Part shown: piece by piece, positions 1 to 64,000 of the stretch
Layout: every line of letters begins with the position of its first letter
Numbering within the stretch: the first letter of the stretch is position 1
DNA from: Bacillota bacterium
Lineage (GTDB): Bacteria; Bacillota_E; JAJZYS01; JAJYTV01
Length of the DNA: 64,000 bases
NCBI GenBank assembly: GCA_021845645.1
Contig: JAJZVM010000019.1
Span: 8,819-72,818, forward strand
Reading direction: 5' to 3'
Notes under the pieces: generated by a model
The model's input: only the letters and a program-made list of their open reading frames with translations
Told to the model about the DNA's origin: nothing
Databases searched by the model: none
Made by a program: the position numbers and the translations under genes

Positions 1-1
1 G

Positions 2-985
2 GATCGTCATGATCTGATCGCTCAAGAACATGACGACGCCGACCATGGCCTCGAGGACCCGCCGCTGCCCGAAGGCGACGCCGAGGACGACGCGCAGGAA
101 GGTGCCGACTCCGAGGTCCTCGACGACCAGCTTGATCTCAGTGTGCCCGACGGCATCGCCCTCGACGACCCTGTGCGCATGTACCTCAAGGAGATCGGCC
201 GCGTGCGCCTCCTCAACGCGCAGCAGGAGGTCGAGCTGGCGCAGCGCATCGAGCAGGGCGACGAGGCCGCGGCCAAGCAGCTGGCGGAGGCGAACCTGCG
301 GCTCGTCGTAAGCATCGCCCGCCGCTACGTGGGTCGCGGCATGCACTTCCTGGACCTGATCCAGGAAGGCAACCTCGGCCTGATGAAGGCCGTGGAGAAG
401 TTCGACTACCGCAAGGGCTTCAAGTTCTCGACCTACGCCACCTGGTGGATCCGCCAGGCCATCTCCCGAGCGATCGCGGACCAGGCGCGCACGATCCGCA
501 TCCCCGTGCACATGGTGGAGACGATCAACCGCCTCGTGCGCACCCAGCGCCAGCTCCTCCAGGACCTTGGCCGTGAACCGACCGCCGAGGAGATCGCGGA
601 CGAGATGGACGTCTCCGCCGACCGCGTGCGCGAGATCATGAAGGTCGCCCAGGAGCCGGTGTCCCTCGAGACGCCGATCGGCGACGAGGGCGACTCGCAC
701 CTGGCGGACTTCATCGAGGACGAGGAGGCGGAGTCCCCTGCCGACGCCGCGAGCTATCTCCTGCTGCGCGAGCAGATCGGCGAAGTCCTGGCGACGATGA
801 CGCCGCGCGAGCAGAAGGTGCTCGAGTTGCGCTTCGGCCTCGAGGACGGGCGGGCCCGCACTCTCGAGGAGGTCGGGCATGCCTTCGGCGTCACCCGCGA
901 ACGCATCCGTCAGATCGAGGCGAAGGCACTGCGCAAGCTGCGCCACCCGAGCCGCGCCAAGCAGCTGAAGGATTTCCTCGAGTAA
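2..985 (+). CDS. rpoD: RNA polymerase primary sigma factor SigA/RpoD (5'-truncated)
   Basis: This is the C-terminal part of the housekeeping sigma factor, which directs core RNA polymerase to -35/-10 promoters. The frame is already open at the first base of the window, so the N-terminus lies outside. An acidic stretch is followed by region 1.2 ([12 protein letters not shown]), region 2 with the -10 melting and recognition segment ([19 protein letters not shown]), region 3 ([11 protein letters not shown]) and region 4 with the -35 helix-turn-helix ([19 protein letters not shown]), ending LKDFLE. These are textbook group 1 features. In Bacillota dnaG normally precedes it, but that gene is outside the window. 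It converges on glmM and is followed by a strong hairpin. Confidence 0.97.
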
Positions 986-1004
986 CGATCAAGCGCCTTA
1001 TGAA

Positions 1005-1040
1005 AGCGCCGGCACCCGCCATGGGGCGGGTGTCGGCGCT
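1005..1040. terminator. long GC-rich hairpin between convergent rpoD and glmM
   Basis: The arms 1005-1020 and 1025-1040 pair over 16 bp with one G-T wobble and a 4-nt loop. The hairpin lies 20 nt past the rpoD stop and 40 nt past the glmM stop on the other strand, so it probably ends transcription in both directions. There is no U-tract on either side. Confidence 0.7.
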
Positions 1041-1080
1041 TCGTCCCCGTGGACAGGCGCAGGCAGAATGCCGCGCGACG

Positions 1081-2400
1081 TCAATCCTCGGTCGCCAAGG
1101 CCTCGCACAGACGTTCGAGCCAGCGGTCAGCCATATCCTCCCGCTGCGCCTCGACCATCACCCGCACCACAGGCTCCGTGCCGGACGGCCGCACCAGGAT
1201 GCGGCCGATGCCGTCGAGTTCCGCCTGCGCAGCGGCCAATGCGTCGGTGTAGCGCGCCGATGCGAGGGCCCGTCCGCGGTCGGACACCCGGACGCTCCTC
1301 AGGCGCTGGGGGTAGTGCGGGATGCGGCGCCGGAAGTCGGAGAGCCGCACTCCTGTCTCCTCCAGGGCCGAGAGCACCAGGATGCCGGTAGCGAGGCCGT
1401 CGCCGGTGGTGCTGGCCTGCCGGTAGATGAGGTGTCCGGACTGCTCGCCGCCGAGCAGGATGTTCTCCTGGCGCATCGCCTCGATGACGTAGCGGTCGCC
1501 CACGCGGGTGACGACGCTGCGGATGCCCTCCCCTTGGAGGTAGTCCCGCACGCCGCCGTTCGACATGACGGTGAGCGCCACCGCCTTCGGCTCGAGCTCT
1601 CCCCTGGCCTTCAGCCAGGTCGCCAGCAGAGCGAGGATGACGTCGCCGTCGCAGACCTCGCCATCCTCATCCACGGCGACCAGGCGGTCGGCGTCGCCGT
1701 CGAACGCGAAGCCGACCGTCCCGCCGAAGGCCTGGTAGTGCTCCTTGAGGAATGCGGGAGCGGTCGAACCGCAATCCACGTTGATGCGTGCACCATCGGC
1801 CTCCGCGCTGAGCACCGCGACGCGACGCGCGGCGGGCGAGAAGGCGAGCGGCAGCACGGCCGTGGCGGCGCCGTGCGCGGCGTCGAGCACTACACCGCCG
1901 CTGTACGGCCTGCGCACGAGCTCGGTCAGGTGCGTCAGGTACTCCTCGCGCAGGCTGCGATCCACCAGCACATGGCCGACGCCCTCGCCCACCGGGCCCT
2001 CGCGCTGCACCTGCATCTCCGCCTCGATCCTGTCCTCGAGGGCATCCGGGAGCTTGTGCCCGTCCGCCGCAAAGAACTTGATGCCATTGTCGGCCACGGG
2101 GTTGTGCGACGCCGAGATCATGACCCCCGCGCTGAAGGCGTGGCGCTCGGTGAGATAGGCGACGCCGGCCGTGGGCAGCACACCTGCGAGCACCACCTCG
2201 GCACCCGCGGACATCAGTCCCGCCGCGAGCGCCGCTTCGAGCATCGGACCCGAGAGGCGGGTGTCCCGTCCGACGACGATGCGCGCCTCGCCGCCGCCGC
2301 CGAGGATGCGGGCCGCCGCGCGGCCCAGGGAGAGGGCAAGGTCGGGCGTGAGGTCCTGGTTGGCTACGCCACGGACGCCGTCTGTGCCGAAAAGTCGCAA
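1081..2400 (-). CDS. glmM: phosphoglucosamine mutase GlmM
   Basis: GlmM interconverts glucosamine-6-phosphate and glucosamine-1-phosphate on the way to UDP-GlcNAc and peptidoglycan. The 439 residues match the family length. Visible motifs are the N-terminal RLFGTDGVRG, the phosphoserine loop SASHNP (Ser98), the Mg-binding DGDADR (near 237), the sugar loop GGEQSGH and the C-terminal phosphate-binding RPSGTEP. Start is TTG at 2400, with AGGAGG 8 nt upstream. It is the last gene of a cdaA-cdaR-glmM cluster. In Bacillota GlmM binds CdaA and damps c-di-AMP synthesis, so co-transcription fits coordination of wall precursor supply with c-di-AMP. Confidence 0.97.
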   Translation of the reverse strand: MRLFGTDGVRGVANQDLTPDLALSLGRAAARILGGGGEARIVVGRDTRLSGPMLEAALAAGLMSAGAEVVLAGVLPTAGVAYLTERHAFSAGVMISASHNPVADNGIKFFAADGHKLPDALEDRIEAEMQVQREGPVGEGVGHVLVDRSLREEYLTHLTELVRRPYSGGVVLDAAHGAATAVLPLAFSPAARRVAVLSAEADGARINVDCGSTAPAFLKEHYQAFGGTVGFAFDGDADRLVAVDEDGEVCDGDVILALLATWLKARGELEPKAVALTVMSNGGVRDYLQGEGIRSVVTRVGDRYVIEAMRQENILLGGEQSGHLIYRQASTTGDGLATGILVLSALEETGVRLSDFRRRIPHYPQRLRSVRVSDRGRALASARYTDALAAAQAELDGIGRILVRPSGTEPVVRVMVEAQREDMADRWLERLCEALATED

Positions 2401-2426
2401 GTCAGGTGACCTCCTGGGCTTCCGTA

Positions 2427-2789
2427 CTAGGGCGCGAGCAGGTGCACGGTCGACTCGTCGGGGAGGATCGCGACCACTTCCGTGCCCGCAACCGGGGCGA
2501 CGACACTGAGCTTGACCCTATAGGTGCCCGGCTGTGCATAGGGTACGACGGCCAGCACGCGAATGGCACTCGGCTGGAGGGCGTCCACGATGTCGGACGG
2601 GCCACGTATCTCCACCGAGACCGTCTCCGGCGCGAGAACCACGTGCAGGCGGCCCGCGTTCTGGACCGTCACGGGCAGCGAGCGGAACTCGCGCATGACG
2701 GTGGGGTTCAGGTTCGCCCAGATGCCCACGGCCAGCAACAGCGAGAGGACGCGCAGCACCCAGTCGTTCGCAAGCCAGCGGTCGACCAT
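2427..2789 (-). CDS. cdaR: short YbbR-domain protein, CdaR-type regulator of CdaA
   Basis: The 120 residues hold one N-terminal membrane helix (about residues 9-26, VLRVLSLLLAVGIWANL) followed by a single extracytoplasmic YbbR-type repeat of about 85 residues. CdaR normally modulates the membrane diadenylate cyclase CdaA and is usually several hundred residues long with multiple YbbR repeats. This copy therefore looks reduced to one repeat. It lies 3 nt after cdaA and 26 nt before glmM, which makes the assignment secure despite the small size. No frameshift or leftover YbbR sequence is visible between its stop and glmM, so the protein seems genuinely short. Confidence 0.85.
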   Translation of the reverse strand: MVDRWLANDWVLRVLSLLLAVGIWANLNPTVMREFRSLPVTVQNAGRLHVVLAPETVSVEIRGPSDIVDALQPSAIRVLAVVPYAQPGTYRVKLSVVAPVAGTEVVAILPDESTVHLLAP

Positions 2790-2792
2790 CTG

Positions 2793-3611
2793 CTATGCCC
2801 TCCGCAGATTCAGGATGGGCTTTCGCTCCGGTGGCCTGAGCTCGGCCTCGAGCAGGCGGCGCAGCGCCGCCTCGTCGAGGTGGCGAATAAGCCGCCCGCC
2901 CTCTGCCAGGGAGATCGTGCCCGTCTCCTCGGACACGACGACGGCGATCGCGTCGGACTGCTCGCTCACGCCGACGGCGGCATGATGTCGCGTGCCGAAT
3001 TCGGACGCCGGGCCCAGCGTCTCAGAAAGCGGCAGGAAGCAGGCGGCCGCAACGACGCGGTCGCCGCGCACGACCATGGCGCCGTCATGCAGCGGCGTGC
3101 GCGGCGTGAAGATGTTGGCGACCAGTTCCCAGCTGATCTGCGCGTCGATCGGCACGCCGGTCTCGATGAGGTCCTTGAGGCCTGTCTCCCTCTCGAGCAC
3201 GATCAGGGCACCAATATGGTCGCTCGCCAGGATGCGCGTCGCCTTGACGATCTCGTCCAGCATGCGGCGGAACGCGACGTCGGTCAGGTCGTGCAACAGG
3301 CCCTGGCCCCCGAAGATGCGGCTGCGTCCGATCTGCTCGAGCACCCGGCGCAGCTCGGGCTGGAACACGACGGGCACCGCGACGAGCAGCGCCAGCTCAG
3401 CCGTCTGCAGGATGTAATGCGTCGCGGTAAGCGCGAAAAGACCCGCCACCTGGGTCCCGACGACGAGCAGCAGGATGCCCTTCACGAGCTGGATGGCGCG
3501 CGTTCCGCGCAGGGCGGCGAATGTCCGGTAGAAGAGGTACGCGACGATGAGGATGTCAAGGATCGCGCGGACGTAGTCCCACAGGCCCATGCTCTGCAGG
3601 TTGAGAAGCAC
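2793..3611 (-). CDS. cdaA: membrane diadenylate cyclase CdaA (DAC domain)
   Basis: CdaA makes cyclic di-AMP from two ATP at the inner face of the membrane. The 272 residues begin with three hydrophobic helices (about 15-32, 40-60, 66-83), followed by the DAC domain with the catalytic DGA motif (LHDGAMVV, 176-178) and the ATP-binding loop GTRHHAAVG (207-215). The loop reads RHH where the best-known copies have RHR. Start is GTG at 3611 after GGAGGAGG. It heads the cdaA-cdaR-glmM trio and follows the GNAT gene by 26 nt, so it may also be transcribed from the rex operon. Confidence 0.96.
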   Translation of the reverse strand: MLLNLQSMGLWDYVRAILDILIVAYLFYRTFAALRGTRAIQLVKGILLLVVGTQVAGLFALTATHYILQTAELALLVAVPVVFQPELRRVLEQIGRSRIFGGQGLLHDLTDVAFRRMLDEIVKATRILASDHIGALIVLERETGLKDLIETGVPIDAQISWELVANIFTPRTPLHDGAMVVRGDRVVAAACFLPLSETLGPASEFGTRHHAAVGVSEQSDAIAVVVSEETGTISLAEGGRLIRHLDEAALRRLLEAELRPPERKPILNLRRA

Positions 3612-3637
3612 GCCTTCCTCCTCCCCTCTCGCCGCCT

Positions 3638-4144
3638 CTAAGCGATCGGGCCCTCGAGCACGAATTCGTGCGTGGCCGCGATGCCTGCAAGTCCCTCACG
3701 CCCGGGTCCGGTGTACGGATTCACCTCTGCCACGGCGAAACCCTCGACCTGCAGGAAGAAGAGCGGCAGGGGATCGGCGTTCGTCAGGGGCGCGAGCAGG
3801 CGCCGGCGCCCGATCTCGCGTCCGACGGCGGCGGCCTCCCGCAGCAAGGCCGTGCAAACGCCCGGTTGGCCGAGCTCAGGCTGGCCTTCGAACCCCAGCA
3901 GCACGAGGTCGTCGCCGAAGAGGGCCAGCGATACCGCCCCCACCGCCTTGCCGCCAACCGTGGCGAGCAGGTACGGCAACTGATCCAGACGGAAGGACTG
4001 GCCCAGGGCCTGAACCTGGAAAGGCTTCTGCAACGGTGCCCATCGACCTGCCGCATCGGCCGCCGCCAGAGCCGGATGCCGCTCGATCCGCACGTCGGCC
4101 ACGGGCTCGGGCCGTGGACCCGCCGCGATCCACTGCATACCCAT
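3638..4144 (-). CDS. GNAT-family acetyltransferase-like protein
   Basis: This is a 168-residue protein resembling a divergent GNAT fold. The segment LLATVGGKAVGAVSLALFGDDLVLLGF looks like the central strands. A later helix (VCTALLREAAAVGREIG) sits where the acetyl-CoA-binding loop should be, and the tail (FFLQVEGFAVAEVNPYTGPG) matches the last strands of GNAT enzymes. The canonical QxxGxG/A loop is not clear, so activity is uncertain. Its ATG at 4144 overlaps the rex stop (TGATG), which couples its translation to rex. Substrate unknown. Confidence 0.6.
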   Translation of the reverse strand: MGMQWIAAGPRPEPVADVRIERHPALAAADAAGRWAPLQKPFQVQALGQSFRLDQLPYLLATVGGKAVGAVSLALFGDDLVLLGFEGQPELGQPGVCTALLREAAAVGREIGRRRLLAPLTNADPLPLFFLQVEGFAVAEVNPYTGPGREGLAGIAATHEFVLEGPIA

Positions 4145-4785
4145 CAATGCCGCTCCGCTCCTGCGCCAAGGGCGAAGTACGCGAGCGACTGCAGTTCCGT
4201 CGTGAGATCGACATTCTGCACGCTGACCTGCCGGCGCTCAAGCTTCGTCGGCGCGAAATTCAGCACCGCGGTGACATTGGCCTCGCAGAGCCGGTCGAAC
4301 ACCTCGCGTGCGCTCTCCTCGGGCACGGCGATCACGCCGATCCGCACGCCGAGCGACTTCACGGTCGGCACGAGCTCGCCGATCGGCTGCACCGTGACGC
4401 CGGAGATCTCCTGACCCACCTTGCGCTGGTCGTCGTCGAACACCGCGGCGACATAGGCGTCGCGCGAATTGCGCGACGTGTAGTGGATGAGCGCGGTGCC
4501 CAGGTTGCCCGCGCCGACCAGCGCCACGGGAACGGGACCCGTGAGGCCCAGGATGCGGCGGAGCTGCTGCGTGAGCTGCCCGACGTCGTAGCCGAGGCCG
4601 CGCGTGCCGAACGCGCCGAAATAGGCGAGGTCCTTGCGGATCTGCTCGGAGGAGTAGCCTGACCGGCGCGCGAGGTCGGCAGACGACGTGACCTCGACAC
4701 CCTCCCGCGCAAGATCCTCGAGGACGCGCAGGTAGAGGGGAAGGCGCCGGACCGCGACGGCCGGCACCTTGCGCTGCGGCTTCAC
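4144..4785 (-). CDS. rex: redox-sensing transcriptional repressor Rex
   Basis: Rex senses the NADH/NAD ratio and represses fermentation and respiration genes when NADH is low. The 213-residue length is typical. The N-terminal winged helix contains the recognition segment YSSEQIRKDLAYFGAFGTRG, followed by a Rossmann domain with GAGNLGTAL and the DDD motif after strand 2, then a C-terminal swapped helix. Start is GTG at 4785 (VKPQRKVP), which overlaps the stop of the upstream prenyl synthase (GTGA). The further upstream in-frame start is not needed. The operon places Rex between isoprenoid and c-di-AMP genes. Confidence 0.95.
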   Translation of the reverse strand: MKPQRKVPAVAVRRLPLYLRVLEDLAREGVEVTSSADLARRSGYSSEQIRKDLAYFGAFGTRGLGYDVGQLTQQLRRILGLTGPVPVALVGAGNLGTALIHYTSRNSRDAYVAAVFDDDQRKVGQEISGVTVQPIGELVPTVKSLGVRIGVIAVPEESAREVFDRLCEANVTAVLNFAPTKLERRQVSVQNVDLTTELQSLAYFALGAGAERH

Positions 4786-5804
4786 AGCTGCCGCTCCAGC
4801 ACGAAATCTGCCATCGCGAGGAGCGACGTCCGTGCCGGCAGGTCGCAAAGCTTTGCCAGGCTCGCCTTGGCCTGATCGATGAAGTTCCTCGCGAGTTCCT
4901 CGGCGTAGGCAAAGCTGCCCGAACGCTCGAGGATCTCCCGCACCGTGCGCACCGAGTCGCCGCTGACCTCGGCGCCCTCCGCGATGCTCCTCAGTTCCGA
5001 TCGCTGCTGCGACGCGGACAGGCCGTGGATCACCGGCAGCGTGATGACATGCGCCCTGAGGTCCGAACCGATCGCCTTGCCGAGCGTCTTCGGCTCGGCC
5101 GTGAGATCGAGGAGGTCGTCGACGATCTGGAAGCCCATGCCCATCGCATAGCCGTAGTCGTAGAGGGCCTGCTGCACGGCCGCGTCGGCCCGGCAGGCCA
5201 TCGCGCCCGCGCGGCAGCTCTGGGCGATGAAGACCGCCGTCTTGGCCGCGATGCGGTCGAGGTACTGCTCCTCGTCCGGCAGAGACTGCTGGCGCGACGC
5301 CACGTTCTGCGCGATCTCACCGGAGCACATGCGGTAGACGACGTCCGCCATGACGCCGACCACAGCGCTCACCGGTGCCTCGGAGAGCAGCGAGAACGCC
5401 TTGGCGAACAGGTAGTCCCCCGTCAGCACCGCCGCCTGCTCTCCCCACAGCGCATGCACCGTCGGCTGGCCGCGCCGTACATCCGCCTGATCGATGATGT
5501 CGTCATGCACCAGCGTCGCCATATGAATGAGTTCTGCCGCCGCCGCGACATCCCGCACGTCGGCGTACCGGTACTGGCCGAACTTGGCGCCGAACAGCAC
5601 GAGGGCCGGCCTCAGGCGCTTGCCCCCCGCCTTGAACAGATGCGAAGCCGCATCGCGCACCGCCTGCGGCCCCTCGTCCAAGATCTGGCCAAGATACCGC
5701 TCTACGTCCGCGAGGTCGGTCGCGATGTCCGCGAACACCGACCGGAGGTCCAAATGATCACCCACTTCGCCAAGTTGCGCATGCCAAGCGGAGGCCGTGC
5801 TCAT
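4782..5804 (-). CDS. trans-polyprenyl diphosphate synthase (HepT/IspB type)
   Basis: This enzyme condenses isopentenyl diphosphate onto an allylic primer to make the long isoprenoid chain for menaquinone or a similar lipid. The 340 residues contain the first aspartate-rich motif VHDDIIDQAD, the second DDLLD, GGKRLRP near the start of the catalytic core, and the KT/GDYL helices. The other subunit (HepS) and MenG, often adjacent in Bacillus, are not here, so a homomeric enzyme is more likely. The ATG at 5804 overlaps a TACAAT box (5808-5803). If that is the real -10, translation must begin further in, for example at the TTG or GTG codons about 15-20 residues downstream. Confidence 0.9.
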   Translation of the reverse strand: MSTASAWHAQLGEVGDHLDLRSVFADIATDLADVERYLGQILDEGPQAVRDAASHLFKAGGKRLRPALVLFGAKFGQYRYADVRDVAAAAELIHMATLVHDDIIDQADVRRGQPTVHALWGEQAAVLTGDYLFAKAFSLLSEAPVSAVVGVMADVVYRMCSGEIAQNVASRQQSLPDEEQYLDRIAAKTAVFIAQSCRAGAMACRADAAVQQALYDYGYAMGMGFQIVDDLLDLTAEPKTLGKAIGSDLRAHVITLPVIHGLSASQQRSELRSIAEGAEVSGDSVRTVREILERSGSFAYAEELARNFIDQAKASLAKLCDLPARTSLLAMADFVLERQL

Positions 5805-5936
5805 TGTAGCACAAGTTCACAAGTGAAAGACCGCTGCATCTCCCTGCAGAGACCGTCTCGCGCGCTGCGCGGCGATGGCAGATATGAATCTCCGCCGCAC
5901 GCAGGCTTGATGCCGCTGGCTCCTCCACACGCACGG

Positions 5937-7517
5937 TCAGGGACTCTGCCTTTGCCAATCTTGCGCGTCCCAGAAGGCACCGGACGGATTGAGCGCAAAT
6001 CCGCCGAAATCGCGCGAAAGGGCGACGACATCGTCTGGGAAATACAGGAATAGTGCGGGTGGGTCCACGGCCATCGCCTGCTGCAGTTGCCACATGGCCG
6101 TACGTCTCGCCGACTGGCCCTGCGCCGCCCGCTCGGCCACCAGGGCCCGATCGACCGTCTCATCATGATAGAGTCCCGCATTCTCGCCGGAGCTGTTGAT
6201 CCGCGGTGAGCCGAAGTACGCGGTGACGTCGGGATCGGCCGTCAGCCCGCGCTCGGCGAATGCGGCCTGAAAGCTCCCGGCGATGAAGTCGTCGAGGTAG
6301 TGGCTGAAGTCCTCACGCCGCACCGTCACCTGCACGCCGATCGCCAGAAGGTTGCGCACGACCAGCCCGAGGGCCACAGTGCGCGACGGCACGCCCTGCA
6401 TCGCCAGGATCGTGAGGCGCAGCGGCTCGCCCTTTGGGTTGCGCAGCACGCCATGCACCTGGTGCCAGCCTAGCGACGCGAGGATGGTCAGAGCCTTCGC
6501 GGGCTGGAAGGGACGATGGCCGAGTCTCTCGTCGAAAGCCCAGGACGACGGCGGGACGGGACCGTCGCTCAGGCTGCCGTACCCCGCCAAGGCCGACTGG
6601 ATGATCTTGCCCCGGTCCACGGCAAAGTAGAGCGCGCGCCGCAGGGCGGGGCTCGAGAAGGGCGGCAGGTCCGTGTTCCACACGATGGAGGCGAACTGGA
6701 GCCCAACCGCATGCCGCAGCTGTATGCCGGGCCACGTGGCGACCGCCGGGGCATCCAGGTCCGGCACCGGGGCGTAGTCCACCTTCCCCTGACGCAGGTC
6801 GTCGAGCGCCTGCGTCGCGGACGGGCTGAACGCGATATGCAGGTCGCGCAACCTGGACGCTCCAAGAAAGTAGTGCGGATTGCGCTCGAGAAGGGCCCCT
6901 GAGGCGATCAGGCGCTCGAGCCGGAAGGGGCCCGTGCCCACAGGATCCGCCGTCAACAGCCTTGTCCCGAGCAGCCGGCTCCCGGAGCCCGCGTCCGCGA
7001 GGAGATGGTCGGGCAGGATCGGCAGGCTCGCCAACTGCACGAGGAACGGCGCATAGGGGCGGACGAGCGCGATCTGCACCGCGCGGGGCCCAAGCGCCTG
7101 CACCCGGCGCACGATCGCGAGCTCTGGCGCCAGCGCAGAGCCGTTGGCGGGGTTGCGGTAGGCGGCCAGGCTGAAGACCACGTCCGCCGACGTCACCGCA
7201 TGGCCGTCCTGCCAGCGGGCCTTCGGATTGAGATAGAACGTGTAGGTGCGCCCGTCCTTCGAGACGCGCCACCGCTCGGCAAGGTCCGGACGCGGCTCGA
7301 GATCCGGTGCGATGCGCACCAGACCGTCGTAGATCAGACTGTCCAGGGCGTAGCCGGTCGCGTCCGACACCTGGAGCGGATCGATGCTGGCGGGCTGGCC
7401 GACCAGGGCCAGCCGAAGACTGCCGAGCGGGCGAGGCGCCGCGACGGGACGACTGCCGCAGCCGCCGGCGGAGGCGGCGGTCGCCAGCGCGGCCGCCACG
7501 GCCGCCACCAGGCGCAT
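5937..7517 (-). CDS. family 5 extracellular solute-binding lipoprotein (oligopeptide/nickel type)
   Basis: This 526-residue DppA/OppA-like binding protein begins with a signal peptide and lipobox (ATAASAGGC, lipidated Cys near residue 20). The mature domain shows the family pattern: a start resembling LRLALVGQPASIDPLQ, the segment LAERWRVSKDGRTYTFYLN and the module VGTGPFRLE. It should bind a peptide or similar ligand outside the membrane. No permease or ATPase genes are adjacent, so it is an orphan binding protein. It lies 14 nt after whiA and seems to be the last gene of that operon. Start ATG 7517 has only a modest AAGGA site. Its ligand cannot be predicted. Confidence 0.88.
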   Translation of the reverse strand: MRLVAAVAAALATAASAGGCGSRPVAAPRPLGSLRLALVGQPASIDPLQVSDATGYALDSLIYDGLVRIAPDLEPRPDLAERWRVSKDGRTYTFYLNPKARWQDGHAVTSADVVFSLAAYRNPANGSALAPELAIVRRVQALGPRAVQIALVRPYAPFLVQLASLPILPDHLLADAGSGSRLLGTRLLTADPVGTGPFRLERLIASGALLERNPHYFLGASRLRDLHIAFSPSATQALDDLRQGKVDYAPVPDLDAPAVATWPGIQLRHAVGLQFASIVWNTDLPPFSSPALRRALYFAVDRGKIIQSALAGYGSLSDGPVPPSSWAFDERLGHRPFQPAKALTILASLGWHQVHGVLRNPKGEPLRLTILAMQGVPSRTVALGLVVRNLLAIGVQVTVRREDFSHYLDDFIAGSFQAAFAERGLTADPDVTAYFGSPRINSSGENAGLYHDETVDRALVAERAAQGQSARRTAMWQLQQAMAVDPPALFLYFPDDVVALSRDFGGFALNPSGAFWDAQDWQRQSP

Positions 7518-7531
7518 GATCCTTTGCAATG

Positions 7532-8437
7532 CTAGAGCATCCTCCCGGGGTCTTCCTTCTCGCCGTCCAAGGTACCGGCGAGCTCCGCGATGCGCCGCAG
7601 CCGGTAGTGCACACCCGCCTTCGTCAGGCCAAGGCGCCTGCCGATCTCCTCGAGCGGAGCCTCCGGGTCGTCGAGCCTGGCCTGCGCCGCCGCCTGCAGC
7701 TTTGGCGGAAGACTCTCGAGCCCCCTGCGTTGCGCGAAGCGCCGGATCCACTCGCCATGTGCGATGGCCGCCCGCACCGACTTCTCGACATTGGCCGACT
7801 CCGCATTGACGAGTCGGTTCACGGTGCCGCGCATGCTGCGCACGCTGCGCGCGTCCTCCAGCTTGAGCCTGGCCTCCTGCGCGCCGATGAGGCTGAGCGC
7901 CTGCGCCAGCGGGTCGGCGCCGCGCAGGTAGAGCACGCTGTACTCCCGCCTGAGCCGGCGGTGCGGCACGAAGCCGAATCCCTCCAGCAGGGCCTCTGCC
8001 GCGCCGACCGTGGACGGTCGCGCCAGCCGCAGTTCGAGCAGGTAGCCTGTGCTGGGCGGCGTCAAGCCTCCCGCCGCGAGGAAGAGGCCCGCCAGGTAGC
8101 CGCGGCGCTCCATCGCAGGCAGCCGCTGCGGCGGCTGCTCCGCCAGCTGTCCGACCGGCCCCTGGCCGCCGGGAAAGGCGAGCAGAAAGCGCCGGCCGCG
8201 CGCACCCCCCCTGCGTACGAGCACGATGGCGTCGAGGTGCAGGTGCTCGGCGGCGATGCGGTGCGCCACGCGCGCCGTGCGTGCGAGGTCGACGGCGACG
8301 GCGGGCGTTCCATCGGCCAGAGAGGTCAGACCGGCGTCGATGAGCCCGCGCAGGAGACCGCGTTCGAAGGCCTTGGGGTGCCTGCCGGCCAGGATCTCCT
8401 CCTTCACCTTGAGCGTCTGGCTCAGCTGCCCCTTCAC
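7532..8437 (-). CDS. whiA: WhiA-family DNA-binding protein
   Basis: WhiA is a two-domain protein with a homing-endonuclease-like N-terminal fold that has lost nuclease activity, and a C-terminal helix-turn-helix. In actinobacteria it controls sporulation genes; in Bacillus it affects division and chromosome segregation. The 301 residues show the LAGLIDADG-like segment RRGYLAGLFLAAGGLTPP and the C-terminal HTH (APLEEIGRRLGLTKAGVHYRLRR). The start is GTG 8437, overlapping the yvcK stop (GTGA). The rapZ-yvcK-whiA order is conserved across Gram-positive bacteria. No TrxB or HPr gene flanks the cluster here. Confidence 0.95.
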   Translation of the reverse strand: MKGQLSQTLKVKEEILAGRHPKAFERGLLRGLIDAGLTSLADGTPAVAVDLARTARVAHRIAAEHLHLDAIVLVRRGGARGRRFLLAFPGGQGPVGQLAEQPPQRLPAMERRGYLAGLFLAAGGLTPPSTGYLLELRLARPSTVGAAEALLEGFGFVPHRRLRREYSVLYLRGADPLAQALSLIGAQEARLKLEDARSVRSMRGTVNRLVNAESANVEKSVRAAIAHGEWIRRFAQRRGLESLPPKLQAAAQARLDDPEAPLEEIGRRLGLTKAGVHYRLRRIAELAGTLDGEKEDPGRML

Positions 8438-9735
8438 CTCTGGTCACCGCGCAGCTGGTCGCGCAGCATGAGGATGTCGAGCAGCCGCCCGGGTTCCGGG
8501 CGCCGCCGCGACCAGCGCTGCAGAATGAGCCGCGCCACGGCCTGGGGGTCATGCCAGGCGTAGGCGCTGTCCCTGGCCAGGAGCGGACCGGCCAGGACCT
8601 CGTAGCCGGCGCCCGAGAGACCCTGCTCGCTCCAGCGCACGACCTCGGCGTCGCGCCCGCGGTACCGGCTCGCCGTCTGCGGGTCCAGAGGCGTCTCGTT
8701 GACGACGACGCAGTCGACGAGTCCCGCCCCGGCATGCTCCACGATGGCTGCGAGGTGCTGCTCGGCCGTCATGCCGTCGGTCTCGCCAGGCTGCGTCATG
8801 ATGTTCTGCACGTAGAAGCGCAGGGCATGCGAGCCGCGGATGGCGTCCGCGATGCCGCGCACGAGCAGGTTCGGCATCAGGCTCGTGAAGAGCGAACCTG
8901 GCGCGAGCACGATGATGTCCGCCTCGGCGAGCGCCTGCAGGGCCTCCCTGGTCGGTATCGCCGTCGCGGGCTCGAGCAGCACGCGTCGGACCACGCCGCG
9001 CGCCTCCGGGATCCGCGACTCACCCTCGATCAGGCGCCCGTCCTGGAGCTGCGCCCGCAGCACGACCTGGTCGTCGGTCGCCGGCAGCACCTGGCCGCGC
9101 ACCGCAAGCACCCGGCTGGAGGCGCGGATGGCCTCCTGCAGGTCGCCGGTGACGGTGCACATGGCGGCGAGAAACAGGTTCCCGAACGCGTGGCCCGAGA
9201 GGCCCTCTCCCGACGCGAAGCGATACTGGAAGAGGCGCTCGAGCAGAGGCTCCGTCTCCGCCAGCGCGAGGAGGCAATTGCGCAGATCCCCCGGCGGCGG
9301 TACGCCGAGTTCGCCGCGCAGCCGGCCGGAGCTGCCGCCATCGTCCGTGACCGCGACGATCGCGGTGATGTTCGAACTGTACTGCTTGAGCCCGCGAAGC
9401 AGCACGGGCAACCCGGTGCCTCCGCCCAAGGCCACGATGCGCGGACCGCGCAGCAGGACCCGGGCACGCCAGTAGCTCTCGGCGATCTCGCCCTGGTCCG
9501 TCGGCATGAGGGCCGTCACAACCGACCGGATCAACTGGCGCACCGCGTAGACGCCGACGACGACGCCGACCAGGATCAGGGCCAAGTCCGGGCTGATCCG
9601 CCGGTGCGGCTCGTCCCAGGACCCGACGATCAGCACCGCCCCGACTGCGGCCAGCGCGACCGCGGCGACCAGCAGCGCCAGCCACCGCTTGAAGCGCAGC
9701 CCGGGCATCAGCCAGCGCAGGGCGCGGCCGGTCAC
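8434..9735 (-). CDS. yvcK: YvcK/CofD-like gluconeogenesis and cell-shape factor with N-terminal membrane anchor
   Basis: The 433-residue protein starts with two hydrophobic helices (about 19-38 and 52-70) and continues as a CofD-like domain with the nucleotide-sugar binding loop GGGTGLPVLLRGLK and VTDDGGSSGRLRGE. YvcK proteins bind UDP-GlcNAc and support growth on gluconeogenic carbon and normal shape. The membrane-anchored form is longer than Bacillus YvcK but is common in Clostridia-like lineages. Start GTG 9735 overlaps the rapZ stop (GTGA). It is coupled to whiA downstream. Confidence 0.94.
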   Translation of the reverse strand: MTGRALRWLMPGLRFKRWLALLVAAVALAAVGAVLIVGSWDEPHRRISPDLALILVGVVVGVYAVRQLIRSVVTALMPTDQGEIAESYWRARVLLRGPRIVALGGGTGLPVLLRGLKQYSSNITAIVAVTDDGGSSGRLRGELGVPPPGDLRNCLLALAETEPLLERLFQYRFASGEGLSGHAFGNLFLAAMCTVTGDLQEAIRASSRVLAVRGQVLPATDDQVVLRAQLQDGRLIEGESRIPEARGVVRRVLLEPATAIPTREALQALAEADIIVLAPGSLFTSLMPNLLVRGIADAIRGSHALRFYVQNIMTQPGETDGMTAEQHLAAIVEHAGAGLVDCVVVNETPLDPQTASRYRGRDAEVVRWSEQGLSGAGYEVLAGPLLARDSAYAWHDPQAVARLILQRWSRRRPEPGRLLDILMLRDQLRGDQR

Positions 9736-10598
9736 GAGGTACCCGCCACCCGCACGCGGTCGCGGTGCTCGACGCTGATGCGCCGTCCCGACCCGCGCAG
9801 GCTGAGCGCGAGCTCCTCGACGACGACCACGCTGCGGTGCTGCCCGCCGGTGCAGCCGATGGCGACGACCACCTGCGACTTGCCCTCCTGGCTGTACTGC
9901 GGCAGCAGGAACTCGATCAGCGTCGCAAGGCGGGTCAGAAGCTCCTGCGCGATCGGCCAGCGCAGAACGTACTCCCGCACCTCGTCGTCGAGCCCTGTGC
10001 GGTGGCGCAGTTCCTGCACGTAGTTGGGGTTCGGCAGGAAGCGCACGTCGAAGACGAGGTCCGCGTCGAGCGGCAGGCCGTGCTTGAAGCCGAACGAGAC
10101 GAGCTGCACCAACAACGCGTCCTCGCTGCCGCTTGCCGCAAAGATCCGGCCGAGCTCGGTGCGCAGCTGCCTCGTCGTGAGGTCGGACGTGTCCACGACG
10201 ATGTGCGCCCAGCCGCGCACCTCCTCGAGCTGGCGCCGCTCGAGCCGGATGGCCTCCAGAACGCGGCCCTCGGCGGCGAGCGGGTGGCGCCTGCGCGTTT
10301 CCTTGTAGCGGTGCAGGAGCACCTCCTCGCGCGCCTCGAGGAACAGGATGCGATAGCGGACGCCGCGCTCCGCGAGCGCGGTCAGTGCCGCCAGCACGCG
10401 GTCGAAAAAGGCCTGGCCGCGCGTGTCGATAGCCACGGCCACCTTGTCGATGCGCTGCTGCGCGTCGAGCAGCTCGAGAAACTTGCCGATGAGATCGGGC
10501 GGCAGGTTCTCGACGCAGAAGTAGCCCATGTCCTCGAGCGCATGCATGGCCTGGCTCTTGCCAGCTCCGGAGAGTCCTGTGACGACGATGAATTCCAT
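9732..10598 (-). CDS. rapZ: RapZ (YvcJ) nucleotide-binding RNase adapter
   Basis: RapZ-type proteins bind GlcN6P or nucleotides. In E. coli RapZ steers RNase E to GlmZ; in Bacillus YvcJ is a GTPase linked to competence. The 288 residues show the Walker A GLSGAGKS (8-15), the segment VAIDTRGQAFF, and the C-terminal zinc- or sugar-binding region with IGCTGGQHRSVV. Start ATG 10598 follows GGGAGGGG. It is the first of the coupled rapZ-yvcK-whiA trio and lies 18 nt after the serine hydrolase gene, so all are probably in one transcript. Confidence 0.95.
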   Translation of the reverse strand: MEFIVVTGLSGAGKSQAMHALEDMGYFCVENLPPDLIGKFLELLDAQQRIDKVAVAIDTRGQAFFDRVLAALTALAERGVRYRILFLEAREEVLLHRYKETRRRHPLAAEGRVLEAIRLERRQLEEVRGWAHIVVDTSDLTTRQLRTELGRIFAASGSEDALLVQLVSFGFKHGLPLDADLVFDVRFLPNPNYVQELRHRTGLDDEVREYVLRWPIAQELLTRLATLIEFLLPQYSQEGKSQVVVAIGCTGGQHRSVVVVEELALSLRGSGRRISVEHRDRVRVAGTS

Positions 10599-10616
10599 GC
10601 GCGCCCCTCCCAGCCT

Positions 10617-11696
10617 TCAGTCGCAAAGACTTGCGAGCACGGCCTCATGGAATCGCTGGCGGGCAGCCTTCAGTCCGGACTCTGGACGCCTGCGCGGGTG
10701 CACGCGGTTCGTCAGCAGCACCATCAGCAGCTCTTCGCCCGGTGCCACGGCGAACGACGTCCCGGTGAACCCCGTATGGCCCCACAGCGCCAGGGGGCGC
10801 GACCGGTCGTCCCGGCCTCCCCAATAGAATAGCCCCAGAGACCGCCGATCGACAGCGGTCGTCTGCGCAGAGAGCATCAGGCGTACCGACTCCTCGGGCA
10901 GGAAGCGTCCCAGGCGGCCGACGCCGCCATCCAGGAGGGCCTGGGCGAAGCTGGCGACGTCGAGCGCCGGCGCAAAGAGACCCGCATGGCCTGCGGGCGT
11001 GCCCATCAGCCGTGCCTTGCCGTCGTGCACGACGCCGGTGAGCGCCTCCCCCGCCAAGGCCTCGCTCGGCACCAGCAGGGCGTCCTCGCCGTATGGCCAG
11101 AAGCGGGTGCCGTGGAGTCCGAGGGGTGCCTGCACAATGCGCGCGAACAGCGCGGCGAGGGGTTCGCCGCCTGCCGCCTGCGCGGCGAGCCCCAAGAGGT
11201 AGTAGCCGAGATCGGAATAGACGACTCCAGTGCGCGGTACATCGCCGATCGCCTGCAGCAGGGCCCGATGGCGCTCCCCAGGGGGGGCCGCCCACGCGAT
11301 GTCGGCCGACGGCGGCAGTCCGCCCTGGTGCGTCAGGAGGTCGAGCATGGTGCGCTCCGACACGAAGTGGTCCTTGGTCCAGGGCAGGAGGGAACCGATC
11401 TCCGCGTTCAGATCGACCGCGCCGTCGGCCGCCAGCCGCAGCACCACGGGGGCGGTGCAGATCGCCTTGGTCAGCGAGGCGAGGTCGAAGACGGCGTCGT
11501 GGGTCATTGCCCGCTCGGGCGCGACCTGCCGCAAGCCGAGGGCCCATGCGGCCGCGATCACCGCACGGCGCGCCACGATAGCCACCGCCCCAGGGAACGC
11601 ATCCTCGACGATTCCCTCTTCCAAGGCCAGCCGGGCCGCCTCGAGACCGCCGGGCTCGAGGCCGGCCTCCTCCGGCCGTCCGAAGCGCAGGCTCAT
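10617..11696 (-). CDS. beta-lactamase-like serine hydrolase (class C/EstB type)
   Basis: This is a 359-residue penicillin-binding-protein-fold hydrolase. It has the nucleophile motif SLTK (SxxK, Ser about 74), a YSD version of the Y-x-N triad and an HTGFTG box replacing KTG, as in EstB-like esterases and D-amino-acid peptidases. No signal peptide or membrane helix is visible, so it is probably cytoplasmic. Its ATG overlaps the HAD gene stop (ATGA). Placement before rapZ suggests a role in wall-derived muropeptide or amide turnover, but the substrate is not predictable. Confidence 0.87.
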   Translation of the reverse strand: MSLRFGRPEEAGLEPGGLEAARLALEEGIVEDAFPGAVAIVARRAVIAAAWALGLRQVAPERAMTHDAVFDLASLTKAICTAPVVLRLAADGAVDLNAEIGSLLPWTKDHFVSERTMLDLLTHQGGLPPSADIAWAAPPGERHRALLQAIGDVPRTGVVYSDLGYYLLGLAAQAAGGEPLAALFARIVQAPLGLHGTRFWPYGEDALLVPSEALAGEALTGVVHDGKARLMGTPAGHAGLFAPALDVASFAQALLDGGVGRLGRFLPEESVRLMLSAQTTAVDRRSLGLFYWGGRDDRSRPLALWGHTGFTGTSFAVAPGEELLMVLLTNRVHPRRRPESGLKAARQRFHEAVLASLCD

Positions 11697-12481
11697 CTGC
11701 CGAGCTCCAGCGCGAGCGCTGCCGCAAGATCCGGCGGCGGCGGCAGCAGGAGAGGCCCCAGCTCGCGTACGGCCGCGGCCGCCGTGCGCGGCGCAAATGC
11801 GCGCCCGACGATGCGCAACATCTCGACGTCGTTCTCCGCGTCGCCCGCCGCGGCCACCTCGTCGAGGCGCAGGCCCAGGCGCTCAGCCAGTGCCCGCAGC
11901 GCGACACCCTTGTCCACGCCAGGCGGAACAATCTCCACGAAGTCCGGTTCGGAGCGGAAGCACTCGATCCGCTCCGCGAGTTCCAGGCGAAGGGCCTCCA
12001 TCAACTGGCCCGTGGCTCCGGGGTCCAGCAGCGCCAGGAGCTTCTGGGGCTCCTCGGACATGCGTGCCTCATCCACGAGCTGGGCTGTGACCCTGGTTCG
12101 CCGCGCGTACGCCTCCGTGCGGGCGGTGCGCCTGAGGATGCGCAGCTCGCCCTTGACATACCCCTGCACCTCCGCTCCCGCACCAAGGCAGATCTCGACT
12201 GCCCGACGCGCCGCAGTAGGCGCGATGGCCTGTTGCCAGAGCGGCGCGTCACCGGTCGGATAGGCCCATAGCTCGGCGCCGTTCAGGGCGATGATGAAGC
12301 CCCGGTCGACGCCCATGTCCTTGAGCACCAGCGCCGCCGACTGCACCATGCGGCCCGTGGCGATCGCCACCTGGACGCCGCGTCGGCCGAGTTCGGCGAA
12401 GGCGGCCCGCGCCTCGCGCGCGCCGCGGCCGTCCCGCGCGATCAGGGTGCCATCGAGGTCGACCGCAACCAGCCGGATCAC
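11693..12481 (-). CDS. Cof-type HAD-IIB sugar phosphatase-like hydrolase
   Basis: This is a 262-residue HAD superfamily phosphatase. Motif I is VAVDLDGTL (nucleophile Asp near residue 8), motif II is ATGRM, motif III is VDKGVALRAL, and motif IV is AAGDAENDVEML. The cap region between motifs II and III fits the Cof/YwpJ type. It should dephosphorylate a small metabolite in the cytoplasm. Start GTG 12481 overlaps the stop of the YvlD-like gene (GTGA), and its own stop overlaps the next ATG, so three genes are coupled. Confidence 0.93.
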   Translation of the reverse strand: MIRLVAVDLDGTLIARDGRGAREARAAFAELGRRGVQVAIATGRMVQSAALVLKDMGVDRGFIIALNGAELWAYPTGDAPLWQQAIAPTAARRAVEICLGAGAEVQGYVKGELRILRRTARTEAYARRTRVTAQLVDEARMSEEPQKLLALLDPGATGQLMEALRLELAERIECFRSEPDFVEIVPPGVDKGVALRALAERLGLRLDEVAAAGDAENDVEMLRIVGRAFAPRTAAAAVRELGPLLLPPPPDLAAALALELGR

Positions 12482-12819
12482 AGCGCCCGCCAGAGGGCGC
12501 CGAGTACGGCGCTCAGCACGCCGACGAGGAACGCGCCAAGGATCGCGGGCCAGAAGCCGCGGACCTGGAAACCCGGAGTGAAGCCGGCGGCGATCAGGAA
12601 GACGACACCGTTGACCACGAGGGTGAAGAGGCCGAGCGTCAGGAGGTTGATGGGAAGCGTCAGGAGCAGAAGGATCGGCCGGACGAGCAGGTTCGCAAGG
12701 CCAAGCACCACGGCCGCGAGCAGCGCAACCCAGAAGCTGCGCACCTGCACGCCGATGCCGAGTAGTGCGACGATATAGATGCTGACGGCAGAGATGAGCC
12801 ATCGTGCGATCATGGGCAC
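12478..12819 (-). CDS. YvlD-like four-helix membrane protein (phage holin family 4)
   Basis: A 113-residue hydrophobic protein with four predicted membrane helices (about 6-24, 28-45, 53-76, 84-110) separated by short Gly- and Pro-rich turns. This matches the YvlD/phage holin family 4 group. These proteins are widespread in Bacillota and, despite the name, usually chromosomal with unknown function. GTG 12819 or ATG 12813 could start it. It heads the operon HAD, hydrolase, rapZ, yvcK, whiA, and a good sigma-A promoter lies about 55 nt upstream. Confidence 0.85.
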   Translation of the reverse strand: MPMIARWLISAVSIYIVALLGIGVQVRSFWVALLAAVVLGLANLLVRPILLLLTLPINLLTLGLFTLVVNGVVFLIAAGFTPGFQVRGFWPAILGAFLVGVLSAVLGALWRAL

Positions 12820-12872
12820 TTTTGGCCGCGCGGCGAGCGGCCTTCCCCCTTGCCAAGACTCGAAACAGTCTG

Positions 12873-12902
12873 ATCGTACCCTTATAGAGCCTATTCCCTC
12901 AA
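12873..12902 (-). promoter_or_regulatory. sigma-A promoter of the yvlD-rapZ-yvcK-whiA operon
   Basis: On the minus strand TTGAGG (12902-12897) and TACGAT (12878-12873) are separated by 18 nt. The predicted start of transcription is about 47 nt upstream of the first gene. No other convincing promoter is visible in the coupled genes downstream. Confidence 0.55.
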
Positions 12903-13035
12903 CTCGTCGGGACCCGCGCAGCGGCCTGCAGGGATCGCCACGGATGAGCCCACGCCCGTGCGAGCACCGGTGATCGCCCGCCTGTCCTCCCGAACGCCCC
13001 CGCAGCCTCTGGCCTGCCGTCCTGGCGGCCGACCT

Positions 13036-13075
13036 CCAGCGAAGCCCCGGCGGCGTGCCGCCGGGGCTTCGCTGG
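13036..13075. terminator. perfect 19-bp inverted repeat in the 470-bp gap before the GH18 gene
   Basis: Arms 13036-13054 and 13057-13075 are perfectly complementary with a 2-nt spacer. The gap 12820-13289 separates divergent genes and holds no ORF I trust. It contains the operon promoter above, this palindrome and the AT-rich dyad below. The palindrome has no U-tract, so it could equally be a protein-binding or structural element. Confidence 0.5.
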
Positions 13076-13234
13076 CATCTCTTCGTCGACAGCCCTGGGC
13101 GGCATCAGAGGCATCCGGCCCCATCCCTCACAAATTTGGCGCCTGCGTACATGCTCATCTCCCTCCTCCAGTTCCTCCACCCTCGTGCCTTCTCAAGAGC
13201 AAACAGGGGGTTCGACATAGGACTTTCCTTACGT

Positions 13235-13258
13235 CAACTTATAGACGGATATAAGTTG
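13235..13258 (+). promoter_or_regulatory. AT-rich 9-bp dyad just upstream of the GH18 gene
   Basis: CAACTTATA (13235-13243) and TATAAGTTG (13250-13258) form a perfect inverted repeat with a 6-nt centre. It is strikingly AT-rich for this genome and lies 17 nt before the Shine-Dalgarno. It could be an operator or an RNA hairpin in the leader. I cannot name the binding factor. Confidence 0.5.
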
Positions 13259-13289
13259 TCGGTTGCGGCCTAGCAAGGAGGAACCCGCC

Positions 13290-14444
13290 GTGCGCATCGC
13301 GCTGAGCTTGACGGTCTCCATGGCCCTGACGCTGGCGGCAGCAGCCGTCACTGTTCCCCTCCGCCCTGCCGTGACGACCGCGGCGCCGCCTGCGAGCAGG
13401 TCCGCCGCGACCCGTGGGACAGCACCGTTGGCAGCTTCCCGGGCAACCGCGCCCAAGACGGCCGCCGCCAGCACCAACGGCACGACGTCGGCCCCGCAGG
13501 CGACCGCCGCGGCGACCCTGGCACCGGCGAAGCCGTTCGTGCTCGGATACTACCTGCCGGGCAGCGGATCGGCGGAGAGCTTCGGCGCGCACTACGCCGA
13601 GATCGACGCCATCGCACCGCTCTGGTTCGGCATCCACGCCGACGGCAGCGTCCAGCATCGCAGCGGCGGCAGCCTCGCCACCATCGTCGACCTCGCGCAC
13701 AGCCACGGCCGGAAGGTCTTCGTGCTCGTCACCAACATGGCGCAGGACCGCATCCTCGTGAACGCGACGCTTCGCCAGACGGCTGTGCGGAATTTGGTCA
13801 GCGCGGTGCTGGCGAATCACCTCGACGGGGTCAATATCGACTTCGAGAGCATCGACGGTAGCGATGCGCAAGGGCTCGTCGACTTCGTCTCCGCCGTCCA
13901 CAGGCTGCTGGCACCGCATGGCCTCCTGACGACGGTCGCCGTCGGGCCGCGCAGCTCGACACAGCTGGCGATCAGCGACGAGTCGGACGCGTACAACTAC
14001 GCCGCGCTCGGCCGCGTCGCGGACTACGTCGTGCTGATGACCTACGACGAGCACTGCCCGCCCGGCGGCGCCGGACCGATCGCAGGCCTGCCCTGGACGA
14101 AGAACGTCGTGAACTACGCCGTGTCGCAGATGCCCCCGTCGAAGATCCTGCTCGGGATCGCGGCGTACGGCTACGACTGGTCGCAGCCAGGCACCCCGAC
14201 CGTCACCGCGAGCCAGGCGATCTCCCAGATCGATGCCGGCGGCGTGCAGCTCGGCTGGAGCCAGACGGCCGAGGAGCCCTACTACACCTCGGGCTCCCAT
14301 GACGTCTGGTTCGAGGACAGCTACAGCGCAGCACCCAAATTCCGTCTCGTCACGAACGACCACCTGGGCGGCATCGCGCTCTGGTACCTGGGCGCGGAAG
14401 ACAGCCAGTTCTGGCCGACCGTGCAGGCAGACCTGCTCAAGTAG
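13290..14444 (+). CDS. secreted GH18 glycosidase (YaaH/SleL-like catalytic domain)
   Basis: The 384-residue protein has a signal peptide (RIALSLTVSMALTLAAAAV), an Ala/Thr/Ser-rich linker to about residue 78, and a GH18 TIM-barrel with the catalytic signature DGVNIDFE (acid Glu about 186), plus YDEHCPPGGAGPIAG and LGIAAYGYDW. Domains of this type in spore formers cleave cortex peptidoglycan (SleL/YaaH) or act on GlcNAc polymers. There is no LysM repeat, which SleL normally has, so a general wall glucosaminidase is also possible. Start GTG 13290 follows AAGGAGG. It stands alone between divergent and convergent neighbours. Confidence 0.88.
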   Translation: MRIALSLTVSMALTLAAAAVTVPLRPAVTTAAPPASRSAATRGTAPLAASRATAPKTAAASTNGTTSAPQATAAATLAPAKPFVLGYYLPGSGSAESFGAHYAEIDAIAPLWFGIHADGSVQHRSGGSLATIVDLAHSHGRKVFVLVTNMAQDRILVNATLRQTAVRNLVSAVLANHLDGVNIDFESIDGSDAQGLVDFVSAVHRLLAPHGLLTTVAVGPRSSTQLAISDESDAYNYAALGRVADYVVLMTYDEHCPPGGAGPIAGLPWTKNVVNYAVSQMPPSKILLGIAAYGYDWSQPGTPTVTASQAISQIDAGGVQLGWSQTAEEPYYTSGSHDVWFEDSYSAAPKFRLVTNDHLGGIALWYLGAEDSQFWPTVQADLLK

Positions 14445-14449
14445 GCCCG

Positions 14450-14488
14450 GGAAGGACGTCCGCAGCGCCTGGCCGCGGACGTCCTTCC
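14450..14488. terminator. hairpin after the GH18 gene
   Basis: Arms 14450-14463 and 14475-14488 are 14 bp and perfectly complementary with an 11-nt loop. They begin 5 nt after the GH18 stop. A second GC-rich hairpin follows around 14536-14560, before the convergent uvrC stop. Confidence 0.6.
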
Positions 14489-14572
14489 TGAACACCCACG
14501 GGCTCAACCTGCTCATGCCGCGGTTCTAGCTGGCCACCTCGCGCGGCGCGCCCCGCCGCGCGCAACCGCTTC

Positions 14573-16393
14573 CTAGCCGATCTCCTCCTTGAGTCGCTTC
14601 GCGAGGCTCAAGGTGAAGCCCCGCACCGCCGCGATCTCCTCCACGGTCGCCGCCTGCACGCCGCGCAACGAGCCAAAGCGCTCGATGAGGGCGCGCCTGC
14701 GCTTCGGGCCGATTCCCGGCACGTCGTCCAGGCGCGAGTGCAGCTGCGCCCGCGAGCGCCGGGAGCGGTGCAGCCCGAGCGCGAAGCGGTGCGACTCGTC
14801 ACGCACCTGCTGCAGCAGCGTGCGCCCGGGATGCCCTTCGCCCAGTTGCAGCGGCTCCGACTCGTGGGGCAGGTAGATCTCTTCGTGTTGCTTGGCGAGC
14901 GAGCAGGTCGGCAGGTCTTCGAGACCGAGCTCCTGCAGGACGGAGAGCACCGCGCCCAGTTGCCCTTTGCCGCCGTCGATCAGGAGAAGGTCGGGAAACT
15001 CGGAGAACTTCCCGCCGCCCTCGTGCTGTTCGCGCTGCCCTCGCCGGAAGCGCCTGCCCACCGCCTCGGCCAAGGACGCGAAGTCGTTCGGCCCCTCCAC
15101 GCTCTTGATGCGGAAGCGGCGGTACTCCCCATAGGCGGGCTCGCCGTCGATGAACACCACCATCGACGCGACGCTCTCGCGACCCTGGGTGTTCGAGATG
15201 TCGAAGCCCTCGATGCGCCGCGGTGGCGCATCGAGGCCGAGCGCCTCCTGCAGGGCCTCCATCATGCGGCGCGGCCTGCCCTCGCGGTCGGACAGGACGA
15301 TCTCCTGCAAGGCGACGCGCGCGTTCTCCGCCGCGAGCGCCAGCTGCGTCTGACCGGTGCCGCGCCGCGGCACCTTGAGCTGCACCTGGGCACCTCGCCG
15401 CTCCTGCAGCCACTGCGCCACGACATCCTGCTCCTCCGGCAGGATCGGCACCAGCACCTCGCGCGGCGGCCTCTCAAGCGCATAGTGCAGGGCGAGTGCG
15501 GCGGACAGCACTTCCGGATCACCGTCCTCATCGCTCACCCGCAGGACATAGCGCTCGCGCCCCACGAGTTTGCCCTCGCGCACGCGGAAAACCTGCACCA
15601 CCGCCTGGCCGCCCTCGCGGGCGAGTCCGACCACGTCGCGGTCCTGGACGCGTCCGGAATCCACCTGCTGCACGGGACTCGTCACATACTCGACGGCGCG
15701 GATGCGGTCGCGGAGCTCTGCCGCCTCCTCGAAGCGCAGCGCCTCCGCCGCGATGTCCATCTGCTGGCGCAAGCGGACCAGCAGTTCCTCGGGATGACCG
15801 GAGAGGAAGTCGAGTGCCTGTCGCACGATATCGCCGTAGTCGTCTTGCGAAATGTGGCCGACGCAGGGCGCCCGGCAGCGGCCGATGTGGTAGAGGAGGC
15901 ACGGCCGCGCAGCCGTCCTGAGCTTCTGGTCCGAGCAGGTGCGCATGGGGAACACGCGCCGCATGATGCGCAGGGTCTCCTGCATCCGGCCAGAGCTGGG
16001 GAAGGGCCCGAAGTACCGAGCGCCGTCCGGCTGCACCCTGCGCACGACGAGGAGGCGCGGAAAGGCTTCCTGCGTCACCTTGAGGTAGGGATAGTGCTTG
16101 TCGTCCTTCAGCAGGACGTTGTACTTCGGCCGGTGCTCCTTGATGAGGTTCTGCTCGAGAAGGAGCGCCTCCACCTCGCTGCGCGCGACGATGAATTCCA
16201 GACGCTCCGCATCCTGCACGAGGCGGATCGTCTTGGCCGCGAGGCCCCGCGAAGACTGGAAGTAGCTGCGGGTGCGTGACCGCAGGTTCTTCGCCTTGCC
16301 GACGTAGAGAACGGTGCCGTCCGCCCCGCGGAACAGGTAGACCCCGGGACGCTCCGGCATGGCGCGAGCCGCCTCGCGCAGCTCCTCGAACAC
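14573..16393 (-). CDS. uvrC: excinuclease ABC subunit C (UvrC)
   Basis: UvrC makes the two incisions during nucleotide excision repair. The 606 residues contain an N-terminal GIY-YIG nuclease domain (PGVYLFRGADGTVLYVGKAK), a Cys cluster, the UvrB-binding UVR motif, the RNase H-like 5' nuclease region (IEGFDISNTQG, LLIDGGKGQLGA) and a C-terminal helix-hairpin-helix (VPGIGPKRRRAL). The GTG at 16393 (VFEELREAARAMPERPG) gives the family's N-terminal length and overlaps the SD-like TGAGG at the uvrA stop. It is directly downstream of uvrA. Confidence 0.96.
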   Translation of the reverse strand: MFEELREAARAMPERPGVYLFRGADGTVLYVGKAKNLRSRTRSYFQSSRGLAAKTIRLVQDAERLEFIVARSEVEALLLEQNLIKEHRPKYNVLLKDDKHYPYLKVTQEAFPRLLVVRRVQPDGARYFGPFPSSGRMQETLRIMRRVFPMRTCSDQKLRTAARPCLLYHIGRCRAPCVGHISQDDYGDIVRQALDFLSGHPEELLVRLRQQMDIAAEALRFEEAAELRDRIRAVEYVTSPVQQVDSGRVQDRDVVGLAREGGQAVVQVFRVREGKLVGRERYVLRVSDEDGDPEVLSAALALHYALERPPREVLVPILPEEQDVVAQWLQERRGAQVQLKVPRRGTGQTQLALAAENARVALQEIVLSDREGRPRRMMEALQEALGLDAPPRRIEGFDISNTQGRESVASMVVFIDGEPAYGEYRRFRIKSVEGPNDFASLAEAVGRRFRRGQREQHEGGGKFSEFPDLLLIDGGKGQLGAVLSVLQELGLEDLPTCSLAKQHEEIYLPHESEPLQLGEGHPGRTLLQQVRDESHRFALGLHRSRRSRAQLHSRLDDVPGIGPKRRRALIERFGSLRGVQAATVEEIAAVRGFTLSLAKRLKEEIG

Positions 16394-16394
16394 C

Positions 16395-19220
16395 TCAGTC
16401 GCCCGCGAGCGGCTGGTGCCTGAGGACACCTTGCAGGAAGCGGCCGGTATGCGAGTGGGAGATCTCCGCGATCTCCTCTGGCCGGCCTTCGCCGATGACG
16501 CGGCCGCCGGCGTCGCCGCCTTCCGGGCCGAGATCGACGATGTAGTCGGCCGTCTTGACGACGTCGAGGTTGTGCTCGATGACGAGCACGGTGTTGCCGG
16601 CATCCACCAGCCGGTGCAGCACGTCGAGCAGACGCTCGACGTCGGCCGGATGCAGGCCGGTCGTGGGCTCGTCGAGGATGTAGAAGGTGCGCCCGTCCTG
16701 GCGGCGGGATAGTTCCGTCGCGAGTTTGACGCGCTGCGCCTCGCCGCCGGATAGCGTCGTCGCGGGCTGCCCCAGCCTGATGTAGCCGAGGCCGACCTGC
16801 GAGAGGGTCTCGAGCTTGCGCCGGATGCGCGGCTGGGCCTCGAAGAAGGAGAGTGCCTCGTCCACCGTCAGGTCCAGCACGTCGGCGATCGTCTTGCCCT
16901 TGAAGCGCACCTCGAGCGTCTCCCGGTTGTAGCGCTTGCCCTTGCAGCTCTCACACGGCACGTAGACATCCGGCAGGAAGTGCATCTCGATGCGCAGGAT
17001 GCCGTCGCCGTGGCACGCCTCGCAGCGGCCGCCGCGCACGTTGAAGCTGAAGCGCCCCGGCTTGTAGCCGCGGATGCGGGCCTCCTGCGTCTGCGCGAAG
17101 ACCTCGCGCACCAGGTCGAAGAGGCCCGTGTAGGTGGCCGGGTTCGACCTCGGCGTCCTGCCGATCGGGTCCTGGTCGACGTCCACCACCTTGTCGAGGT
17201 GCTCAAGCCCTTCGATGCTCCGGAACGGCAGCGGGCGCCGGCGGGCGCCGTTGAGCTCCATGGCCAGGGCGCGATAGAGGATGTCGTTGACGAGAGTGGA
17301 CTTGCCCGACCCCGAGACGCCGGTCACGGAGATGAACGTGCCAAGCGGCAGGCGTACGTCGACGTCCTTGAGGTTGTTGCCGCGCGCGCCATGCAGGGTG
17401 AGCCAGCGCTCGCCGAGCGGCCGCCGCGCGCTGGGAACCCCGATCTGCCGCTCGCCGGACAGGAACTGGCCCGTGAGGGACTCAGGACACCTCTCCACTT
17501 CCTCGACCGTGCCGTGCGCCACCACCTGACCGCCGTGTTCTCCGGCGCCCGGCCCGAAGTCGATCAGGTAGTCGGCGGCGCGCCAGGTGTCCTCGTCGTG
17601 TTCCACAACGAGCACCGTGTTGCCGAGGTCGCGCAGGCGGCAGAGCGTCTGCAGGAGGCGTCCGTTGTCGCGGGGATGCAGGCCGATCGATGGCTCGTCC
17701 AGGATGTAGAGCACGCCGACGAGACCCGAGCCGATCTGGGTCGCCAGCCGGATGCGCTGTGCCTCGCCGCCGGACAGGGTCGCAGCGGCGCGGTCGAGGG
17801 TGAGGTATCCGAGGCCGACGCTCTCGAGGAAGCCCAGGCGCTCGGCGATCTCGTGCAACACGTCCCGCGCGATGCGCGCCTCCATCTCGCGAAGGGTGAG
17901 CGAGCGCACGAACGCCAGGGCCTCGTGCACCGAGAGGCCAGTGAGTTCGGCGATCGACGTGTCGCCCACCGTGACGGCGAGGCTCTCCTTGCGCAGGCGC
18001 CGGCCGCCGCAGGTGGTGCAGGCGACAGGCGTCATGTAGGCCTCGAACTCCTGCTGCTGCATCTCCGACGAGGCGTCGCTGTGACGCCTGCGCACGTACT
18101 CGAGCGGCCCCTGGTAGTGCGTATGGCCGCGCCGGTGGCCCCAGGCGCCGACATAGTGGAACGGAATCGGCTGCGGCAGCCCCTTGAGCAGAAGCTCGCG
18201 CTGTTCTGGAGCGAGATCCGCCCAGGGCCTGTCTGGGTCCGCTTCGATCGCCGCGGCCGCCGACAGGAGTAGCTGGCCGTAGTACTCGGATGTCGCCCAG
18301 GGGGCGATCGCACCTTCGCGCAGGCTGCGCCGGACGTTCGGCACGATGAGGTCCGGGTCCGGCTCCAGGTGGAAGCCGAGGCCGCTGCACGCCGGGCAGG
18401 CACCGTAGGGGTTGTTGAAGGAGAACATGCGCGGGCTCAGTTCGGCCAGGCTCTCGCCGCAGGTCGGGCAGGCGTAGTTCTGCGAGAAGACGACGTCCTC
18501 CGACTCCCCGCGCTGCACGAGGGCCAGCCCGTCGGCAAGGCGGAGGGCGGTCTCGAACGAGTCGGCCAGCCGGTCGCGGATGCCGTCGCGCACGATGATG
18601 CGATCGACCACGACGTCGATCGTGTGCTTCTTCTGCTTCGTCAGCTGGATCTCTTCCGAGAGCTCATGCAGCACACCATCCACGCGCACGCGCGCGAAGC
18701 CCTCGCGGCGCGCCTCCTGCAGGGCGCGTTCGTGCTCGCCCTTGCGCCCGCGCACCAAGGGCGCCAGGATCTGCACCCGCGTACCCTCGGGATACGCGAG
18801 CACCTGGTCCACCATCTGCTCGACCGTCTGCTGCTCGATCGGCCTGCCGCACCTGGGGCAGTGCGGATGACCGACGCGGGCGTAGAGGAGCCTGAGATAG
18901 TCGTAGATCTCGGTCACCGTGCCCACGGTCGAGCGCGGGTTGCGCGAGGTCGTCTTCTGGTCGATCGAGATGGCGGGACTCAGCCCCTCGATGGCGTCGA
19001 CGTCGGGCTTGTCCATCTGCCCGAGGAACTGGCGGGCATAGGCGGACAGGGACTCGACATAGCGTCGTTGCCCCTCTGCGTACAGCGTGTCGAACGCAAA
19101 CGAACTCTTGCCGCTCCCGGAAAGACCTGTGACCACGACCAGACGATCGCGCGGAATGGCAAGGTCGATGTTCTTGAGGTTGTGCTGCCGCGCGCCGCGG
19201 ACGACAATCTCCCCCGACAA
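16395..19220 (-). CDS. uvrA: excinuclease ABC subunit A (UvrA)
   Basis: UvrA is the damage-sensing ABC ATPase dimer of excision repair. The 941 residues hold two ABC modules (Walker A GLSGSGKS and GVSGSGKS; signatures [12 protein letters not shown] and [12 protein letters not shown]) and zinc modules with CPRC, CPTC/CPAC and CEAC/CESC pairs. Start is TTG 19220 after GGGAGG. It is linked to uvrC rather than to uvrB, which is about 4 kb away. The upstream region carries a -10 TATACT and a LexA-box-like sequence. Confidence 0.97.
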
Positions 19221-19253
19221 CCGGATCCCTCCCGGCGCAACGCTTCACCTCAA

Positions 19254-19285
19254 AGTATAGCACAGATGCTACGTACATCTGTTCT
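19254..19285 (-). promoter_or_regulatory. uvrA promoter with LexA-box-like dyad
   Basis: The minus strand shows TATACT at 19259-19254. GAACAGATGTAC lies within 19285-19272, close to the Gram-positive LexA consensus GAAC-N4-GTTC with one core mismatch. It would overlap the -35 region, where an SOS repressor would block the polymerase. A second dyad (ACAGATG...CATCTGT) overlaps it. Assignment rests on pattern only. Confidence 0.35.
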
Positions 19286-19332
19286 GTTTCAATGTCGCCG
19301 TCCAGGTAATGCTAGCGGCAGGAGGTGCCGAG

Positions 19333-20541
19333 ATGCCAAGAGCGGCCAACCGGATCGGGACAGTGCAGCGGTACATCTTCGGGGAGCTGGACGAGGCGAT
19401 CGCCCGCGAGGAGCGCTCGGGGCGGACGATCTGCGATCTCTCGCAGAGCGACCCCGACTGGGACCCCTCGCCAACCGTGGTGCACGCGCTCGTGACCGCC
19501 GCGCAACGGCCCCAGGCCCATCGCTACCCGCCCTACGACGGCGACATGGCGCTTCGGCGCGCCTTCGCCGAATGGTACGAACGCCGCTACGACGCACCCT
19601 GCACCCCCGAGCACGTGCTGATCCTTGAAGGATCCAAGACCGGCATCGCCCTCCTGCCGCTGGCCTATCTCGATGTAGGCGACGTCGGCCTGCTGCCGGA
19701 CCCCGGCTACCCCACCTACCGTGCGGGCATCGCCCTGGCGGCGGCGCAGGGGGTCTCAATGCCCCTGCATGCGGAACTCGGTTACCTGCCGAGCTACATC
19801 GACCTCGACCAGGACCGGCTCCAGCGCGCGAAGCTGATGTTCCTCAACTACCCGCACAACCCCACGGGCGCCGTGGCCACGCGAGCGTTCCTCGAGGATA
19901 CGGTGGAGTTCGCCAAGAGATACGACCTGCTGGTCGCCTACGACCTGGCCTACGCGCAGATCGTCCTGCAGGGCCCGAAGCCCGCCCTGGCGTTGCGTCC
20001 CCTCGCAGGAGCCGACGCCCTGACGGTCGAGTTATTCACCTTTTCCAAGTCCTACGACATGCAAGGCTACCGCCTGGGGGCCGCCGTGGCCAACCCGGAC
20101 CTGCTCGGACCGCTGCGCAAGGTGCACGAGAACGTCATGGCCGGCGCGTTCCTGCCAATTCAGGCGGCGGGCCGCGCGGCTCTGGACGCGCACGAGGACG
20201 CGGCGCTCGAGGAACGCCTCGAGGGCTACCGCCGCCGGCAGGAGGTCCTCTACGAGGCGCTCAAGGACCTCGGCGCGCACGTAACGCACCCGATCGCCAC
20301 CGTCTACCTCTGGCTGAGAGCGCCCCGCGGCCTCACCGGTGAGCGGTTCGCCCAGGAACTCCTGCGCGGCGCCGGCATCGCCGTCACGCCGGGGACCGCC
20401 TTCGGACAGCAGGGTCACGCCTACGTGCGCATCTCCCTCACCGCGTCGGACGACGCCATCGAGGAAGCGGCGGACCGCCTGCGCCGCTGCTATCCCCAGG
20501 GACTGGAGGCCAGGCCGCAGCAGGCCCTGCAGCCACAGTAA
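19333..20541 (+). CDS. class I/II PLP-dependent aminotransferase
   Basis: The 402-residue fold type I aminotransferase shows the substrate loop NYPHNPTGA, the YDLAYAQI segment, and the PLP-lysine motif FTFSKSYDMQGYRLG. The closest relatives in pattern are LL-diaminopimelate and alanine/aspartate aminotransferases. The exact amino donor cannot be fixed from sequence alone. Start ATG 19333 follows AGGAGG with 7-nt spacing. It is divergent from uvrA and convergent with the ABC exporter genes, so it is probably monocistronic. Confidence 0.88.
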   Translation: MPRAANRIGTVQRYIFGELDEAIAREERSGRTICDLSQSDPDWDPSPTVVHALVTAAQRPQAHRYPPYDGDMALRRAFAEWYERRYDAPCTPEHVLILEGSKTGIALLPLAYLDVGDVGLLPDPGYPTYRAGIALAAAQGVSMPLHAELGYLPSYIDLDQDRLQRAKLMFLNYPHNPTGAVATRAFLEDTVEFAKRYDLLVAYDLAYAQIVLQGPKPALALRPLAGADALTVELFTFSKSYDMQGYRLGAAVANPDLLGPLRKVHENVMAGAFLPIQAAGRAALDAHEDAALEERLEGYRRRQEVLYEALKDLGAHVTHPIATVYLWLRAPRGLTGERFAQELLRGAGIAVTPGTAFGQQGHAYVRISLTASDDAIEEAADRLRRCYPQGLEARPQQALQPQ

Positions 20542-20544
20542 CCG

Positions 20545-22440
20545 TCAGGAAGCCGTTTCGCCCTCGCTGTCCTGGCCGGCGAACTGGCTCTGGTACAGCT
20601 CATAGTACGGGCCGCGCCGCATCAGCAGATCCTCGTGGCGGCCCTGCTCGACCACCTTGCCGTGCTGCATGACGAGGATGTGGTCTGCTCCGCGGATGGT
20701 CGAGAGCCGGTGGGCGATGACGAAGCTGGTGCGCCCCTGCATCAGACGGTGCATCGCGTCCTGGATCGCCACCTCGGTGCGGGTGTCGACGCTGCTCGTC
20801 GCCTCGTCCAGGATCAGCACCGGCGGATCGGAAAGCAGCGCGCGGGCGATCGTCAGGAGCTGACGCTGGCCTTGGGAGATGTTCGAGGCCTCCTCGTTCA
20901 GCTCCGTGTCGTACCCGTGCGGCAGCGTGCGGATGAAGTGGTGGGCATGGGCGGCGCGTGCCGCCGCCTCCACCTCGTCGGCCGTTGCGCCCTCGCGGCC
21001 GTAGGCGATGTTCTCGCGGATCGTGCCGTGGAACAGCCACGTGTCCTGCAGGACCATGCCGAGCATGCGGCGCAGGCTCGCGCGCGGCAGGCTGCGGATG
21101 TCGCGGCCGTCCAGGAGGATGCGGCCGGCGTCGACGTCGTAGAACCGCATCAGCAGGTTCACGAGCGTGGTCTTGCCCGCTCCGGTCGGACCGACGATCG
21201 CGACCGTCTCGCCGGAGCGCACCTCGATGTCCATGTTCTCGATCAGCGGGCGCTCCGGCTCGTAGCGGAACGAGATGCCGTCGAAGGTGACGTGGCCCGC
21301 GGCCTCGGCGATCCCCTGCTCCTCGGCGTCGACGGGCTCCTCCGGCTGGTCGAGGATCTCGAACACCCGCTCCGACGAGGCGAGGGCGGACTGGATCGTG
21401 TTCGAGATGCTCGCGAGCTGCGTGATCGGCTGCGAGAACTGGCGCGCGTACTGGATGAACGCCTGGATGTCGCCGATCTGGATGCTGCGCCGAACGACCA
21501 GGATGCCGCCGATGACGCTTACGAGGACGTAGCCGAAGTTCCCGATGACGTTCATCAGCGGCATGATGATGCCGGTGACGAACTGGGCCTTCCACGTCGA
21601 CTCCGCCAGCTGGTCGTTCATGTCGTCGAACGCGCGCAGAGAGCGCTCCTCGTGGCCGAATGCCCTGACGATCACGTGGCCGGTGAACATCTCCTCCACA
21701 TGCCCGTTGAGTGCCCCGAGGTGCTGCTGTCGCTCGAGGAAGTATTTCTGCGAGCGCTTCGCGATCAAGCTCGTCACGATGAAGCTGAGCGGCAGGGTGA
21801 TCACGACCGCGAGCGTCATCAGGGGACTGATCGTCAGCATCATCACGATGACGCCCACGAACGTCACGACGGCCGTCACGAACTGCGTCAGGCTCTGCTG
21901 CAAGGTGCTAGAGATGTTGTCGAAGTCGTTCACGAAGCGGCTCAGCACCTCACCGTGCGGGTGCTCGTCGAAGAAGCGCACCGGCAGGCGCGTCAGCTTT
22001 TCCATCACCTGCCGCCGGATGGTGTAGACCGTGCGCTGCGCGACGCCGGCCATCAGGTACTGCTGCACCCAGGAGAAGGCGGAGCTCGCGATGTAGAGCC
22101 CTGCCAATTCGAACATCAGGTTCAGGATCTTCGAGAAGTCCACGCCGCCGCCCGGGACGTGCCTCAGCTTCGCGACGAAACCCTGGAACAGCACGGTCGT
22201 GGCGTTGCCCAGGATCTTCGGGCTCAAGATGCTGAACACGGTGCTCAGGATGGCTGCCGCGAGCACGATGGCCAGGATCGGCACGCTCGCGCGGAAGTAG
22301 CCTAGGAGGCGCAGGGTAATACCCTTGGCGTTCTTGGCCTTCTCGACAGGCATGGCAAGCCCCATCGGGCCTCCGCCCCAGCCTCCGTGGCCCCCGGGCC
22401 CACCGCCACGCGCGCCGGGTCCTCGCATCGGCGTACTCAT
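20545..22440 (-). CDS. heterodimeric ABC exporter, catalytic half (YheH/BmrD-like)
   Basis: This 631-residue half-transporter has a Gly/Pro-rich cytosolic N-terminus (about 40 residues), six membrane helices (about 45-345) and a nucleotide-binding domain. The NBD has Walker A GPTGAGKTT, signature ISQGQRQLL, Walker B with catalytic Glu (ILDEATSSVD) and H-loop IAHRLST. It pairs with the preceding gene, whose NBD is degenerate, to form an asymmetric exporter of drugs, lipids or peptides. Its ATG overlaps the partner's stop (ATGA). It converges on the aminotransferase with only 3 nt between stops. Confidence 0.93.
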   Translation of the reverse strand: MSTPMRGPGARGGGPGGHGGWGGGPMGLAMPVEKAKNAKGITLRLLGYFRASVPILAIVLAAAILSTVFSILSPKILGNATTVLFQGFVAKLRHVPGGGVDFSKILNLMFELAGLYIASSAFSWVQQYLMAGVAQRTVYTIRRQVMEKLTRLPVRFFDEHPHGEVLSRFVNDFDNISSTLQQSLTQFVTAVVTFVGVIVMMLTISPLMTLAVVITLPLSFIVTSLIAKRSQKYFLERQQHLGALNGHVEEMFTGHVIVRAFGHEERSLRAFDDMNDQLAESTWKAQFVTGIIMPLMNVIGNFGYVLVSVIGGILVVRRSIQIGDIQAFIQYARQFSQPITQLASISNTIQSALASSERVFEILDQPEEPVDAEEQGIAEAAGHVTFDGISFRYEPERPLIENMDIEVRSGETVAIVGPTGAGKTTLVNLLMRFYDVDAGRILLDGRDIRSLPRASLRRMLGMVLQDTWLFHGTIRENIAYGREGATADEVEAAARAAHAHHFIRTLPHGYDTELNEEASNISQGQRQLLTIARALLSDPPVLILDEATSSVDTRTEVAIQDAMHRLMQGRTSFVIAHRLSTIRGADHILVMQHGKVVEQGRHEDLLMRRGPYYELYQSQFAGQDSEGETAS

Positions 22441-24164
22441 GCGATCTCCTCCGGCGTGAGCTGCGACGAGACGATCTCCCGGTACACCGGGCAAGTCGCC
22501 ATGAGCGTGCGATGGTTGCCCGCGCCGACCAGCCTGCCCTCGTCCAGCACCAGGATCTGGTCCGCGTCCATGACCGTGCTCACCCGCTGCGCGACGATGA
22601 GCACCGTCGCTCCCTTGAGCTCGCGGCGCAGGGCGGCGCGCACCAGCGCGTCCGTCCTGAAGTCGAGGGCGGAGAAGCTGTCGTCGAACATGTAGATCTC
22701 CGTCCTCCGGACGAGCGCGCGCGCCATCGCGAGCCGCTGGCGCTGCCCGCCCGAGAGGTTGACGCCTCCCTGCGAGATCTCGGCCTCGAGTCCGCCGGCC
22801 ATCTCCTGCACGAACTCACTCGCCTGCGCGATGTCCGCGGCGTGCATGGCCGCCTGCACCGACGCCTGCGGATCGCCGTAGCGGATGTTCTCGAGCACGC
22901 TGCCCGTGAACAGGACCGCTCGCTGCGGCACGTAGCCAAGCTTCTGGCGGAGATCCTGCTGGCGCATCTCCCGCACGTCGACGCCGTCCACCAGCACCTG
23001 TCCCTCGCTGACCTCGTAGAAGCGCACGAGCAGGTTGAGCAGGGTAGACTTGCCCGCGCCCGTGCCGCCGATGATCGCCGTCGTCTGGCCGGGCCGGGCG
23101 GTGAAGGTGATGTCCTGGAGGGCGGGCTCTTCGCCACCGGGATAGTAGAAGGTGACGTTGCGGAACTCGACCGTTCCCGAACCGGGCGGTGCCGGTTTCG
23201 GGTCGGCGGGGTCTTGGAACTCAGGCTCCAGCGCGAGCACCTCGTTGATGCGCACGGCCGACGCCTGGGCGCGCGGGATCATGAAGAGCATCATGGACAC
23301 CATCATCACGGCGAACATGATCTGCATCACATACTGGATGAACGCCATCAGGTTGCCGAGCTGCAGGCTGCCTGCGTTGATCTGTGCCGCGCCGAACCAG
23401 ACGATGGCGATCATGGCGAAGTTCATGATCAGGAAGACGACGGGCATCAGCGTGGCCATCAGCTGGAACACCCGCACGGACGTATCCGTCAGGTCCAGGT
23501 TGGCCGCATCGAACCGCCGCGCCTCGTACGGCACCCTGCCGAACGCCCGCACCACGCGCACCCCTGTCAGGTTCTCGCGCAGTACGAGGTTAAGGCGGTC
23601 CACCTTCTTCTGGATCGAGCGGAAGAGACCGAAGGCCTGGCGCATGAGAAGCCAGATCGCAAGGCCCATGGCCGGCACGACGAACACGATGACCAGCGAC
23701 AGCGACGCGTCGGTCCGCACGGCGAGGACGATGCCGCCGATGGCGGTGAGCGGTGCCATGACCATCATCGAGAGGAGCATGTTGACGAACTGCTGCACCT
23801 GCATCACGTCGTTCGTGCTGCGCACGATGAGCGACGACGTGCCGATCTCGTCAAACTCCCTCAGGGTGAAGTGCTCGACATGAGCAAAGATGCGCGTGCG
23901 CAGAAGCTTGCCGAAACCCGCGGTGGACTTGGCGCCGTAATACCGTGCCACCACGCTGGCCACGCCGCCCAGGATGGTCACGGCCAGCATCAGTGCGCCC
24001 TCGCGCAGGATGTAGCCCTGGTTGCCGCGGATGATGCCCGTGTCGACGATGTCGGACATCAGGTTCGGCAGGTAAAGGCTGGAAAGGGTCTGCAGGAACG
24101 TCAGGACGACCACCACAGTGACATAGACCTTGTAGGGTCTGAGAAACTCCGTAAGCTTGCCCAT
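22437..24164 (-). CDS. heterodimeric ABC exporter, degenerate half (YheI/BmrC-like)
   Basis: The 575-residue half-exporter has six membrane helices then an NBD with Walker A GGTGAGKST and a good LSGGQRQRLAMARAL. The residue after Walker B is Asp-Ser instead of Glu (FDDSFSALD), and the H-loop His is Gln (VAQRVSTV). This is the hallmark of the non-catalytic site in asymmetric exporters such as BmrCD and TM287/288. Start ATG 24164 follows AGAGAGG. The upstream region has a possible promoter and an AT-rich dyad. Confidence 0.93.
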   Translation of the reverse strand: MGKLTEFLRPYKVYVTVVVVLTFLQTLSSLYLPNLMSDIVDTGIIRGNQGYILREGALMLAVTILGGVASVVARYYGAKSTAGFGKLLRTRIFAHVEHFTLREFDEIGTSSLIVRSTNDVMQVQQFVNMLLSMMVMAPLTAIGGIVLAVRTDASLSLVIVFVVPAMGLAIWLLMRQAFGLFRSIQKKVDRLNLVLRENLTGVRVVRAFGRVPYEARRFDAANLDLTDTSVRVFQLMATLMPVVFLIMNFAMIAIVWFGAAQINAGSLQLGNLMAFIQYVMQIMFAVMMVSMMLFMIPRAQASAVRINEVLALEPEFQDPADPKPAPPGSGTVEFRNVTFYYPGGEEPALQDITFTARPGQTTAIIGGTGAGKSTLLNLLVRFYEVSEGQVLVDGVDVREMRQQDLRQKLGYVPQRAVLFTGSVLENIRYGDPQASVQAAMHAADIAQASEFVQEMAGGLEAEISQGGVNLSGGQRQRLAMARALVRRTEIYMFDDSFSALDFRTDALVRAALRRELKGATVLIVAQRVSTVMDADQILVLDEGRLVGAGNHRTLMATCPVYREIVSSQLTPEEIA

Positions 24165-24203
24165 CGGCACCTCTCTCCCGGACTGCCGCCAGAAGGCAGA
24201 ACG

Positions 24204-24255
24204 TTAAGTGTATTAAACATCTGCATTCTAGCACGACGCCATGGCGCGTGTGCAA
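24204..24255 (-). promoter_or_regulatory. possible exporter promoter and downstream AT-rich dyad
   Basis: TTGCAC (24255-24250) and TAGAAT (24230-24225) are 19 nt apart on the minus strand. Downstream, TTAA-gtgta-TTAA (24204-24216) would lie in the leader, a place suited to a MarR- or TetR-like repressor. No regulator gene is adjacent. The rest of the 268-bp gap (24165-24432) shows nothing coding. Confidence 0.3.
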
Positions 24256-24405
24256 CTGTACCTGCGATCTATCGCGAACGGGCCAGCCGCCCCCGTGCGA
24301 CGCCCGTGCGCGTCCCCATGGCACAGCGGATGCTGTCCTCGGCGAACACAAGCCAAGCCGGGCGCCCGCGATGCCGCCCAGCAGGAGGAAACGCCGCGCT
24401 GTCCG

Positions 24406-24433
24406 GCGCGAGGTGGGCGTGCCTGCCTCGCGC
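24406..24433. terminator. hairpin after the GNAT gene
   Basis: Arms 24406-24413 and 24426-24433 (8 bp, 12-nt loop) directly follow the GNAT stop on the minus strand. There is no U-tract. Confidence 0.4.
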
Positions 24434-24942
24434 TATAGCAGGAGCGACATGACGATGTCGTCCAGATACTGCCCATCCTGGAACACGGCCCTGCGCCGAC
24501 GCCCTTCCGCCTGGAAGCCGAATGACCTGTAGAGGCGGATGGCGCGTTCGTTGCGGGCGTAGACCTTGAGTTCGATGCGCTTCATGCCGCTTGCCCTGGC
24601 CCAGTCGACCATGGCCTGCATGAGGCTGCGGCCAATCCCCTGCCCCCGGTACTCCTTCGCCACCGAGATGCCCATCTCGCAGCTGTGGCGCAAGGCCCTC
24701 CGCGAACTGCCGTGGCAGTTGAGCATGCCGAGCACCTCGCCCTCAGGGCCGAGCGCGAGCAGGAACACCGCGTTCGGCGCCGCGGCATGCTCCGCCACGA
24801 CCGCCTCCTCCTCGGCCAGGGTCAGCTGGAACTCGCCAGGGGCCACCGGCAGATCGAGGCCGCCTTCGGCGAAGATGGCGACGGCATAGCGGACCATCGC
24901 CGCCGCGTCCGCCTGCCTCGCTGCGCGTACGGTCACGGCCAT
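24433..24942 (-). CDS. GNAT-family N-acetyltransferase
   Basis: The 169-residue GNAT enzyme has the acetyl-CoA pyrophosphate loop RGQGIGRSLM and the downstream pattern LKVYARNERAIRLYRSFGF, like RimI and PhnO-like acetyltransferases. It acetylates an unknown amine. It lies 14 nt after uvrB in the same direction and is probably co-transcribed with it. No DNA repair role is implied. Confidence 0.9.
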   Translation of the reverse strand: MAVTVRAARQADAAAMVRYAVAIFAEGGLDLPVAPGEFQLTLAEEEAVVAEHAAAPNAVFLLALGPEGEVLGMLNCHGSSRRALRHSCEMGISVAKEYRGQGIGRSLMQAMVDWARASGMKRIELKVYARNERAIRLYRSFGFQAEGRRRRAVFQDGQYLDDIVMSLLL

Positions 24943-24956
24943 GCGGGTGCCCCCCT

Positions 24957-26945
24957 TCAGCGCTTGCTGCGTGCCTCCTGGCGTTTCGTCTCGAGCTCCG
25001 CGATCAGGTCGCGCAGCACCGCGGCGCGCTCGAACTCGAGCGTCTTGGCCGCTTCGCGCATCTCGCGGCGGAGCTTCTCCAGAAGCTTCGGCACGTCTTT
25101 CGGCCGCACGCTCTCGACGCTGCGGCTGTCGAGGGCGTCCACCGTGACGGGCTTCGTCGCCTCGATGACGTCGCGCACGGCCTTCTCCACCGACTGCGGC
25201 GTGATGCCGTGTTCCTCGTTGAACTCGGCCTGAAGGGCGCGCCTGCGGTCCGTCTCGTGGATCGCACGGGCCATCGAGTCGGTGACGCGGTCGGCATAGA
25301 GGATGACCTTGCCGTCCAGGTGGCGCGCGGCGCGGCCGATCGTCTGCACAAGCGCCGTCGTCGAGCGGAGGTACCCCTCCTTGTCGGCGTCGAGGATCGC
25401 CACCAGCGATACCTCGGGAAGGTCCAGGCCCTCGCGCAGCAGGTTGATGCCGACGAGCACGTCGAAGACGCCCAGCCTCAGGTCGCGGATGATCGCCATG
25501 CGCTCGATCGTCTCCACGTCCGAGTGCATGTAGCGCACCTTCACGCCTACCTCCTTGAGGTAGTCGGTGAGTTCCTCCGCCATCTTCTTCGTGAGGGTGG
25601 TGACGAGCACCCGCTGCCGCTTCCCTGTGCGCTGGCGGATCTCATGCAGCAGGTCGTCGATCTGTCCCTTGGTGCCGCGCACCTCGACCGACGGGTCCAG
25701 GAGACCTGTGGGCCGTACGATCTGTTCTACGACCCGTGCCGAGCGCGACAGCTCGAACTCGCTCGGCGTCGCCGAGACGTACACCACCTGGTTCAGACGC
25801 CCCATGAACTCCTCGAACTTGAGCGGACGGTTGTCGAACGCCGACGGCAGGCGGAAGCCGTAGTCGACGAGCGATTCCTTGCGCGAGCGGTCGCCGGCAT
25901 ACATCGCCCGCACCTGCGGCAGCGACTGGTGCGATTCGTCGACGAAGAGCAGGAAGTCCGGCGGGAAGAAGTCGAGCAGCGTGTACGGCGGAGCTCCCTC
26001 GGCGCGTCCCGTGAGATGACGCGAGTAGTTCTCGATGCCGGGACAGAAGCCGATCTCCTGGAGCATCTCCATGTCGTGGCGCGTCCGCTGCTCGAGGCGC
26101 TGCGCCTCCAGTAGCTTGCCCTGCGCGCGAAACGCCCGGAGCTGCTCCTCGAGCTCCTGCTCGATCGTCACAAGGGCCCGCTGGCGCTTGTCCTTCGACG
26201 TGACGTAGTGCGAGGCCGGGTAGATCGCCACGTGATGGCGGCTGCCGAGCACCTCTCCGGTGAGCACGTCCACCTCCAGGATGCGGTCGATCGTGTCACC
26301 GTCGAACTCGATACGGATGGCGCGCTCCTCGTTCGACGCCGGGATGATCTCGAGGACCTCGCCGCGCACGCGGAAGGTGCCACGCGTAAAGTTCACGTCG
26401 TTGCGGTCGTACTGGATGTCGACGAGCTTGCGCAGGATCTCGCGCCGGTCGCGCTCCTGTCCCTGGCGCAGCGAGAGGCAGAGTTCACGGTAGTCCTCGG
26501 GCGAGCCGAGGCCGTAGATGCAGCTCACCGACGCGACGATGATCACGTCCCGCCGCTCGAAGAGCGCCGTCGTCGCGGCATGGCGCAGCTTGTCGATCTC
26601 GTCGTTGATCGTCGCGTCCTTCTCGATGTAGGTATCGCTCGTGGCGATGTAGGCCTCGGGCTGGTAGTAGTCGTAGTACGAGACGAAGTACTCGACCGCG
26701 TTGTTGGGGAAGAACGACTGGAACTCGCCACAGAGCTGGGCGGCCAGCGTCTTGTTGTGCGCCAGAACGAGCGCCGGCCTCCCGAGCTCCTGGATCGTCC
26801 ACGCCATGGTGGCCGTCTTGCCGGAGCCTGTGACGCCGACGAGCGTCTGTTCCGTGAGGCCTTCCCGCAGGCCCTCGACCAGTGCCCTGATGGCCTTGGG
26901 CTGGTCTCCGGCCGGCTGGTACGGCGACGCGAGCTGAAACTCCAA
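24957..26945 (-). CDS. uvrB: excinuclease ABC subunit B (UvrB)
   Basis: UvrB is the damage-verifying helicase-like subunit of excision repair. The 662 residues contain Walker A GVTGSGKT, the beta-hairpin region [15 protein letters not shown], the DESH box ([10 protein letters not shown]), motif VI (QTIGRAARH) and a C-terminal UVR helix ([17 protein letters not shown]) that docks on UvrC. Start TTG 26945 follows GGGAGGGG. An upstream in-frame extension has no ribosome-binding support. It is not next to uvrA, unlike in most Bacillota. Confidence 0.97.
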
Positions 26946-27013
26946 GAGGCACTCCCCCTCCCGCCATGACCATCGTGCACCATCCCGGAGGCATTGGCCA
27001 GCCACCGCCAGAG

Positions 27014-27055
27014 GAACCACCAGGGCGCGCCGTCGCCGGCGCGCCCTGGTGGTTC
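27014..27055. terminator. perfect 18-bp hairpin between bactofilin gene and uvrB
   Basis: Arms 27014-27031 and 27038-27055 are perfectly complementary with a 6-nt loop. The hairpin begins 8 nt after the bactofilin stop and should separate the envelope operon from uvrB. No U-tract follows. Confidence 0.65.
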
Positions 27056-27063
27056 GGGAATCT

Positions 27064-27510
27064 TCAGGACTGCTGCGGCACGCTCTCCGCAACGCCCCCC
27101 CTGCTCCTCAGCAGGCCAGGTTCGCCGTCTTCCGGCAGGTTCGCGGCGAGGTCGCCGTGGATCGATGCCCCCTCGGAGACCGCCAGGCGCTGTGCCCGGA
27201 CGTCACCGACGATGCGCGCCGTTTCCGCGATCTCGCAGCGGTCCGCGTGGATGGAGCCCTCGATGAATCCCTGGACCACGAGCTCCTTGACGCGCAGCTT
27301 GGCCCGCACCTCGGCCTTCTGGCCGACCACGACGGTTCCTTCGTGCTCGACCTGGCCGGAGACGCGGCCCTCGATCCGCAACAGGCCCTTGCCGCGAACG
27401 GTCCCTTCAACGGAAGCGTCGCTGCCGATGTAGGTAGCGGTCTGGTCGACCATTGGCTCGGCGGGGCTGTCCTCGCCACCGCGGCGCCCATTCGTGAACA
27501 TCCGGGACAT
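27064..27510 (-). CDS. bactofilin-type polymer-forming cytoskeletal protein
   Basis: The 148 residues consist of a short disordered N-terminus, a right-handed beta-helix core of about 90 residues with repeated G-x-V-x-G-x-I patterns ([46 protein letters not shown]), and a flexible tail. Bactofilins self-assemble into filaments that position wall enzymes. Its ATG overlaps the stop of an M23 peptidase (TGATG). A bactofilin plus M23 pair is a recurring cell-shape module, for example CcmA with Csd-type peptidases. Confidence 0.92.
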
Positions 27511-28571
27511 CAGTTCACCCCCGAGGGAGAATCGTGGATAAAGGGCCAGGGATTCGTGGAGATACCGTTCAGCAGGATGCCGAAGTAGACGTGCGGTCCG
27601 GTCGACCGGCCGGTGGAGCCGGACAGGGCGATCTCCTGTCCGCGCTTCACGTGCTGGCCGACCTGCACCAGCACCCTGGAGTTGTGCGAGACGAAGCTCG
27701 AGATGCCGTAGCCGTTGTCGACCTGGACGTAGTAGCCGAAGCCTCCCGGCTTCCAGCCAGCATAGGTCACGGTGCCCGCGCCCACCGACACGACGGGCGT
27801 GTACATCGGCACGGCGATATCGAGACCTGGATGCCACTCGCTTCCCGTGTTGGTGAAGGGGTTCGCGCGCCAGCCGTACCACGACGAGATCGGGCCCTGG
27901 ACAGGCAGCATGTCCGGCCGGTGCTGCAGGTAGATGTCACGCTGGCTAGCCTGCGCCAGGACGCCGGGCAACTGCTGGTGCAGCGCGTCGAGCCTGCTCA
28001 GCAGATTGCCGAGGCCGCTGTCGGTGGCGTGGAAATGCATGCCGAGCACCGTCTCGACATGACGGACATCGGCTGCCATAGCGTCTACCTGCGTGAGTGC
28101 CTGGGTGTTCCGAGCCTGGGCTCTCGCCAACTGTTCCCGGAGAACGCGGTTCTCGAGTTGCACCTTCACTGACGCGGCCAGTTCCCTGCGCAGGTGGGTC
28201 GTGGCCACGATGTCCTGGTAGGCGGCGACGAGCATGAACACGACCGCCGAAACCAGCAGTGCCGCTGCCGCGGAGGCGATGCTGAGCCAGAGACGGTGCC
28301 GGTCCTGCCATCGCCACTCGCGAACGCTGCCGCTCCGCTCCGGGAAGACGACGATACGTAGGTCTTCCCGCGCGATCGTAAAGCCCTCCTTTTCCCAGTA
28401 CCTTCCTGTGACCAGGTTCTCTGCACCATTGTCGTATTCGCTGCCGAAGCAAACAACCCTGTAGCGTACTATGAGTTTTCCGTTGGAGATCCGCTTCCAT
28501 ACGTCCTCATCTGTTACCAATCCTGGCAGTGCGGCGACCCGCGCGGCGCGAGGTAGCCCCTTCCGCCTCAC
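27510..28571 (-). CDS. membrane-anchored M23 (LytM) peptidase with cytosolic N-terminal region
   Basis: The 353 residues have about 93 cytosolic residues, one membrane helix (about 96-118), a coiled coil (about 120-185) and a C-terminal LytM domain. The zinc ligands HPGLD and the final motif HVYF (where HLHF is usual) are visible. The first His and Asp and the first His of the last motif remain, but the second His is Tyr, so catalysis may be impaired. Start GTG 28571 is coupled to the preceding gene. The cytosolic part (RYRVVCFGSEYDNGAEN...) could contact the bactofilin encoded next. That contact is inference. Confidence 0.85.
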   Translation of the reverse strand: MRRKGLPRAARVAALPGLVTDEDVWKRISNGKLIVRYRVVCFGSEYDNGAENLVTGRYWEKEGFTIAREDLRIVVFPERSGSVREWRWQDRHRLWLSIASAAAALLVSAVVFMLVAAYQDIVATTHLRRELAASVKVQLENRVLREQLARAQARNTQALTQVDAMAADVRHVETVLGMHFHATDSGLGNLLSRLDALHQQLPGVLAQASQRDIYLQHRPDMLPVQGPISSWYGWRANPFTNTGSEWHPGLDIAVPMYTPVVSVGAGTVTYAGWKPGGFGYYVQVDNGYGISSFVSHNSRVLVQVGQHVKRGQEIALSGSTGRSTGPHVYFGILLNGISTNPWPFIHDSPSGVN

Positions 28572-28572
28572 C

Positions 28573-29727
28573 TCAGGGCATGGGCGGCATGTACGGCGCA
28601 GGATTCACAGGCTTGCCGTCGATGCGGATCTCGAAGTGCAGGTGCGGCCCCGTCGCCCAACCGGTCATGCCGGCATAGCCGATCACCTGGCCCTGCTGCA
28701 CGTCCTGTCCGACCGATACGGCGAACCGCTCCTGGTGGGCGTAGAGGTTCGCGATGCCGCCGCCGTCGTCGATGATGATCGTGTAGCCGTAGCCGTTCAG
28801 CCACTGCGCCACGATCACCTTGCCCGTGGCGGCCGCGTGGATCGGCGTGCCCATGGGTACGCCGATGTCGATGCCGGTGTGCAGCGCGTACTGGTGCGTC
28901 ACCGGGTCGAGCCGGTAGCCGTAGGGCGAGGTGATTGGTCCGACGACCGGCCAGATGAAGTGGATGCCGCCGATGCCGCTGCCGTTGCCGTGGCTCGCCA
29001 GGCTCTGGATGATCTGCTCGATCTCGGCTGAGTTGCCCTCGTCCGAGGTCACGCTGGACTGCTGCTGGGCGTAGGTCTGGTCGAGGGCGGCGATCGCCTG
29101 GCGCTGGTAGGTGATCTGCTGGCTGAGAGCCTGCTTCGCCTGCCGCTGCAGCGTTGCCGCCGTGGCATATTGCTGGCGCTCCGCAGCCAGCGTCTTCTGT
29201 TCCCGCAAGAGCTGGGATTCCGCCCGCTGCACATCGCCTAGCACCGCGACATCCGCGCTGATGATCTGGCCGAGGAGTCCGATGCGGGTCTCGAAGTCGC
29301 TGAAGGACTGGGCACCGAACACGACGTTCAGGTAGCCTCCGGGGCCCTCCTGCTCGATGGCCACCAGCGCCCCGGCGAGGGTGGACCGGTCGTGGCCGAG
29401 TTGCCGCTCGGTCGTGGCGATCTCCTGCCGCTTGTGACCCAGGCGGCGCGTCAGGGTGGCCTCCCAGTCGAGGGCCTGGTTGAGCTGGGCCGTGGTGCGG
29501 TCGAGGCTCTGGTGCATCGACGCGATGGTCGCCTGCTTCTGCGCGAGCGAGCTCTGGGTCGCCGCAAGCAAGGCGCGGTCGCTCGCGAGACGCTGCTGGA
29601 TCGCCTTGAGCTCGGCCTGCGCCTCCTGCAGCGTCAGGGCGTGCGCCGGCAGAGCCAAGGTGTAGGCGCCGGCCGCAAGACCGACCGCGGCCATGGCCAA
29701 CGCCGCCGTGACCTGGCGAAACCTCAT
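28573..29727 (-). CDS. PcsB/EnvC-like secreted coiled-coil M23 peptidase
   Basis: The 384-residue protein has a signal peptide ending near PAHA, two long coiled-coil blocks (about 32-110 and 170-235), and a C-terminal LytM domain with intact zinc ligands (HTGIDIG and HLHFEI). Such proteins are activated by FtsEX across the membrane (PcsB in Streptococcus, CwlO in Bacillus, EnvC in E. coli). The gene overlaps ftsX (ATGA), which is strong context for that role. It should hydrolyse peptidoglycan cross-links during growth or division. Confidence 0.93.
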   Translation of the reverse strand: MRFRQVTAALAMAAVGLAAGAYTLALPAHALTLQEAQAELKAIQQRLASDRALLAATQSSLAQKQATIASMHQSLDRTTAQLNQALDWEATLTRRLGHKRQEIATTERQLGHDRSTLAGALVAIEQEGPGGYLNVVFGAQSFSDFETRIGLLGQIISADVAVLGDVQRAESQLLREQKTLAAERQQYATAATLQRQAKQALSQQITYQRQAIAALDQTYAQQQSSVTSDEGNSAEIEQIIQSLASHGNGSGIGGIHFIWPVVGPITSPYGYRLDPVTHQYALHTGIDIGVPMGTPIHAAATGKVIVAQWLNGYGYTIIIDDGGGIANLYAHQERFAVSVGQDVQQGQVIGYAGMTGWATGPHLHFEIRIDGKPVNPAPYMPPMP

Positions 29728-30611
29728 ATACGCGCGAGCCTCCTGACCGAGATGCGGAAGCCTACGGCGCCCAGCAGGATGCCGAGCACCAGCAGGAGGA
29801 GCGCGATGTCGCGCGCCAAGGGACTCGGGGTGACCAGCGGCAGGAAGGGCAGCGAGTGCACTGCGCTGCGGTAGGCGGCGACATAGCTCCAGAAAGCCAG
29901 GCCGGACGCAACGATCGCGCCGATGCCGCCGAGGATCAGTCCCTCAAGGATGAACGGCCAATGCACGAGCGACTCCGTCGCGCCGACGAGGCGCATGATG
30001 GCGATCTCCCTGCGACGTGCCGCCATGCCGAGCCGGATGGCGTTCGTAATCACCAGAAGGGATCCGATCAGCAGCAGGATGCCGATGACGAGTCCCACGA
30101 CGCGCACGCCGTCGATCAGCGCGAAGAGCCGCGAGACGACCGCGCTCTGGTACGTCGTGTGCACGATGCCCCCAAGGTGCGACAGGCGAGAGGCCAACCC
30201 CTTGACCTCCTGCGGCTGCCGCGCCGTGACCGACAGCGAGTCCTCGAGCGGGTTGGCGCTGCCGAGGCTGTCGAGCACCCGGGCCTGGTCGCCGAACTCC
30301 TTCTTCAGCTGGGAGAGGGCCTGCGCCTTGGTCACCAGCGTCGCGATGCGTACCTCCTGCCAGCCGCGCACCGTCTGGAGCTCCTGGAGTTCCTGGCTCT
30401 GGGGCACGCTCTGCGCGAAGAAGGCCCGAACGGCTACCTGACTCTCCACCGAGTTGGCGATCGCGTTGACGTTCACGCTGAGCAGCAGGAAGACGCCGAG
30501 CACGAGCAGGGAGACGGCGGTTGTCGTGACGGAGGCTATGGCGAGCACGGGATTGCGCATCAGGTTCTGATTGGCCTCATTGAGGCAGAACGCCCAGGTG
30601 CGCAACCTCAT
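29724..30611 (-). CDS. ftsX: FtsX permease-like division/elongation protein
   Basis: The 295-residue FtsX has an N-terminal cytosolic stretch, a first membrane helix (about 22-45), an extracellular domain (about 48-165) and three further helices typical of the FtsX fold (RRREIAIMRLVGATESLV lies between them). It transmits the FtsE ATPase cycle to the external amidase or peptidase, here the PcsB-like protein encoded next. It overlaps ftsE upstream and the PcsB-like gene downstream by 4 nt each. Confidence 0.95.
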   Translation of the reverse strand: MRLRTWAFCLNEANQNLMRNPVLAIASVTTTAVSLLVLGVFLLLSVNVNAIANSVESQVAVRAFFAQSVPQSQELQELQTVRGWQEVRIATLVTKAQALSQLKKEFGDQARVLDSLGSANPLEDSLSVTARQPQEVKGLASRLSHLGGIVHTTYQSAVVSRLFALIDGVRVVGLVIGILLLIGSLLVITNAIRLGMAARRREIAIMRLVGATESLVHWPFILEGLILGGIGAIVASGLAFWSYVAAYRSAVHSLPFLPLVTPSPLARDIALLLLVLGILLGAVGFRISVRRLARI

Positions 30612-31300
30612 CGGTTCACCTCCACGTGGTAGGCGGCCGCGAGTTCGTCGCGCTGGATCACACCGTCCTCCATCGCGACCACCCGCTGGCGCGCGCGGTC
30701 GACGAGGTGAGCGGCGTGCGTCGCCATCACGACGGTCGTGCCGAGCCGGTTGATCTCAAGCATGATCCGCATCATGTCCTGGGCGTTTTGCGGGTCGAGG
30801 TTGCCGGTAGGCTCGTCGGCCAGCAGCATCACGGGACGGCTGACCATGGCCCGCGCGAGTGCGACCCGCTGCTGCTCGCCGCCCGAGAGCTGCGCAGGCA
30901 GCGCGAGGCCGCGGTCCGACAGGCCGACGAGATCCAGCACCTGCGCGACGCGCCGCTTGATCTCACGCGGATGCACCTCGATCACGCGCAGGGCGAACGC
31001 GATGTTCTCCGCCACGTTGCGCTGGGGGAGCAGGCGAAAGTCCTGGAACACGACGCCGATCTGCCGGCGCAGATAAGGTATCTGCCGCGGCCGCATACGC
31101 CCCACGTCGTGTCCGTTCACGATCACGGAGCCGCTCGTCGAAACCTCTTCGCGGAACAGCAACCTCAGCAGGGTGGTCTTGCCGGCGCCACTTGGACCGA
31201 CCAGAAAGACGAACTCACCCTTGCCGATTTCCAGCTCGACATCTTGCAGTGCGGTGACGCCATTGGGGAAAACCTTTGTCACCTTGCGAAGGCTAATCAT
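30608..31300 (-). CDS. ftsE: FtsE ATP-binding protein
   Basis: The 230-residue ABC ATPase has Walker A GPSGAGKTT, signature LSGGEQQRVALARAM, Walker B LLADEPTGNLD and the FtsE-type Q-loop segment GVVFQDFRLLPQRNV. It powers FtsX. The ATG at 31300 gives the usual MISLRKVTKVFP start; a GTG at 31312 is the alternative. It is the first gene of a five-gene coupled envelope operon (ftsE, ftsX, PcsB-like, M23, bactofilin). The 106-bp gap upstream shows no clear promoter. Confidence 0.96.
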   Translation of the reverse strand: MISLRKVTKVFPNGVTALQDVELEIGKGEFVFLVGPSGAGKTTLLRLLFREEVSTSGSVIVNGHDVGRMRPRQIPYLRRQIGVVFQDFRLLPQRNVAENIAFALRVIEVHPREIKRRVAQVLDLVGLSDRGLALPAQLSGGEQQRVALARAMVSRPVMLLADEPTGNLDPQNAQDMMRIMLEINRLGTTVVMATHAAHLVDRARQRVVAMEDGVIQRDELAAAYHVEVNR

Positions 31301-31406
31301 CAGCAAGAGCACCTACCCAGACAGCCTGTACACTCCCGCTCTTCGACTGCGTGGGGTCGACTCCTGCCGAATGGGGACCGGCATTTCTTGACACCTGGGA
31401 AAGTTG

Positions 31407-32267
31407 TCAGTTTGCGCGGCGTATTCCGGGCCGGCGCCGCGCCTCGAGTGCCTTGAATCCTTCACCAAGCACCTCGTGCACGGTGGAGATGATCAGGAAG
31501 GCGTCGGGATCCTGGTGGTAGACGATGTCCTTGATCTCCTGGACCTCGCTGCGCGAGACCACGATGAGCAGCACGGGCCGCTCCACCTGCGTATAGCCGC
31601 CGCGTCCCTGCAGCTCGGTCACGCCGCGGCCGAGCCGATCGAAGACCTGCTGCTTGATGCCGTCGCTCGCCTCCGAGATCACCAGCACGGCCTTGCGGAA
31701 ATCGAGGCCCTCCTGGATCAGATCGACGACCCGCGTGCCCACGAACAGGGCGACCGCGGAGTACATGCCGAGGCGCAGTCCGAAAAATACCGCCGTCAGG
31801 GCGATGACGAAAAAATCGGTGCCGAGCAGGCCCGACCCCATGCTGAGATTGGTGAAGTGACGCAGCAGGCGCGCGACGAGATCCGTACCGCCCGTCGATC
31901 CACCGACGCGGAACACGATGCCGAGACCGGTGCCCGACAGCACGCCGCCGTAGAGTGCGGCGAGCAGCAGGTCCTGGGTCACGGCGTGGCTCGGCAGGAA
32001 CCAGAGCCAGAAGGAGAGCAGGGTGACGCCTATCAGGGTCCTGGCGACGAACGGCACGCCGATGAAGTAGGTGACGGCCATGAGGAGAGGCACGTTGAGG
32101 ACGAATACGAGCAGGCCGACCGGCCAGCCGAGCAGATAATGCAGGACGACGGCAAGGCCCGTGAGGCCGCCGTCGTTCATGCGGTTCGGGATCAGGAAGA
32201 AGTTGAGCCCTGCCGCGGTGATCAGGGTCCCGAGCGCAGTGCCAAGGATGTCCCGGATCTTCGGCAT
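31407..32267 (-). CDS. YitT family membrane protein (DUF161 + DUF2179)
   Basis: The 286 residues contain five or six membrane helices in the first 175 residues (DGGLTGLAVVLHYLLGWP, GGSTGGTDLVARLL) and a C-terminal cytosolic DUF2179 domain (RSEVQEIKDIVYHQDPDAFLII). YitT proteins are widespread in Bacillota with unknown transport activity. Start ATG 32267. It follows the exported-protein gene by 15 nt, so the two may share a transcript. Confidence 0.92.
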   Translation of the reverse strand: MPKIRDILGTALGTLITAAGLNFFLIPNRMNDGGLTGLAVVLHYLLGWPVGLLVFVLNVPLLMAVTYFIGVPFVARTLIGVTLLSFWLWFLPSHAVTQDLLLAALYGGVLSGTGLGIVFRVGGSTGGTDLVARLLRHFTNLSMGSGLLGTDFFVIALTAVFFGLRLGMYSAVALFVGTRVVDLIQEGLDFRKAVLVISEASDGIKQQVFDRLGRGVTELQGRGGYTQVERPVLLIVVSRSEVQEIKDIVYHQDPDAFLIISTVHEVLGEGFKALEARRRPGIRRAN

Positions 32268-32282
32268 CGCTGCTCCCCACCC

Positions 32283-32858
32283 CTATTGCGCAGGCTCCAA
32301 GGTGTACTGGCCGAGAACGAGCACGAGGAGTCGGGCCGATCCTAGCGGCACGATGCCGCGTCCGTCGGTGCGCGCCGCGAGCAGCAGCTGGTTCTGCGGA
32401 ACGCTGGCGCCCTGGCCGAGGTTCTGGCCGGACGTGAGGTCCGCAAAGCCGCCTCCGGAGGTCGGCGCGAGACGGACGACAGCCGTCCCGCCGCGCAGGA
32501 CGAACTCCGTGCCCTGCTGGGCCACGAGTTCGTCGCCGGGAGGCACCGAGACGACCACAACCGTCTGGCTCCCCCCTGTCGGCAAGGCCTTCAGCGCAGC
32601 CTGCAGGTCGGTTTGCACGGTAGACTGCACCAGCGGCGTCACGACGCCAGGCAGTGCGGACTGGATCCCCTGGCTCACAAGCGATGGAACCTGGCCGCTC
32701 AAGGCCGACGAAATCGCCTGCGTCACATAGCTGACCGATGCCAGAGGGTCCTGCGTCGAGCCTGGTGCCGCGCCCGACTGCGCCGCGGCCTGTCCGAACC
32801 AGAACCCGACCGCGAGCATGACGACTGCTGCGAGCGCGAGTAGAGGCATACGGCGCAT
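32283..32858 (-). CDS. exported protein of unknown function
   Basis: The 191-residue protein has an N-terminal membrane helix or signal peptide (LLALAAVVMLAVGFWFGQAAAQ), a Ser/Gln/Val-rich helical segment (about 30-95) and a beta-rich C-terminal half (VVVVSVPPGDELVAQQGTEF, VPQNQLLLAARTDGRG). The second half resembles small periplasmic domains that end with a signature of the form D-G-R-G. I do not recognise a family. Start ATG 32858 follows GGGAGG. An earlier in-frame start lacks that support. Confidence 0.75.
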   Translation of the reverse strand: MRRMPLLALAAVVMLAVGFWFGQAAAQSGAAPGSTQDPLASVSYVTQAISSALSGQVPSLVSQGIQSALPGVVTPLVQSTVQTDLQAALKALPTGGSQTVVVVSVPPGDELVAQQGTEFVLRGGTAVVRLAPTSGGGFADLTSGQNLGQGASVPQNQLLLAARTDGRGIVPLGSARLLVLVLGQYTLEPAQ

Positions 32859-32945
32859 AAGCTGACCTCCCGGGGCGCCGTAGGCGACCCTTTCTTCCAG
32901 TCTCATGAGGCCACTTCGACAAGCCTACCGCGAATCCTGGCCTCT

Positions 32946-34044
32946 CTAGACCGCGCGCTGGGCCTGCTGGCGCAGGTAGGCTTCGATGAAGCCGTCGATG
33001 TCTCCATCCATCACGCCGAGGGCGTTGCCTACCTCGACGCCGGTGCGATGGTCCTTGACGAGCGTGTACGGCTGGAACACGTAACTGCGGATCTGGTTGC
33101 CCCACGCGATCTGTCCCTGCTCGCCGCGCAGGTCGGCCACCTCCTGGCGCTCCTGCTCCTCCTTGAGCTCCAGCAGGCGTGCACGCAGCATGTGCATGGC
33201 CGTCTCGCGGTTCGAGTGCTGCGAACGCTCGGTTTGGCAGGCGACGACGATGCCCGTCGGCACGTGCGTGATGCGTACGGCGGACTCCGTCTTGTTGACG
33301 TGCTGGCCGCCCGCACCGCTCGACCGGTACGTGTCCACCTTGAGGTCTTCGGGATTAATCTGGATCGACTGGTCGTCGTCGGAGAGCGCCGGCAGCACGT
33401 CGGCCGAGGCGAACGACGTGTGGCGGCGGCCGCTGGCGTCGAAAGGAGAGATGCGCACCAGGCGGTGCACCCCCTTCTCCGCACGCAGGTAGCCGTAGGC
33501 GTAATCTCCGCGCACCTCGAAGGCCACACTCTTCACGCCGGCCTCCTCGCCGGGCAGGAGGTCGAGCACCTCGACCCCGAAGCCGCGCGACTCCGCCCAG
33601 CGCTGATACATGCGCCAGAGCATCTGGACCCAGTCCTGCGCTTCGGTGCCTCCGGCACCGGCGTGCAGCGTCACGATGGCGTCCAGGCTGTCGTACTTGC
33701 CGCGCAGGAGTTCCCTCAGTTCGAGCTGTCCCACTTCGCCGTCAAGACGCGCGAAGTCACGGCGCACCTCGTCGGCCGCCGCCTGGTCCTCTTCGGACGC
33801 CGCGAGCTCGTCCAGGACCAGGAGATCCCGCACTTCGCGGTCCAGGCGCTCCACGGTCTCGAGCGGTCCCTGCAGCTGCTTCAGCCTGCGCCCTACCTCC
33901 TGCGCGCGGCGCTGGTCCTGCCAGAGGTCGGGCGCCTCCATCTCACGCGTCAGGCGTGCGATCTCCTGCCTGCGGCGCTCCGAGTCAAAGAGACCCCCTG
34001 AGCGCGAGGATGCGGTCGTGAAGTCCTGTCAGTTCGTCGTGCAC
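32946..34044 (-). CDS. prfB: peptide chain release factor 2, with +1 programmed frameshift
   Basis: RF2 terminates translation at UGA and UAA. Translation starts at GTG 34044 (GGAGG 7 nt upstream) and runs 19 codons to an in-frame TGA at 33987-33985. This is preceded by the Shine-Dalgarno-like AGGGGG and the slippery CTT, the classical autoregulatory site CTT-TGA-C. After the +1 shift the frame continues to 32946, giving 365 residues. The SPF anticodon-like tripeptide (RISPFDASG) and the catalytic GGQ (GAGGQHVNKTES) are intact. Low RF2 favours the shift and so restores RF2. It lies just after secA, as in many Bacillota. Confidence 0.96.
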
Positions 34045-34057
34045 GTAATGCCTCCGT

Positions 34058-36589
<2,532 letters not shown>

Positions 36590-36650
36590 CCTCGGAACCT
36601 CCCCACGCAGCAAACGCAGAACATCGCTCCCGCAAAGGGCGCTATCGGTT

Positions 36651-36680
36651 AGTTTAGCATCGCCTATGACCCCGCCGCAA
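36651..36680 (-). promoter_or_regulatory. probable secA promoter
   Basis: TTGCGG (36680-36675) and TAAACT (36656-36651) are 18 nt apart on the minus strand, giving a leader of about 55 nt before the GTG start. The TAAACT box is well matched, the -35 only partly. Confidence 0.4.
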
Positions 36681-36725
36681 TCGCGGATCGACTCGAACGG
36701 CCGCGCATGCGGGGAGATGCGGGAA

Positions 36726-36766
36726 TGGCAGGCCGGAACGGCCTTGGGCGCCGTTCCGGCCTGCCA
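36726..36766. terminator. perfect 16-bp hairpin after hpf
   Basis: Arms 36726-36741 and 36751-36766 pair perfectly with a 9-nt loop, 15 nt past the hpf stop. No U-tract. Confidence 0.6.
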
Positions 36767-36781
36767 CGTTCGGACGAGCGA

Positions 36782-37333
36782 TCAGCGTTCCGGTTCCAGC
36801 AGGCCGTAGTTCCCATCGGCCCGCCGGTAGACGACGTTGATCAGATTCGTCTCCGCGTTCGTGAAGGCGAAGAAGTCGTGGCTGACGAGGTTCATCTGCA
36901 GGATCGCCTCGTCCGTCGACATCGGCTTGCGCGGGAACGTCTTCATGCGCACAAGCGTTCCTTCCTCAGCCTGTAGGTCGTCCTCGGGCTGCACAGGGTC
37001 CTGGGCGACGGTACCGTCGCCGGCCGCAGCGGTCTCCGCGCTTCCCACGTGGCGGTGGAGCCTCTCGTTGAGGCGCTTGGCCTGGCGCTCCAGCTTCTGC
37101 ACAGCCTGGTCGATCGATGCGTACATATCGTCACCACGCACCTCGCCGCGCAGGATGAACCCGCCGACGGGGATCGTCACCTCCGCGATGTGCCGACCGC
37201 GCTCCACGGCCAAGCGAACCTGCGCCTGACCGGCGCCCGACAGGAACCTGTCGAGCTTGCGCACCTTCCGCGTCACGTGGTTCTTGAGGGCTGCGGTGAG
37301 ATCGATGTCGCGTCCGCGAACAACGACTTCCAT
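36782..37333 (-). CDS. hpf: long-form hibernation promoting factor (HPF)
   Basis: The 183 residues have an N-terminal ribosome-binding domain (EVVVRGRDIDLTAALKNHV, FILRGEVRGDDMYASIDQAV), an acidic linker and the C-terminal dimerization domain (VVRMKTFPRKPMSTDEAILQMNLVSHDFFAF). Long HPF joins two 70S ribosomes into inactive 100S dimers in stationary phase. Start ATG 37333 follows GGAGGTG. In Bacillus hpf also precedes secA and prfB in the same order. A candidate promoter is at 37461-37433. Confidence 0.96.
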   Translation of the reverse strand: MEVVVRGRDIDLTAALKNHVTRKVRKLDRFLSGAGQAQVRLAVERGRHIAEVTIPVGGFILRGEVRGDDMYASIDQAVQKLERQAKRLNERLHRHVGSAETAAAGDGTVAQDPVQPEDDLQAEEGTLVRMKTFPRKPMSTDEAILQMNLVSHDFFAFTNAETNLINVVYRRADGNYGLLEPER

Positions 37334-37432
37334 CCCGGTCACCTCCAGGGGAACGTAGAGAGAGGTTCCCCTCCGCCCCCTGCCGCTCCTGCCTAGTCCG
37401 ACAGCGCGGGTGAGAAGGCATCGGTTCATCGC

Positions 37433-37461
37433 ATAGTATGCGGCGTATCCCCAACGGACAA
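37433..37461 (-). promoter_or_regulatory. candidate hpf promoter
   Basis: TTGTCC (37461-37456) and TACTAT (37438-37433) are 17 nt apart on the minus strand. The -10 sits in a palindrome CGCATAGTATGCG (37430-37442) that could bind a regulator. Confidence 0.35.
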
Positions 37462-37552
37462 GCGCGCCGCACGCCGCCATCCCGGCTCGGCCTTGGAGTT
37501 GGGGATGCAGAATTGTTAGAGCTTCGTGAAGCACCCCGCAACCTGTGCAAAC

Positions 37553-37620
37553 TGTGGACAACTCTGTGGATAGGCCTCCATAGGCTATTTCGCGCATCCG
37601 GCTATGTGGACTGTTCCACA
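37553..37620. other. cluster of DnaA-box-like 9-mers upstream of hpf
   Basis: TGTGGACAA (37553-37561) is an exact reverse complement of TTGTCCACA, and TGTGGATAG (37565-37573) differs from the consensus by one base. TATGTGGAC (37604-37612) and TGTTCCACA (37612-37620) are weaker. Consensus DnaA box: TTATCCACA or TTNTNCACA. The rest of the gap 37334-37930 holds the hpf promoter and the hairpin below. No coding sequence is convincing. Confidence 0.4.
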
Positions 37621-37861
37621 GGGTCTTCATGCAAGTCTGCATACCGCTACTCGCGACAGTATCCGGCGCGGCCTGCTCCTGCCGACGCGACGGTCGCGAT
37701 CTCGGAATCCGGCCCTAAGCAGCCCCAAGGAACGACCTGCTCCCACGACCGCCATTTGCGCTCGTCTGTCGCGCTCTCACACGCACGGGCACCTGGCATC
37801 GCATGCGTACTGACCCCACGATTCCCGCGATGCCGTTGCGCCGACCGGCCCGCCCATGCAT

Positions 37862-37890
37862 GACGCCCGCCCCTGACGGGGGCGGGCGTC
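37862..37890. terminator. hairpin after the zinc-ribbon gene
   Basis: Arms 37862-37873 and 37879-37890 form a perfect 12-bp stem with a 5-nt loop, 40 nt past the minus-strand stop. Confidence 0.55.
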
Positions 37891-37930
37891 GGACATCACG
37901 CCGCGGATTCGCGCATCCGGAAGATGAAAA

Positions 37931-38206
37931 TCAGACCTGGGCGCGTTCGCGCTCAAAACACTCGCGACAGTACACCGGTCGGTCGAGCCGAGGCTTGAAG
38001 GGTACCTGCGTCTCAGCACCGCAGGAGGCGCAGATGACGGTATGCAGCTCGCGCGCCCCGCCTACCTCCTGCCGCTTCTTCGAGCGGCAGTCCCTGCAAC
38101 GCGTCGGTTCATGCTGGAACCCCTTCTCCGCAAAGAACTCCTGCTCGCCGACCGAGAATAGGAACTCCGCACCGCAGTCCCGGCACTTGATGACCTTGTC
38201 CTCCAA
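37931..38206 (-). CDS. double zinc-ribbon protein (CxxC-x17-CxxC type)
   Basis: This 91-residue cytosolic protein has two CxxC-CxxC zinc ribbons: CRDCGAEF with CRDCRSKK, and CASCGAET with CRECFERE. The first ribbon has the pattern FLFSVGEQEFFAEKGF, typical of a Gram-positive family often annotated as probable zinc-ribbon domain. Function unknown, plausibly a ribosome or RNA-associated factor. TTG 38206 lies 8 nt after GGGGAGG. The ATG at 38239 would be at or upstream of the transcription start predicted by the strong promoter, so TTG is preferred. Confidence 0.85.
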   Translation of the reverse strand: MEDKVIKCRDCGAEFLFSVGEQEFFAEKGFQHEPTRCRDCRSKKRQEVGGARELHTVICASCGAETQVPFKPRLDRPVYCRECFERERAQV

Positions 38207-38241
38207 AGGGGTACCCTCCCCGGGCCAGGGAATGTGCATCC

Positions 38242-38270
38242 AGCATATCCGACAGTTGCCATTGCGTCAA
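38242..38270 (-). promoter_or_regulatory. sigma-A promoter of the zinc-ribbon gene
   Basis: TTGACG (38270-38265) and TATGCT (38247-38242) are 17 nt apart. Transcription should begin near 38235, which decides the downstream TTG start. Confidence 0.65.
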
Positions 38271-38454
38271 TGGTACGCGTGGTGAGGGGCACGGCGGTCG
38301 TTGGCAGACGACGCGGACGCGGTTGCCGAGATGCCCGCAGGTCGGCGGGGTGCCGCCGCGGCACTCCCAGGGACGCTCCTTCGTCTGCGTGCCGCGTCCT
38401 GCAGGTGGCGCCCGAGGCTCGGCTGGCGCGCGTCCCCTGGCGGACACAGGCAAT

Positions 38455-40056
38455 CTACCGTGAGAGCTTTCTCTCCCGCTTGTCCTGGTACATCGCGCGG
38501 TCCGCCGCGTCGATCAGCGCGCGCGGGTCATAGTCGCCGCCCTCATCGCAGGCGATGCCGTAGCTGAACGTCAGACCGAGTTCGACTGCAGCCACCTCGA
38601 ACGCGGTCAAGAAGCTGTGTCCTTCCACTTCCGCGCGCAGCCGCTCTGCCACCTCCTCGGCGCGACCCCGGTCGGCGTCGGCGAGCAGCAGCACGAACTC
38701 GTCGCCCGCGTAGCGCGCGGCGACGTCTCCCTGGCGCGTCCGCACGCTGAGGAGGTTCGCGAACTCGCGCAGCACCTCGTCGCCCGCCAGATGGCCCAGC
38801 CGATCGTTGTACTGCTTGAAGCCGTCGAGGTCGAGATAGACCAGCGCCAGCCGCGTGCCCTCCCGCCTGTTGCGGGCTAGTCCCTCCTCGAGGCGCGCGA
38901 TCAGGTAGCGATAGTTGTACAGGCCGGGCAGCCGCGGGTCTGTCGCCGCGAGGCGTTCCGTCTCGCGCAGCAGGGCATCCTTCTCGCACGCGATCGTCGC
39001 GAGTTGTCGCGCGGCGGTGAACAGGTGCATGTCCTCTTCACCGACCATGAGTTCGTACGGCCAGGCGAACGCCACCAGGCCGCAAAGTTCCTCGGAGGTC
39101 ACCACCGGCAGCAGGATGCCGCCGCGCGCCCCGGGCGCAAGGAGCGCGGATGCGTCGGAGGCACCGAGCACGATCTCGCGTCGAGCTTCGCCGGCCCGCT
39201 CAGCAGCCGCCTGGCTAGGCTCGAAGTCGCTGCCCGGCAGCATCTGCAGGCTGCCGCGAGCATCCATGAGACCGGCGTACACCAGCGAATTCTGGAAGAC
39301 GAGGGCGAGGCGGTCCCGCAAGGCGCTGAGGATGGCCTCGGCGTCGCCCGCCGCCGCGAACTGCTGATAGAACGCGTGCAAGAGCTCGAGGTTGCGGTTG
39401 CGCTGGCGCAGGTCCGTCTGCAGATGCAGGGCGTACCCTACCAGAACCATTGGCGTCGCGATCCCGAAGACACCCACCCACGCGTAGTCGTGGAATGCGA
39501 CCACGACGCCCATGCCAAGGGGCAGCGTGACCACCGACGCGAGCAGGTCGAGCCCCAGCCCGTCCAGCACGGCGGATTGCCAGTCGAAGTGGGCGAGCAG
39601 GAAGTAGCTGTCGATCAGAAGGTGGTTGAGTATGAGGAAGATCAGGAAGAAGACGATCAGGGCCGCGACGTGGAGCTGCGCGTGGTCGAACATCTGTCCG
39701 AACAGCATCTGGCTCACGTACCCCGCCACGATCACGGCGATCGCATACTGGCCGCCGTTCAGGAACCAGACCCTGACAGGGCGCCGCTTGAGGATGGACG
39801 CGACGAAGACGCTGGTCGCCAGGGCGATGGCGGCTCCCACATAGCCTGTAAGAATGGCTGCAGGAATCAGGAAGGCGGCCTCGATCGACACGGTGCCCGC
39901 GCGCAGGTTCGCCGGCCAGATCTCGGCCAGGACACCGTACGCTGCGAAGGCCGCGATCGCGAGCGGCGCAGACGGAGGATGAAGCGCCAGGGCGACAAGC
40001 AGCATGAGCCAGCCGGCGATGCCGACAACCCAGGCGTAGCCATGCTCTCGCCTCAA
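38455..40056 (-). CDS. membrane-bound GAF-GGDEF diguanylate cyclase
   Basis: The 533-residue protein has six or so membrane helices (about 8-205), a GAF-like sensor (about 225-370) and a GGDEF domain (about 385-533). The catalytic motif reads AGDEF (ARYAGDEFVLLL), a functional variant, with DGFKQYND and an upstream inhibitory RxxD site (RQGD, five residues before AGDEF). It should make c-di-GMP from two GTP in response to an unknown membrane or GAF signal. Start TTG 40056 follows GGAGTGAGG. The gap 40057-40328 contains a stem-loop and no riboswitch I can recognise. Confidence 0.92.
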   Translation of the reverse strand: MRREHGYAWVVGIAGWLMLLVALALHPPSAPLAIAAFAAYGVLAEIWPANLRAGTVSIEAAFLIPAAILTGYVGAAIALATSVFVASILKRRPVRVWFLNGGQYAIAVIVAGYVSQMLFGQMFDHAQLHVAALIVFFLIFLILNHLLIDSYFLLAHFDWQSAVLDGLGLDLLASVVTLPLGMGVVVAFHDYAWVGVFGIATPMVLVGYALHLQTDLRQRNRNLELLHAFYQQFAAAGDAEAILSALRDRLALVFQNSLVYAGLMDARGSLQMLPGSDFEPSQAAAERAGEARREIVLGASDASALLAPGARGGILLPVVTSEELCGLVAFAWPYELMVGEEDMHLFTAARQLATIACEKDALLRETERLAATDPRLPGLYNYRYLIARLEEGLARNRREGTRLALVYLDLDGFKQYNDRLGHLAGDEVLREFANLLSVRTRQGDVAARYAGDEFVLLLADADRGRAEEVAERLRAEVEGHSFLTAFEVAAVELGLTFSYGIACDEGGDYDPRALIDAADRAMYQDKRERKLSR

Positions 40057-40308
40057 TGGCCCTCACTCCATAACGGGGAGGCTCGACACGTCCTCCATCC
40101 GGCTTCGAGGTCGCTCGGCCGTCCCAGAAGGCTCGGCTGCTGTCCAGGGGCATGTCCGAAGTCCAGACCGTACGGCGCGGGGGTGACGGACTGCCCCCGG
40201 TCGGTCGCATGACTCCTTCGAGCGCCTGGGAATGGCTCCTAAGCATATTTTGCCATGAGACGTCCTGGAACTCCAGAGCAGCCTGCCGCTGTCTGACTGC
40301 GGCCCGCC

Positions 40309-40340
40309 GCGGGCTTCCTTCGTGGCCGTCAGAAGCCCGC
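40309..40340. terminator. hairpin spanning the stop of the small anchored protein gene
   Basis: GCGGGCTTC (40309-40317) pairs with GAAGCCCGC (40332-40340), with a 14-nt loop that includes the stop codon of the minus-strand gene ending at 40329. This may limit read-through toward the diguanylate cyclase gene. Confidence 0.35.
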
Positions 40341-40685
40341 CTGCTGCAGCACTGCCCGCGCGGGGCGGCCATCGTCGAGGCGAATCAGCACTGCGGCCGC
40401 GAGTCCCGAATCGTCGAGGCCTTCGTCGACGTCGCCCCGGATGGCGACGACGGCCGCGTACTCCCCGGCGAGCCTATGCACGATCGCCCAGCTCTCGTCA
40501 CCCGAATCGCGCACCAGGACGTGCACTTCACAGCCCGTGGCGAGGATCTGCCGCAACACACCCTCGATCTCCTCGGCGCGGTTTCGCACGAGGAGAAGCA
40601 CCGGCAGGCGGCGCCGTCCAGACGGCCAGACGATCCAGAACACGATAAGTACGCCGATCGCCAGCCAGAGCCAGATCACCGCCAC
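40329..40685 (-). CDS. small membrane-anchored protein, glycosyltransferase-like N-terminal strand pattern
   Basis: The 118 residues have one N-terminal membrane helix (about 2-20) and a cytosolic domain. The segment PVLLLVRNRAEEIEGVLRQIL resembles the start of a GT-A fold (nucleotide-binding strand and helix), followed by VHVLVRDSGDESWAIVHRL. The domain is far too short for a transferase. It is downstream of metK by 52 nt and may share its transcript. Function unknown. Start GTG 40685 with a modest SD. Confidence 0.65.
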   Translation of the reverse strand: MAVIWLWLAIGVLIVFWIVWPSGRRRLPVLLLVRNRAEEIEGVLRQILATGCEVHVLVRDSGDESWAIVHRLAGEYAAVVAIRGDVDEGLDDSGLAAAVLIRLDDGRPARAVLQQAGF

Positions 40686-40737
40686 CGCCCCCTTTGCCGC
40701 CCTCTACCCTATGGCGGGGCGACAACGGCGGTGAGCG

Positions 40738-41925
40738 TCAGCGGTTGGACTGCAGGTGCACGCGGGCCTGGAGTTCGGGAACCTTTGTCAGGCGCTCCCA
40801 GGGGAGATCAAGGTCGGGTCGCCCGAAGTGGCCGTACGCAGCCACCTGGCGATAGATCGGCCGTCTGAGGTCGAGGGCGCGGATGATCGCGGCCGGCCTG
40901 AGGTCGAAGACGTCCTGGACGGCGGCCGCAATCTCCTGGTCGGCCAGGAGGCCGGTGCCGAAGGTGTCCACGCGCACGGCGAGCGGATGCGCGACTCCGA
41001 TCGCGTAGCTCAGCTGGATTTCGCAGCGTCGCGCCAGTCCAGCCGCCACGACGTGCTTGGCCACCCACCTCGCGGCGTAACTCGCGGACCGGTCCACCTT
41101 GGACGGGTCCTTGCCGGAGAACGCACCGCCGCCATGACGGGCCATGCCACCGTAGGTGTCGACGATGATCTTGCGCCCGGTCAGGCCCGAGTCGGCCGCG
41201 GGACCGCCATAGACGAACCGGCCGCTCGGGTTCACGAGGTAGCGCGTCGCGCCATCGCGCAATGCGGCAGGGACGACCGCGTCGATCACCTCGAGGCGGA
41301 TCGCGGCCTCCAGCGTCTCGTTCGAGACGTCGTCGGCATGCTGGCTCGATACGACGACCGTATCCACGTGGACCGGGCGATCGTCCTCGTAGCGGATGGT
41401 GACTTGCGTCTTGCCGTCCGGTCGCAGGAAGCCGAGCGCACCGCTCCTGCGCACTTCCGCGAGCCGGCGGGACAGGGCGTGCGCCAGGCTGATCGGAAGC
41501 GGCATCAGTTCCGGCGTCTCGTCACATGCATACCCGAACATCATGCCCTGATCGCCCGCGCCCTGGTCCTGCTCGGCGTTGCCGTCCCGCGTCTCGAGGG
41601 CCTTGTCGACTCCCTGTGCAATATCGGGGGACTGCTCGTCGATCGACGTCAGCACGGCACAGGTGTCCGCGTCGAAGCCGAACTTCGCGCGCGTGTAGCC
41701 GATGTCGCGCACTGTGGAGCGGATGATGCTGGGCAGGTCGGCGTAGCAGGACGTCGTGATCTCGCCCGCGACGAGCACGAGGCCGGTGGTGACCAGCGTT
41801 TCGGCCGCGACCCGGGCGTCCGGGTCGTTGGCAAGGATCGCGTCGAGAATCGCGTCGGAGATTTGGTCGGCCACCTTGTCGGGGTGACCCTCGGTGACGG
41901 ACTCCGACGTAAACAGGCTGTGCAA
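40738..41925 (-). CDS. metK: S-adenosylmethionine synthetase MetK
   Basis: MetK makes SAM from methionine and ATP. The 395 residues carry the methionine/ATP motif [19 protein letters not shown], the [12 protein letters not shown] loop, and the phosphate-binding [19 protein letters not shown]. Start TTG 41925 follows GAGGAGG; the preceding residues of the open frame lie in the terminator region. Expression is controlled by the SAM-I riboswitch upstream, which closes a feedback loop. Confidence 0.98.
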
Positions 41926-41949
41926 GCAGGATCCTCCTCTCCATCGGCA

Positions 41950-41980
41950 CAAACAATAGCCGGACTGCGAGAGTCCGGCT
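41950..41980 (-). terminator. intrinsic terminator of the metK SAM riboswitch
   Basis: Stem AGCCGGACT (41958-41966) with AGTCCGGCT (41972-41980) and a 5-nt loop, followed on the minus strand by TATTGTTTG. It lies between the aptamer and the metK ribosome-binding site, as expected for an OFF switch. Confidence 0.8.
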
Positions 41981-41983
41981 GCG

Positions 41984-42081
41984 TTCTCTCATCCCTCAGC
42001 AGTGCTGCAGGGTTTGGCACCGTGGCAAACGCCCGGTTGCCGGGTTTCATCGGGCCAGCCCCTCCACCACTCGCGATGAGC
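41984..42081 (-). promoter_or_regulatory. SAM-I (S-box) riboswitch aptamer
   Basis: The minus strand shows the conserved S-box elements in order: CTCATCGCGAG, GGTGGAGGGG, GGCCCGATGAAACCCGGCAA, GGTGCCAAACCCTGC and the closing GATGAGAG. SAM binding should stabilise the anti-antiterminator and switch off metK. Confidence 0.9.
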
Positions 42082-42105
42082 ATATTCGATTTTTTGGCGA
42101 GGATC

Positions 42106-42135
42106 ATGCTAGCACAGCGTCTCAATGCCCGTCAA
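42106..42135 (-). promoter_or_regulatory. metK promoter upstream of the riboswitch
   Basis: TTGACG (42135-42130) and TAGCAT (42111-42106) are 18 nt apart, placing the transcript start about 18 nt before the aptamer. Confidence 0.6.
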
Positions 42136-42152
42136 CGACAACGTCCGACGCG

Positions 42153-42605
42153 TCAGTCCCCGGCTGGGGCGCCGTGGGCTGGGGACTCGAAGTCGCTGCG
42201 GGCAACCATGGCGAACGCGATCGTGGCCTGGGCCACGATCTGGTCTTCGCAAAGGATCCTGCCCTCCGCCTTGGCGAACCCGCGCCGCTGGGCGACGATC
42301 TTCGCCTCGATGCGCAACTGGTCGCCTGGACGCGCGGGGCGGTGGAAGCGGGCTCTCTCGATGCTTGCCAGGACACCTACGCGGTTGCCGATCTCCTCTC
42401 CGAAGCAGAGGCCAGCAGTCTGTGCCATGCACTCGAGCTGCAGCACTCCGGGGAAGATGGGCATGCCGGGAAAGTGCCCCTGGAACACCGGCTCACCGTG
42501 CGACAGGTACTTGATGGCGACCGCGCTCTCGCGCGGCACGATCTCCACGATCTTGTCCACCATCAGAAATGGATAGCGATGCGGCAAGAGGGCAAGTACG
42601 TCCAT
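42153..42605 (-). CDS. fabZ: 3-hydroxyacyl-ACP dehydratase FabZ
   Basis: FabZ dehydrates 3-hydroxyacyl-ACP in fatty acid elongation. The 150 residues show LLPHRYPFLMVDKI, catalytic His in GHFPGMPIFPGV and catalytic Glu in QLECMAQTAG. ATG 42605 follows GGAGG. It lies downstream of mbl, an order also seen in Bacillus (spoIIID, mbl, ... fabZ). Confidence 0.97.
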   Translation of the reverse strand: MDVLALLPHRYPFLMVDKIVEIVPRESAVAIKYLSHGEPVFQGHFPGMPIFPGVLQLECMAQTAGLCFGEEIGNRVGVLASIERARFHRPARPGDQLRIEAKIVAQRRGFAKAEGRILCEDQIVAQATIAFAMVARSDFESPAHGAPAGD

Positions 42606-42666
42606 CGGAGCCTCCTATCGCTCTTGACTGCCGTCGCGGGTCGCCGTAGACACGGAACCGCGGCGG

Positions 42667-43671
42667 TCAGATCACGCGCTTGAACACGACGATGTGGCGT
42701 CCAACCAACTCGAGCTCCAATGCGCGGGCAGTGCCGAGCGCCACCGACGTCATCGGGTCGTCGGCGCGCTGGGCCGGCAGCCCCGTCTCGCGCGAGATGA
42801 GTTCCGGCATGCCGTGCAGGAGCGAACCACCTCCGGTCAGCCAGACGCCGCGGTCGAGGATGTCGGCGAGAAGTTCAGGAGGGGTGTCCTCCAGCACCCG
42901 CCGCACGGAGTCGACGATCTGGTGGGCCGGTTCCATCAGGATGGGCCGCACGTCGGCGGACGTCAGGCTGAGCGTGCGCGGCATGCCGGTGAGGAGGTCC
43001 CGTCCGCGGATGTCGATCGTCGCGGCCCGTCCGTCCGGGTGCACGGACCCCACCTGGATCTTGACCTCCTCCGCCGTGCGCTCGCCGATCGCGAGACTGT
43101 AGGCCGAGCGCAGTTCGTGTGCGATCGCGGCGTCCATCGCGTCTCCGCCCACGCGCACCGAGTCGCTCGCAGCCATTCCGCCGAGTGTCAGCACCGCGAC
43201 GTCCGTCGTGCCTCCGCCGATGTCGACCACCATGTGCCCGTTGGCCTTCGTGATGTCCAGGCCGACACCGAGTGCCGCCGCCAACGGCTCCTCGATCAGC
43301 TCGACCTTGCCGGCGCCGGCACTCTGCGCCGCCTCGCGCACCGCGCGCCGCTCCGCGCCCGTGGCGCCCGTCGGGATGCAGACCATGACGCGCGGCCGCG
43401 TCATGCTCCTGCCGGGTGTCACGCGCGCGATGAAGTAGCGCAGCATGGCTTCGGTGATATCGTAGTCGGCGATCACGCCATCGCGCAGGGGTCTTGACGC
43501 GACGATCGAGCCAGGCGTCCTGCCGAGCATCTGGCGGGCCTTGTCGCCGATCGCCACGAGCCGCCCCGAGTCCCTCTCCACAGCCACGACAGAAGGCTCG
43601 CGCAGGACGATGCCCTTGCCGCGCACAGCCACAAGGACGTTGGCCGTCCCCAGATCGACCGCGATTTCCAT
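42667..43671 (-). CDS. mbl: MreB-family actin homologue (Mbl position)
   Basis: A 334-residue bacterial actin. The phosphate loops (MEIAVDLGTANVLVAV, DIGGGTTDVAV), the connecting VIEEPLAAALG-like segment and the adenosine motif (LTGGGSLLHGM) are present. It polymerises on the membrane to guide wall synthesis. Position directly after spoIIID matches mbl of Bacillus. Start ATG 43671 follows GGAGG with 8-nt spacing. The first five codons of the longer frame lack SD support. Confidence 0.93.
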   Translation of the reverse strand: MEIAVDLGTANVLVAVRGKGIVLREPSVVAVERDSGRLVAIGDKARQMLGRTPGSIVASRPLRDGVIADYDITEAMLRYFIARVTPGRSMTRPRVMVCIPTGATGAERRAVREAAQSAGAGKVELIEEPLAAALGVGLDITKANGHMVVDIGGGTTDVAVLTLGGMAASDSVRVGGDAMDAAIAHELRSAYSLAIGERTAEEVKIQVGSVHPDGRAATIDIRGRDLLTGMPRTLSLTSADVRPILMEPAHQIVDSVRRVLEDTPPELLADILDRGVWLTGGGSLLHGMPELISRETGLPAQRADDPMTSVALGTARALELELVGRHIVVFKRVI

Positions 43672-43761
43672 GCAGGCGTCCTCCAACCATGCCGTCCGAG
43701 ATTCAATGGCAATTCGTGCGGCAAGCTCGAAGGTCCTGCACTACCCCCAAGGGTTCAGACA

Positions 43762-43986
43762 TTAGAGCGTGCGTTCGAGGAACTTGCGGCGCGTCGCCTC
43801 GCCACCGCGGATGTGACGCTCGGCCTTGTTGTGCTCGAGCACGGTCTTCACCTGCCGCGCGAGCTGCGGGTTGATGCGCGGCAGGCGCTCCGTGACATCC
43901 TTGTGGACCGTACTCTTGGAGACTCCGAACCGATGCGCGGTATCCCGTACCGTGTCCTGCGTCGCGAGGATGTAGTCCGCGACCTC
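43762..43986 (-). pseudogene. spoIIID: spoIIID, 3' segment (codons 11-84), separated from its start by a recombinase element
   Basis: SpoIIID is a small DNA-binding regulator that activates sigK and tunes sigma-E genes in the mother cell. This segment encodes EVADYILATQDTVRD, the recognition helix FGVSKSTVHKDVTERLP, and the tail NKAERHIRGGEATRRKFLERTL. That is the whole protein except the first ten residues. In frame upstream it runs into the recombinase C-terminal region in another frame; the only near start is GTG 43989, without a Shine-Dalgarno and missing helix 1. The missing start lies at 46081 on the other side of a 2,065-bp element. As it stands the gene is broken; after precise excision it would read as one 84-residue protein. 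Labelled pseudogene only in the sense of being interrupted. Confidence 0.9.
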
Positions 43987-44008
43987 CACCGCACACTTAC
44001 TTGCCAGA
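43967..44008 (-). other. right junction (attR-like) of the spoIIID element
   Basis: The core GA lies at 43986-43985. On the element side the sequence reads GTCTGGCAAGTAAG then TGTGCGGTG. On the host side spoIIID continues with GGTCGCGGAC. The recombinase stop codon (43999-43997) lies inside the element arm. Confidence 0.75.
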
Positions 44009-45358
44009 CGCGCCGGCGCAGCCCGACGCCGGCGTTTCGAGGCGGATCTCCACCGTTGCGGGGCCAAGCACGACCGTGACGCCAAGGCCGCGGAGGACCT
44101 CGCGTCGCCCACGGGGACCCGCCTGGCGCAGGTACTCTCGCGCGGCTGCGCCGTCTTCACGGCACGCGTGGCGGGAGGGCTCGAGATCGAGCGCCGCCAG
44201 CCTGCCGCCGAGCTGGTCGAGGGCCAGGGCGAGATCCTCCGGCGACAGGCGGCCTGCGGCTCCCGCCTGCACGAGCCGCCGACGTCGCGCTTCAAGCCGC
44301 CGCCGGTCCCTTGCGATGGCACCTTCCGACCAAGCCTCCACCTCCGGTGCATCATGCCTGGCCGCAACTTCGAGCGCCGCCACCACGCGGGCCCAGACGG
44401 CCGCTTCCAGAGCCTCCGCCGGATAGTACGGCGCGGGACACGGCGGCCTCCCCCGCTTGCCCGCGCACGCGTAATAGGGGCGGCTGCCTCCGCTGCCGGT
44501 CACCCTGCGTCCGCAGAGGGCGCAGCGCGCCACGCCGCTCAGGAGGTACGTGCGCCCATGGCCCTCGGGGCGCCTGCGCCGCGCCGTGAGCGCTGCGCCC
44601 GCAGTGGCGAACGTCTCATGGCCCACGAGAGGAGGCATGGCGATGCTGCCCTGTCCGCGCAGTTGCGCCATCTCGCCAAGGTACGTGGGGTTGCGCAGGA
44701 TGCCATAGACCGCAGACTGCGAAAACGCTCCGCCGCCCTTGGCATGCAGGCCCGCGGCGTTGAGCGCGTCGGCGATGGCCTGCGTCGACATCCGAGGTGC
44801 CATCGCGAAGATCGCCCGCACGATGGCCGCCTCGGCCACGTCCACCAGGAATCCCTTGCGCCGACGGTCGTACACGTAGCCGAGGATCTGTGTCCCCGTC
44901 ACCGCCTTGCCTTCGCGCAGGCGCTGCTGCTTGCCCTGGCGCGTCCGCTCGCGGATCTTGTGTGCCTCGAACTCCGCAATCGCGCCGCGGATGGCGTAGA
45001 GCAGCCTGCCGTCGGGCGTGGGTCGGCGTTCGAACTGTACAAAATGCAATTCGACGCCGATGCCTTCGAGCTGGTCCGTGATGATGAGCTGGTGGCTGAG
45101 GTTGCGCGCCAGGCGGTCAGGATCGAGGCAGGCGACACCTGCGATCTCGTGTGCACTGGCCGCGGCGAGCAGGGCCTGCAGACCCGGCCGCGAGATGTCG
45201 GTTCCCGAGATCCCCGCGTCGACGAAAGCGCGGATCTCCGTCGCGCCAAGCTTCTCGGCAAGCCTGCGGCACATCTCGGCCTGTCCTTCAAGCGAGGTGC
45301 CATGCTGGGCCTGCTCCTCCGTCGACACCCGCGCATAGATCGCGAAACAGCGGCTCAT
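43997..45358 (-). CDS. large serine recombinase (SpoIVCA/integrase type)
   Basis: The 453 residues contain a resolvase domain with the catalytic Ser12 (YARVSTEEQ), the active-site arginines (DPDRLARN), helix E (AEFEAHKIRERT), a recombinase domain (about 155-260; YGILRNPTYLGEMAQL), a zinc ribbon (Cys279, Cys282, Cys298, Cys307) and a short coiled-coil-like tail. The size is close to SpoIVCA, the sigK skin recombinase. All catalytic features are intact, so it should be active. It starts at ATG 45358, overlapping the stop of the 30-codon ORF (ATGA). Its 3' end lies 11 nt from the element's right core. It needs a directionality factor or a special expression context to excise. Confidence 0.96.
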   Translation of the reverse strand: MSRCFAIYARVSTEEQAQHGTSLEGQAEMCRRLAEKLGATEIRAFVDAGISGTDISRPGLQALLAAASAHEIAGVACLDPDRLARNLSHQLIITDQLEGIGVELHFVQFERRPTPDGRLLYAIRGAIAEFEAHKIRERTRQGKQQRLREGKAVTGTQILGYVYDRRRKGFLVDVAEAAIVRAIFAMAPRMSTQAIADALNAAGLHAKGGGAFSQSAVYGILRNPTYLGEMAQLRGQGSIAMPPLVGHETFATAGAALTARRRRPEGHGRTYLLSGVARCALCGRRVTGSGGSRPYYACAGKRGRPPCPAPYYPAEALEAAVWARVVAALEVAARHDAPEVEAWSEGAIARDRRRLEARRRRLVQAGAAGRLSPEDLALALDQLGGRLAALDLEPSRHACREDGAAAREYLRQAGPRGRREVLRGLGVTVVLGPATVEIRLETPASGCAGASGK

Positions 45359-45447
45359 CTGAGCTTCCCCTGGCGGCGCAGCTGCTCCAGCAGCGTTTGC
45401 CATGCCTGCTGCCATTCACGCTCGGACACATCCACCCGGATCTCCAT
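45355..45447 (-). CDS. 30-residue ORF coupled to the recombinase
   Basis: ATG 45447 sits 6 nt after GGAGGG. The product is MEIRVDVSEREWQQAWQTLL followed by EQLRRQGKLR, a single amphipathic helix. Its TGA overlaps the recombinase ATG (ATGA), so ribosomes that finish it would start the recombinase. It could be just a translational coupler, or a tiny recombination directionality factor. It is too short for homology to be judged by eye. Confidence 0.6.
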   Translation of the reverse strand: MEIRVDVSEREWQQAWQTLLEQLRRQGKLR

Positions 45448-45477
45448 CTGGATCCCTCCTATCCAGTGGACCGGGAC

Positions 45478-45485
45478 AGTCTATG
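45478..45485 (-). promoter_or_regulatory. sigma-E-like -10 upstream of the recombinase transcript
   Basis: CATAGACT matches the sigma-E -10 consensus CATACAMT at seven of eight positions. It is 30 nt before the ATG of the coupled ORF, an ideal place for a promoter. The -35 region is poor (GCAAGGA). No sigma-A promoter is obvious here. Confidence 0.35.
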
Positions 45486-45958
45486 TGGACGTGCCCTCAT
45501 CCTTGCGTTGGGCGACGCGGTACCATCGGCCCCGCGTCGACGGGACCATTCGGCACTATCGAGCCGAGCAGCCCGTTGCGCATCATGAACATAGGCCGCG
45601 GACCATCCCCACGCGTTGAGGATGGCGTTTATCGGGAGGCGTCCCGTTGGCCTGCGCCGATCGTCTGCACCGTTGTCGTCTGACATCTCCTGTCCGACGA
45701 CGGGCGCGGACCCGGACACTCGGTCGCAGGCATCGGTAGACGCACCGCGCACCTCGGGCGCATACGACCGCGGCATCATCGCATCGAGGGCGTCGGGCTC
45801 ACGCGCGGCTTCAGCGCACGCACCGCTCAGCCAAAGCTCCCCCTGGCGAACGGCACACGGCGAGATCAGCCGTCAAGATGACACCGATTGCGCGGCCGCC
45901 GGCCACTTGCCGGCGCTCCCCCGAATGCGGCGCGGGCACGCAGTTGCCCGCCGTGAAG

Positions 45959-45991
45959 ACAGCACCCGAAACATCTGTGTTCGGGTGCTGT
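45959..45991. terminator. 12-bp hairpin inside the spoIIID element
   Basis: ACAGCACCCGAA (45959-45970) pairs with TTCGGGTGCTGT (45980-45991), with a 9-nt loop. It lies about 60-90 nt downstream of the left junction in the direction of spoIIID. It could stop transcription that enters from the spoIIQ/spoIIID side. No U-tract. Confidence 0.45.
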
Positions 45992-46032
45992 TTGGTCGCT
46001 GCCATTGGATAGCTTTCACGCGGCTTGCCTTG

Positions 46033-46064
46033 CAGGTAAGCGGGCGTCGTCGAGCGCCCGCTTC
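46033..46064 (-). other. left junction (attL-like) of the spoIIID element
   Basis: Host side AAGCGGGCGCTC, core GA (46051-46050), element side CGACGCCCGCTTACCTGC. AAGCGGGCG and CGCCCGCTT form a perfect 9-bp dyad around the core. Confidence 0.75.
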
Positions 46065-46081
46065 CAGATGTGGTCCTTCAC
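46050..46081 (-). pseudogene. spoIIID: spoIIID, 5' segment (start codon to codon 10)
   Basis: GTG 46081 is preceded by GAGGAAGGGG with 8-9 nt spacing and encodes MKDHIWKRAL, the canonical SpoIIID N-terminus (compare MHDYIKERTIKI of Bacillus and MKDYI-type in Clostridia). After codon 10 the frame runs into element sequence and stops after 21 residues. It is placed 46 nt after the spoIIQ-like gene. Joined to the 3' segment at the GA core, it gives MKDHIWKRALEVADYI with Tyr15-Ile16 exactly where the family has them. Confidence 0.88.
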
Positions 46082-46127
46082 CGCATCCGGCCCCTTCCTC
46101 GGCAACATTCGCGCCATACTTATGCGG

Positions 46128-46883
46128 TCAGCCCTGCCGCGATGCGCCTGCCGTGGTCTTCGGCAGCATGGTGGCAGGATTTACGGGCTGTCCCGCGCGC
46201 TTGATGGAGAAGCCCAGGCGCCCGATGCTGCCGCCGCCCGCTGCCTGAAGGGAACCGATCGTCTCTCCCTGTCCGACCGGGCTCCCGACCGCGATCTGCG
46301 TCGAAGCGAGGCCTGTGTAGGTCGCGATCACGTTCTGCGGTGAACGCACAACCACCGTGAAGCCGCCCGAGGCTTCCCGCTCCACGGCCTCTACGCTGCC
46401 CGGCAGGGCTGCGCGCACCGCCGAGCCGGACTTTGCCTCGATCTCCCAGCCCGTGTGATAGAACCAGTAGCCTCCGGTGGGGTCGAAGACCCAGCCGTAC
46501 CCCATGGCGACGCGTCCATGCAGCGGCCAGACCGCGGTGGCCGGCAGGGTGGTGGCCAGCGCCGGAGTGGCTGGCGCGCCCGCGGAGGTTCGGGGGGCAG
46601 GTGGCGCAGCATGCGTCTGAGCCGCCTGGTTCGCGAGGGCCTGCGCGACAGCCGACTTCCGGACGTTGGACAACATGCGCGCCTGCTCAAGCTGACCCGA
46701 CGGGCTGAGCGGCGGCGACACTGGTCCCGCCTGCCCGTTCGAAAGAACCGTGACGACCGCGATCAGCGCGACGAGGACCGCGGCGCTCCAGATCAGGGGC
46801 TCGCGGCGGACGGCGGCAACAGCTCTGCGCTGCAGCCGGCCGATGGCGCGATAAGCGTTGCGGAGACGATCGGTCAAGTCCAA
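46128..46883 (-). CDS. spoIIQ: SpoIIQ-like membrane-anchored degenerate LytM protein
   Basis: The 251 residues have a cytosolic N-terminus, one membrane helix (about 32-48), an Ala/Pro-rich linker and a C-terminal LytM (M23) domain. The first zinc motif reads HTGWE instead of HxxxD, and the final HxH is lost (RLGFSIKRAG), so peptidase activity is unlikely. SpoIIQ works in the forespore membrane, binding SpoIIIAH during engulfment. The position just before spoIIID supports the call. Start TTG 46883 lacks a close SD; the exact start is uncertain. Confidence 0.75.
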   Translation of the reverse strand: MDLTDRLRNAYRAIGRLQRRAVAAVRREPLIWSAAVLVALIAVVTVLSNGQAGPVSPPLSPSGQLEQARMLSNVRKSAVAQALANQAAQTHAAPPAPRTSAGAPATPALATTLPATAVWPLHGRVAMGYGWVFDPTGGYWFYHTGWEIEAKSGSAVRAALPGSVEAVEREASGGFTVVVRSPQNVIATYTGLASTQIAVGSPVGQGETIGSLQAAGGGSIGRLGFSIKRAGQPVNPATMLPKTTAGASRQG

Positions 46884-47033
46884 GGCCTGCGCCCGACGAT
46901 CCGGGCGCCCACCTCCCTTCTGCCCTAGTCTTCACCGACGCGCTCCGAGGCAAACGCAGGCAAGCCCTACACCTTGATCTGCTATATTGACTTCGGCGCA
47001 TCCGGCTCGGTGTAGATGAGGAGGATGGCGAGG

Positions 47034-47807
47034 TTGGCTCTATTGCAGGAGCGGCGCGGATCGGTGGCAGTCTTGACGTTCAACAGGCCCGAATCGCTCA
47101 ACGCCCTCAATCAGGAGACCTTGCACGAACTTGAGCAGGCACTCGACGCGATCGAGCACGACGACGCGATCGGCGCCGTCGTGCTGACGGGCGCCGGCGA
47201 GCGCGCATTCGTGGCGGGGGCGGACATCAGTCAGTTTCCCCATCTCGACATCTGGACGGCGGGCAGCTTCGCCGAGCGCACCCTCGCCCTGTTCCGACGC
47301 ATCGAAACCTCGCCCAAGCCTTCGATTGTCGCCGTGAACGGGTTCTGCCTCGGCGGCGGCGTGGAACTCTCCTTGAGCTGCGACATCAGGCTCGCATCCG
47401 AGAACGCTCGCTTCGGCCAGCCGGAGATCAATCTCGGCATCATCCCAGGCTGGGGCGGGACGCAACGCCTGCAGCGCCTGGTCGGACCCGGTTGGGCCAG
47501 GCAGATGATTCTGAGCGGCGAGATGATCGACGCGCAAACGGCGCTGCGCATCGGGCTCGTCAACGAAGTGCTGCCGCAGTCCGCCCTGCTCGACCGCGCC
47601 GTGGCACTCGGAGAGCGCATCGGCGGTCGGGCGCGCAAGGCCGTGGCCTTGGCCAAGCAGGCCATCTTGCGCGGTCACGACATGCCGCTGGAGGACGGGC
47701 TCAAGTACGAGACGGCGATGTGGCAGCTCGTGTTCGAGACCGAGGACCGCAAGGAAGGCGTAGCGGCCTTCCTCGAGAAGCGCGAGGCGAAGTTCACGGG
47801 GCGCTGA
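47034..47807 (+). CDS. enoyl-CoA hydratase/isomerase (crotonase) family protein
   Basis: The 257-residue crotonase hydrates enoyl-CoA in fatty or branched acid breakdown. The oxyanion loop (ERAFVAGADISQF), the first catalytic Glu (GGGVELSLSCDI) and the second (FGQPEINLGIIPGWGGTQRL) are present. TTG 47034 is 9 nt after AGGAGG; the ATG at 47025 would be directly on it. It opens the plus-strand catabolic island and ends with a perfect 21-bp hairpin, so it is a separate transcript from the liv genes. Confidence 0.93.
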   Translation: MALLQERRGSVAVLTFNRPESLNALNQETLHELEQALDAIEHDDAIGAVVLTGAGERAFVAGADISQFPHLDIWTAGSFAERTLALFRRIETSPKPSIVAVNGFCLGGGVELSLSCDIRLASENARFGQPEINLGIIPGWGGTQRLQRLVGPGWARQMILSGEMIDAQTALRIGLVNEVLPQSALLDRAVALGERIGGRARKAVALAKQAILRGHDMPLEDGLKYETAMWQLVFETEDRKEGVAAFLEKREAKFTGR

Positions 47808-47813
47808 GGAGCC

Positions 47814-47859
47814 AGCGCACTGGGGCGCGCGGCCAGCCGGCCGCGCGCCCCAGTGCGCT
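47814..47859. terminator. perfect 21-bp hairpin after the crotonase gene
   Basis: Arms 47814-47834 and 47839-47859 are fully complementary with a 4-nt loop, 6 nt past the stop. This is the longest palindrome of the window. There is no U-tract. Confidence 0.7.
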
Positions 47860-47939
47860 TGTCCGGTGGCTCTGCGCACGGCCCGCGGCTGTGCCAACCC
47901 GGCTCCTGAGAAGGCGATCTGGCACGTTGCACGCGGATG

Positions 47940-47967
47940 TTGACAGAGCAAGACATCGCACTATAGT
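47940..47967 (+). promoter_or_regulatory. strong sigma-A promoter of the liv operon
   Basis: TTGACA (47940-47945) and TATAGT (47962-47967) are 16 nt apart. Start of transcription near 47974, about 48 nt before livJ. Confidence 0.75.
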
Positions 47968-47977
47968 GGTATATGAC

Positions 47978-47997
47978 ACCTGAATCATGTATCAGGT
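47978..47997 (+). promoter_or_regulatory. candidate TetR operator at the liv transcription start
   Basis: ACCTGAATCATGTATCAGGT is palindromic at 16 of 20 positions. It overlaps the initially transcribed region, and a TetR gene lies in the same operon, so autoregulation is plausible. Confidence 0.5.
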
Positions 47998-48021
47998 TTC
48001 GAGTCGAGAGGAGGGTCCAGT

Positions 48022-49248
48022 TTGCACGCTGCGCGCATCCTCCGGTCTGCTGTCCCGATCGTCCTTGTGGGCCTCCTGACCAGCACATTCGGCTCCGCGC
48101 TGGCCTTGCCGGCACTGGCGGCCGCACCGATCAACATCGGTGTCGTGACCTCGGTCTCCGGTGCCCTGGCCGACTACGGCCAGCAGGAGCTGCGCGGCCT
48201 CAAGCTCGGCATCGCCTACGCGACCCACGGCACCGACATGGTCGACGGGCACAGGATCAATCTGATCGTCCGCGACGACGCCAGCGACCCTGCCACCGGT
48301 GAACAGGCCATGAAGAACCTGATCCTCAGCAACCACGTCGCCATGGTTCAGGGGCCCGCCGACAGTGCCGTCGCGATTCCGATGGAGCAGTTGGCGGGCG
48401 AGTACAAGGTGCCGCTCATCGTCGACCCCGCGGCGGACGACGACCTTACGACCACCTACCTGAACCCCTACGTCTTCCGCACCGCCGTGAACACCTACAT
48501 GTACGCCAAGGCCTACGCGTCCTACCTCAACTCGCACGGCGGGGCGAAGGGCGTGACATTCTACCAGTTCGCGCCGAACTACGTCTTCGGCACCTCAAGC
48601 GTCAAGGACTGGGCCGCAGCGCTCAGCTCCGCAGGCGCCACGAACAAGGGCGTCACCTACGCCCCCATCACGACGACCGACTTCACGAGCTACATCGACC
48701 ACATTCTCAGCATGAAGCCCCTGCCCAAGGAACTCGTGGTCACCTGGGCCGGTGTCGGCGCCATGACGCTCTTCCAGCAGATGGAGCAGGCCGGCCTTTA
48801 CACGAAGATGAACGTCATCGGCGCGATCGGCGGCTACAACGGCCTGATGGCGCTCGGCAAGGCCGACAACGGCTTCATCGGCGTCACGGACTACTACTAC
48901 ACGATCCCCCACAACGCAGCCAACAGCTACCTCACCAGCCATTACGAAGACCTCTACAGCAACCCGCCGGACCTGTTCGCAGGTACCTCGTTCGCCGCCG
49001 GCCAGGCGATCGTGCAGGCCCTCGCGAAAGCCAAGAGCACGAACGCCCAGGCAATCACCAAGGCGCTTTCGGGCATGACGATCAACGGACCCAAGGGTCA
49101 GATCTACATCCGCCCGCAGGACCACCAGGCGATCCAGCCCATGTACGTCGTGAAGCTCGTCTGGAACCAGGGCATCGGCTACGCCGCGCCGACGCTGATC
49201 GAGACCGTCCCGGCACAGGAGAGCGCTCCGCCGCTGCCCAAGCGATGA
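48022..49248 (+). CDS. LivJ-type branched-chain/aromatic substrate-binding protein
   Basis: The 408-residue periplasmic-binding-protein type I has a signal peptide (about 1-34, ending ALPALAAA), followed by INIGVVTSVSGALADYGQQELRG, the family start. It captures a hydrophobic or aromatic acid for the adjacent permease. There is no lipobox cysteine, unusual for a Gram-positive binding protein. Start TTG 48022 follows GAGGAGG. First gene of livJGFHM; overlaps livG (ATGA). Confidence 0.9.
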   Translation: MHAARILRSAVPIVLVGLLTSTFGSALALPALAAAPINIGVVTSVSGALADYGQQELRGLKLGIAYATHGTDMVDGHRINLIVRDDASDPATGEQAMKNLILSNHVAMVQGPADSAVAIPMEQLAGEYKVPLIVDPAADDDLTTTYLNPYVFRTAVNTYMYAKAYASYLNSHGGAKGVTFYQFAPNYVFGTSSVKDWAAALSSAGATNKGVTYAPITTTDFTSYIDHILSMKPLPKELVVTWAGVGAMTLFQQMEQAGLYTKMNVIGAIGGYNGLMALGKADNGFIGVTDYYYTIPHNAANSYLTSHYEDLYSNPPDLFAGTSFAAGQAIVQALAKAKSTNAQAITKALSGMTINGPKGQIYIRPQDHQAIQPMYVVKLVWNQGIGYAAPTLIETVPAQESAPPLPKR

Positions 49249-49955
49249 CCTCGCAGCCGGTGCTCGAGGCGAGAGGCGTCTCCCGTCACTTCCGCGGCGT
49301 CGTGGCAGTCGACGGCGTGGACCTCCGCCTCGAGCGCGGCACGATCCACGGGCTGATCGGACCGAACGGCGCCGGCAAGACCACCCTGTTCAACCTGCTC
49401 ACCGGACTCGTGCTGCCTTCACAGGGCACGATCCTCCTCGAGGGGCACGACATCACCCGCTGGAGCGCCGCCCGCCGTGCGCGCGCCGGCCTCGGCCGGG
49501 TCTTCCAGCGTACGCAGCTGTTCGCGACCTTGTCGGTGCGCGAGCACCTGCGCCTGGTAGACCCCAGCCACAGGGGTGGAACCTGGATCGATGCGTTCGC
49601 GCTCGGGGCGTGGCTCGACCATCTGCCCCGGACCCTGCCGCACGGCGTGGCACGCAAAGTGGAACTCGCATGCGCACTGGCGGCGAATGCCTCCGTGCTA
49701 TTGCTCGACGAGCCGGCCGCCGGCCTCACCGAGGAGGAGCGGCAGGACCTCGGCAGGCTGATGCAGCTGGCCTTGCGCCAAGGCAGGACGCTTCTCCTGG
49801 TCGAGCACGACCTCGAATGGGTCGTGGACCTGGCTGACCGCCTGACCGTGCTCGACTTCGGCAAGGTGATCGCGGAGGGGGCGCCACGTGACGTGGCCGC
49901 CTCCCCCTCCGTGCGCCTCGCCTACCTCGGCGAGGAGGAGGCGCAGGACGCTTGA
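49245..49955 (+). CDS. LivG-type ABC transporter ATPase
   Basis: The 236-residue ATPase has Walker A GPNGAGKTT, Walker B VLLLDEPAAGL and a C-terminal D/H region (LLVEHDLEWV). The signature reads LPHGVARKVELACAL, a weakened LSGGQ, while its partner LivF has a clean one. Coupled to livJ (ATGA) and livF (TTGA). Confidence 0.92.
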   Translation: MTSQPVLEARGVSRHFRGVVAVDGVDLRLERGTIHGLIGPNGAGKTTLFNLLTGLVLPSQGTILLEGHDITRWSAARRARAGLGRVFQRTQLFATLSVREHLRLVDPSHRGGTWIDAFALGAWLDHLPRTLPHGVARKVELACALAANASVLLLDEPAAGLTEEERQDLGRLMQLALRQGRTLLLVEHDLEWVVDLADRLTVLDFGKVIAEGAPRDVAASPSVRLAYLGEEEAQDA

Positions 49956-50650
49956 CGCTCGAGCTCAAAGGCGTCCAGGCAAGGCTGCAGGGCGCCCCTG
50001 TGCTGCACGCGGTCGATCTCGCGCTGCAGCGCGGCGAGGTGCTGGCACTGCTGGGACGCAACGGTGCCGGCAAGACGACGACCCTGCGGACGATCATGGG
50101 CCTGACGGACCTCTCGTCCGGGCAGGTGACGCTCGAGGGCATGAACCTTGGCACCCTCCCCACGTGGCAACGGGCAAGGACCGGGCTCTACCTCGTCCCG
50201 GAGGACGGCGGCGTCTTCCAGGAGCTGACCGTGCTCGAAAACCTCCGGCTGTCCGGGCGCGGCCAGCCGGAGCAGGTGCTGGGCGCGTTCCCGGAACTCC
50301 GCCCCCTCTGGCAGAGGCGGGCGGCACTGCTCTCCGGGGGGGAGCGCAAGATCCTCGCCTTGGCCAGGGCTGCGCTGTCCGGCAGCCGCTGGCTGCTCAT
50401 CGACGAGCCCTCGCTCGGCCTCGCCCCTGCCGTGCTGCGCAGGCTTGGGCAGGCGATCCGTGAGATGCGCGCAACCTGCGGCATCCTGCTCGTCGAACAG
50501 AACCTGCGGTTCGCACAGGCGGTCGCGGACCGCTACGTGCTGATGCAGCGCGGGGCGACCGTCGACCACGGGCAGATCGGTGACCTGCGCCAAAGCCCGT
50601 TCTTCGCACAGGCCATGAGTTTCGGCAGCAGGGAGGGCGACCCGGCATGA
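49952..50650 (+). CDS. LivF-type ABC transporter ATPase
   Basis: The 232-residue ATPase has Walker A GRNGAGKTT, signature LLSGGERKILALARA, Walker B WLLIDEPSLGL and the LivF segment YLVPEDGGVFQELTV. Start TTG 49952 overlaps the livG stop. It forms the ATPase heterodimer with LivG. Confidence 0.93.
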   Translation: MTLELKGVQARLQGAPVLHAVDLALQRGEVLALLGRNGAGKTTTLRTIMGLTDLSSGQVTLEGMNLGTLPTWQRARTGLYLVPEDGGVFQELTVLENLRLSGRGQPEQVLGAFPELRPLWQRRAALLSGGERKILALARAALSGSRWLLIDEPSLGLAPAVLRRLGQAIREMRATCGILLVEQNLRFAQAVADRYVLMQRGATVDHGQIGDLRQSPFFAQAMSFGSREGDPA

Positions 50651-51522
50651 TCGAGAACGTCGTCCTCGCAGGCATCTCCCTCGCTGCGTTCTACTTCGTC
50701 CTCTCGGCCGGTCTCTCGCTGGTCTTCGGCATCATGGGCGTCCTCAACTTCGCAAGCGCGGGCTACTTCCTGCTGGGCCTCTACGCCTCATGGTACCTGC
50801 TCGGGCACCACAGCGGCTTCCTCCTCGCGGCCGTGGGCGCGGGAGTGCTGGCTGGAGTCGTGGCCCTGACCGTCGAGTATGTGCTGCTGCGTCCCCTCTA
50901 CCGCAATCCAGGAGGCCAGCTGCTGACGACCCTCGGCGTCATGCTCATCCTCTCCGAAGCCGTGAACTGGGTCTTCGGCCCGCAGATCCAGCAGGAGCCC
51001 ATGCGCGGCATCCTGGCGGCCACGGTGCCGATCGGCGGGCTGCCGTTCCCTGTCTACCGTATCGTGCTGATCGGCTCGGGGCTGTTGATCTACGGACTCC
51101 TCATCATCCTGCTCAGGGGAACGTCGCTCGGCCTCAGGGTGCGCGCCGGCGTCGAGAGCCAGACGCTCGCAGAGCTCTCGGGCATTCGCGTGATGCCGCT
51201 GCGCAGCCTCGTCTACGCCCTCGGCGGCGTGCTCGCCGGTCTCGCCGGAGCCCTCTACGGCCCGTTCGGCGGCGTCTACCCTGGCGCAGGAGCCGACACT
51301 CTCCTGCTCACCTTCATCGTCGTGGTGATCGGCGGGCTCGGGTCGGTGGGCGGCACACTTGTGGCCAGTCTCGTGATCGGCCTCGCGGAGGCACTCGTCG
51401 GCTTCTACGCGCCGAACCTCGCCCTCACCGTCAACGTTCTCGCCATGATCGTGGTGCTGGTCCTGCGGCCGCAGGGCCTGCTCGGCCAGGCGCCGGGGAG
51501 GCGCGACACCCATGCGGCGTAG
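50647..51522 (+). CDS. LivH-type permease
   Basis: The 291-residue permease has eight or so membrane helices and the family segments SLVFGIMGVLNFASAGYF and VVIGGLGSVGGTLVASLVIG. It forms the channel with LivM. Overlaps livF by 4 nt and livM by 11 nt. Confidence 0.93.
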   Translation: MIENVVLAGISLAAFYFVLSAGLSLVFGIMGVLNFASAGYFLLGLYASWYLLGHHSGFLLAAVGAGVLAGVVALTVEYVLLRPLYRNPGGQLLTTLGVMLILSEAVNWVFGPQIQQEPMRGILAATVPIGGLPFPVYRIVLIGSGLLIYGLLIILLRGTSLGLRVRAGVESQTLAELSGIRVMPLRSLVYALGGVLAGLAGALYGPFGGVYPGAGADTLLLTFIVVVIGGLGSVGGTLVASLVIGLAEALVGFYAPNLALTVNVLAMIVVLVLRPQGLLGQAPGRRDTHAA

Positions 51523-52507
51523 AGGCGTCTTGGTGCCCGTCCTCCTGCTCCTGAGCCTCCTGTTCGTCTTCTGGCCCTGGCTGGGAGGGAGCCCCTACCT
51601 CGTCAACCTCGCCACGGGCGGTGTGATCTGGGGCATCTTCGCCGTCTCCTACGACCTCGTCCTGGGCTGGACCGGCGAGATCTCGTTCGGCCACGCGCTC
51701 TGGTTCGGTGTCGGCATCTACGGCGTCGCGCTGCTCGTCCAAGGGACGCACTGGGACACGATGCTCGCGCTGATGGTCGTGGCACTCGCCACGATACCGC
51801 TGGCCTTCGTCGTGCACCTCGTCAGCCTGCGCCTGCGCGGTGCCTACTTCGCGATGATCACCTTCGCGGTCGCGGAGTTCGCCTACCTCCTCGTCCAGAA
51901 CGCGACGTCGCTCACGGGCGGAACCAACGGTCTCACCGGCATCCTCCTGAGTCCCTACCTCTTGTCGCCGAACATCCTCTACGCGCTGCCCGCGGCGCTC
52001 CTGGTGATCGTCGTCCTCTCGCTGCGGGCCGTGAGCCGGCGTCGCGCCGGCCGCATTGTGCACGCCGTGCGCGACAATCCGACGCGCGCAGCGCTGTTCG
52101 GCCACAGCGAGGTGCTCGTCAAGGCCCTCACGCTCTCCGCGTCCTCCGCCCTCGCCGCTCTGGCCGGCGGCCTCTACCTCGCCTATCAGGGCATGGCCTT
52201 CCCTGACGCCATGGGCAGCCAGACGAGCTTCACCGTTCTGCTCATGGTCGTGATCGGAGGCGCGGACTCGATCTGGGGCCCCGCGGTGGCAGGCATCGGC
52301 CTCTACCTGCTCGAGAACTCCCTTACCGCCACCACCGCCCACTGGAGTCTCTGGCTCGGGGTCGTCTACGTCCTGGTGGTGCGCTTCCTGCCGCTGGGGC
52401 TGGGCGGCCTGCACGCCAGGGGCCTCTGGCCTTGGCGCCAGCGGGTCGCCATACTGCAAAGGGGGCCGGCGCCGGCCGCCGACCAGAACAAGGGGGGCCA
52501 AGCTTGA
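51512..52507 (+). CDS. LivM-type permease
   Basis: The 331-residue permease has ten or so membrane helices with the family segments LGWTGEISFGHALWFGVG and MVVIGGADSIWGPAVAG. ATG 51512 has GGGGAGG upstream within livH. The TGA overlaps the TTG of the TetR gene. Confidence 0.92.
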   Translation: MRRRGVLVPVLLLLSLLFVFWPWLGGSPYLVNLATGGVIWGIFAVSYDLVLGWTGEISFGHALWFGVGIYGVALLVQGTHWDTMLALMVVALATIPLAFVVHLVSLRLRGAYFAMITFAVAEFAYLLVQNATSLTGGTNGLTGILLSPYLLSPNILYALPAALLVIVVLSLRAVSRRRAGRIVHAVRDNPTRAALFGHSEVLVKALTLSASSALAALAGGLYLAYQGMAFPDAMGSQTSFTVLLMVVIGGADSIWGPAVAGIGLYLLENSLTATTAHWSLWLGVVYVLVVRFLPLGLGGLHARGLWPWRQRVAILQRGPAPAADQNKGGQA

Positions 52508-53133
52508 CACGGGAAGCGGGGGCACGCCCCCTACCACAGACCGACCGCGGGCGCGAGACGCGCCAGAAGCTCCTCGACGCCGCGGAGACCATCTTCGGCA
52601 GCATGGGCTTCCACGAGGCCTCGGTGACGCAGATCGTCGTGGCGGCCGGTGTCGGCCAGGGAACGTTCTACCTCTACTTCGGACAAAAGCGCGATATCTT
52701 CATCGCGCTTGTGGACCACCTCGCCAAGTCCTTGCGCCACAGCCTCGGCGCCGCCATCGCGGGGCTCGAGACCCGCGAGGACGTGGAGCGGGCAGGGTTC
52801 AAGGCGTTCTTCGCCTTCGTCGCAAGGCACCCGATGCTCTACCGCATCGTGCGCCAGGCGGAGTTCGTCGACGAGGAGGCCTTCCGTGCCTACTACCGGA
52901 CCCTGGCACGCGGGTACCGCAGGGGGCTCGAGGCCGCCATGGCGCAAGGCGAGTTCCGTGGCCTGGATGCGGAGGCCTTGAGCTACGCGCTCATGGGCAT
53001 CGCGGACTTCGTCGGGATGCGCTATGTGCTCTGGCAGGACCCCGGCACCGTGCCGGCGGATGTCACCGAGGACCTCATGCGCTTCATCCTCGGCGGGCTG
53101 CGCACCCCGGAACCCCAAGGACACGGGTCATGA
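52504..53133 (+). CDS. TetR-family transcriptional regulator
   Basis: The 209 residues begin with a disordered stretch and a TetR helix-turn-helix (RQKLLDAAETIF, VTQIVVAAGVGQGTFYLYFGQKRDIF), followed by an all-helical ligand domain. It likely represses the liv operon it belongs to and responds to an acyl-CoA or free acid; that is inference from context. Start TTG 52504 overlaps the livM stop. Confidence 0.93.
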   Translation: MTREAGARPLPQTDRGRETRQKLLDAAETIFGSMGFHEASVTQIVVAAGVGQGTFYLYFGQKRDIFIALVDHLAKSLRHSLGAAIAGLETREDVERAGFKAFFAFVARHPMLYRIVRQAEFVDEEAFRAYYRTLARGYRRGLEAAMAQGEFRGLDAEALSYALMGIADFVGMRYVLWQDPGTVPADVTEDLMRFILGGLRTPEPQGHGS

Positions 53134-54131
53134 CGCCAGTGGCGGGGCTGGTGGCCGTGGCGAGCTACCTGCCCGAAGGTCGCATGGCGGCAAGGGAGAT
53201 CGCCGCCGCCACGGGACTGCCCGAGAAGGTCGTCAGCGAGAAGCTCGGCATCGTACGCAAGGTGCGGCCGTCCCAAGGGGACCAGCCGCACCGGATGGCT
53301 CTCCTGGCCGCCGAGCGGCTCCTGCGAGAACAGGGCGTCGACCCGCTCGACATCGACGTCATCATCTCGATCACCGAGGAGTACAAAGAGTACCCCGTGT
53401 GGACGACGGGCATCGCGCTGCAGGACGAGATCGGCGCGAAGCACGCCTGGGCCTTCGACCTGGCGCAGCGCTGCGGCACAGGGGTTCTGGCGCTCAAGCT
53501 CGCCGAGAGCCTGATCCGCTCCGACCCGGGCGTCGACACCGTGCTGATCGCCGGCGGCTACCGCAACGTGGACCTGATCGACTACCGCAACCCGCGCGTG
53601 CGCTTCATGTACAACCTGGCGGCCGGGGGCGGCGCCGCGCTGGTGCGCCGGGGCGGCAGCAATCCGATCCTGGGCGTCGCCATCCGCACCGACGGCAGCT
53701 TCAGCCGCGATGTCATCGCACCACGCGGCGGCTCGCTCAGTCCGCTCGGCGACTGGCCGCTGCCGTACCTCGACGTGCCGGACCCGCAGGGCATGAAGCA
53801 GCGCCTAGAGGAGCGGTCGATGCGCAACTTCCTCGAGGTGGTTGACGAGGCCTTGCGCCGCAGCGGTCTTCGGCGGCAGGACATCGGTTATCTGGCCCTC
53901 CTGCACATGAAGCGCAGCGCGCACCTCGGCGTGCTGCGGGAACTCGGGCTCAGGGAGGATCAGTCGATCTACCTCGAGGAGTACGGCCACATCGGCCAGA
54001 TCGACCAGATCATCTCGACGGAGCTCGCCTTGCGCGACGGCAAGCTCGAGGACGGCCAGGCGCTCGTCTGGGTGTCGGCAGGCATCGGCTACGCCTGGGA
54101 TGCCGCCGTGATGCGCTGGGGCAGGGCCTGA
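53130..54131 (+). CDS. KAS III/FabH-like thiolase-fold protein
   Basis: The 333-residue protein has the nucleophile Cys115 (DLAQRCGTGVL) and a His at the expected place (LLHMKRSAHL), but the position of the FabH Asn is occupied by YGHIG. So the triad is Cys-His-(His) rather than Cys-His-Asn. It may condense or transfer acyl groups from CoA rather than serve fatty-acid initiation. The tail (ALVWVSAGIGYAWDAAVMRW) is normal for the fold. Coupled to the TetR gene (ATGA) and followed by an acyl-CoA ligase. Confidence 0.8.
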   Translation: MTPVAGLVAVASYLPEGRMAAREIAAATGLPEKVVSEKLGIVRKVRPSQGDQPHRMALLAAERLLREQGVDPLDIDVIISITEEYKEYPVWTTGIALQDEIGAKHAWAFDLAQRCGTGVLALKLAESLIRSDPGVDTVLIAGGYRNVDLIDYRNPRVRFMYNLAAGGGAALVRRGGSNPILGVAIRTDGSFSRDVIAPRGGSLSPLGDWPLPYLDVPDPQGMKQRLEERSMRNFLEVVDEALRRSGLRRQDIGYLALLHMKRSAHLGVLRELGLREDQSIYLEEYGHIGQIDQIISTELALRDGKLEDGQALVWVSAGIGYAWDAAVMRWGRA

Positions 54132-54153
54132 CCTTGCCAAGGAGGTGCAGGGT

Positions 54154-55698
54154 TTGAACTGCGACTGGGCCTCGGCCCGCGCGCGCCTCAGTCCCGCCAG
54201 GACCGCCATCTACGACCTCGATCGCGATTGCGGCTACGACTACCTTGCGATGCTAAGACGCGTCGCGCACCTCTTCGGCCTGGTCCAGCATCTCGGCGCA
54301 AGGCGCGGCGAGCGCATCGCCATCTTGGCGAAGAACGGCATGGCGCACGTCGACCTGTTCCTCCTCGCCGGCTACGGCGGCGTGACGCTCGTGCCCCTCA
54401 ACTGGCGCCTGCCGCTGCAGGAGCTGCTGCCGCTCGTCGAGGCGGCCAGGGTGCAGCAGCTGTTCTATGGGCCGGAATTTGCACAGACCGCCGCGAGCCT
54501 CGCGGCCCGGAAGAACCTCAAGGCCGTCGCGCTGGGGCCGGCAGGCGAAGCCTACGAGCGCGCACTCGCCGAGGCCGTTCCCTCCCCGGCGCAGCCAGCC
54601 GAGGAAGGCGACGTCGCCATGCTGCTCTTCACCGGTGGCACCACCGGCATCGCCAAGGGCGTGCGCGTCACGCACCGGCAGATGTTCTGGAACGCGGTGA
54701 ACACGGTGACGAGCTGGGAGCTCTCCGCACAGGACTGCGCCCCCGTCTTCACGCCGTTCTATCACACGGGCGGCTACCATGTGCTGCTCTCGCCGCTCTA
54801 CCACGCGGGCGGCCAAAGCCTCGTCGCCGAGAGCTTCAGCCCCGCGCTCGCCCGCCGGGCGATCCGCGAACACGGCGTGAGCGTCCTCTTCCTCGTCCCG
54901 ACCATGTTCCAGAGCCTGATCGAGGAGGGGCTCGACCCTGGGGACATGGCGAGCGTGCGCTTCGCCATCTCCGGCGGGGCGGCCTGCCCGCCCTGGGTGG
55001 AGGATCGCTTCGGGGCCCTCGGCGTAGGCTTCAAGCAGGGCTACGGCCTGACGGAAGTGGGACCCAACTGCTTCTCCCTCGCCCTCGAGGAGGTGCAGGC
55101 CCATCCGGGTTCGGTAGGGGTACCCGTCTACCACCTCGAGGTCCGGATCGTCGGCGACCAGGGTGAAGAGATGCCGCCGGGCGAGCCCGGCGAGCTCTGG
55201 CTGCGCGGCCCTACGGTGGCCGACGGCTACGAGGGCCGGCCGGAGGAGACCGCGGCCGTCTTTGACGCCGACGGCTTCTGCCACACAGGCGACCTCGCCA
55301 CACAGGACGCGCAGGGCTTCGTGCGCATCGTCGGCCGCAAGAAGGAGATGTACATCTCGGGCGGCGAGAACGTCTACCCGATTGAGGTGGAGAACGCGCT
55401 GTACGCGCATCCCGCCGTGGCGCTCGCCGCCGTCGCCGGGGTGCCCCACCCGCACTGGGGAGAGGTCGGGGTGGCGTGGGTGCAGCTGCGCGAGGGCACA
55501 GGCACGTCGCAGGCTGACCTCATGGCCTTCCTCGGTGCGCGCCTCGCACGCTACAAGCTGCCGAAGCAGCTCATCGTCCTGCCGGCCCTTCCCTTGACGA
55601 CGGCGGGCAAGGTGGCCAAGGAGGAGCTACGGCGCGGATACCTCGCCGGGGCAGACGCTGAGGAAGGTGTGGGGATAAGGGATGAGCCAGGACGCTGA
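54154..55698 (+). CDS. AMP-dependent acyl-CoA synthetase/ligase
   Basis: The 514-residue ANL enzyme shows the P-loop FTGGTTGIAKGV, the A5-like GYGLTEVGPN, the GDLATQDAQGFVRIVGRKKEM hinge and the C-terminal catalytic Lys (TTAGKVAKEEL). It activates a carboxylic acid to its CoA thioester. TTG 54154 follows AAGGAGG. In this operon it should act on the acid imported by LivJGFHM. It overlaps the hydrolase gene by 17 nt. Confidence 0.92.
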   Translation: MNCDWASARARLSPARTAIYDLDRDCGYDYLAMLRRVAHLFGLVQHLGARRGERIAILAKNGMAHVDLFLLAGYGGVTLVPLNWRLPLQELLPLVEAARVQQLFYGPEFAQTAASLAARKNLKAVALGPAGEAYERALAEAVPSPAQPAEEGDVAMLLFTGGTTGIAKGVRVTHRQMFWNAVNTVTSWELSAQDCAPVFTPFYHTGGYHVLLSPLYHAGGQSLVAESFSPALARRAIREHGVSVLFLVPTMFQSLIEEGLDPGDMASVRFAISGGAACPPWVEDRFGALGVGFKQGYGLTEVGPNCFSLALEEVQAHPGSVGVPVYHLEVRIVGDQGEEMPPGEPGELWLRGPTVADGYEGRPEETAAVFDADGFCHTGDLATQDAQGFVRIVGRKKEMYISGGENVYPIEVENALYAHPAVALAAVAGVPHPHWGEVGVAWVQLREGTGTSQADLMAFLGARLARYKLPKQLIVLPALPLTTAGKVAKEELRRGYLAGADAEEGVGIRDEPGR

Positions 55699-56548
55699 CC
55701 GCGTGCGCATGTTCAAGGCTCCCGACGGCCTGCCGCTCGCTCTGCACGACCTCGGCGGCCAGGGCGAGCCGGCGCTGCTGCTGCACGGCATCACTGCGAA
55801 CGCGCGCGCGCTGGACGCGGTAGCCGACGACCTGCGCGATGGCCTGCACCTCTACGCCCTCGACTTTCGCGGTCGAGGGCTCAGCGGCTCACCAGCCCAT
55901 GGGGCGGCCATTCCGGAGCACGCCTGGGACGCAGTGGCGGCGATCGAGGCCCTGCGGGGTCCCGTGCACCTCATCGGGCACTCGCTCGGAGCGCTCGTCG
56001 CACTCTACCTGACGGCGGAGCGCCCGGACCTCGTCGCACGTCTCGTGCTCATCGACGGGGCAGGCGACGTGCCGCCGGCCAACCTGGAGGCGATCGGGCC
56101 GTCGCTGCGGCGCCTCGAGACGGAGTACGAGGACGTCGAGCGCTACGCCGAGGCCTTGCGCGCCGCGCCGCACCTGCAGCCCTGGAACGGCTACGTCGAG
56201 GCGTTCCTGCGCCTGGACCTGCAGACGCTGCCGAGCGGCCGGGTGCGCTCGCGCATCGATCCGAGGCACATTTCCGAGGAGCTCCTGGCCAACGCACAGC
56301 TGCCCACCTTGCGCCTGAGCCAGGAAAGGATCGCACGTCCTGCGCTCATTCTCAGGGCGGCTGCACCCGTCGCCAAGGGACTGCCCCCCGTCTTCGACAG
56401 GACGACCTGTCTCGAGGCGCACGCCACCATCCAGGGAAGCCTGCTCGTGGAACTGCAGAACCTGCACCACTACGCGATCGGCTTTCAGCCGAGCAGCCTG
56501 CGCCGCGCGGCGTTGCGGGACTTCCTGCTGCCGGCCAAGGACGCCTGA
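55682..56548 (+). CDS. alpha/beta-hydrolase
   Basis: The 288 residues show HGITANARAL (oxyanion), the nucleophile elbow GHSLGA (Ser near 101) and a C-terminal His (NLHHYAIGF). Like ring-opening or ester hydrolases of aromatic degradation (for example MhpC), but the substrate is unknown. Last of the coupled liv operon genes. Confidence 0.88.
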   Translation: MSQDADRVRMFKAPDGLPLALHDLGGQGEPALLLHGITANARALDAVADDLRDGLHLYALDFRGRGLSGSPAHGAAIPEHAWDAVAAIEALRGPVHLIGHSLGALVALYLTAERPDLVARLVLIDGAGDVPPANLEAIGPSLRRLETEYEDVERYAEALRAAPHLQPWNGYVEAFLRLDLQTLPSGRVRSRIDPRHISEELLANAQLPTLRLSQERIARPALILRAAAPVAKGLPPVFDRTTCLEAHATIQGSLLVELQNLHHYAIGFQPSSLRRAALRDFLLPAKDA

Positions 56549-56590
56549 CCCCGTAGGACGCCTGGCCGTCGAATTGCGTCCCTTTGCGCC

Positions 56591-58210
56591 TTGACTGCTA
56601 CGCTGCCGCGCAGTGAAGTGTACGCGTGGCCCGGCGCATGCAGCCTGTTGCCACAGGGGGGCAGCTCGCCATTGTCCTATCATGACCTCGCTCCACTGGA
56701 TCTCACCCTGCCCGATGCCACATCCGAACTGCAGGTGGCCGTCGAACTCGTCCGCGGCCGACTCGGTCGGCGCTATCCGCTGATCATCGGTGAGCGCGAG
56801 GATGTGGGCCGCGACATTCTCGTCTCGCATGACCCTGCGCATCCGGACTCCGTCGTCGGGGAAGTGTCGCTGGGAGACGCCGCCCACGCGGATCAGGCCG
56901 TCCGCGCCGCCGCGGCCATGGCCCCCGCCTGGGCGCGGGTGCCGCCGGAGGAGCGCGCCACGCTGCTGCTGCGCGTCGCGGACGAGCTCCGCCGCCGTCG
57001 CGCGGAACTCGTAGCCTGGATGGCCTTCGAGACCGGCAAGAGCTTCACCGAGGCGGACGGCGAGATGGTCGAGACGATCCGGCACCTCGGCTGGGTCGCA
57101 GAACAGCTCACGGGCGTCAAGCCCGTGCGCTGGGCTTCGCTCCAGGCCGACTTCGTCGTCGAGGAAAACGACCGGCCGCTCGGTGTCGGCGTCGCCTTGA
57201 CGCCGTTCAGCTTTCCCGTCGCCCTTCCGGTCGGCATCGCGGCAGCCGCAATCGGTGCGGGCAACACGCTCGTGCTGAAGCCGAGCCGCGTCGCGCCGAT
57301 CACCGCGATCGAAGCCTTGCGGGCCTTCCGCGCCGCCGGCCTGCCGCCCGGTGTTCTCAACATCGTCGTGGGTCATGGCGACGCGTTGCGCGAAGCACTC
57401 GTGAGCCATACCCTGACCCGCTTCGTGGCGTTCGTCGGCTCGCGCCGCGGCGGAGCGACCGTGCAGGCGCAGGCCGCTCTCTGGCAGCCAGATCAGGAAC
57501 AGGCACGCCACGTGGTCGCACGCACAGACGGCAAGGCGGCCACGCTCGTCACAGCCAGCGCCGATCTCGACTGGGCGGCGCAGGAGGTCGTGCGCTCGGC
57601 GTTCGCCTTCCAGGGGCAGAAGTGCACCTCGACCGCTCATCTCGTGCTCGTGGACGAGATCCACGACGAGTTCGTCGACCGCCTGCTCGCCGAAGTGGAC
57701 CAATTCTGCGAGGACCGCGGTGACGCGGCCTCTGGCCACCGCTACGGTCCCATGATCAGCGCCACGGCGCTGCAGAAGGTGCGCACGTTCGCCCACGAGG
57801 CGGCGAGCTACGGCATGGTGCTGCGCCACGGGGACGGCAATGGGCCCGGTCACTTCACCGGCCCCGTCGTCGTCGACGACGTGTACAGCGATACGCCCCT
57901 CGCCCGCGAGGAGATCTTCGGACCGTTCCTCTCGATCGTACGTGCGGGCACTCTCGAGCACGCCATCGACGTCACGAGCGGTGCCGGCACGGCACCGGCG
58001 GCCGCCGCGTTCACGCGCGACTTGCAGGAGGTGGCACGCATCCGCGAGCGCCTCAAGGCGCGCACGCTGTACCTCAACGCCGCCTCCACGGGCTCCCTCG
58101 CAGGCGTCCGCCCTCCTGCCGCCGACGGCCAGAACCACCACGAGCCCGACGACCCGGCGGCGTTCCGCGAGATCCGCACGATCATGGAGAGGTACGCGTT
58201 CGCGCACTGA
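56591..58210 (+). CDS. aldehyde dehydrogenase-like protein (RocA/PruA group) with altered active site
   Basis: The 539-residue protein follows the P5C dehydrogenase pattern (AWARVPPEERATLLLRVADEL, TPFSFPVALPVG, EEIFGPFLSIVR) and keeps the nucleophile Cys345 (FQGQKCTST). The conserved Asn of the FNFP motif is Ser (about 207), and the Glu of the EMGGK motif is replaced (ARTDGK, Arg about 311). Both residues are important in classical ALDHs, so activity may be altered or acyl-transfer-like. The start is uncertain: TTG 56591 has no SD, while a TTG near 56674 follows GGGGGG. It may share the liv transcript. Confidence 0.8.
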   Translation: MTATLPRSEVYAWPGACSLLPQGGSSPLSYHDLAPLDLTLPDATSELQVAVELVRGRLGRRYPLIIGEREDVGRDILVSHDPAHPDSVVGEVSLGDAAHADQAVRAAAAMAPAWARVPPEERATLLLRVADELRRRRAELVAWMAFETGKSFTEADGEMVETIRHLGWVAEQLTGVKPVRWASLQADFVVEENDRPLGVGVALTPFSFPVALPVGIAAAAIGAGNTLVLKPSRVAPITAIEALRAFRAAGLPPGVLNIVVGHGDALREALVSHTLTRFVAFVGSRRGGATVQAQAALWQPDQEQARHVVARTDGKAATLVTASADLDWAAQEVVRSAFAFQGQKCTSTAHLVLVDEIHDEFVDRLLAEVDQFCEDRGDAASGHRYGPMISATALQKVRTFAHEAASYGMVLRHGDGNGPGHFTGPVVVDDVYSDTPLAREEIFGPFLSIVRAGTLEHAIDVTSGAGTAPAAAAFTRDLQEVARIRERLKARTLYLNAASTGSLAGVRPPAADGQNHHEPDDPAAFREIRTIMERYAFAH

Positions 58211-58395
58211 CTTGGCACTTGGCTGCCCGCCCCGGCGGCGGCGACCGGTCACGGACCGGCGTCAGCCGCCGTTTCCCTGCGCTCCCCGCGGTACGGCCCC
58301 GCCTTCGCCGGGGACGCCAGCACCGGCCGGCATGCCGTGGGCCGCAGAGTCCCTGACGGCGGACCGCATGGCGCCGCCTGTCTCGCGATGATGGT
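58211..58395. other. convergent gap with several GC-rich stem-loops
   Basis: Between the ALDH-like gene (+) and murA (-). Short imperfect stem-loops occur around 58236-58276 and 58295-58315. They may act as terminators. No gene. Confidence 0.4.
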
Positions 58396-59700
58396 CTACG
58401 GCTCCTCCGAACAGCGGCAGCGCTCGATGTCCGCGCCGAGGGAACCGAGCTTCTCCTCGAGCTGGTAGTAGCCGCGGTCCAGGTGGTAGGCTTCGCTGAG
58501 CTCCGACGTGCCGTCCGCGCCGAGAGCGGCGATCACGAGCGCTGCGGCCGCGCGCAGGTCGGACGCGCGGAGGCTGGCACCGGTGATGCGCGGCGTGCCG
58601 GTGACAAGGGCCGTGCGCCCCTCGATCTTGATGTCCGCACCCATGCGGCGCAGCTCCGGCACATGCATGTAGCGGTTCTCAAAGACGGTCTCGGTGATCA
58701 CCGACGTGCCGCGGGCGCACACCAGGGCGGCCATCAGCGGCGCCTGGAGGTCGGTGGGGAAGCCCGGGTGCGGCATCGTCTTCACGTCGATCGCCTGCAG
58801 CGGCTCCGACGCGGTGATGCGCACGTAGTCCTTCGTGTCCTCAATGATGGCGCCGGCCTCCCGCAGCTTCGCGAGCAAGGGCCGCAGGTGCTCCGAGACG
58901 ATGGGCCCTACCGTCACGTCGCCGCCGCTCGCGGCACCGGCGATGAGGTAGGTTCCCGCCTCGATGCGGTCCGGGATCACCTGGTAGCTTGCGCCATGCA
59001 TGCGCTGGCGCCCGTGGATGCGCAGCTCCGGGGTGCCGGCGCCGCGCACCTCGCCGCCGATGGCATTGAGGAAGTTCGCGAGGTCCACCACCTCGGGCTC
59101 CTGCGCCGCGTTCTCGATCACCGTCCAGCCGTCGGCGAGCGATGCCGCCATCAGGAGGTTCTCCGTGGCCCCGACGCTGGGGAAGTCAAGGTAGATGGTC
59201 GCGCCGTGAAGACGCGGCGCGCGAAATTCTATGTAGCCGCTGCCGGACTCGACGTCCGCACCCAGTGCCTGCAGGCCCTTGAGGTGCAGGTCGATCGGGC
59301 GGGAACCGATGGCGCAGCCCCCCGGCAGCGGCACGCGCGCGACGCCGAAGCGCGCGAGAAGGGGGCCCGCGATCAGGAACGAGGCCCGCATGCGCCGTAC
59401 CAGGTGCTCAGGCGCCCCGAACGGATCGATGTCCCGCGCTTCGATCGTCAGGCTGCGTCCGTCCCGCTCGGCCGAGACGCCAAGCGACACCAGGACGCGG
59501 CGAAGGGTATCGACGTCGTGCAGCCAGGGGATGTCCGGCAACGTGACCGATTCTTCCGTCAGGAGGGCGGCTGCCATCACGGGCAAGGTGGCGTTCTTCG
59601 ACGCCTCGATCTCGACGTCGCCCCGCAGCGGGTGCCCGCCACGCACGACGATCTCCGGCAATTGCCCGATCTGGCGGACTTCCATGTCACGATCGCTCAT
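58396..59700 (-). CDS. murA: UDP-N-acetylglucosamine 1-carboxyvinyltransferase MurA
   Basis: MurA starts peptidoglycan precursor synthesis by adding enolpyruvate to UDP-GlcNAc. The 434 residues contain SKNATLPVMAAALLTEE, the fosfomycin-sensitive Cys129 (LPGGCAIGSRP), and AHPGFPTDLQ-like TMPHPGFPTDLQAPLMAALV. ATG 59700 has a weak SD. It follows ywmB as in Bacillus, but spoIID, its usual downstream neighbour, is not here. Confidence 0.96.
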   Translation of the reverse strand: MSDRDMEVRQIGQLPEIVVRGGHPLRGDVEIEASKNATLPVMAAALLTEESVTLPDIPWLHDVDTLRRVLVSLGVSAERDGRSLTIEARDIDPFGAPEHLVRRMRASFLIAGPLLARFGVARVPLPGGCAIGSRPIDLHLKGLQALGADVESGSGYIEFRAPRLHGATIYLDFPSVGATENLLMAASLADGWTVIENAAQEPEVVDLANFLNAIGGEVRGAGTPELRIHGRQRMHGASYQVIPDRIEAGTYLIAGAASGGDVTVGPIVSEHLRPLLAKLREAGAIIEDTKDYVRITASEPLQAIDVKTMPHPGFPTDLQAPLMAALVCARGTSVITETVFENRYMHVPELRRMGADIKIEGRTALVTGTPRITGASLRASDLRAAAALVIAALGADGTSELSEAYHLDRGYYQLEEKLGSLGADIERCRCSEEP

Positions 59701-59734
59701 GCCTCTTGGCTCCTTCTGGCGCGACGGCAGCCAT

Positions 59735-60406
59735 TCATGGTTCCGATCCCGGGATCGTCGGCGTCGCAAGGACGGCCTGTGCACCGTGCGCACTATCGTA
59801 CGTGATCTGCACCGCAAGGTTCATGGCAACGCCCCCGATCGCCACGCTGGGATCTCGGCCGGGCACCTCCGCCAGCGCGAGCAGGCCCTGCGGCCCGTGG
59901 ACAAGCCCACGCTGCACGGCACCGACCCGCCCCAGGGCCCGCCGCACTGCCGCGGCGGAGGGCCGTCTCTCGAGCGTCGCGAATACCGTCACCTGTTCCT
60001 GGCGCGGGCCGCACGGCGGTGTCGCGCTCGCCCTGAGCGCGTCGCCGATGGCCTCTGCCGATACCCTGCGGCCCGTGGCGCACACGAGGGTCGCAGTGGC
60101 GCCGGCGGGCACGTACGCGATGCGGGCGAACCGCGAGCCCTGGACGGCGCTGAACACCTCGCCGCTGCCCAGTTGGGAGCTGTGCCAGGTCGCCCCAGGC
60201 AAGATCTCCTGTTCAAGAATTCGCACGGGCGGGCGCCTTTTGACGGTGGATGACGAAAAGACCTCGACCTGCGCGGTACCGGAATGCGCGCCTAGGGTCG
60301 TCGCAAGCGGCCAGAGGGCGCTGGCGCTGGACCCTCGATTGGTGGGCGCCACATTCGACACCAAGATGACGCCAACCAGCGACATAAGCAATGGCAAGGC
60401 GCGCAT
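59735..60406 (-). CDS. ywmB: YwmB family (TATA-box-binding-like fold) protein
   Basis: The 223 residues begin with a signal peptide (ALPLLMSLVGVILVSNVA) followed by a mixed alpha/beta domain typical of YwmB. Function unknown; the gene is conserved between the atp operon and murA in spore-formers. ATG 60406 follows GGGAGGG. Located 43 nt after atpC, so it may be read through from the ATP synthase operon. Confidence 0.78.
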   Translation of the reverse strand: MRALPLLMSLVGVILVSNVAPTNRGSSASALWPLATTLGAHSGTAQVEVFSSSTVKRRPPVRILEQEILPGATWHSSQLGSGEVFSAVQGSRFARIAYVPAGATATLVCATGRRVSAEAIGDALRASATPPCGPRQEQVTVFATLERRPSAAAVRRALGRVGAVQRGLVHGPQGLLALAEVPGRDPSVAIGGVAMNLAVQITYDSAHGAQAVLATPTIPGSEP

Positions 60407-60449
60407 TCCGGACCCTCCCGGAAACGAGCCTTGCCATCATCAGCCAGTG

Positions 60450-60869
60450 CTATACGGCGGTCTTCTTGGCCTCCTCGGCGACCTGCAGGCGCACGAGCGC
60501 ACGCTGCAGCGAGAGCTCGGCGCGCACGATATCGAGGTCTGCGGCGCGGTCCCGGAGGCGCTCCTCCGCACGCTGCTTCGCGGCCTCGGCACGGGCGAGG
60601 TCGATCTCCTCGGGACGTTCCGCGGTGCGCGCGAGAATGGTCACCTGATCGCCGCGCACCTCGAGGAAGCCCCCCGTCACCGCGTACCGCTCACGCCCTG
60701 CCGGTGTGCGGATCTCGAGCACCGACGGCCTGATCGGCGTGACGAGCGGGATGTGGTGCGGCAGGATGCCGAGGTCGCCATCCGCGCCGCGCACGATGAC
60801 CATCTCGGCGTCGGTGCGCGCGAGCTCCCGCTCCGGCGTCACGACCGAGACGGGGACGGTGCTGGCCAT
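60450..60869 (-). CDS. atpC: ATP synthase F1 epsilon subunit
   Basis: The 139 residues have an N-terminal beta sandwich (VSVVTPERELARTDAEMV, GDLGILPHHIPLVT) and a C-terminal helical hairpin (EEIDLARAEAAKQRAEERL), which regulates F1. ATG 60869 follows AAGGAG. It is 1 nt from atpD. Confidence 0.96.
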   Translation of the reverse strand: MASTVPVSVVTPERELARTDAEMVIVRGADGDLGILPHHIPLVTPIRPSVLEIRTPAGRERYAVTGGFLEVRGDQVTILARTAERPEEIDLARAEAAKQRAEERLRDRAADLDIVRAELSLQRALVRLQVAEEAKKTAV

Positions 60870-60870
60870 A

Positions 60871-62295
<1,425 letters not shown>

Positions 62296-63141
62296 TTACT
62301 GGAGCGCGCTCGCGCCGCCGACGATCTCGGCGATCTCGTTGGTGATCGCGGCCTGGCGGAGACGGTTGAGAAGCAGCACCAGGTTGCGGATGAGCTCCTC
62401 GCTGTTGCGTGTGGCGGAATCCATCGCCGTCATGCGCGCACCCCACTCGGAGGCCTTGGATTCCAAGAGCGCCCTGTAGAGCTGCGCATAGAGGTAGTGC
62501 GGCACGAGCTCCTCGAGAACGGCCTGTGCGTCCGGCTCGTAGATGTACTGCCTGCTGCCGCCGCCCTGGGGCCGCTCCACCGGCAGCAGCTGCTGCACGA
62601 TGGGGCGCTGCGTCATGACGCTGACGAACTGGCCGTACACGAGACGAACCTCGTCCACCTCGCCGGAAAGGAACGCCTGCACGATGTCCTCGCCCAGGGC
62701 CTGCGCCTGGTAGTAGCGCGGGTAGTCGCCGATGCCGATGTACTCCTTCGCGATGCTGTGCCCGCGATGGCGCAGGTAGTCCCGGCCCTTGCGGCCCACG
62801 GCAAAGAAGACCATGTCGCCGCCCCGGCCGATCTCCTGCTGCAGCCGCCGCAGGATGTTCGCGTTGAATGGCCCCGAGAGGCCCCGGTCGCCCGTGAGGA
62901 CGACATAGCCCACCTTCTGCACGGAGCGCGGCCTGAGAAGCGGCATGCGCGAGGCGCTGGCGTCCTGCGACACCGAACGCAGGGCGTCCTCGATCCGCTC
63001 GGCGTAAGGCCTCGCAGCCTGGGCGCTCTCCTGCGCGCGGCGCAGCTTCGCCGCCGCGACCATCTTCATCGCCTGGGTGATCTTGCGCGTGTTCTCGACG
63101 CTGCGGATGCGGCGCCGGATGTCGCGCAGGCCCTGCGGCAT
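62296..63141 (-). CDS. atpG: ATP synthase F1 gamma subunit
   Basis: The 281 residues have the coiled-coil termini (LRDIRRRIRSVENTRKITQA, and RMTAMDSATRNSEELI near the C-terminus) that form the rotor shaft. Standard length and place in the operon. Confidence 0.97.
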   Translation of the reverse strand: MPQGLRDIRRRIRSVENTRKITQAMKMVAAAKLRRAQESAQAARPYAERIEDALRSVSQDASASRMPLLRPRSVQKVGYVVLTGDRGLSGPFNANILRRLQQEIGRGGDMVFFAVGRKGRDYLRHRGHSIAKEYIGIGDYPRYYQAQALGEDIVQAFLSGEVDEVRLVYGQFVSVMTQRPIVQQLLPVERPQGGGSRQYIYEPDAQAVLEELVPHYLYAQLYRALLESKASEWGARMTAMDSATRNSEELIRNLVLLLNRLRQAAITNEIAEIVGGASALQ

Positions 63142-63152
63142 GTCTGCCCCTC

Positions 63153-64000
63153 CTAGCCCTGGAAGACCTTGCGGAAGTCCTCGACGGCCGCCTTGAGCGC
63201 GGCCTCGGTCTCATCCGTGAGGCGCTTCGCGTCGCGGATCGTCTTGAAAAGTCCGCCTTCGGCGCGCAGGTGGCTGAGAAGGCCCTGCGCGAAGGCCGAC
63301 ACCTTGTCGAGCGCGACGTCGTCGATGTAGCCGTGCGTGCCGGCGTAGAGCAGGGCAACCTGCTCCTCGACGGGGTACGGCTTGTACTGCGGCTGCTTGA
63401 GAAGCTCCGTCATGTGCTGGCCACGCGAGATCGCCTGCTGCGTCGACTTGTCGAGGTCCGATCCGAACTGGGCGAACGCCTGCAGCTCGCGGAAGCTCGC
63501 AAGGTCGAGGCGCAGCTGGCCCGTGACCTGCTTCATGGCCTTGATCTGCGCGTCGCCGCCGACGCGCGAGACCGAGATGCCGGCGTTCACCGCCGGCCGG
63601 ACGCCGGCGAAGAAGAGATCGCTTTCGAGGTAGATCTGGCCGTCGGTGATCGAGATGACGTTCGTCGGAATGTAGGCGGAGACGTCTCCGGCCTGCGTCT
63701 CGATGATCGGCAGCGCTGTGAGGCTGCCGCCGCCGAGCTCCTTGTTGAGCTTCGCGGCGCGCTCGAGAAGGCGCGAGTGGAGGTAGAACACGTCGCCAGG
63801 GTACGCCTCGCGGCCCGGCGGCCGGCGCAGGAGCAGCGACATCGCGCGGTACGCGACGGCGTGCTTCGAGAGGTCGTCATAGATGATGAGGGAGTGCTTG
63901 CCGCGGTACATGAAGTCCTCGCCCATGGCACAGCCGGCGTAGGGGGCGAGGTACTGCAGCGGCGCCGGCTCGGCCGCCGTCGCGGAGACGACGATCGTGT
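63153..64000 (-). CDS. atpA: ATP synthase F1 alpha subunit (5'-truncated by window end)
   Basis: The C-terminal 282 or so residues are in the window, with no start codon: the frame is open through base 64000 (…[14 protein letters not shown]). [21 protein letters not shown] and SISRVGG-like [19 protein letters not shown] are diagnostic. Non-catalytic nucleotide-binding subunit. The start and the upstream atpH/atpF lie beyond the window. Confidence 0.97.

Follow-up and report, generated by a model that had tools for sequence, protein, structure and literature searches.

Several sporulation genes are interrupted by elements that carry a recombinase. In Bacillus subtilis and Clostridioides difficile, the large serine recombinase (LSR) element skin of sigK is excised in the terminal mother cell and kept in the forespore; its excision is reported to require SpoIIID in both species (PMC5025042, PMC6957869). 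The gin element of gerE in Bacillus cereus ATCC10987, a non-phage element in the gene of a small mother-cell transcription factor, spans 28.6 kb and 31 genes, contains three LSRs, occurs in some strains and reportedly uses the LSR GirC with a 42-aa directionality factor, GirX (PMC5595907). The yin element of yabG in Clostridium botulinum V73, described as prophage-like and known from a single strain, is an LSR element in a sporulation gene for which both the restored gene and a circle are reported (PMC10747680). Finally, vfbin (spoVFB), vrin (spoVR) and SP-beta (spsM) are recombinase-borne elements in mother-cell genes that are reported to carry phage-related genes (PMC4191935). In these sources, published developmental rearrangements concern sigK and later or structural genes. 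The preliminary description of the locus presented here noted no described case in spoIIID, and a literature search likewise found no published intervening element in that gene.

Here we describe an element that splits spoIIID in a stretch of 64,000 nucleotides from a Bacillota bacterium (the window). We propose, at a probability of roughly 0.8, that this 2,065-bp element at codon 11 is excised from the mother-cell chromosome during sporulation. Like skin, it is an LSR element splitting a mother-cell regulator, and it shares with elements of that type an in-frame restoration of the gene on precise joining, a serine recombinase of its own and a common core flanked by inverted-repeat arms in attL and attR. 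Unlike skin, it is only about 2 kb long with no recognised phage gene, and its target acts earlier than sigK. SpoIIID-dependent excision, as in skin, cannot apply here. The locus resembles gin in being of non-phage character and in interrupting the gene of a small mother-cell transcription factor, but consists of one LSR and one microprotein and is present in every examined genome of a family. With yin it shares the presence of an LSR element within a sporulation gene, and with vfbin, vrin and SP-beta a recombinase-borne element in a mother-cell gene, although the targets of all these differ. The signs are those of an element of the skin, gin and yin kind, in a new target, nearly minimal and inherited through a family. 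The label skin-like in the preliminary description holds as to kind on comparative grounds, for an element whose excision is predicted.

The interrupted gene and its joined form

The 5′ and 3′ pieces of spoIIID lie on the two sides of an LSR gene (Table 1). The tenth codon is followed directly by GA, and a second GA opens the frame EVADYI..., which runs through to the stop; the distance from GA to GA, computed from the window sequence, is 2,065 bp. These coordinates, the LSR and the profile matches agree with the split as originally described, except that the 5′ fragment has ten codons rather than nine: codon 10 is Leu and the crossover falls in codon 11. The 3′ part alone, without the first 10 codons, scores 124.6 bits against TIGR02844, above the cut-off and starting at profile position 9 of 80, and 125.4 bits against Pfam SpoIIID. 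This remainder has 75 aa; the joined gene has 84 codons.

Table 1. Features of the spoIIID locus, in window coordinates
Feature	Position	Strand	Details
Putative sigma-E-like spoIIID promoter	46116..46145	-	-35 GCATCGC (46145-46139), 14 nt, -10 from CATA (46124)
spoIIID 5′ fragment	46052..46081	-	GTG start (46081) and ten codons VKDHIWKRAL; Shine-Dalgarno GAGGAAGGGG upstream
attL	46024..46077	-	B arm over spoIIID codons 2-10; GA crossover at 46051-46050; P arm in the element
Conserved noncoding segment	45486..45951	-	Possibly structured RNA or regulatory region
Putative sigma-E-like recombinase-operon promoter	45478..45506	-	GCAAGGA, 14 nt, CATAGACT
30-aa microprotein	45355..45447	-	MEIRVDVSEREWQQAWQTLLEQLRRQGKLR; strong Shine-Dalgarno; stop overlaps recombinase start
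Large serine recombinase, 453 aa	43997..45358	-	Pfam PF00239, PF07508, PF13408
attR	43959..44012	-	P′ arm in the element; GA crossover at 43986-43985; B′ arm within spoIIID
spoIIID 3′ fragment	43762..43986	-	Codon 11 to stop; TIGR02844 from profile position 9

When joined by script at GA, all seven elements so treated give an in-frame SpoIIID N-terminus, and the start codon plus ten in-frame codons are retained in 15 of 15 5′ fragments. The 5′-fragment pattern occurs exactly once in 16 of the 20 genomes searched, two of which (G015 and G069) have intact genes, and is absent from the other four. These two intact genes and three public proteins (P0003, P0005 and P0006) share the N-terminus [MV]KDHIWKR[AV][IL], with E or D as the next residue across the junction, so that the joined sequence predicted at the outset does exist in relatives. 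A second, intact spoIIID, also raised as a concern in the preliminary description, was sought in the relatives: among the interrupted ones, 14 give a SpoIIID match, and in every one of these incomplete assemblies there is exactly one. Two further carriers, G004 and G071, yield no SpoIIID match, their 3′ ends lying beyond the contig. The sporulation gene spoIVA is matched in all 16 interrupted genomes (in G071 below the cut-off, the match being cut by the contig). A genome can thus retain spoIVA while its spoIIID frame is interrupted, a point to bear in mind when the ability to sporulate is judged from genome sequence.

An account without any removal would have translation restart at an ATG or GTG at the junction, making SpoIIID minus ten residues the product of the last gene of the recombinase operon. 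Such a codon immediately precedes the junction in 12 of 15 3′ fragments, in which a 3′ segment complete by itself is therefore conceivable; moreover, in the window the recombinase gene ends a short distance before the junction, which would permit translational coupling, and the 75-aa remainder still exceeds the TIGR02844 cut-off. Yet the frame upstream of the junction is open without a start codon in G005, none occurs within 21 codons upstream in G006, and reading of the 3′ fragments revealed no clear Shine-Dalgarno sequence ahead of the junction start codons. In one relative, G011, the recombinase is reversed, so that no recombinase–spoIIID operon exists there. Restart also leaves unexplained why the start and ten codons are kept in every 5′ fragment and why the attP arms are still palindromic. 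We consider it quite improbable.

Attachment sites and recombinase

The arms of attL and attR in the window form an inverted repeat at 17 of 26 bases, the best among 17 offsets. The ends are conserved in this respect across carriers: in all 13 cases with two ends, the inverted repeat is best centred on GA, with a narrow margin over the second-best offset in G003 (12 versus 11), G010 (12 versus 11) and G070 (11 versus 10). The letters of the arms vary between lineages although the inverted repeat persists. Judged by sequence, such arms, centred on GA despite differing letters, are characteristic of the attP site of an LSR.

Three domains of the recombinase, Resolvase, Recombinase and Zn-ribbon, exceed the Pfam gathering score, and its closest match of solved structure is the catalytic domain of TP901-1 integrase. 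A YARVS-type catalytic motif is present in all 16 recombinase rows with an N-terminus (12 by script, 4 by reading). The match in G072 contains one TGA. The 17 spoIIID-linked recombinases form one clade (support 100/99), outside which fall all 14 other LSR loci of the class that were listed and used in the tree. In a midpoint-rooted FastTree analysis with 59 public homologues, the clade that spans all 17 spoIIID-linked recombinases has a support of 0.85 and takes in 49 of the homologues and none of the 14 other-site LSRs; these homologues, known at the protein level, are not counted as spoIIID-linked. A search of viral_contigs with six patterns confirmed no LSR relative.

Against the five nearest full-length orthologues, dN/dS of the recombinase is 0.14–0.20, which on this sequence comparison places it under purifying selection; values against the window climb to 0.26–0.30 (G006, G007) and 0.57 (G011), at saturated distances. 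It is therefore highly improbable that the element is a decayed remnant and spoIIID a dispensable pseudogene in these lineages. The incompleteness of the assemblies would suit such a reading, as would three small genomes of the same order with neither SpoIIID nor SpoIVA matches, but the reading frames are open in the window and its close relatives, spoIVA is present, and the 3′ part, above its family cut-off, is up to 96% identical in DNA among four genomes.

Distribution and descent

The carriers belong to a little-known group of spore-forming bacteria. The element is present in all ten genomes of the family of G002, a close relative (family 1): nine were recognised by a SpoIIID match lacking the N-terminus and G004 by a 5′ fragment and recombinase at a contig end. 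A second lineage comprises five genomes with related inserts after the same codon, where the two elements with both ends on one contig measure about 4.9 and 7.4 kb and contain other open reading frames. The G011 element, of 1,747 bp, again occupies this codon. For the seven family-1 genomes present in both, the recombinase tree tracks that of rpoB apart from the branching of G005, G006 and G007, which has weak support. The element is thus carried largely by descent, not by sporadic strains. The G011 recombinase groups with the second lineage, contrary to the host tree, so transfer occurs, and the intact genes of G069 and G015, near carriers, indicate that loss or non-acquisition occurs as well.

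Transfer, and loss or non-acquisition, would suit a tolerated parasite: a common type of mobile element, with spoIIID as attachment site, whose low-level excision takes place during growth and is not under developmental control. The additional frames in the two larger second-lineage elements fit this reading, as does yin, which is reported to be found excised at all time points (PMC10747680). It is nevertheless unlikely, given that every family-1 genome examined carries the element, which there largely follows descent, that the copy in the window holds no gene recognised as cargo and that a sigma-E-like promoter stands ahead of the recombinase operon in family 1.

Promoters, microprotein and the proposed excision

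The spoIIID promoter was read in the window and aligned relatives as a GCAT-like box, 13–15 nt and CATA. This layout precedes 8 of 12 interrupted 5′ fragments scanned (6 of 6 in family 1, G011 and 1 of 5 in the second lineage) and 18 of 31 intact loci of the class, versus 0.6% of mononucleotide shuffles. The layout ahead of the recombinase operon recurs in G011 and, counting the window, at 10 of 10 loci of family 1 for which upstream sequence is available, against 3–9% of shuffles; none of the five second-lineage loci has a matching site upstream of the recombinase.

The first gene of this operon encodes the microprotein, a candidate recombination directionality factor. A small open reading frame ends at or just before the recombinase start at 15 of 17 loci, and a profile match connects the lineages over 23 columns (probability 58); small frames in the same position also accompany several LSRs among the 14 of the class that fall outside the clade. 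Searches of Pfam and PHROGs gave no match for the microprotein. GirX, with its reported 42 aa, is a precedent for a directionality factor of such a size. PHROGs and Pfam likewise gave no match for five further frames that lie within the element or overlap it, and these databases recognised no phage structural or replication genes among the frames of the window's element, in accord with the preliminary description.

Upstream of the microprotein lies about 466 nt of conserved noncoding sequence, with a mean identity of 83–91% among four genomes and invariant blocks in eight. Its DNA is matched in 8 of 154 genomes of the class, every one an element carrier, and it belongs to no Rfam family. Removal at the RNA level by a ribozyme in this segment could draw on its alifold z of about −4.4 and on compensatory changes in 29 of 104 predicted pairs (72 of 822 cells unpaired). 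However, z is nearly equal on the two strands (−4.4 and −4.3), so an RNA is not claimed. Rfam searches, run on the window at gathering score and on the loci of six relatives with E allowed up to 1, returned no intron of group I or group II, their only matches being SAM riboswitches and two eukaryotic families with weak scores, and the G011 element, at the same codon, has no match to the segment. Maintenance of DNA att palindromes and an LSR also argues against a ribozyme, which we regard as scarcely credible.

For excision of the DNA, we envisage the following course. Sigma-E would turn on two promoters, that of spoIIID ahead of the element and the sigma-E-type one inside it, the latter driving the microprotein and the recombinase; this timing is suggested by promoter resemblance. 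The recombinase, probably aided by the microprotein as directionality factor, would pair attL with attR at GA. The element would then leave as a circle bearing the palindromic attP, and an intact 84-codon spoIIID would be left behind. The forespore would retain the element, which would thus be inherited. No read, junction contig or circle of the excised form was seen, and in the assemblies searched no genome has more than one copy of the 5′ fragment. A comparison drawing on the 120 top-ranking public SpoIIID proteins covered the eight intact ones listed as nearest the window. Their identity to any interrupted protein does not exceed 86% in the region common to both, so that none of those listed resembles the excised version of a known carrier's gene.

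If this proposal is correct, the element gates an early mother-cell regulator on which skin excision depends in both species studied. Its two-gene content approaches that of a minimal self-excising device, in which the control of LSR direction is testable with one recombinase and one 30-residue peptide. A further reading, to which we give even odds, is that it is a domesticated, lineage-fixed switch atop the mother-cell cascade: spoIIID would stay inactive until a near-minimal element, with its LSR, microprotein and own sigma-E promoter, excised itself, and G070 and G072 would undergo two excisions in series, spoIIID and then sigK.

In G070 and G072, sigK is also apparently split, by a different LSR element. 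Apparent sigK breaks occur as well in the two genomes with intact spoIIID, G015 and G069, beside the LSRs L088 and L083, respectively, both of which lie outside the spoIIID-linked recombinase clade.

An interrupted spoIIID gene and its predicted join

In our reading, the element splitting spoIIID is a near-minimal device of the skin type in a new target gene; it is largely carried by descent, and its excision is predicted. On the minus strand of the window, an M23 peptidase gene, whose SpoIIQ-like label comes from a weak NCBIfam score under that model's cut-off, is followed by the 5′ part of spoIIID, then by the element, the remainder of spoIIID and mreB. The 5′ fragment has a GTG start, a good Shine-Dalgarno sequence and ten codons, VKDHIWKRAL, rather than the nine counted in the preliminary description. 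The 3′ remainder opens with EVADYI and matches TIGR02844 from profile position 9 (124.6 bits), and the distance from GA to GA, the proposed crossover dinucleotide, is 2,065 bp. Five further frames in or overlapping the element had no matches in PHROGs or Pfam, consistent with the earlier statement that it holds no phage genes.

Features in and near the spoIIID element of the window
Feature	Position	Size	Remarks
Large serine recombinase (LSR)	Inside element	453 aa	Same direction as spoIIID
Small ORF (microprotein)	Inside element	30 codons	Stop overlaps recombinase start
Conserved noncoding sequence	Inside element, 45486-45951	~466 nt	
SAM riboswitch	41986-42082 (-)		78.7 bits; upstream of an ORF reading as S-adenosylmethionine synthetase

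Joining the fragments at GA by script restores VKDHIWKR[AV]LE[VI][AG]DYI in seven elements. As had been predicted, relatives with an uninterrupted gene read straight through this junction point: G015, from the same order, and G069, which the rpoB tree places among the carriers of a second lineage with modest support. Three public SpoIIID proteins (P0003, P0005 and P0006) are intact with a VKDHIWKR-type N-terminus, and five (P0001, P0002, P0004, P0007 and P0117) have unrelated N-termini, which is what gene callers would produce for interrupted copies.

Carriers and descent of the recombinase

With the M23 protein as query, a search of genome contigs returned three MAG loci, all with the insert and with DNA ~80% identical through it (recorded as 'Bacillota bacterium' in two cases and 'Clostridia bacterium' in one). 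SpoIIID was matched in 128 of 154 genomes of the class and in 11 of 15 of the order, ten of them without the N-terminus and G015 intact. Within the family of G002 (family 1, G001–G010), nine of ten genomes gave matches, all starting at profile position 4–8; in the tenth, G004, a contig end holds the 5′ fragment together with the recombinase. Matches in the second lineage start at position 6–8 in G068, G070, G072 and G073, each with a 5′ fragment elsewhere. In G071, only the 5′ fragment and the recombinase are present.

With the window counted in, there are thus 17 carriers, the other 16 being genomes of relatives. The two ends share a contig in nine of the 17 (window, G001, G002, G003, G006, G010, G011, G070 and G072) and are split between two contigs in four (G005, G007, G068 and G073); the remaining four lack one end (G004, G008, G009 and G071). 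The 5′-fragment pattern occurs exactly once in 16 of the 20 genomes searched and is absent from the other four (G008, G009, G066 and G067).

Eight of the 16 carrier genomes (G004, G005, G007, G008, G009, G068, G071 and G073) have a contig end within or next to the element, perhaps from a mixture of excised and unexcised DNA, perhaps from plain assembly trouble. By reading only, the longer second-lineage inserts (loci L056, 1756-3834 (+), and L059, 6968-8989 (-)) hold ORFs resembling other genes, with epimerase-like and nucleotidyltransferase-like frames in G072 and transporter-like frames in G070.

The 17 spoIIID-linked recombinases fall on one side of a branch with support 100/99 in a tree with 14 other LSR loci, and in the class search they scored E 2.0e-79 or better, the next best being 1.9e-60. 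Comparison of the window with G001, G002, G003, G010 and G009 gives dN/dS of 0.14-0.20, values that are rough because synonymous sites are near saturation; the ratio is 0.26-0.30 against G006 and G007 and 0.57 against G011. Seven family 1 genomes are in both the recombinase and the rpoB tree (the latter leaves out the window, G004, G008 and G009), and their recombinases branch as rpoB does, except that G005, G006 and G007 are ordered differently, with weak support. G011 departs from this pattern: its recombinase, in reversed orientation, clusters with those of the second lineage (100/96), and the host lies beside G015 and family 1. This element was probably acquired separately.

Attachment sites, accessory sequences and promoters

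In the 13 two-ended genomes, which are related and hence not independent cases, we scored the 26 bases preceding GA at attR (its left side) against the reverse complement of the 26 that follow GA at attL (its right side). Zero-offset scores were 17, 17, 14, 12, 12, 14, 14, 16, 16, 16, 11, 18 and 17, the best of 17 offsets in every genome (by one base in three), and stretches from the same element averaged ~7, with 0.02% to 2.9% reaching the observed score (seven elements). The arm palindromes centre best on GA in all 13, fixing the crossover at the dinucleotide first proposed from the sequence alone. Arm letters vary between lineages, so the palindromic symmetry persists as the letters drift, which argues that the att sites are still in use.

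In 15 of 17 loci, a small ORF was found that stops at the start of the recombinase gene or a short way upstream of it; the G008 locus is truncated, and none was found in G070. The microprotein is 30 aa long in family 1, against 54-65 aa in other loci, and by reading the sequences have in common a pattern of a short strand and a helix. When profiles of the lineages were compared, 23 columns aligned, at probability 58. Small ORFs with Shine-Dalgarno-like boxes also directly precede other LSR genes of the class (L077, L080, L084, L086, L088 and L090), so the microprotein may belong to a wider, possibly general accessory protein family. In the gin element, the directionality factor is GirX, which has 42 aa (PMC5595907).

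The noncoding segment has 83-91% mean identity (four genomes) and, across eight aligned genomes (the window and seven others), shows invariant blocks and variable loops. Among the 154 class genomes, eight match it at the DNA level, every one of them a carrier; it resembles no Rfam family, and the fold signal has z values of -4.4 and -4.3 for the two strands (134 column shuffles).

Among 31 intact loci (29 of the 30 best-scoring of the class, the other being too short, with G015 and G069 added), 18 have a GCAT-like box, 13-15 nt and CATA ~40-70 nt before spoIIID, a layout found in 0.6% of mononucleotide shuffles and not found before spoIIID in G069. The same layout precedes the interrupted 5′ fragment in seven of seven family 1 loci (six scanned), in G011 and in one of five second-lineage loci. 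Ahead of the microprotein and recombinase, GCA-N-CATA stands in G011 and in each of the ten family 1 loci, the window among them, that have sequence upstream; it was found in none of the five second-lineage loci. Read against the consensus of sigma-E promoters, the two sites suggest that a single sigma factor, most likely sigma-E, recognises both promoters in family 1.

Relation to other sporulation intervening elements

Described targets of such elements include sigK, spsM, spoVFB, spoVR, gerE and yabG (PMC5595907, PMC10747680, PMC4191935, PMC5025042, PMC6957869), and literature searches of open-licence papers, bioRxiv preprints excluded, found no spoIIID-intervening element. Skin excision in B. 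subtilis and C. difficile is reported to require SpoIIID (PMC5025042), so the spoIIID element would have to be fired without it.

Matches to sigK break near profile residue 112 in G015, G069, G070 and G072. The pieces lie on different contigs or adjoin a different LSR, as they would if classical skin elements had split the gene; G070 and G072 would then carry both sigK and spoIIID breaks. Besides a full sigK-like copy, G006 has several partial ones, mostly of the C-terminal half (contigs C9, C28, C43, C61 and C73).
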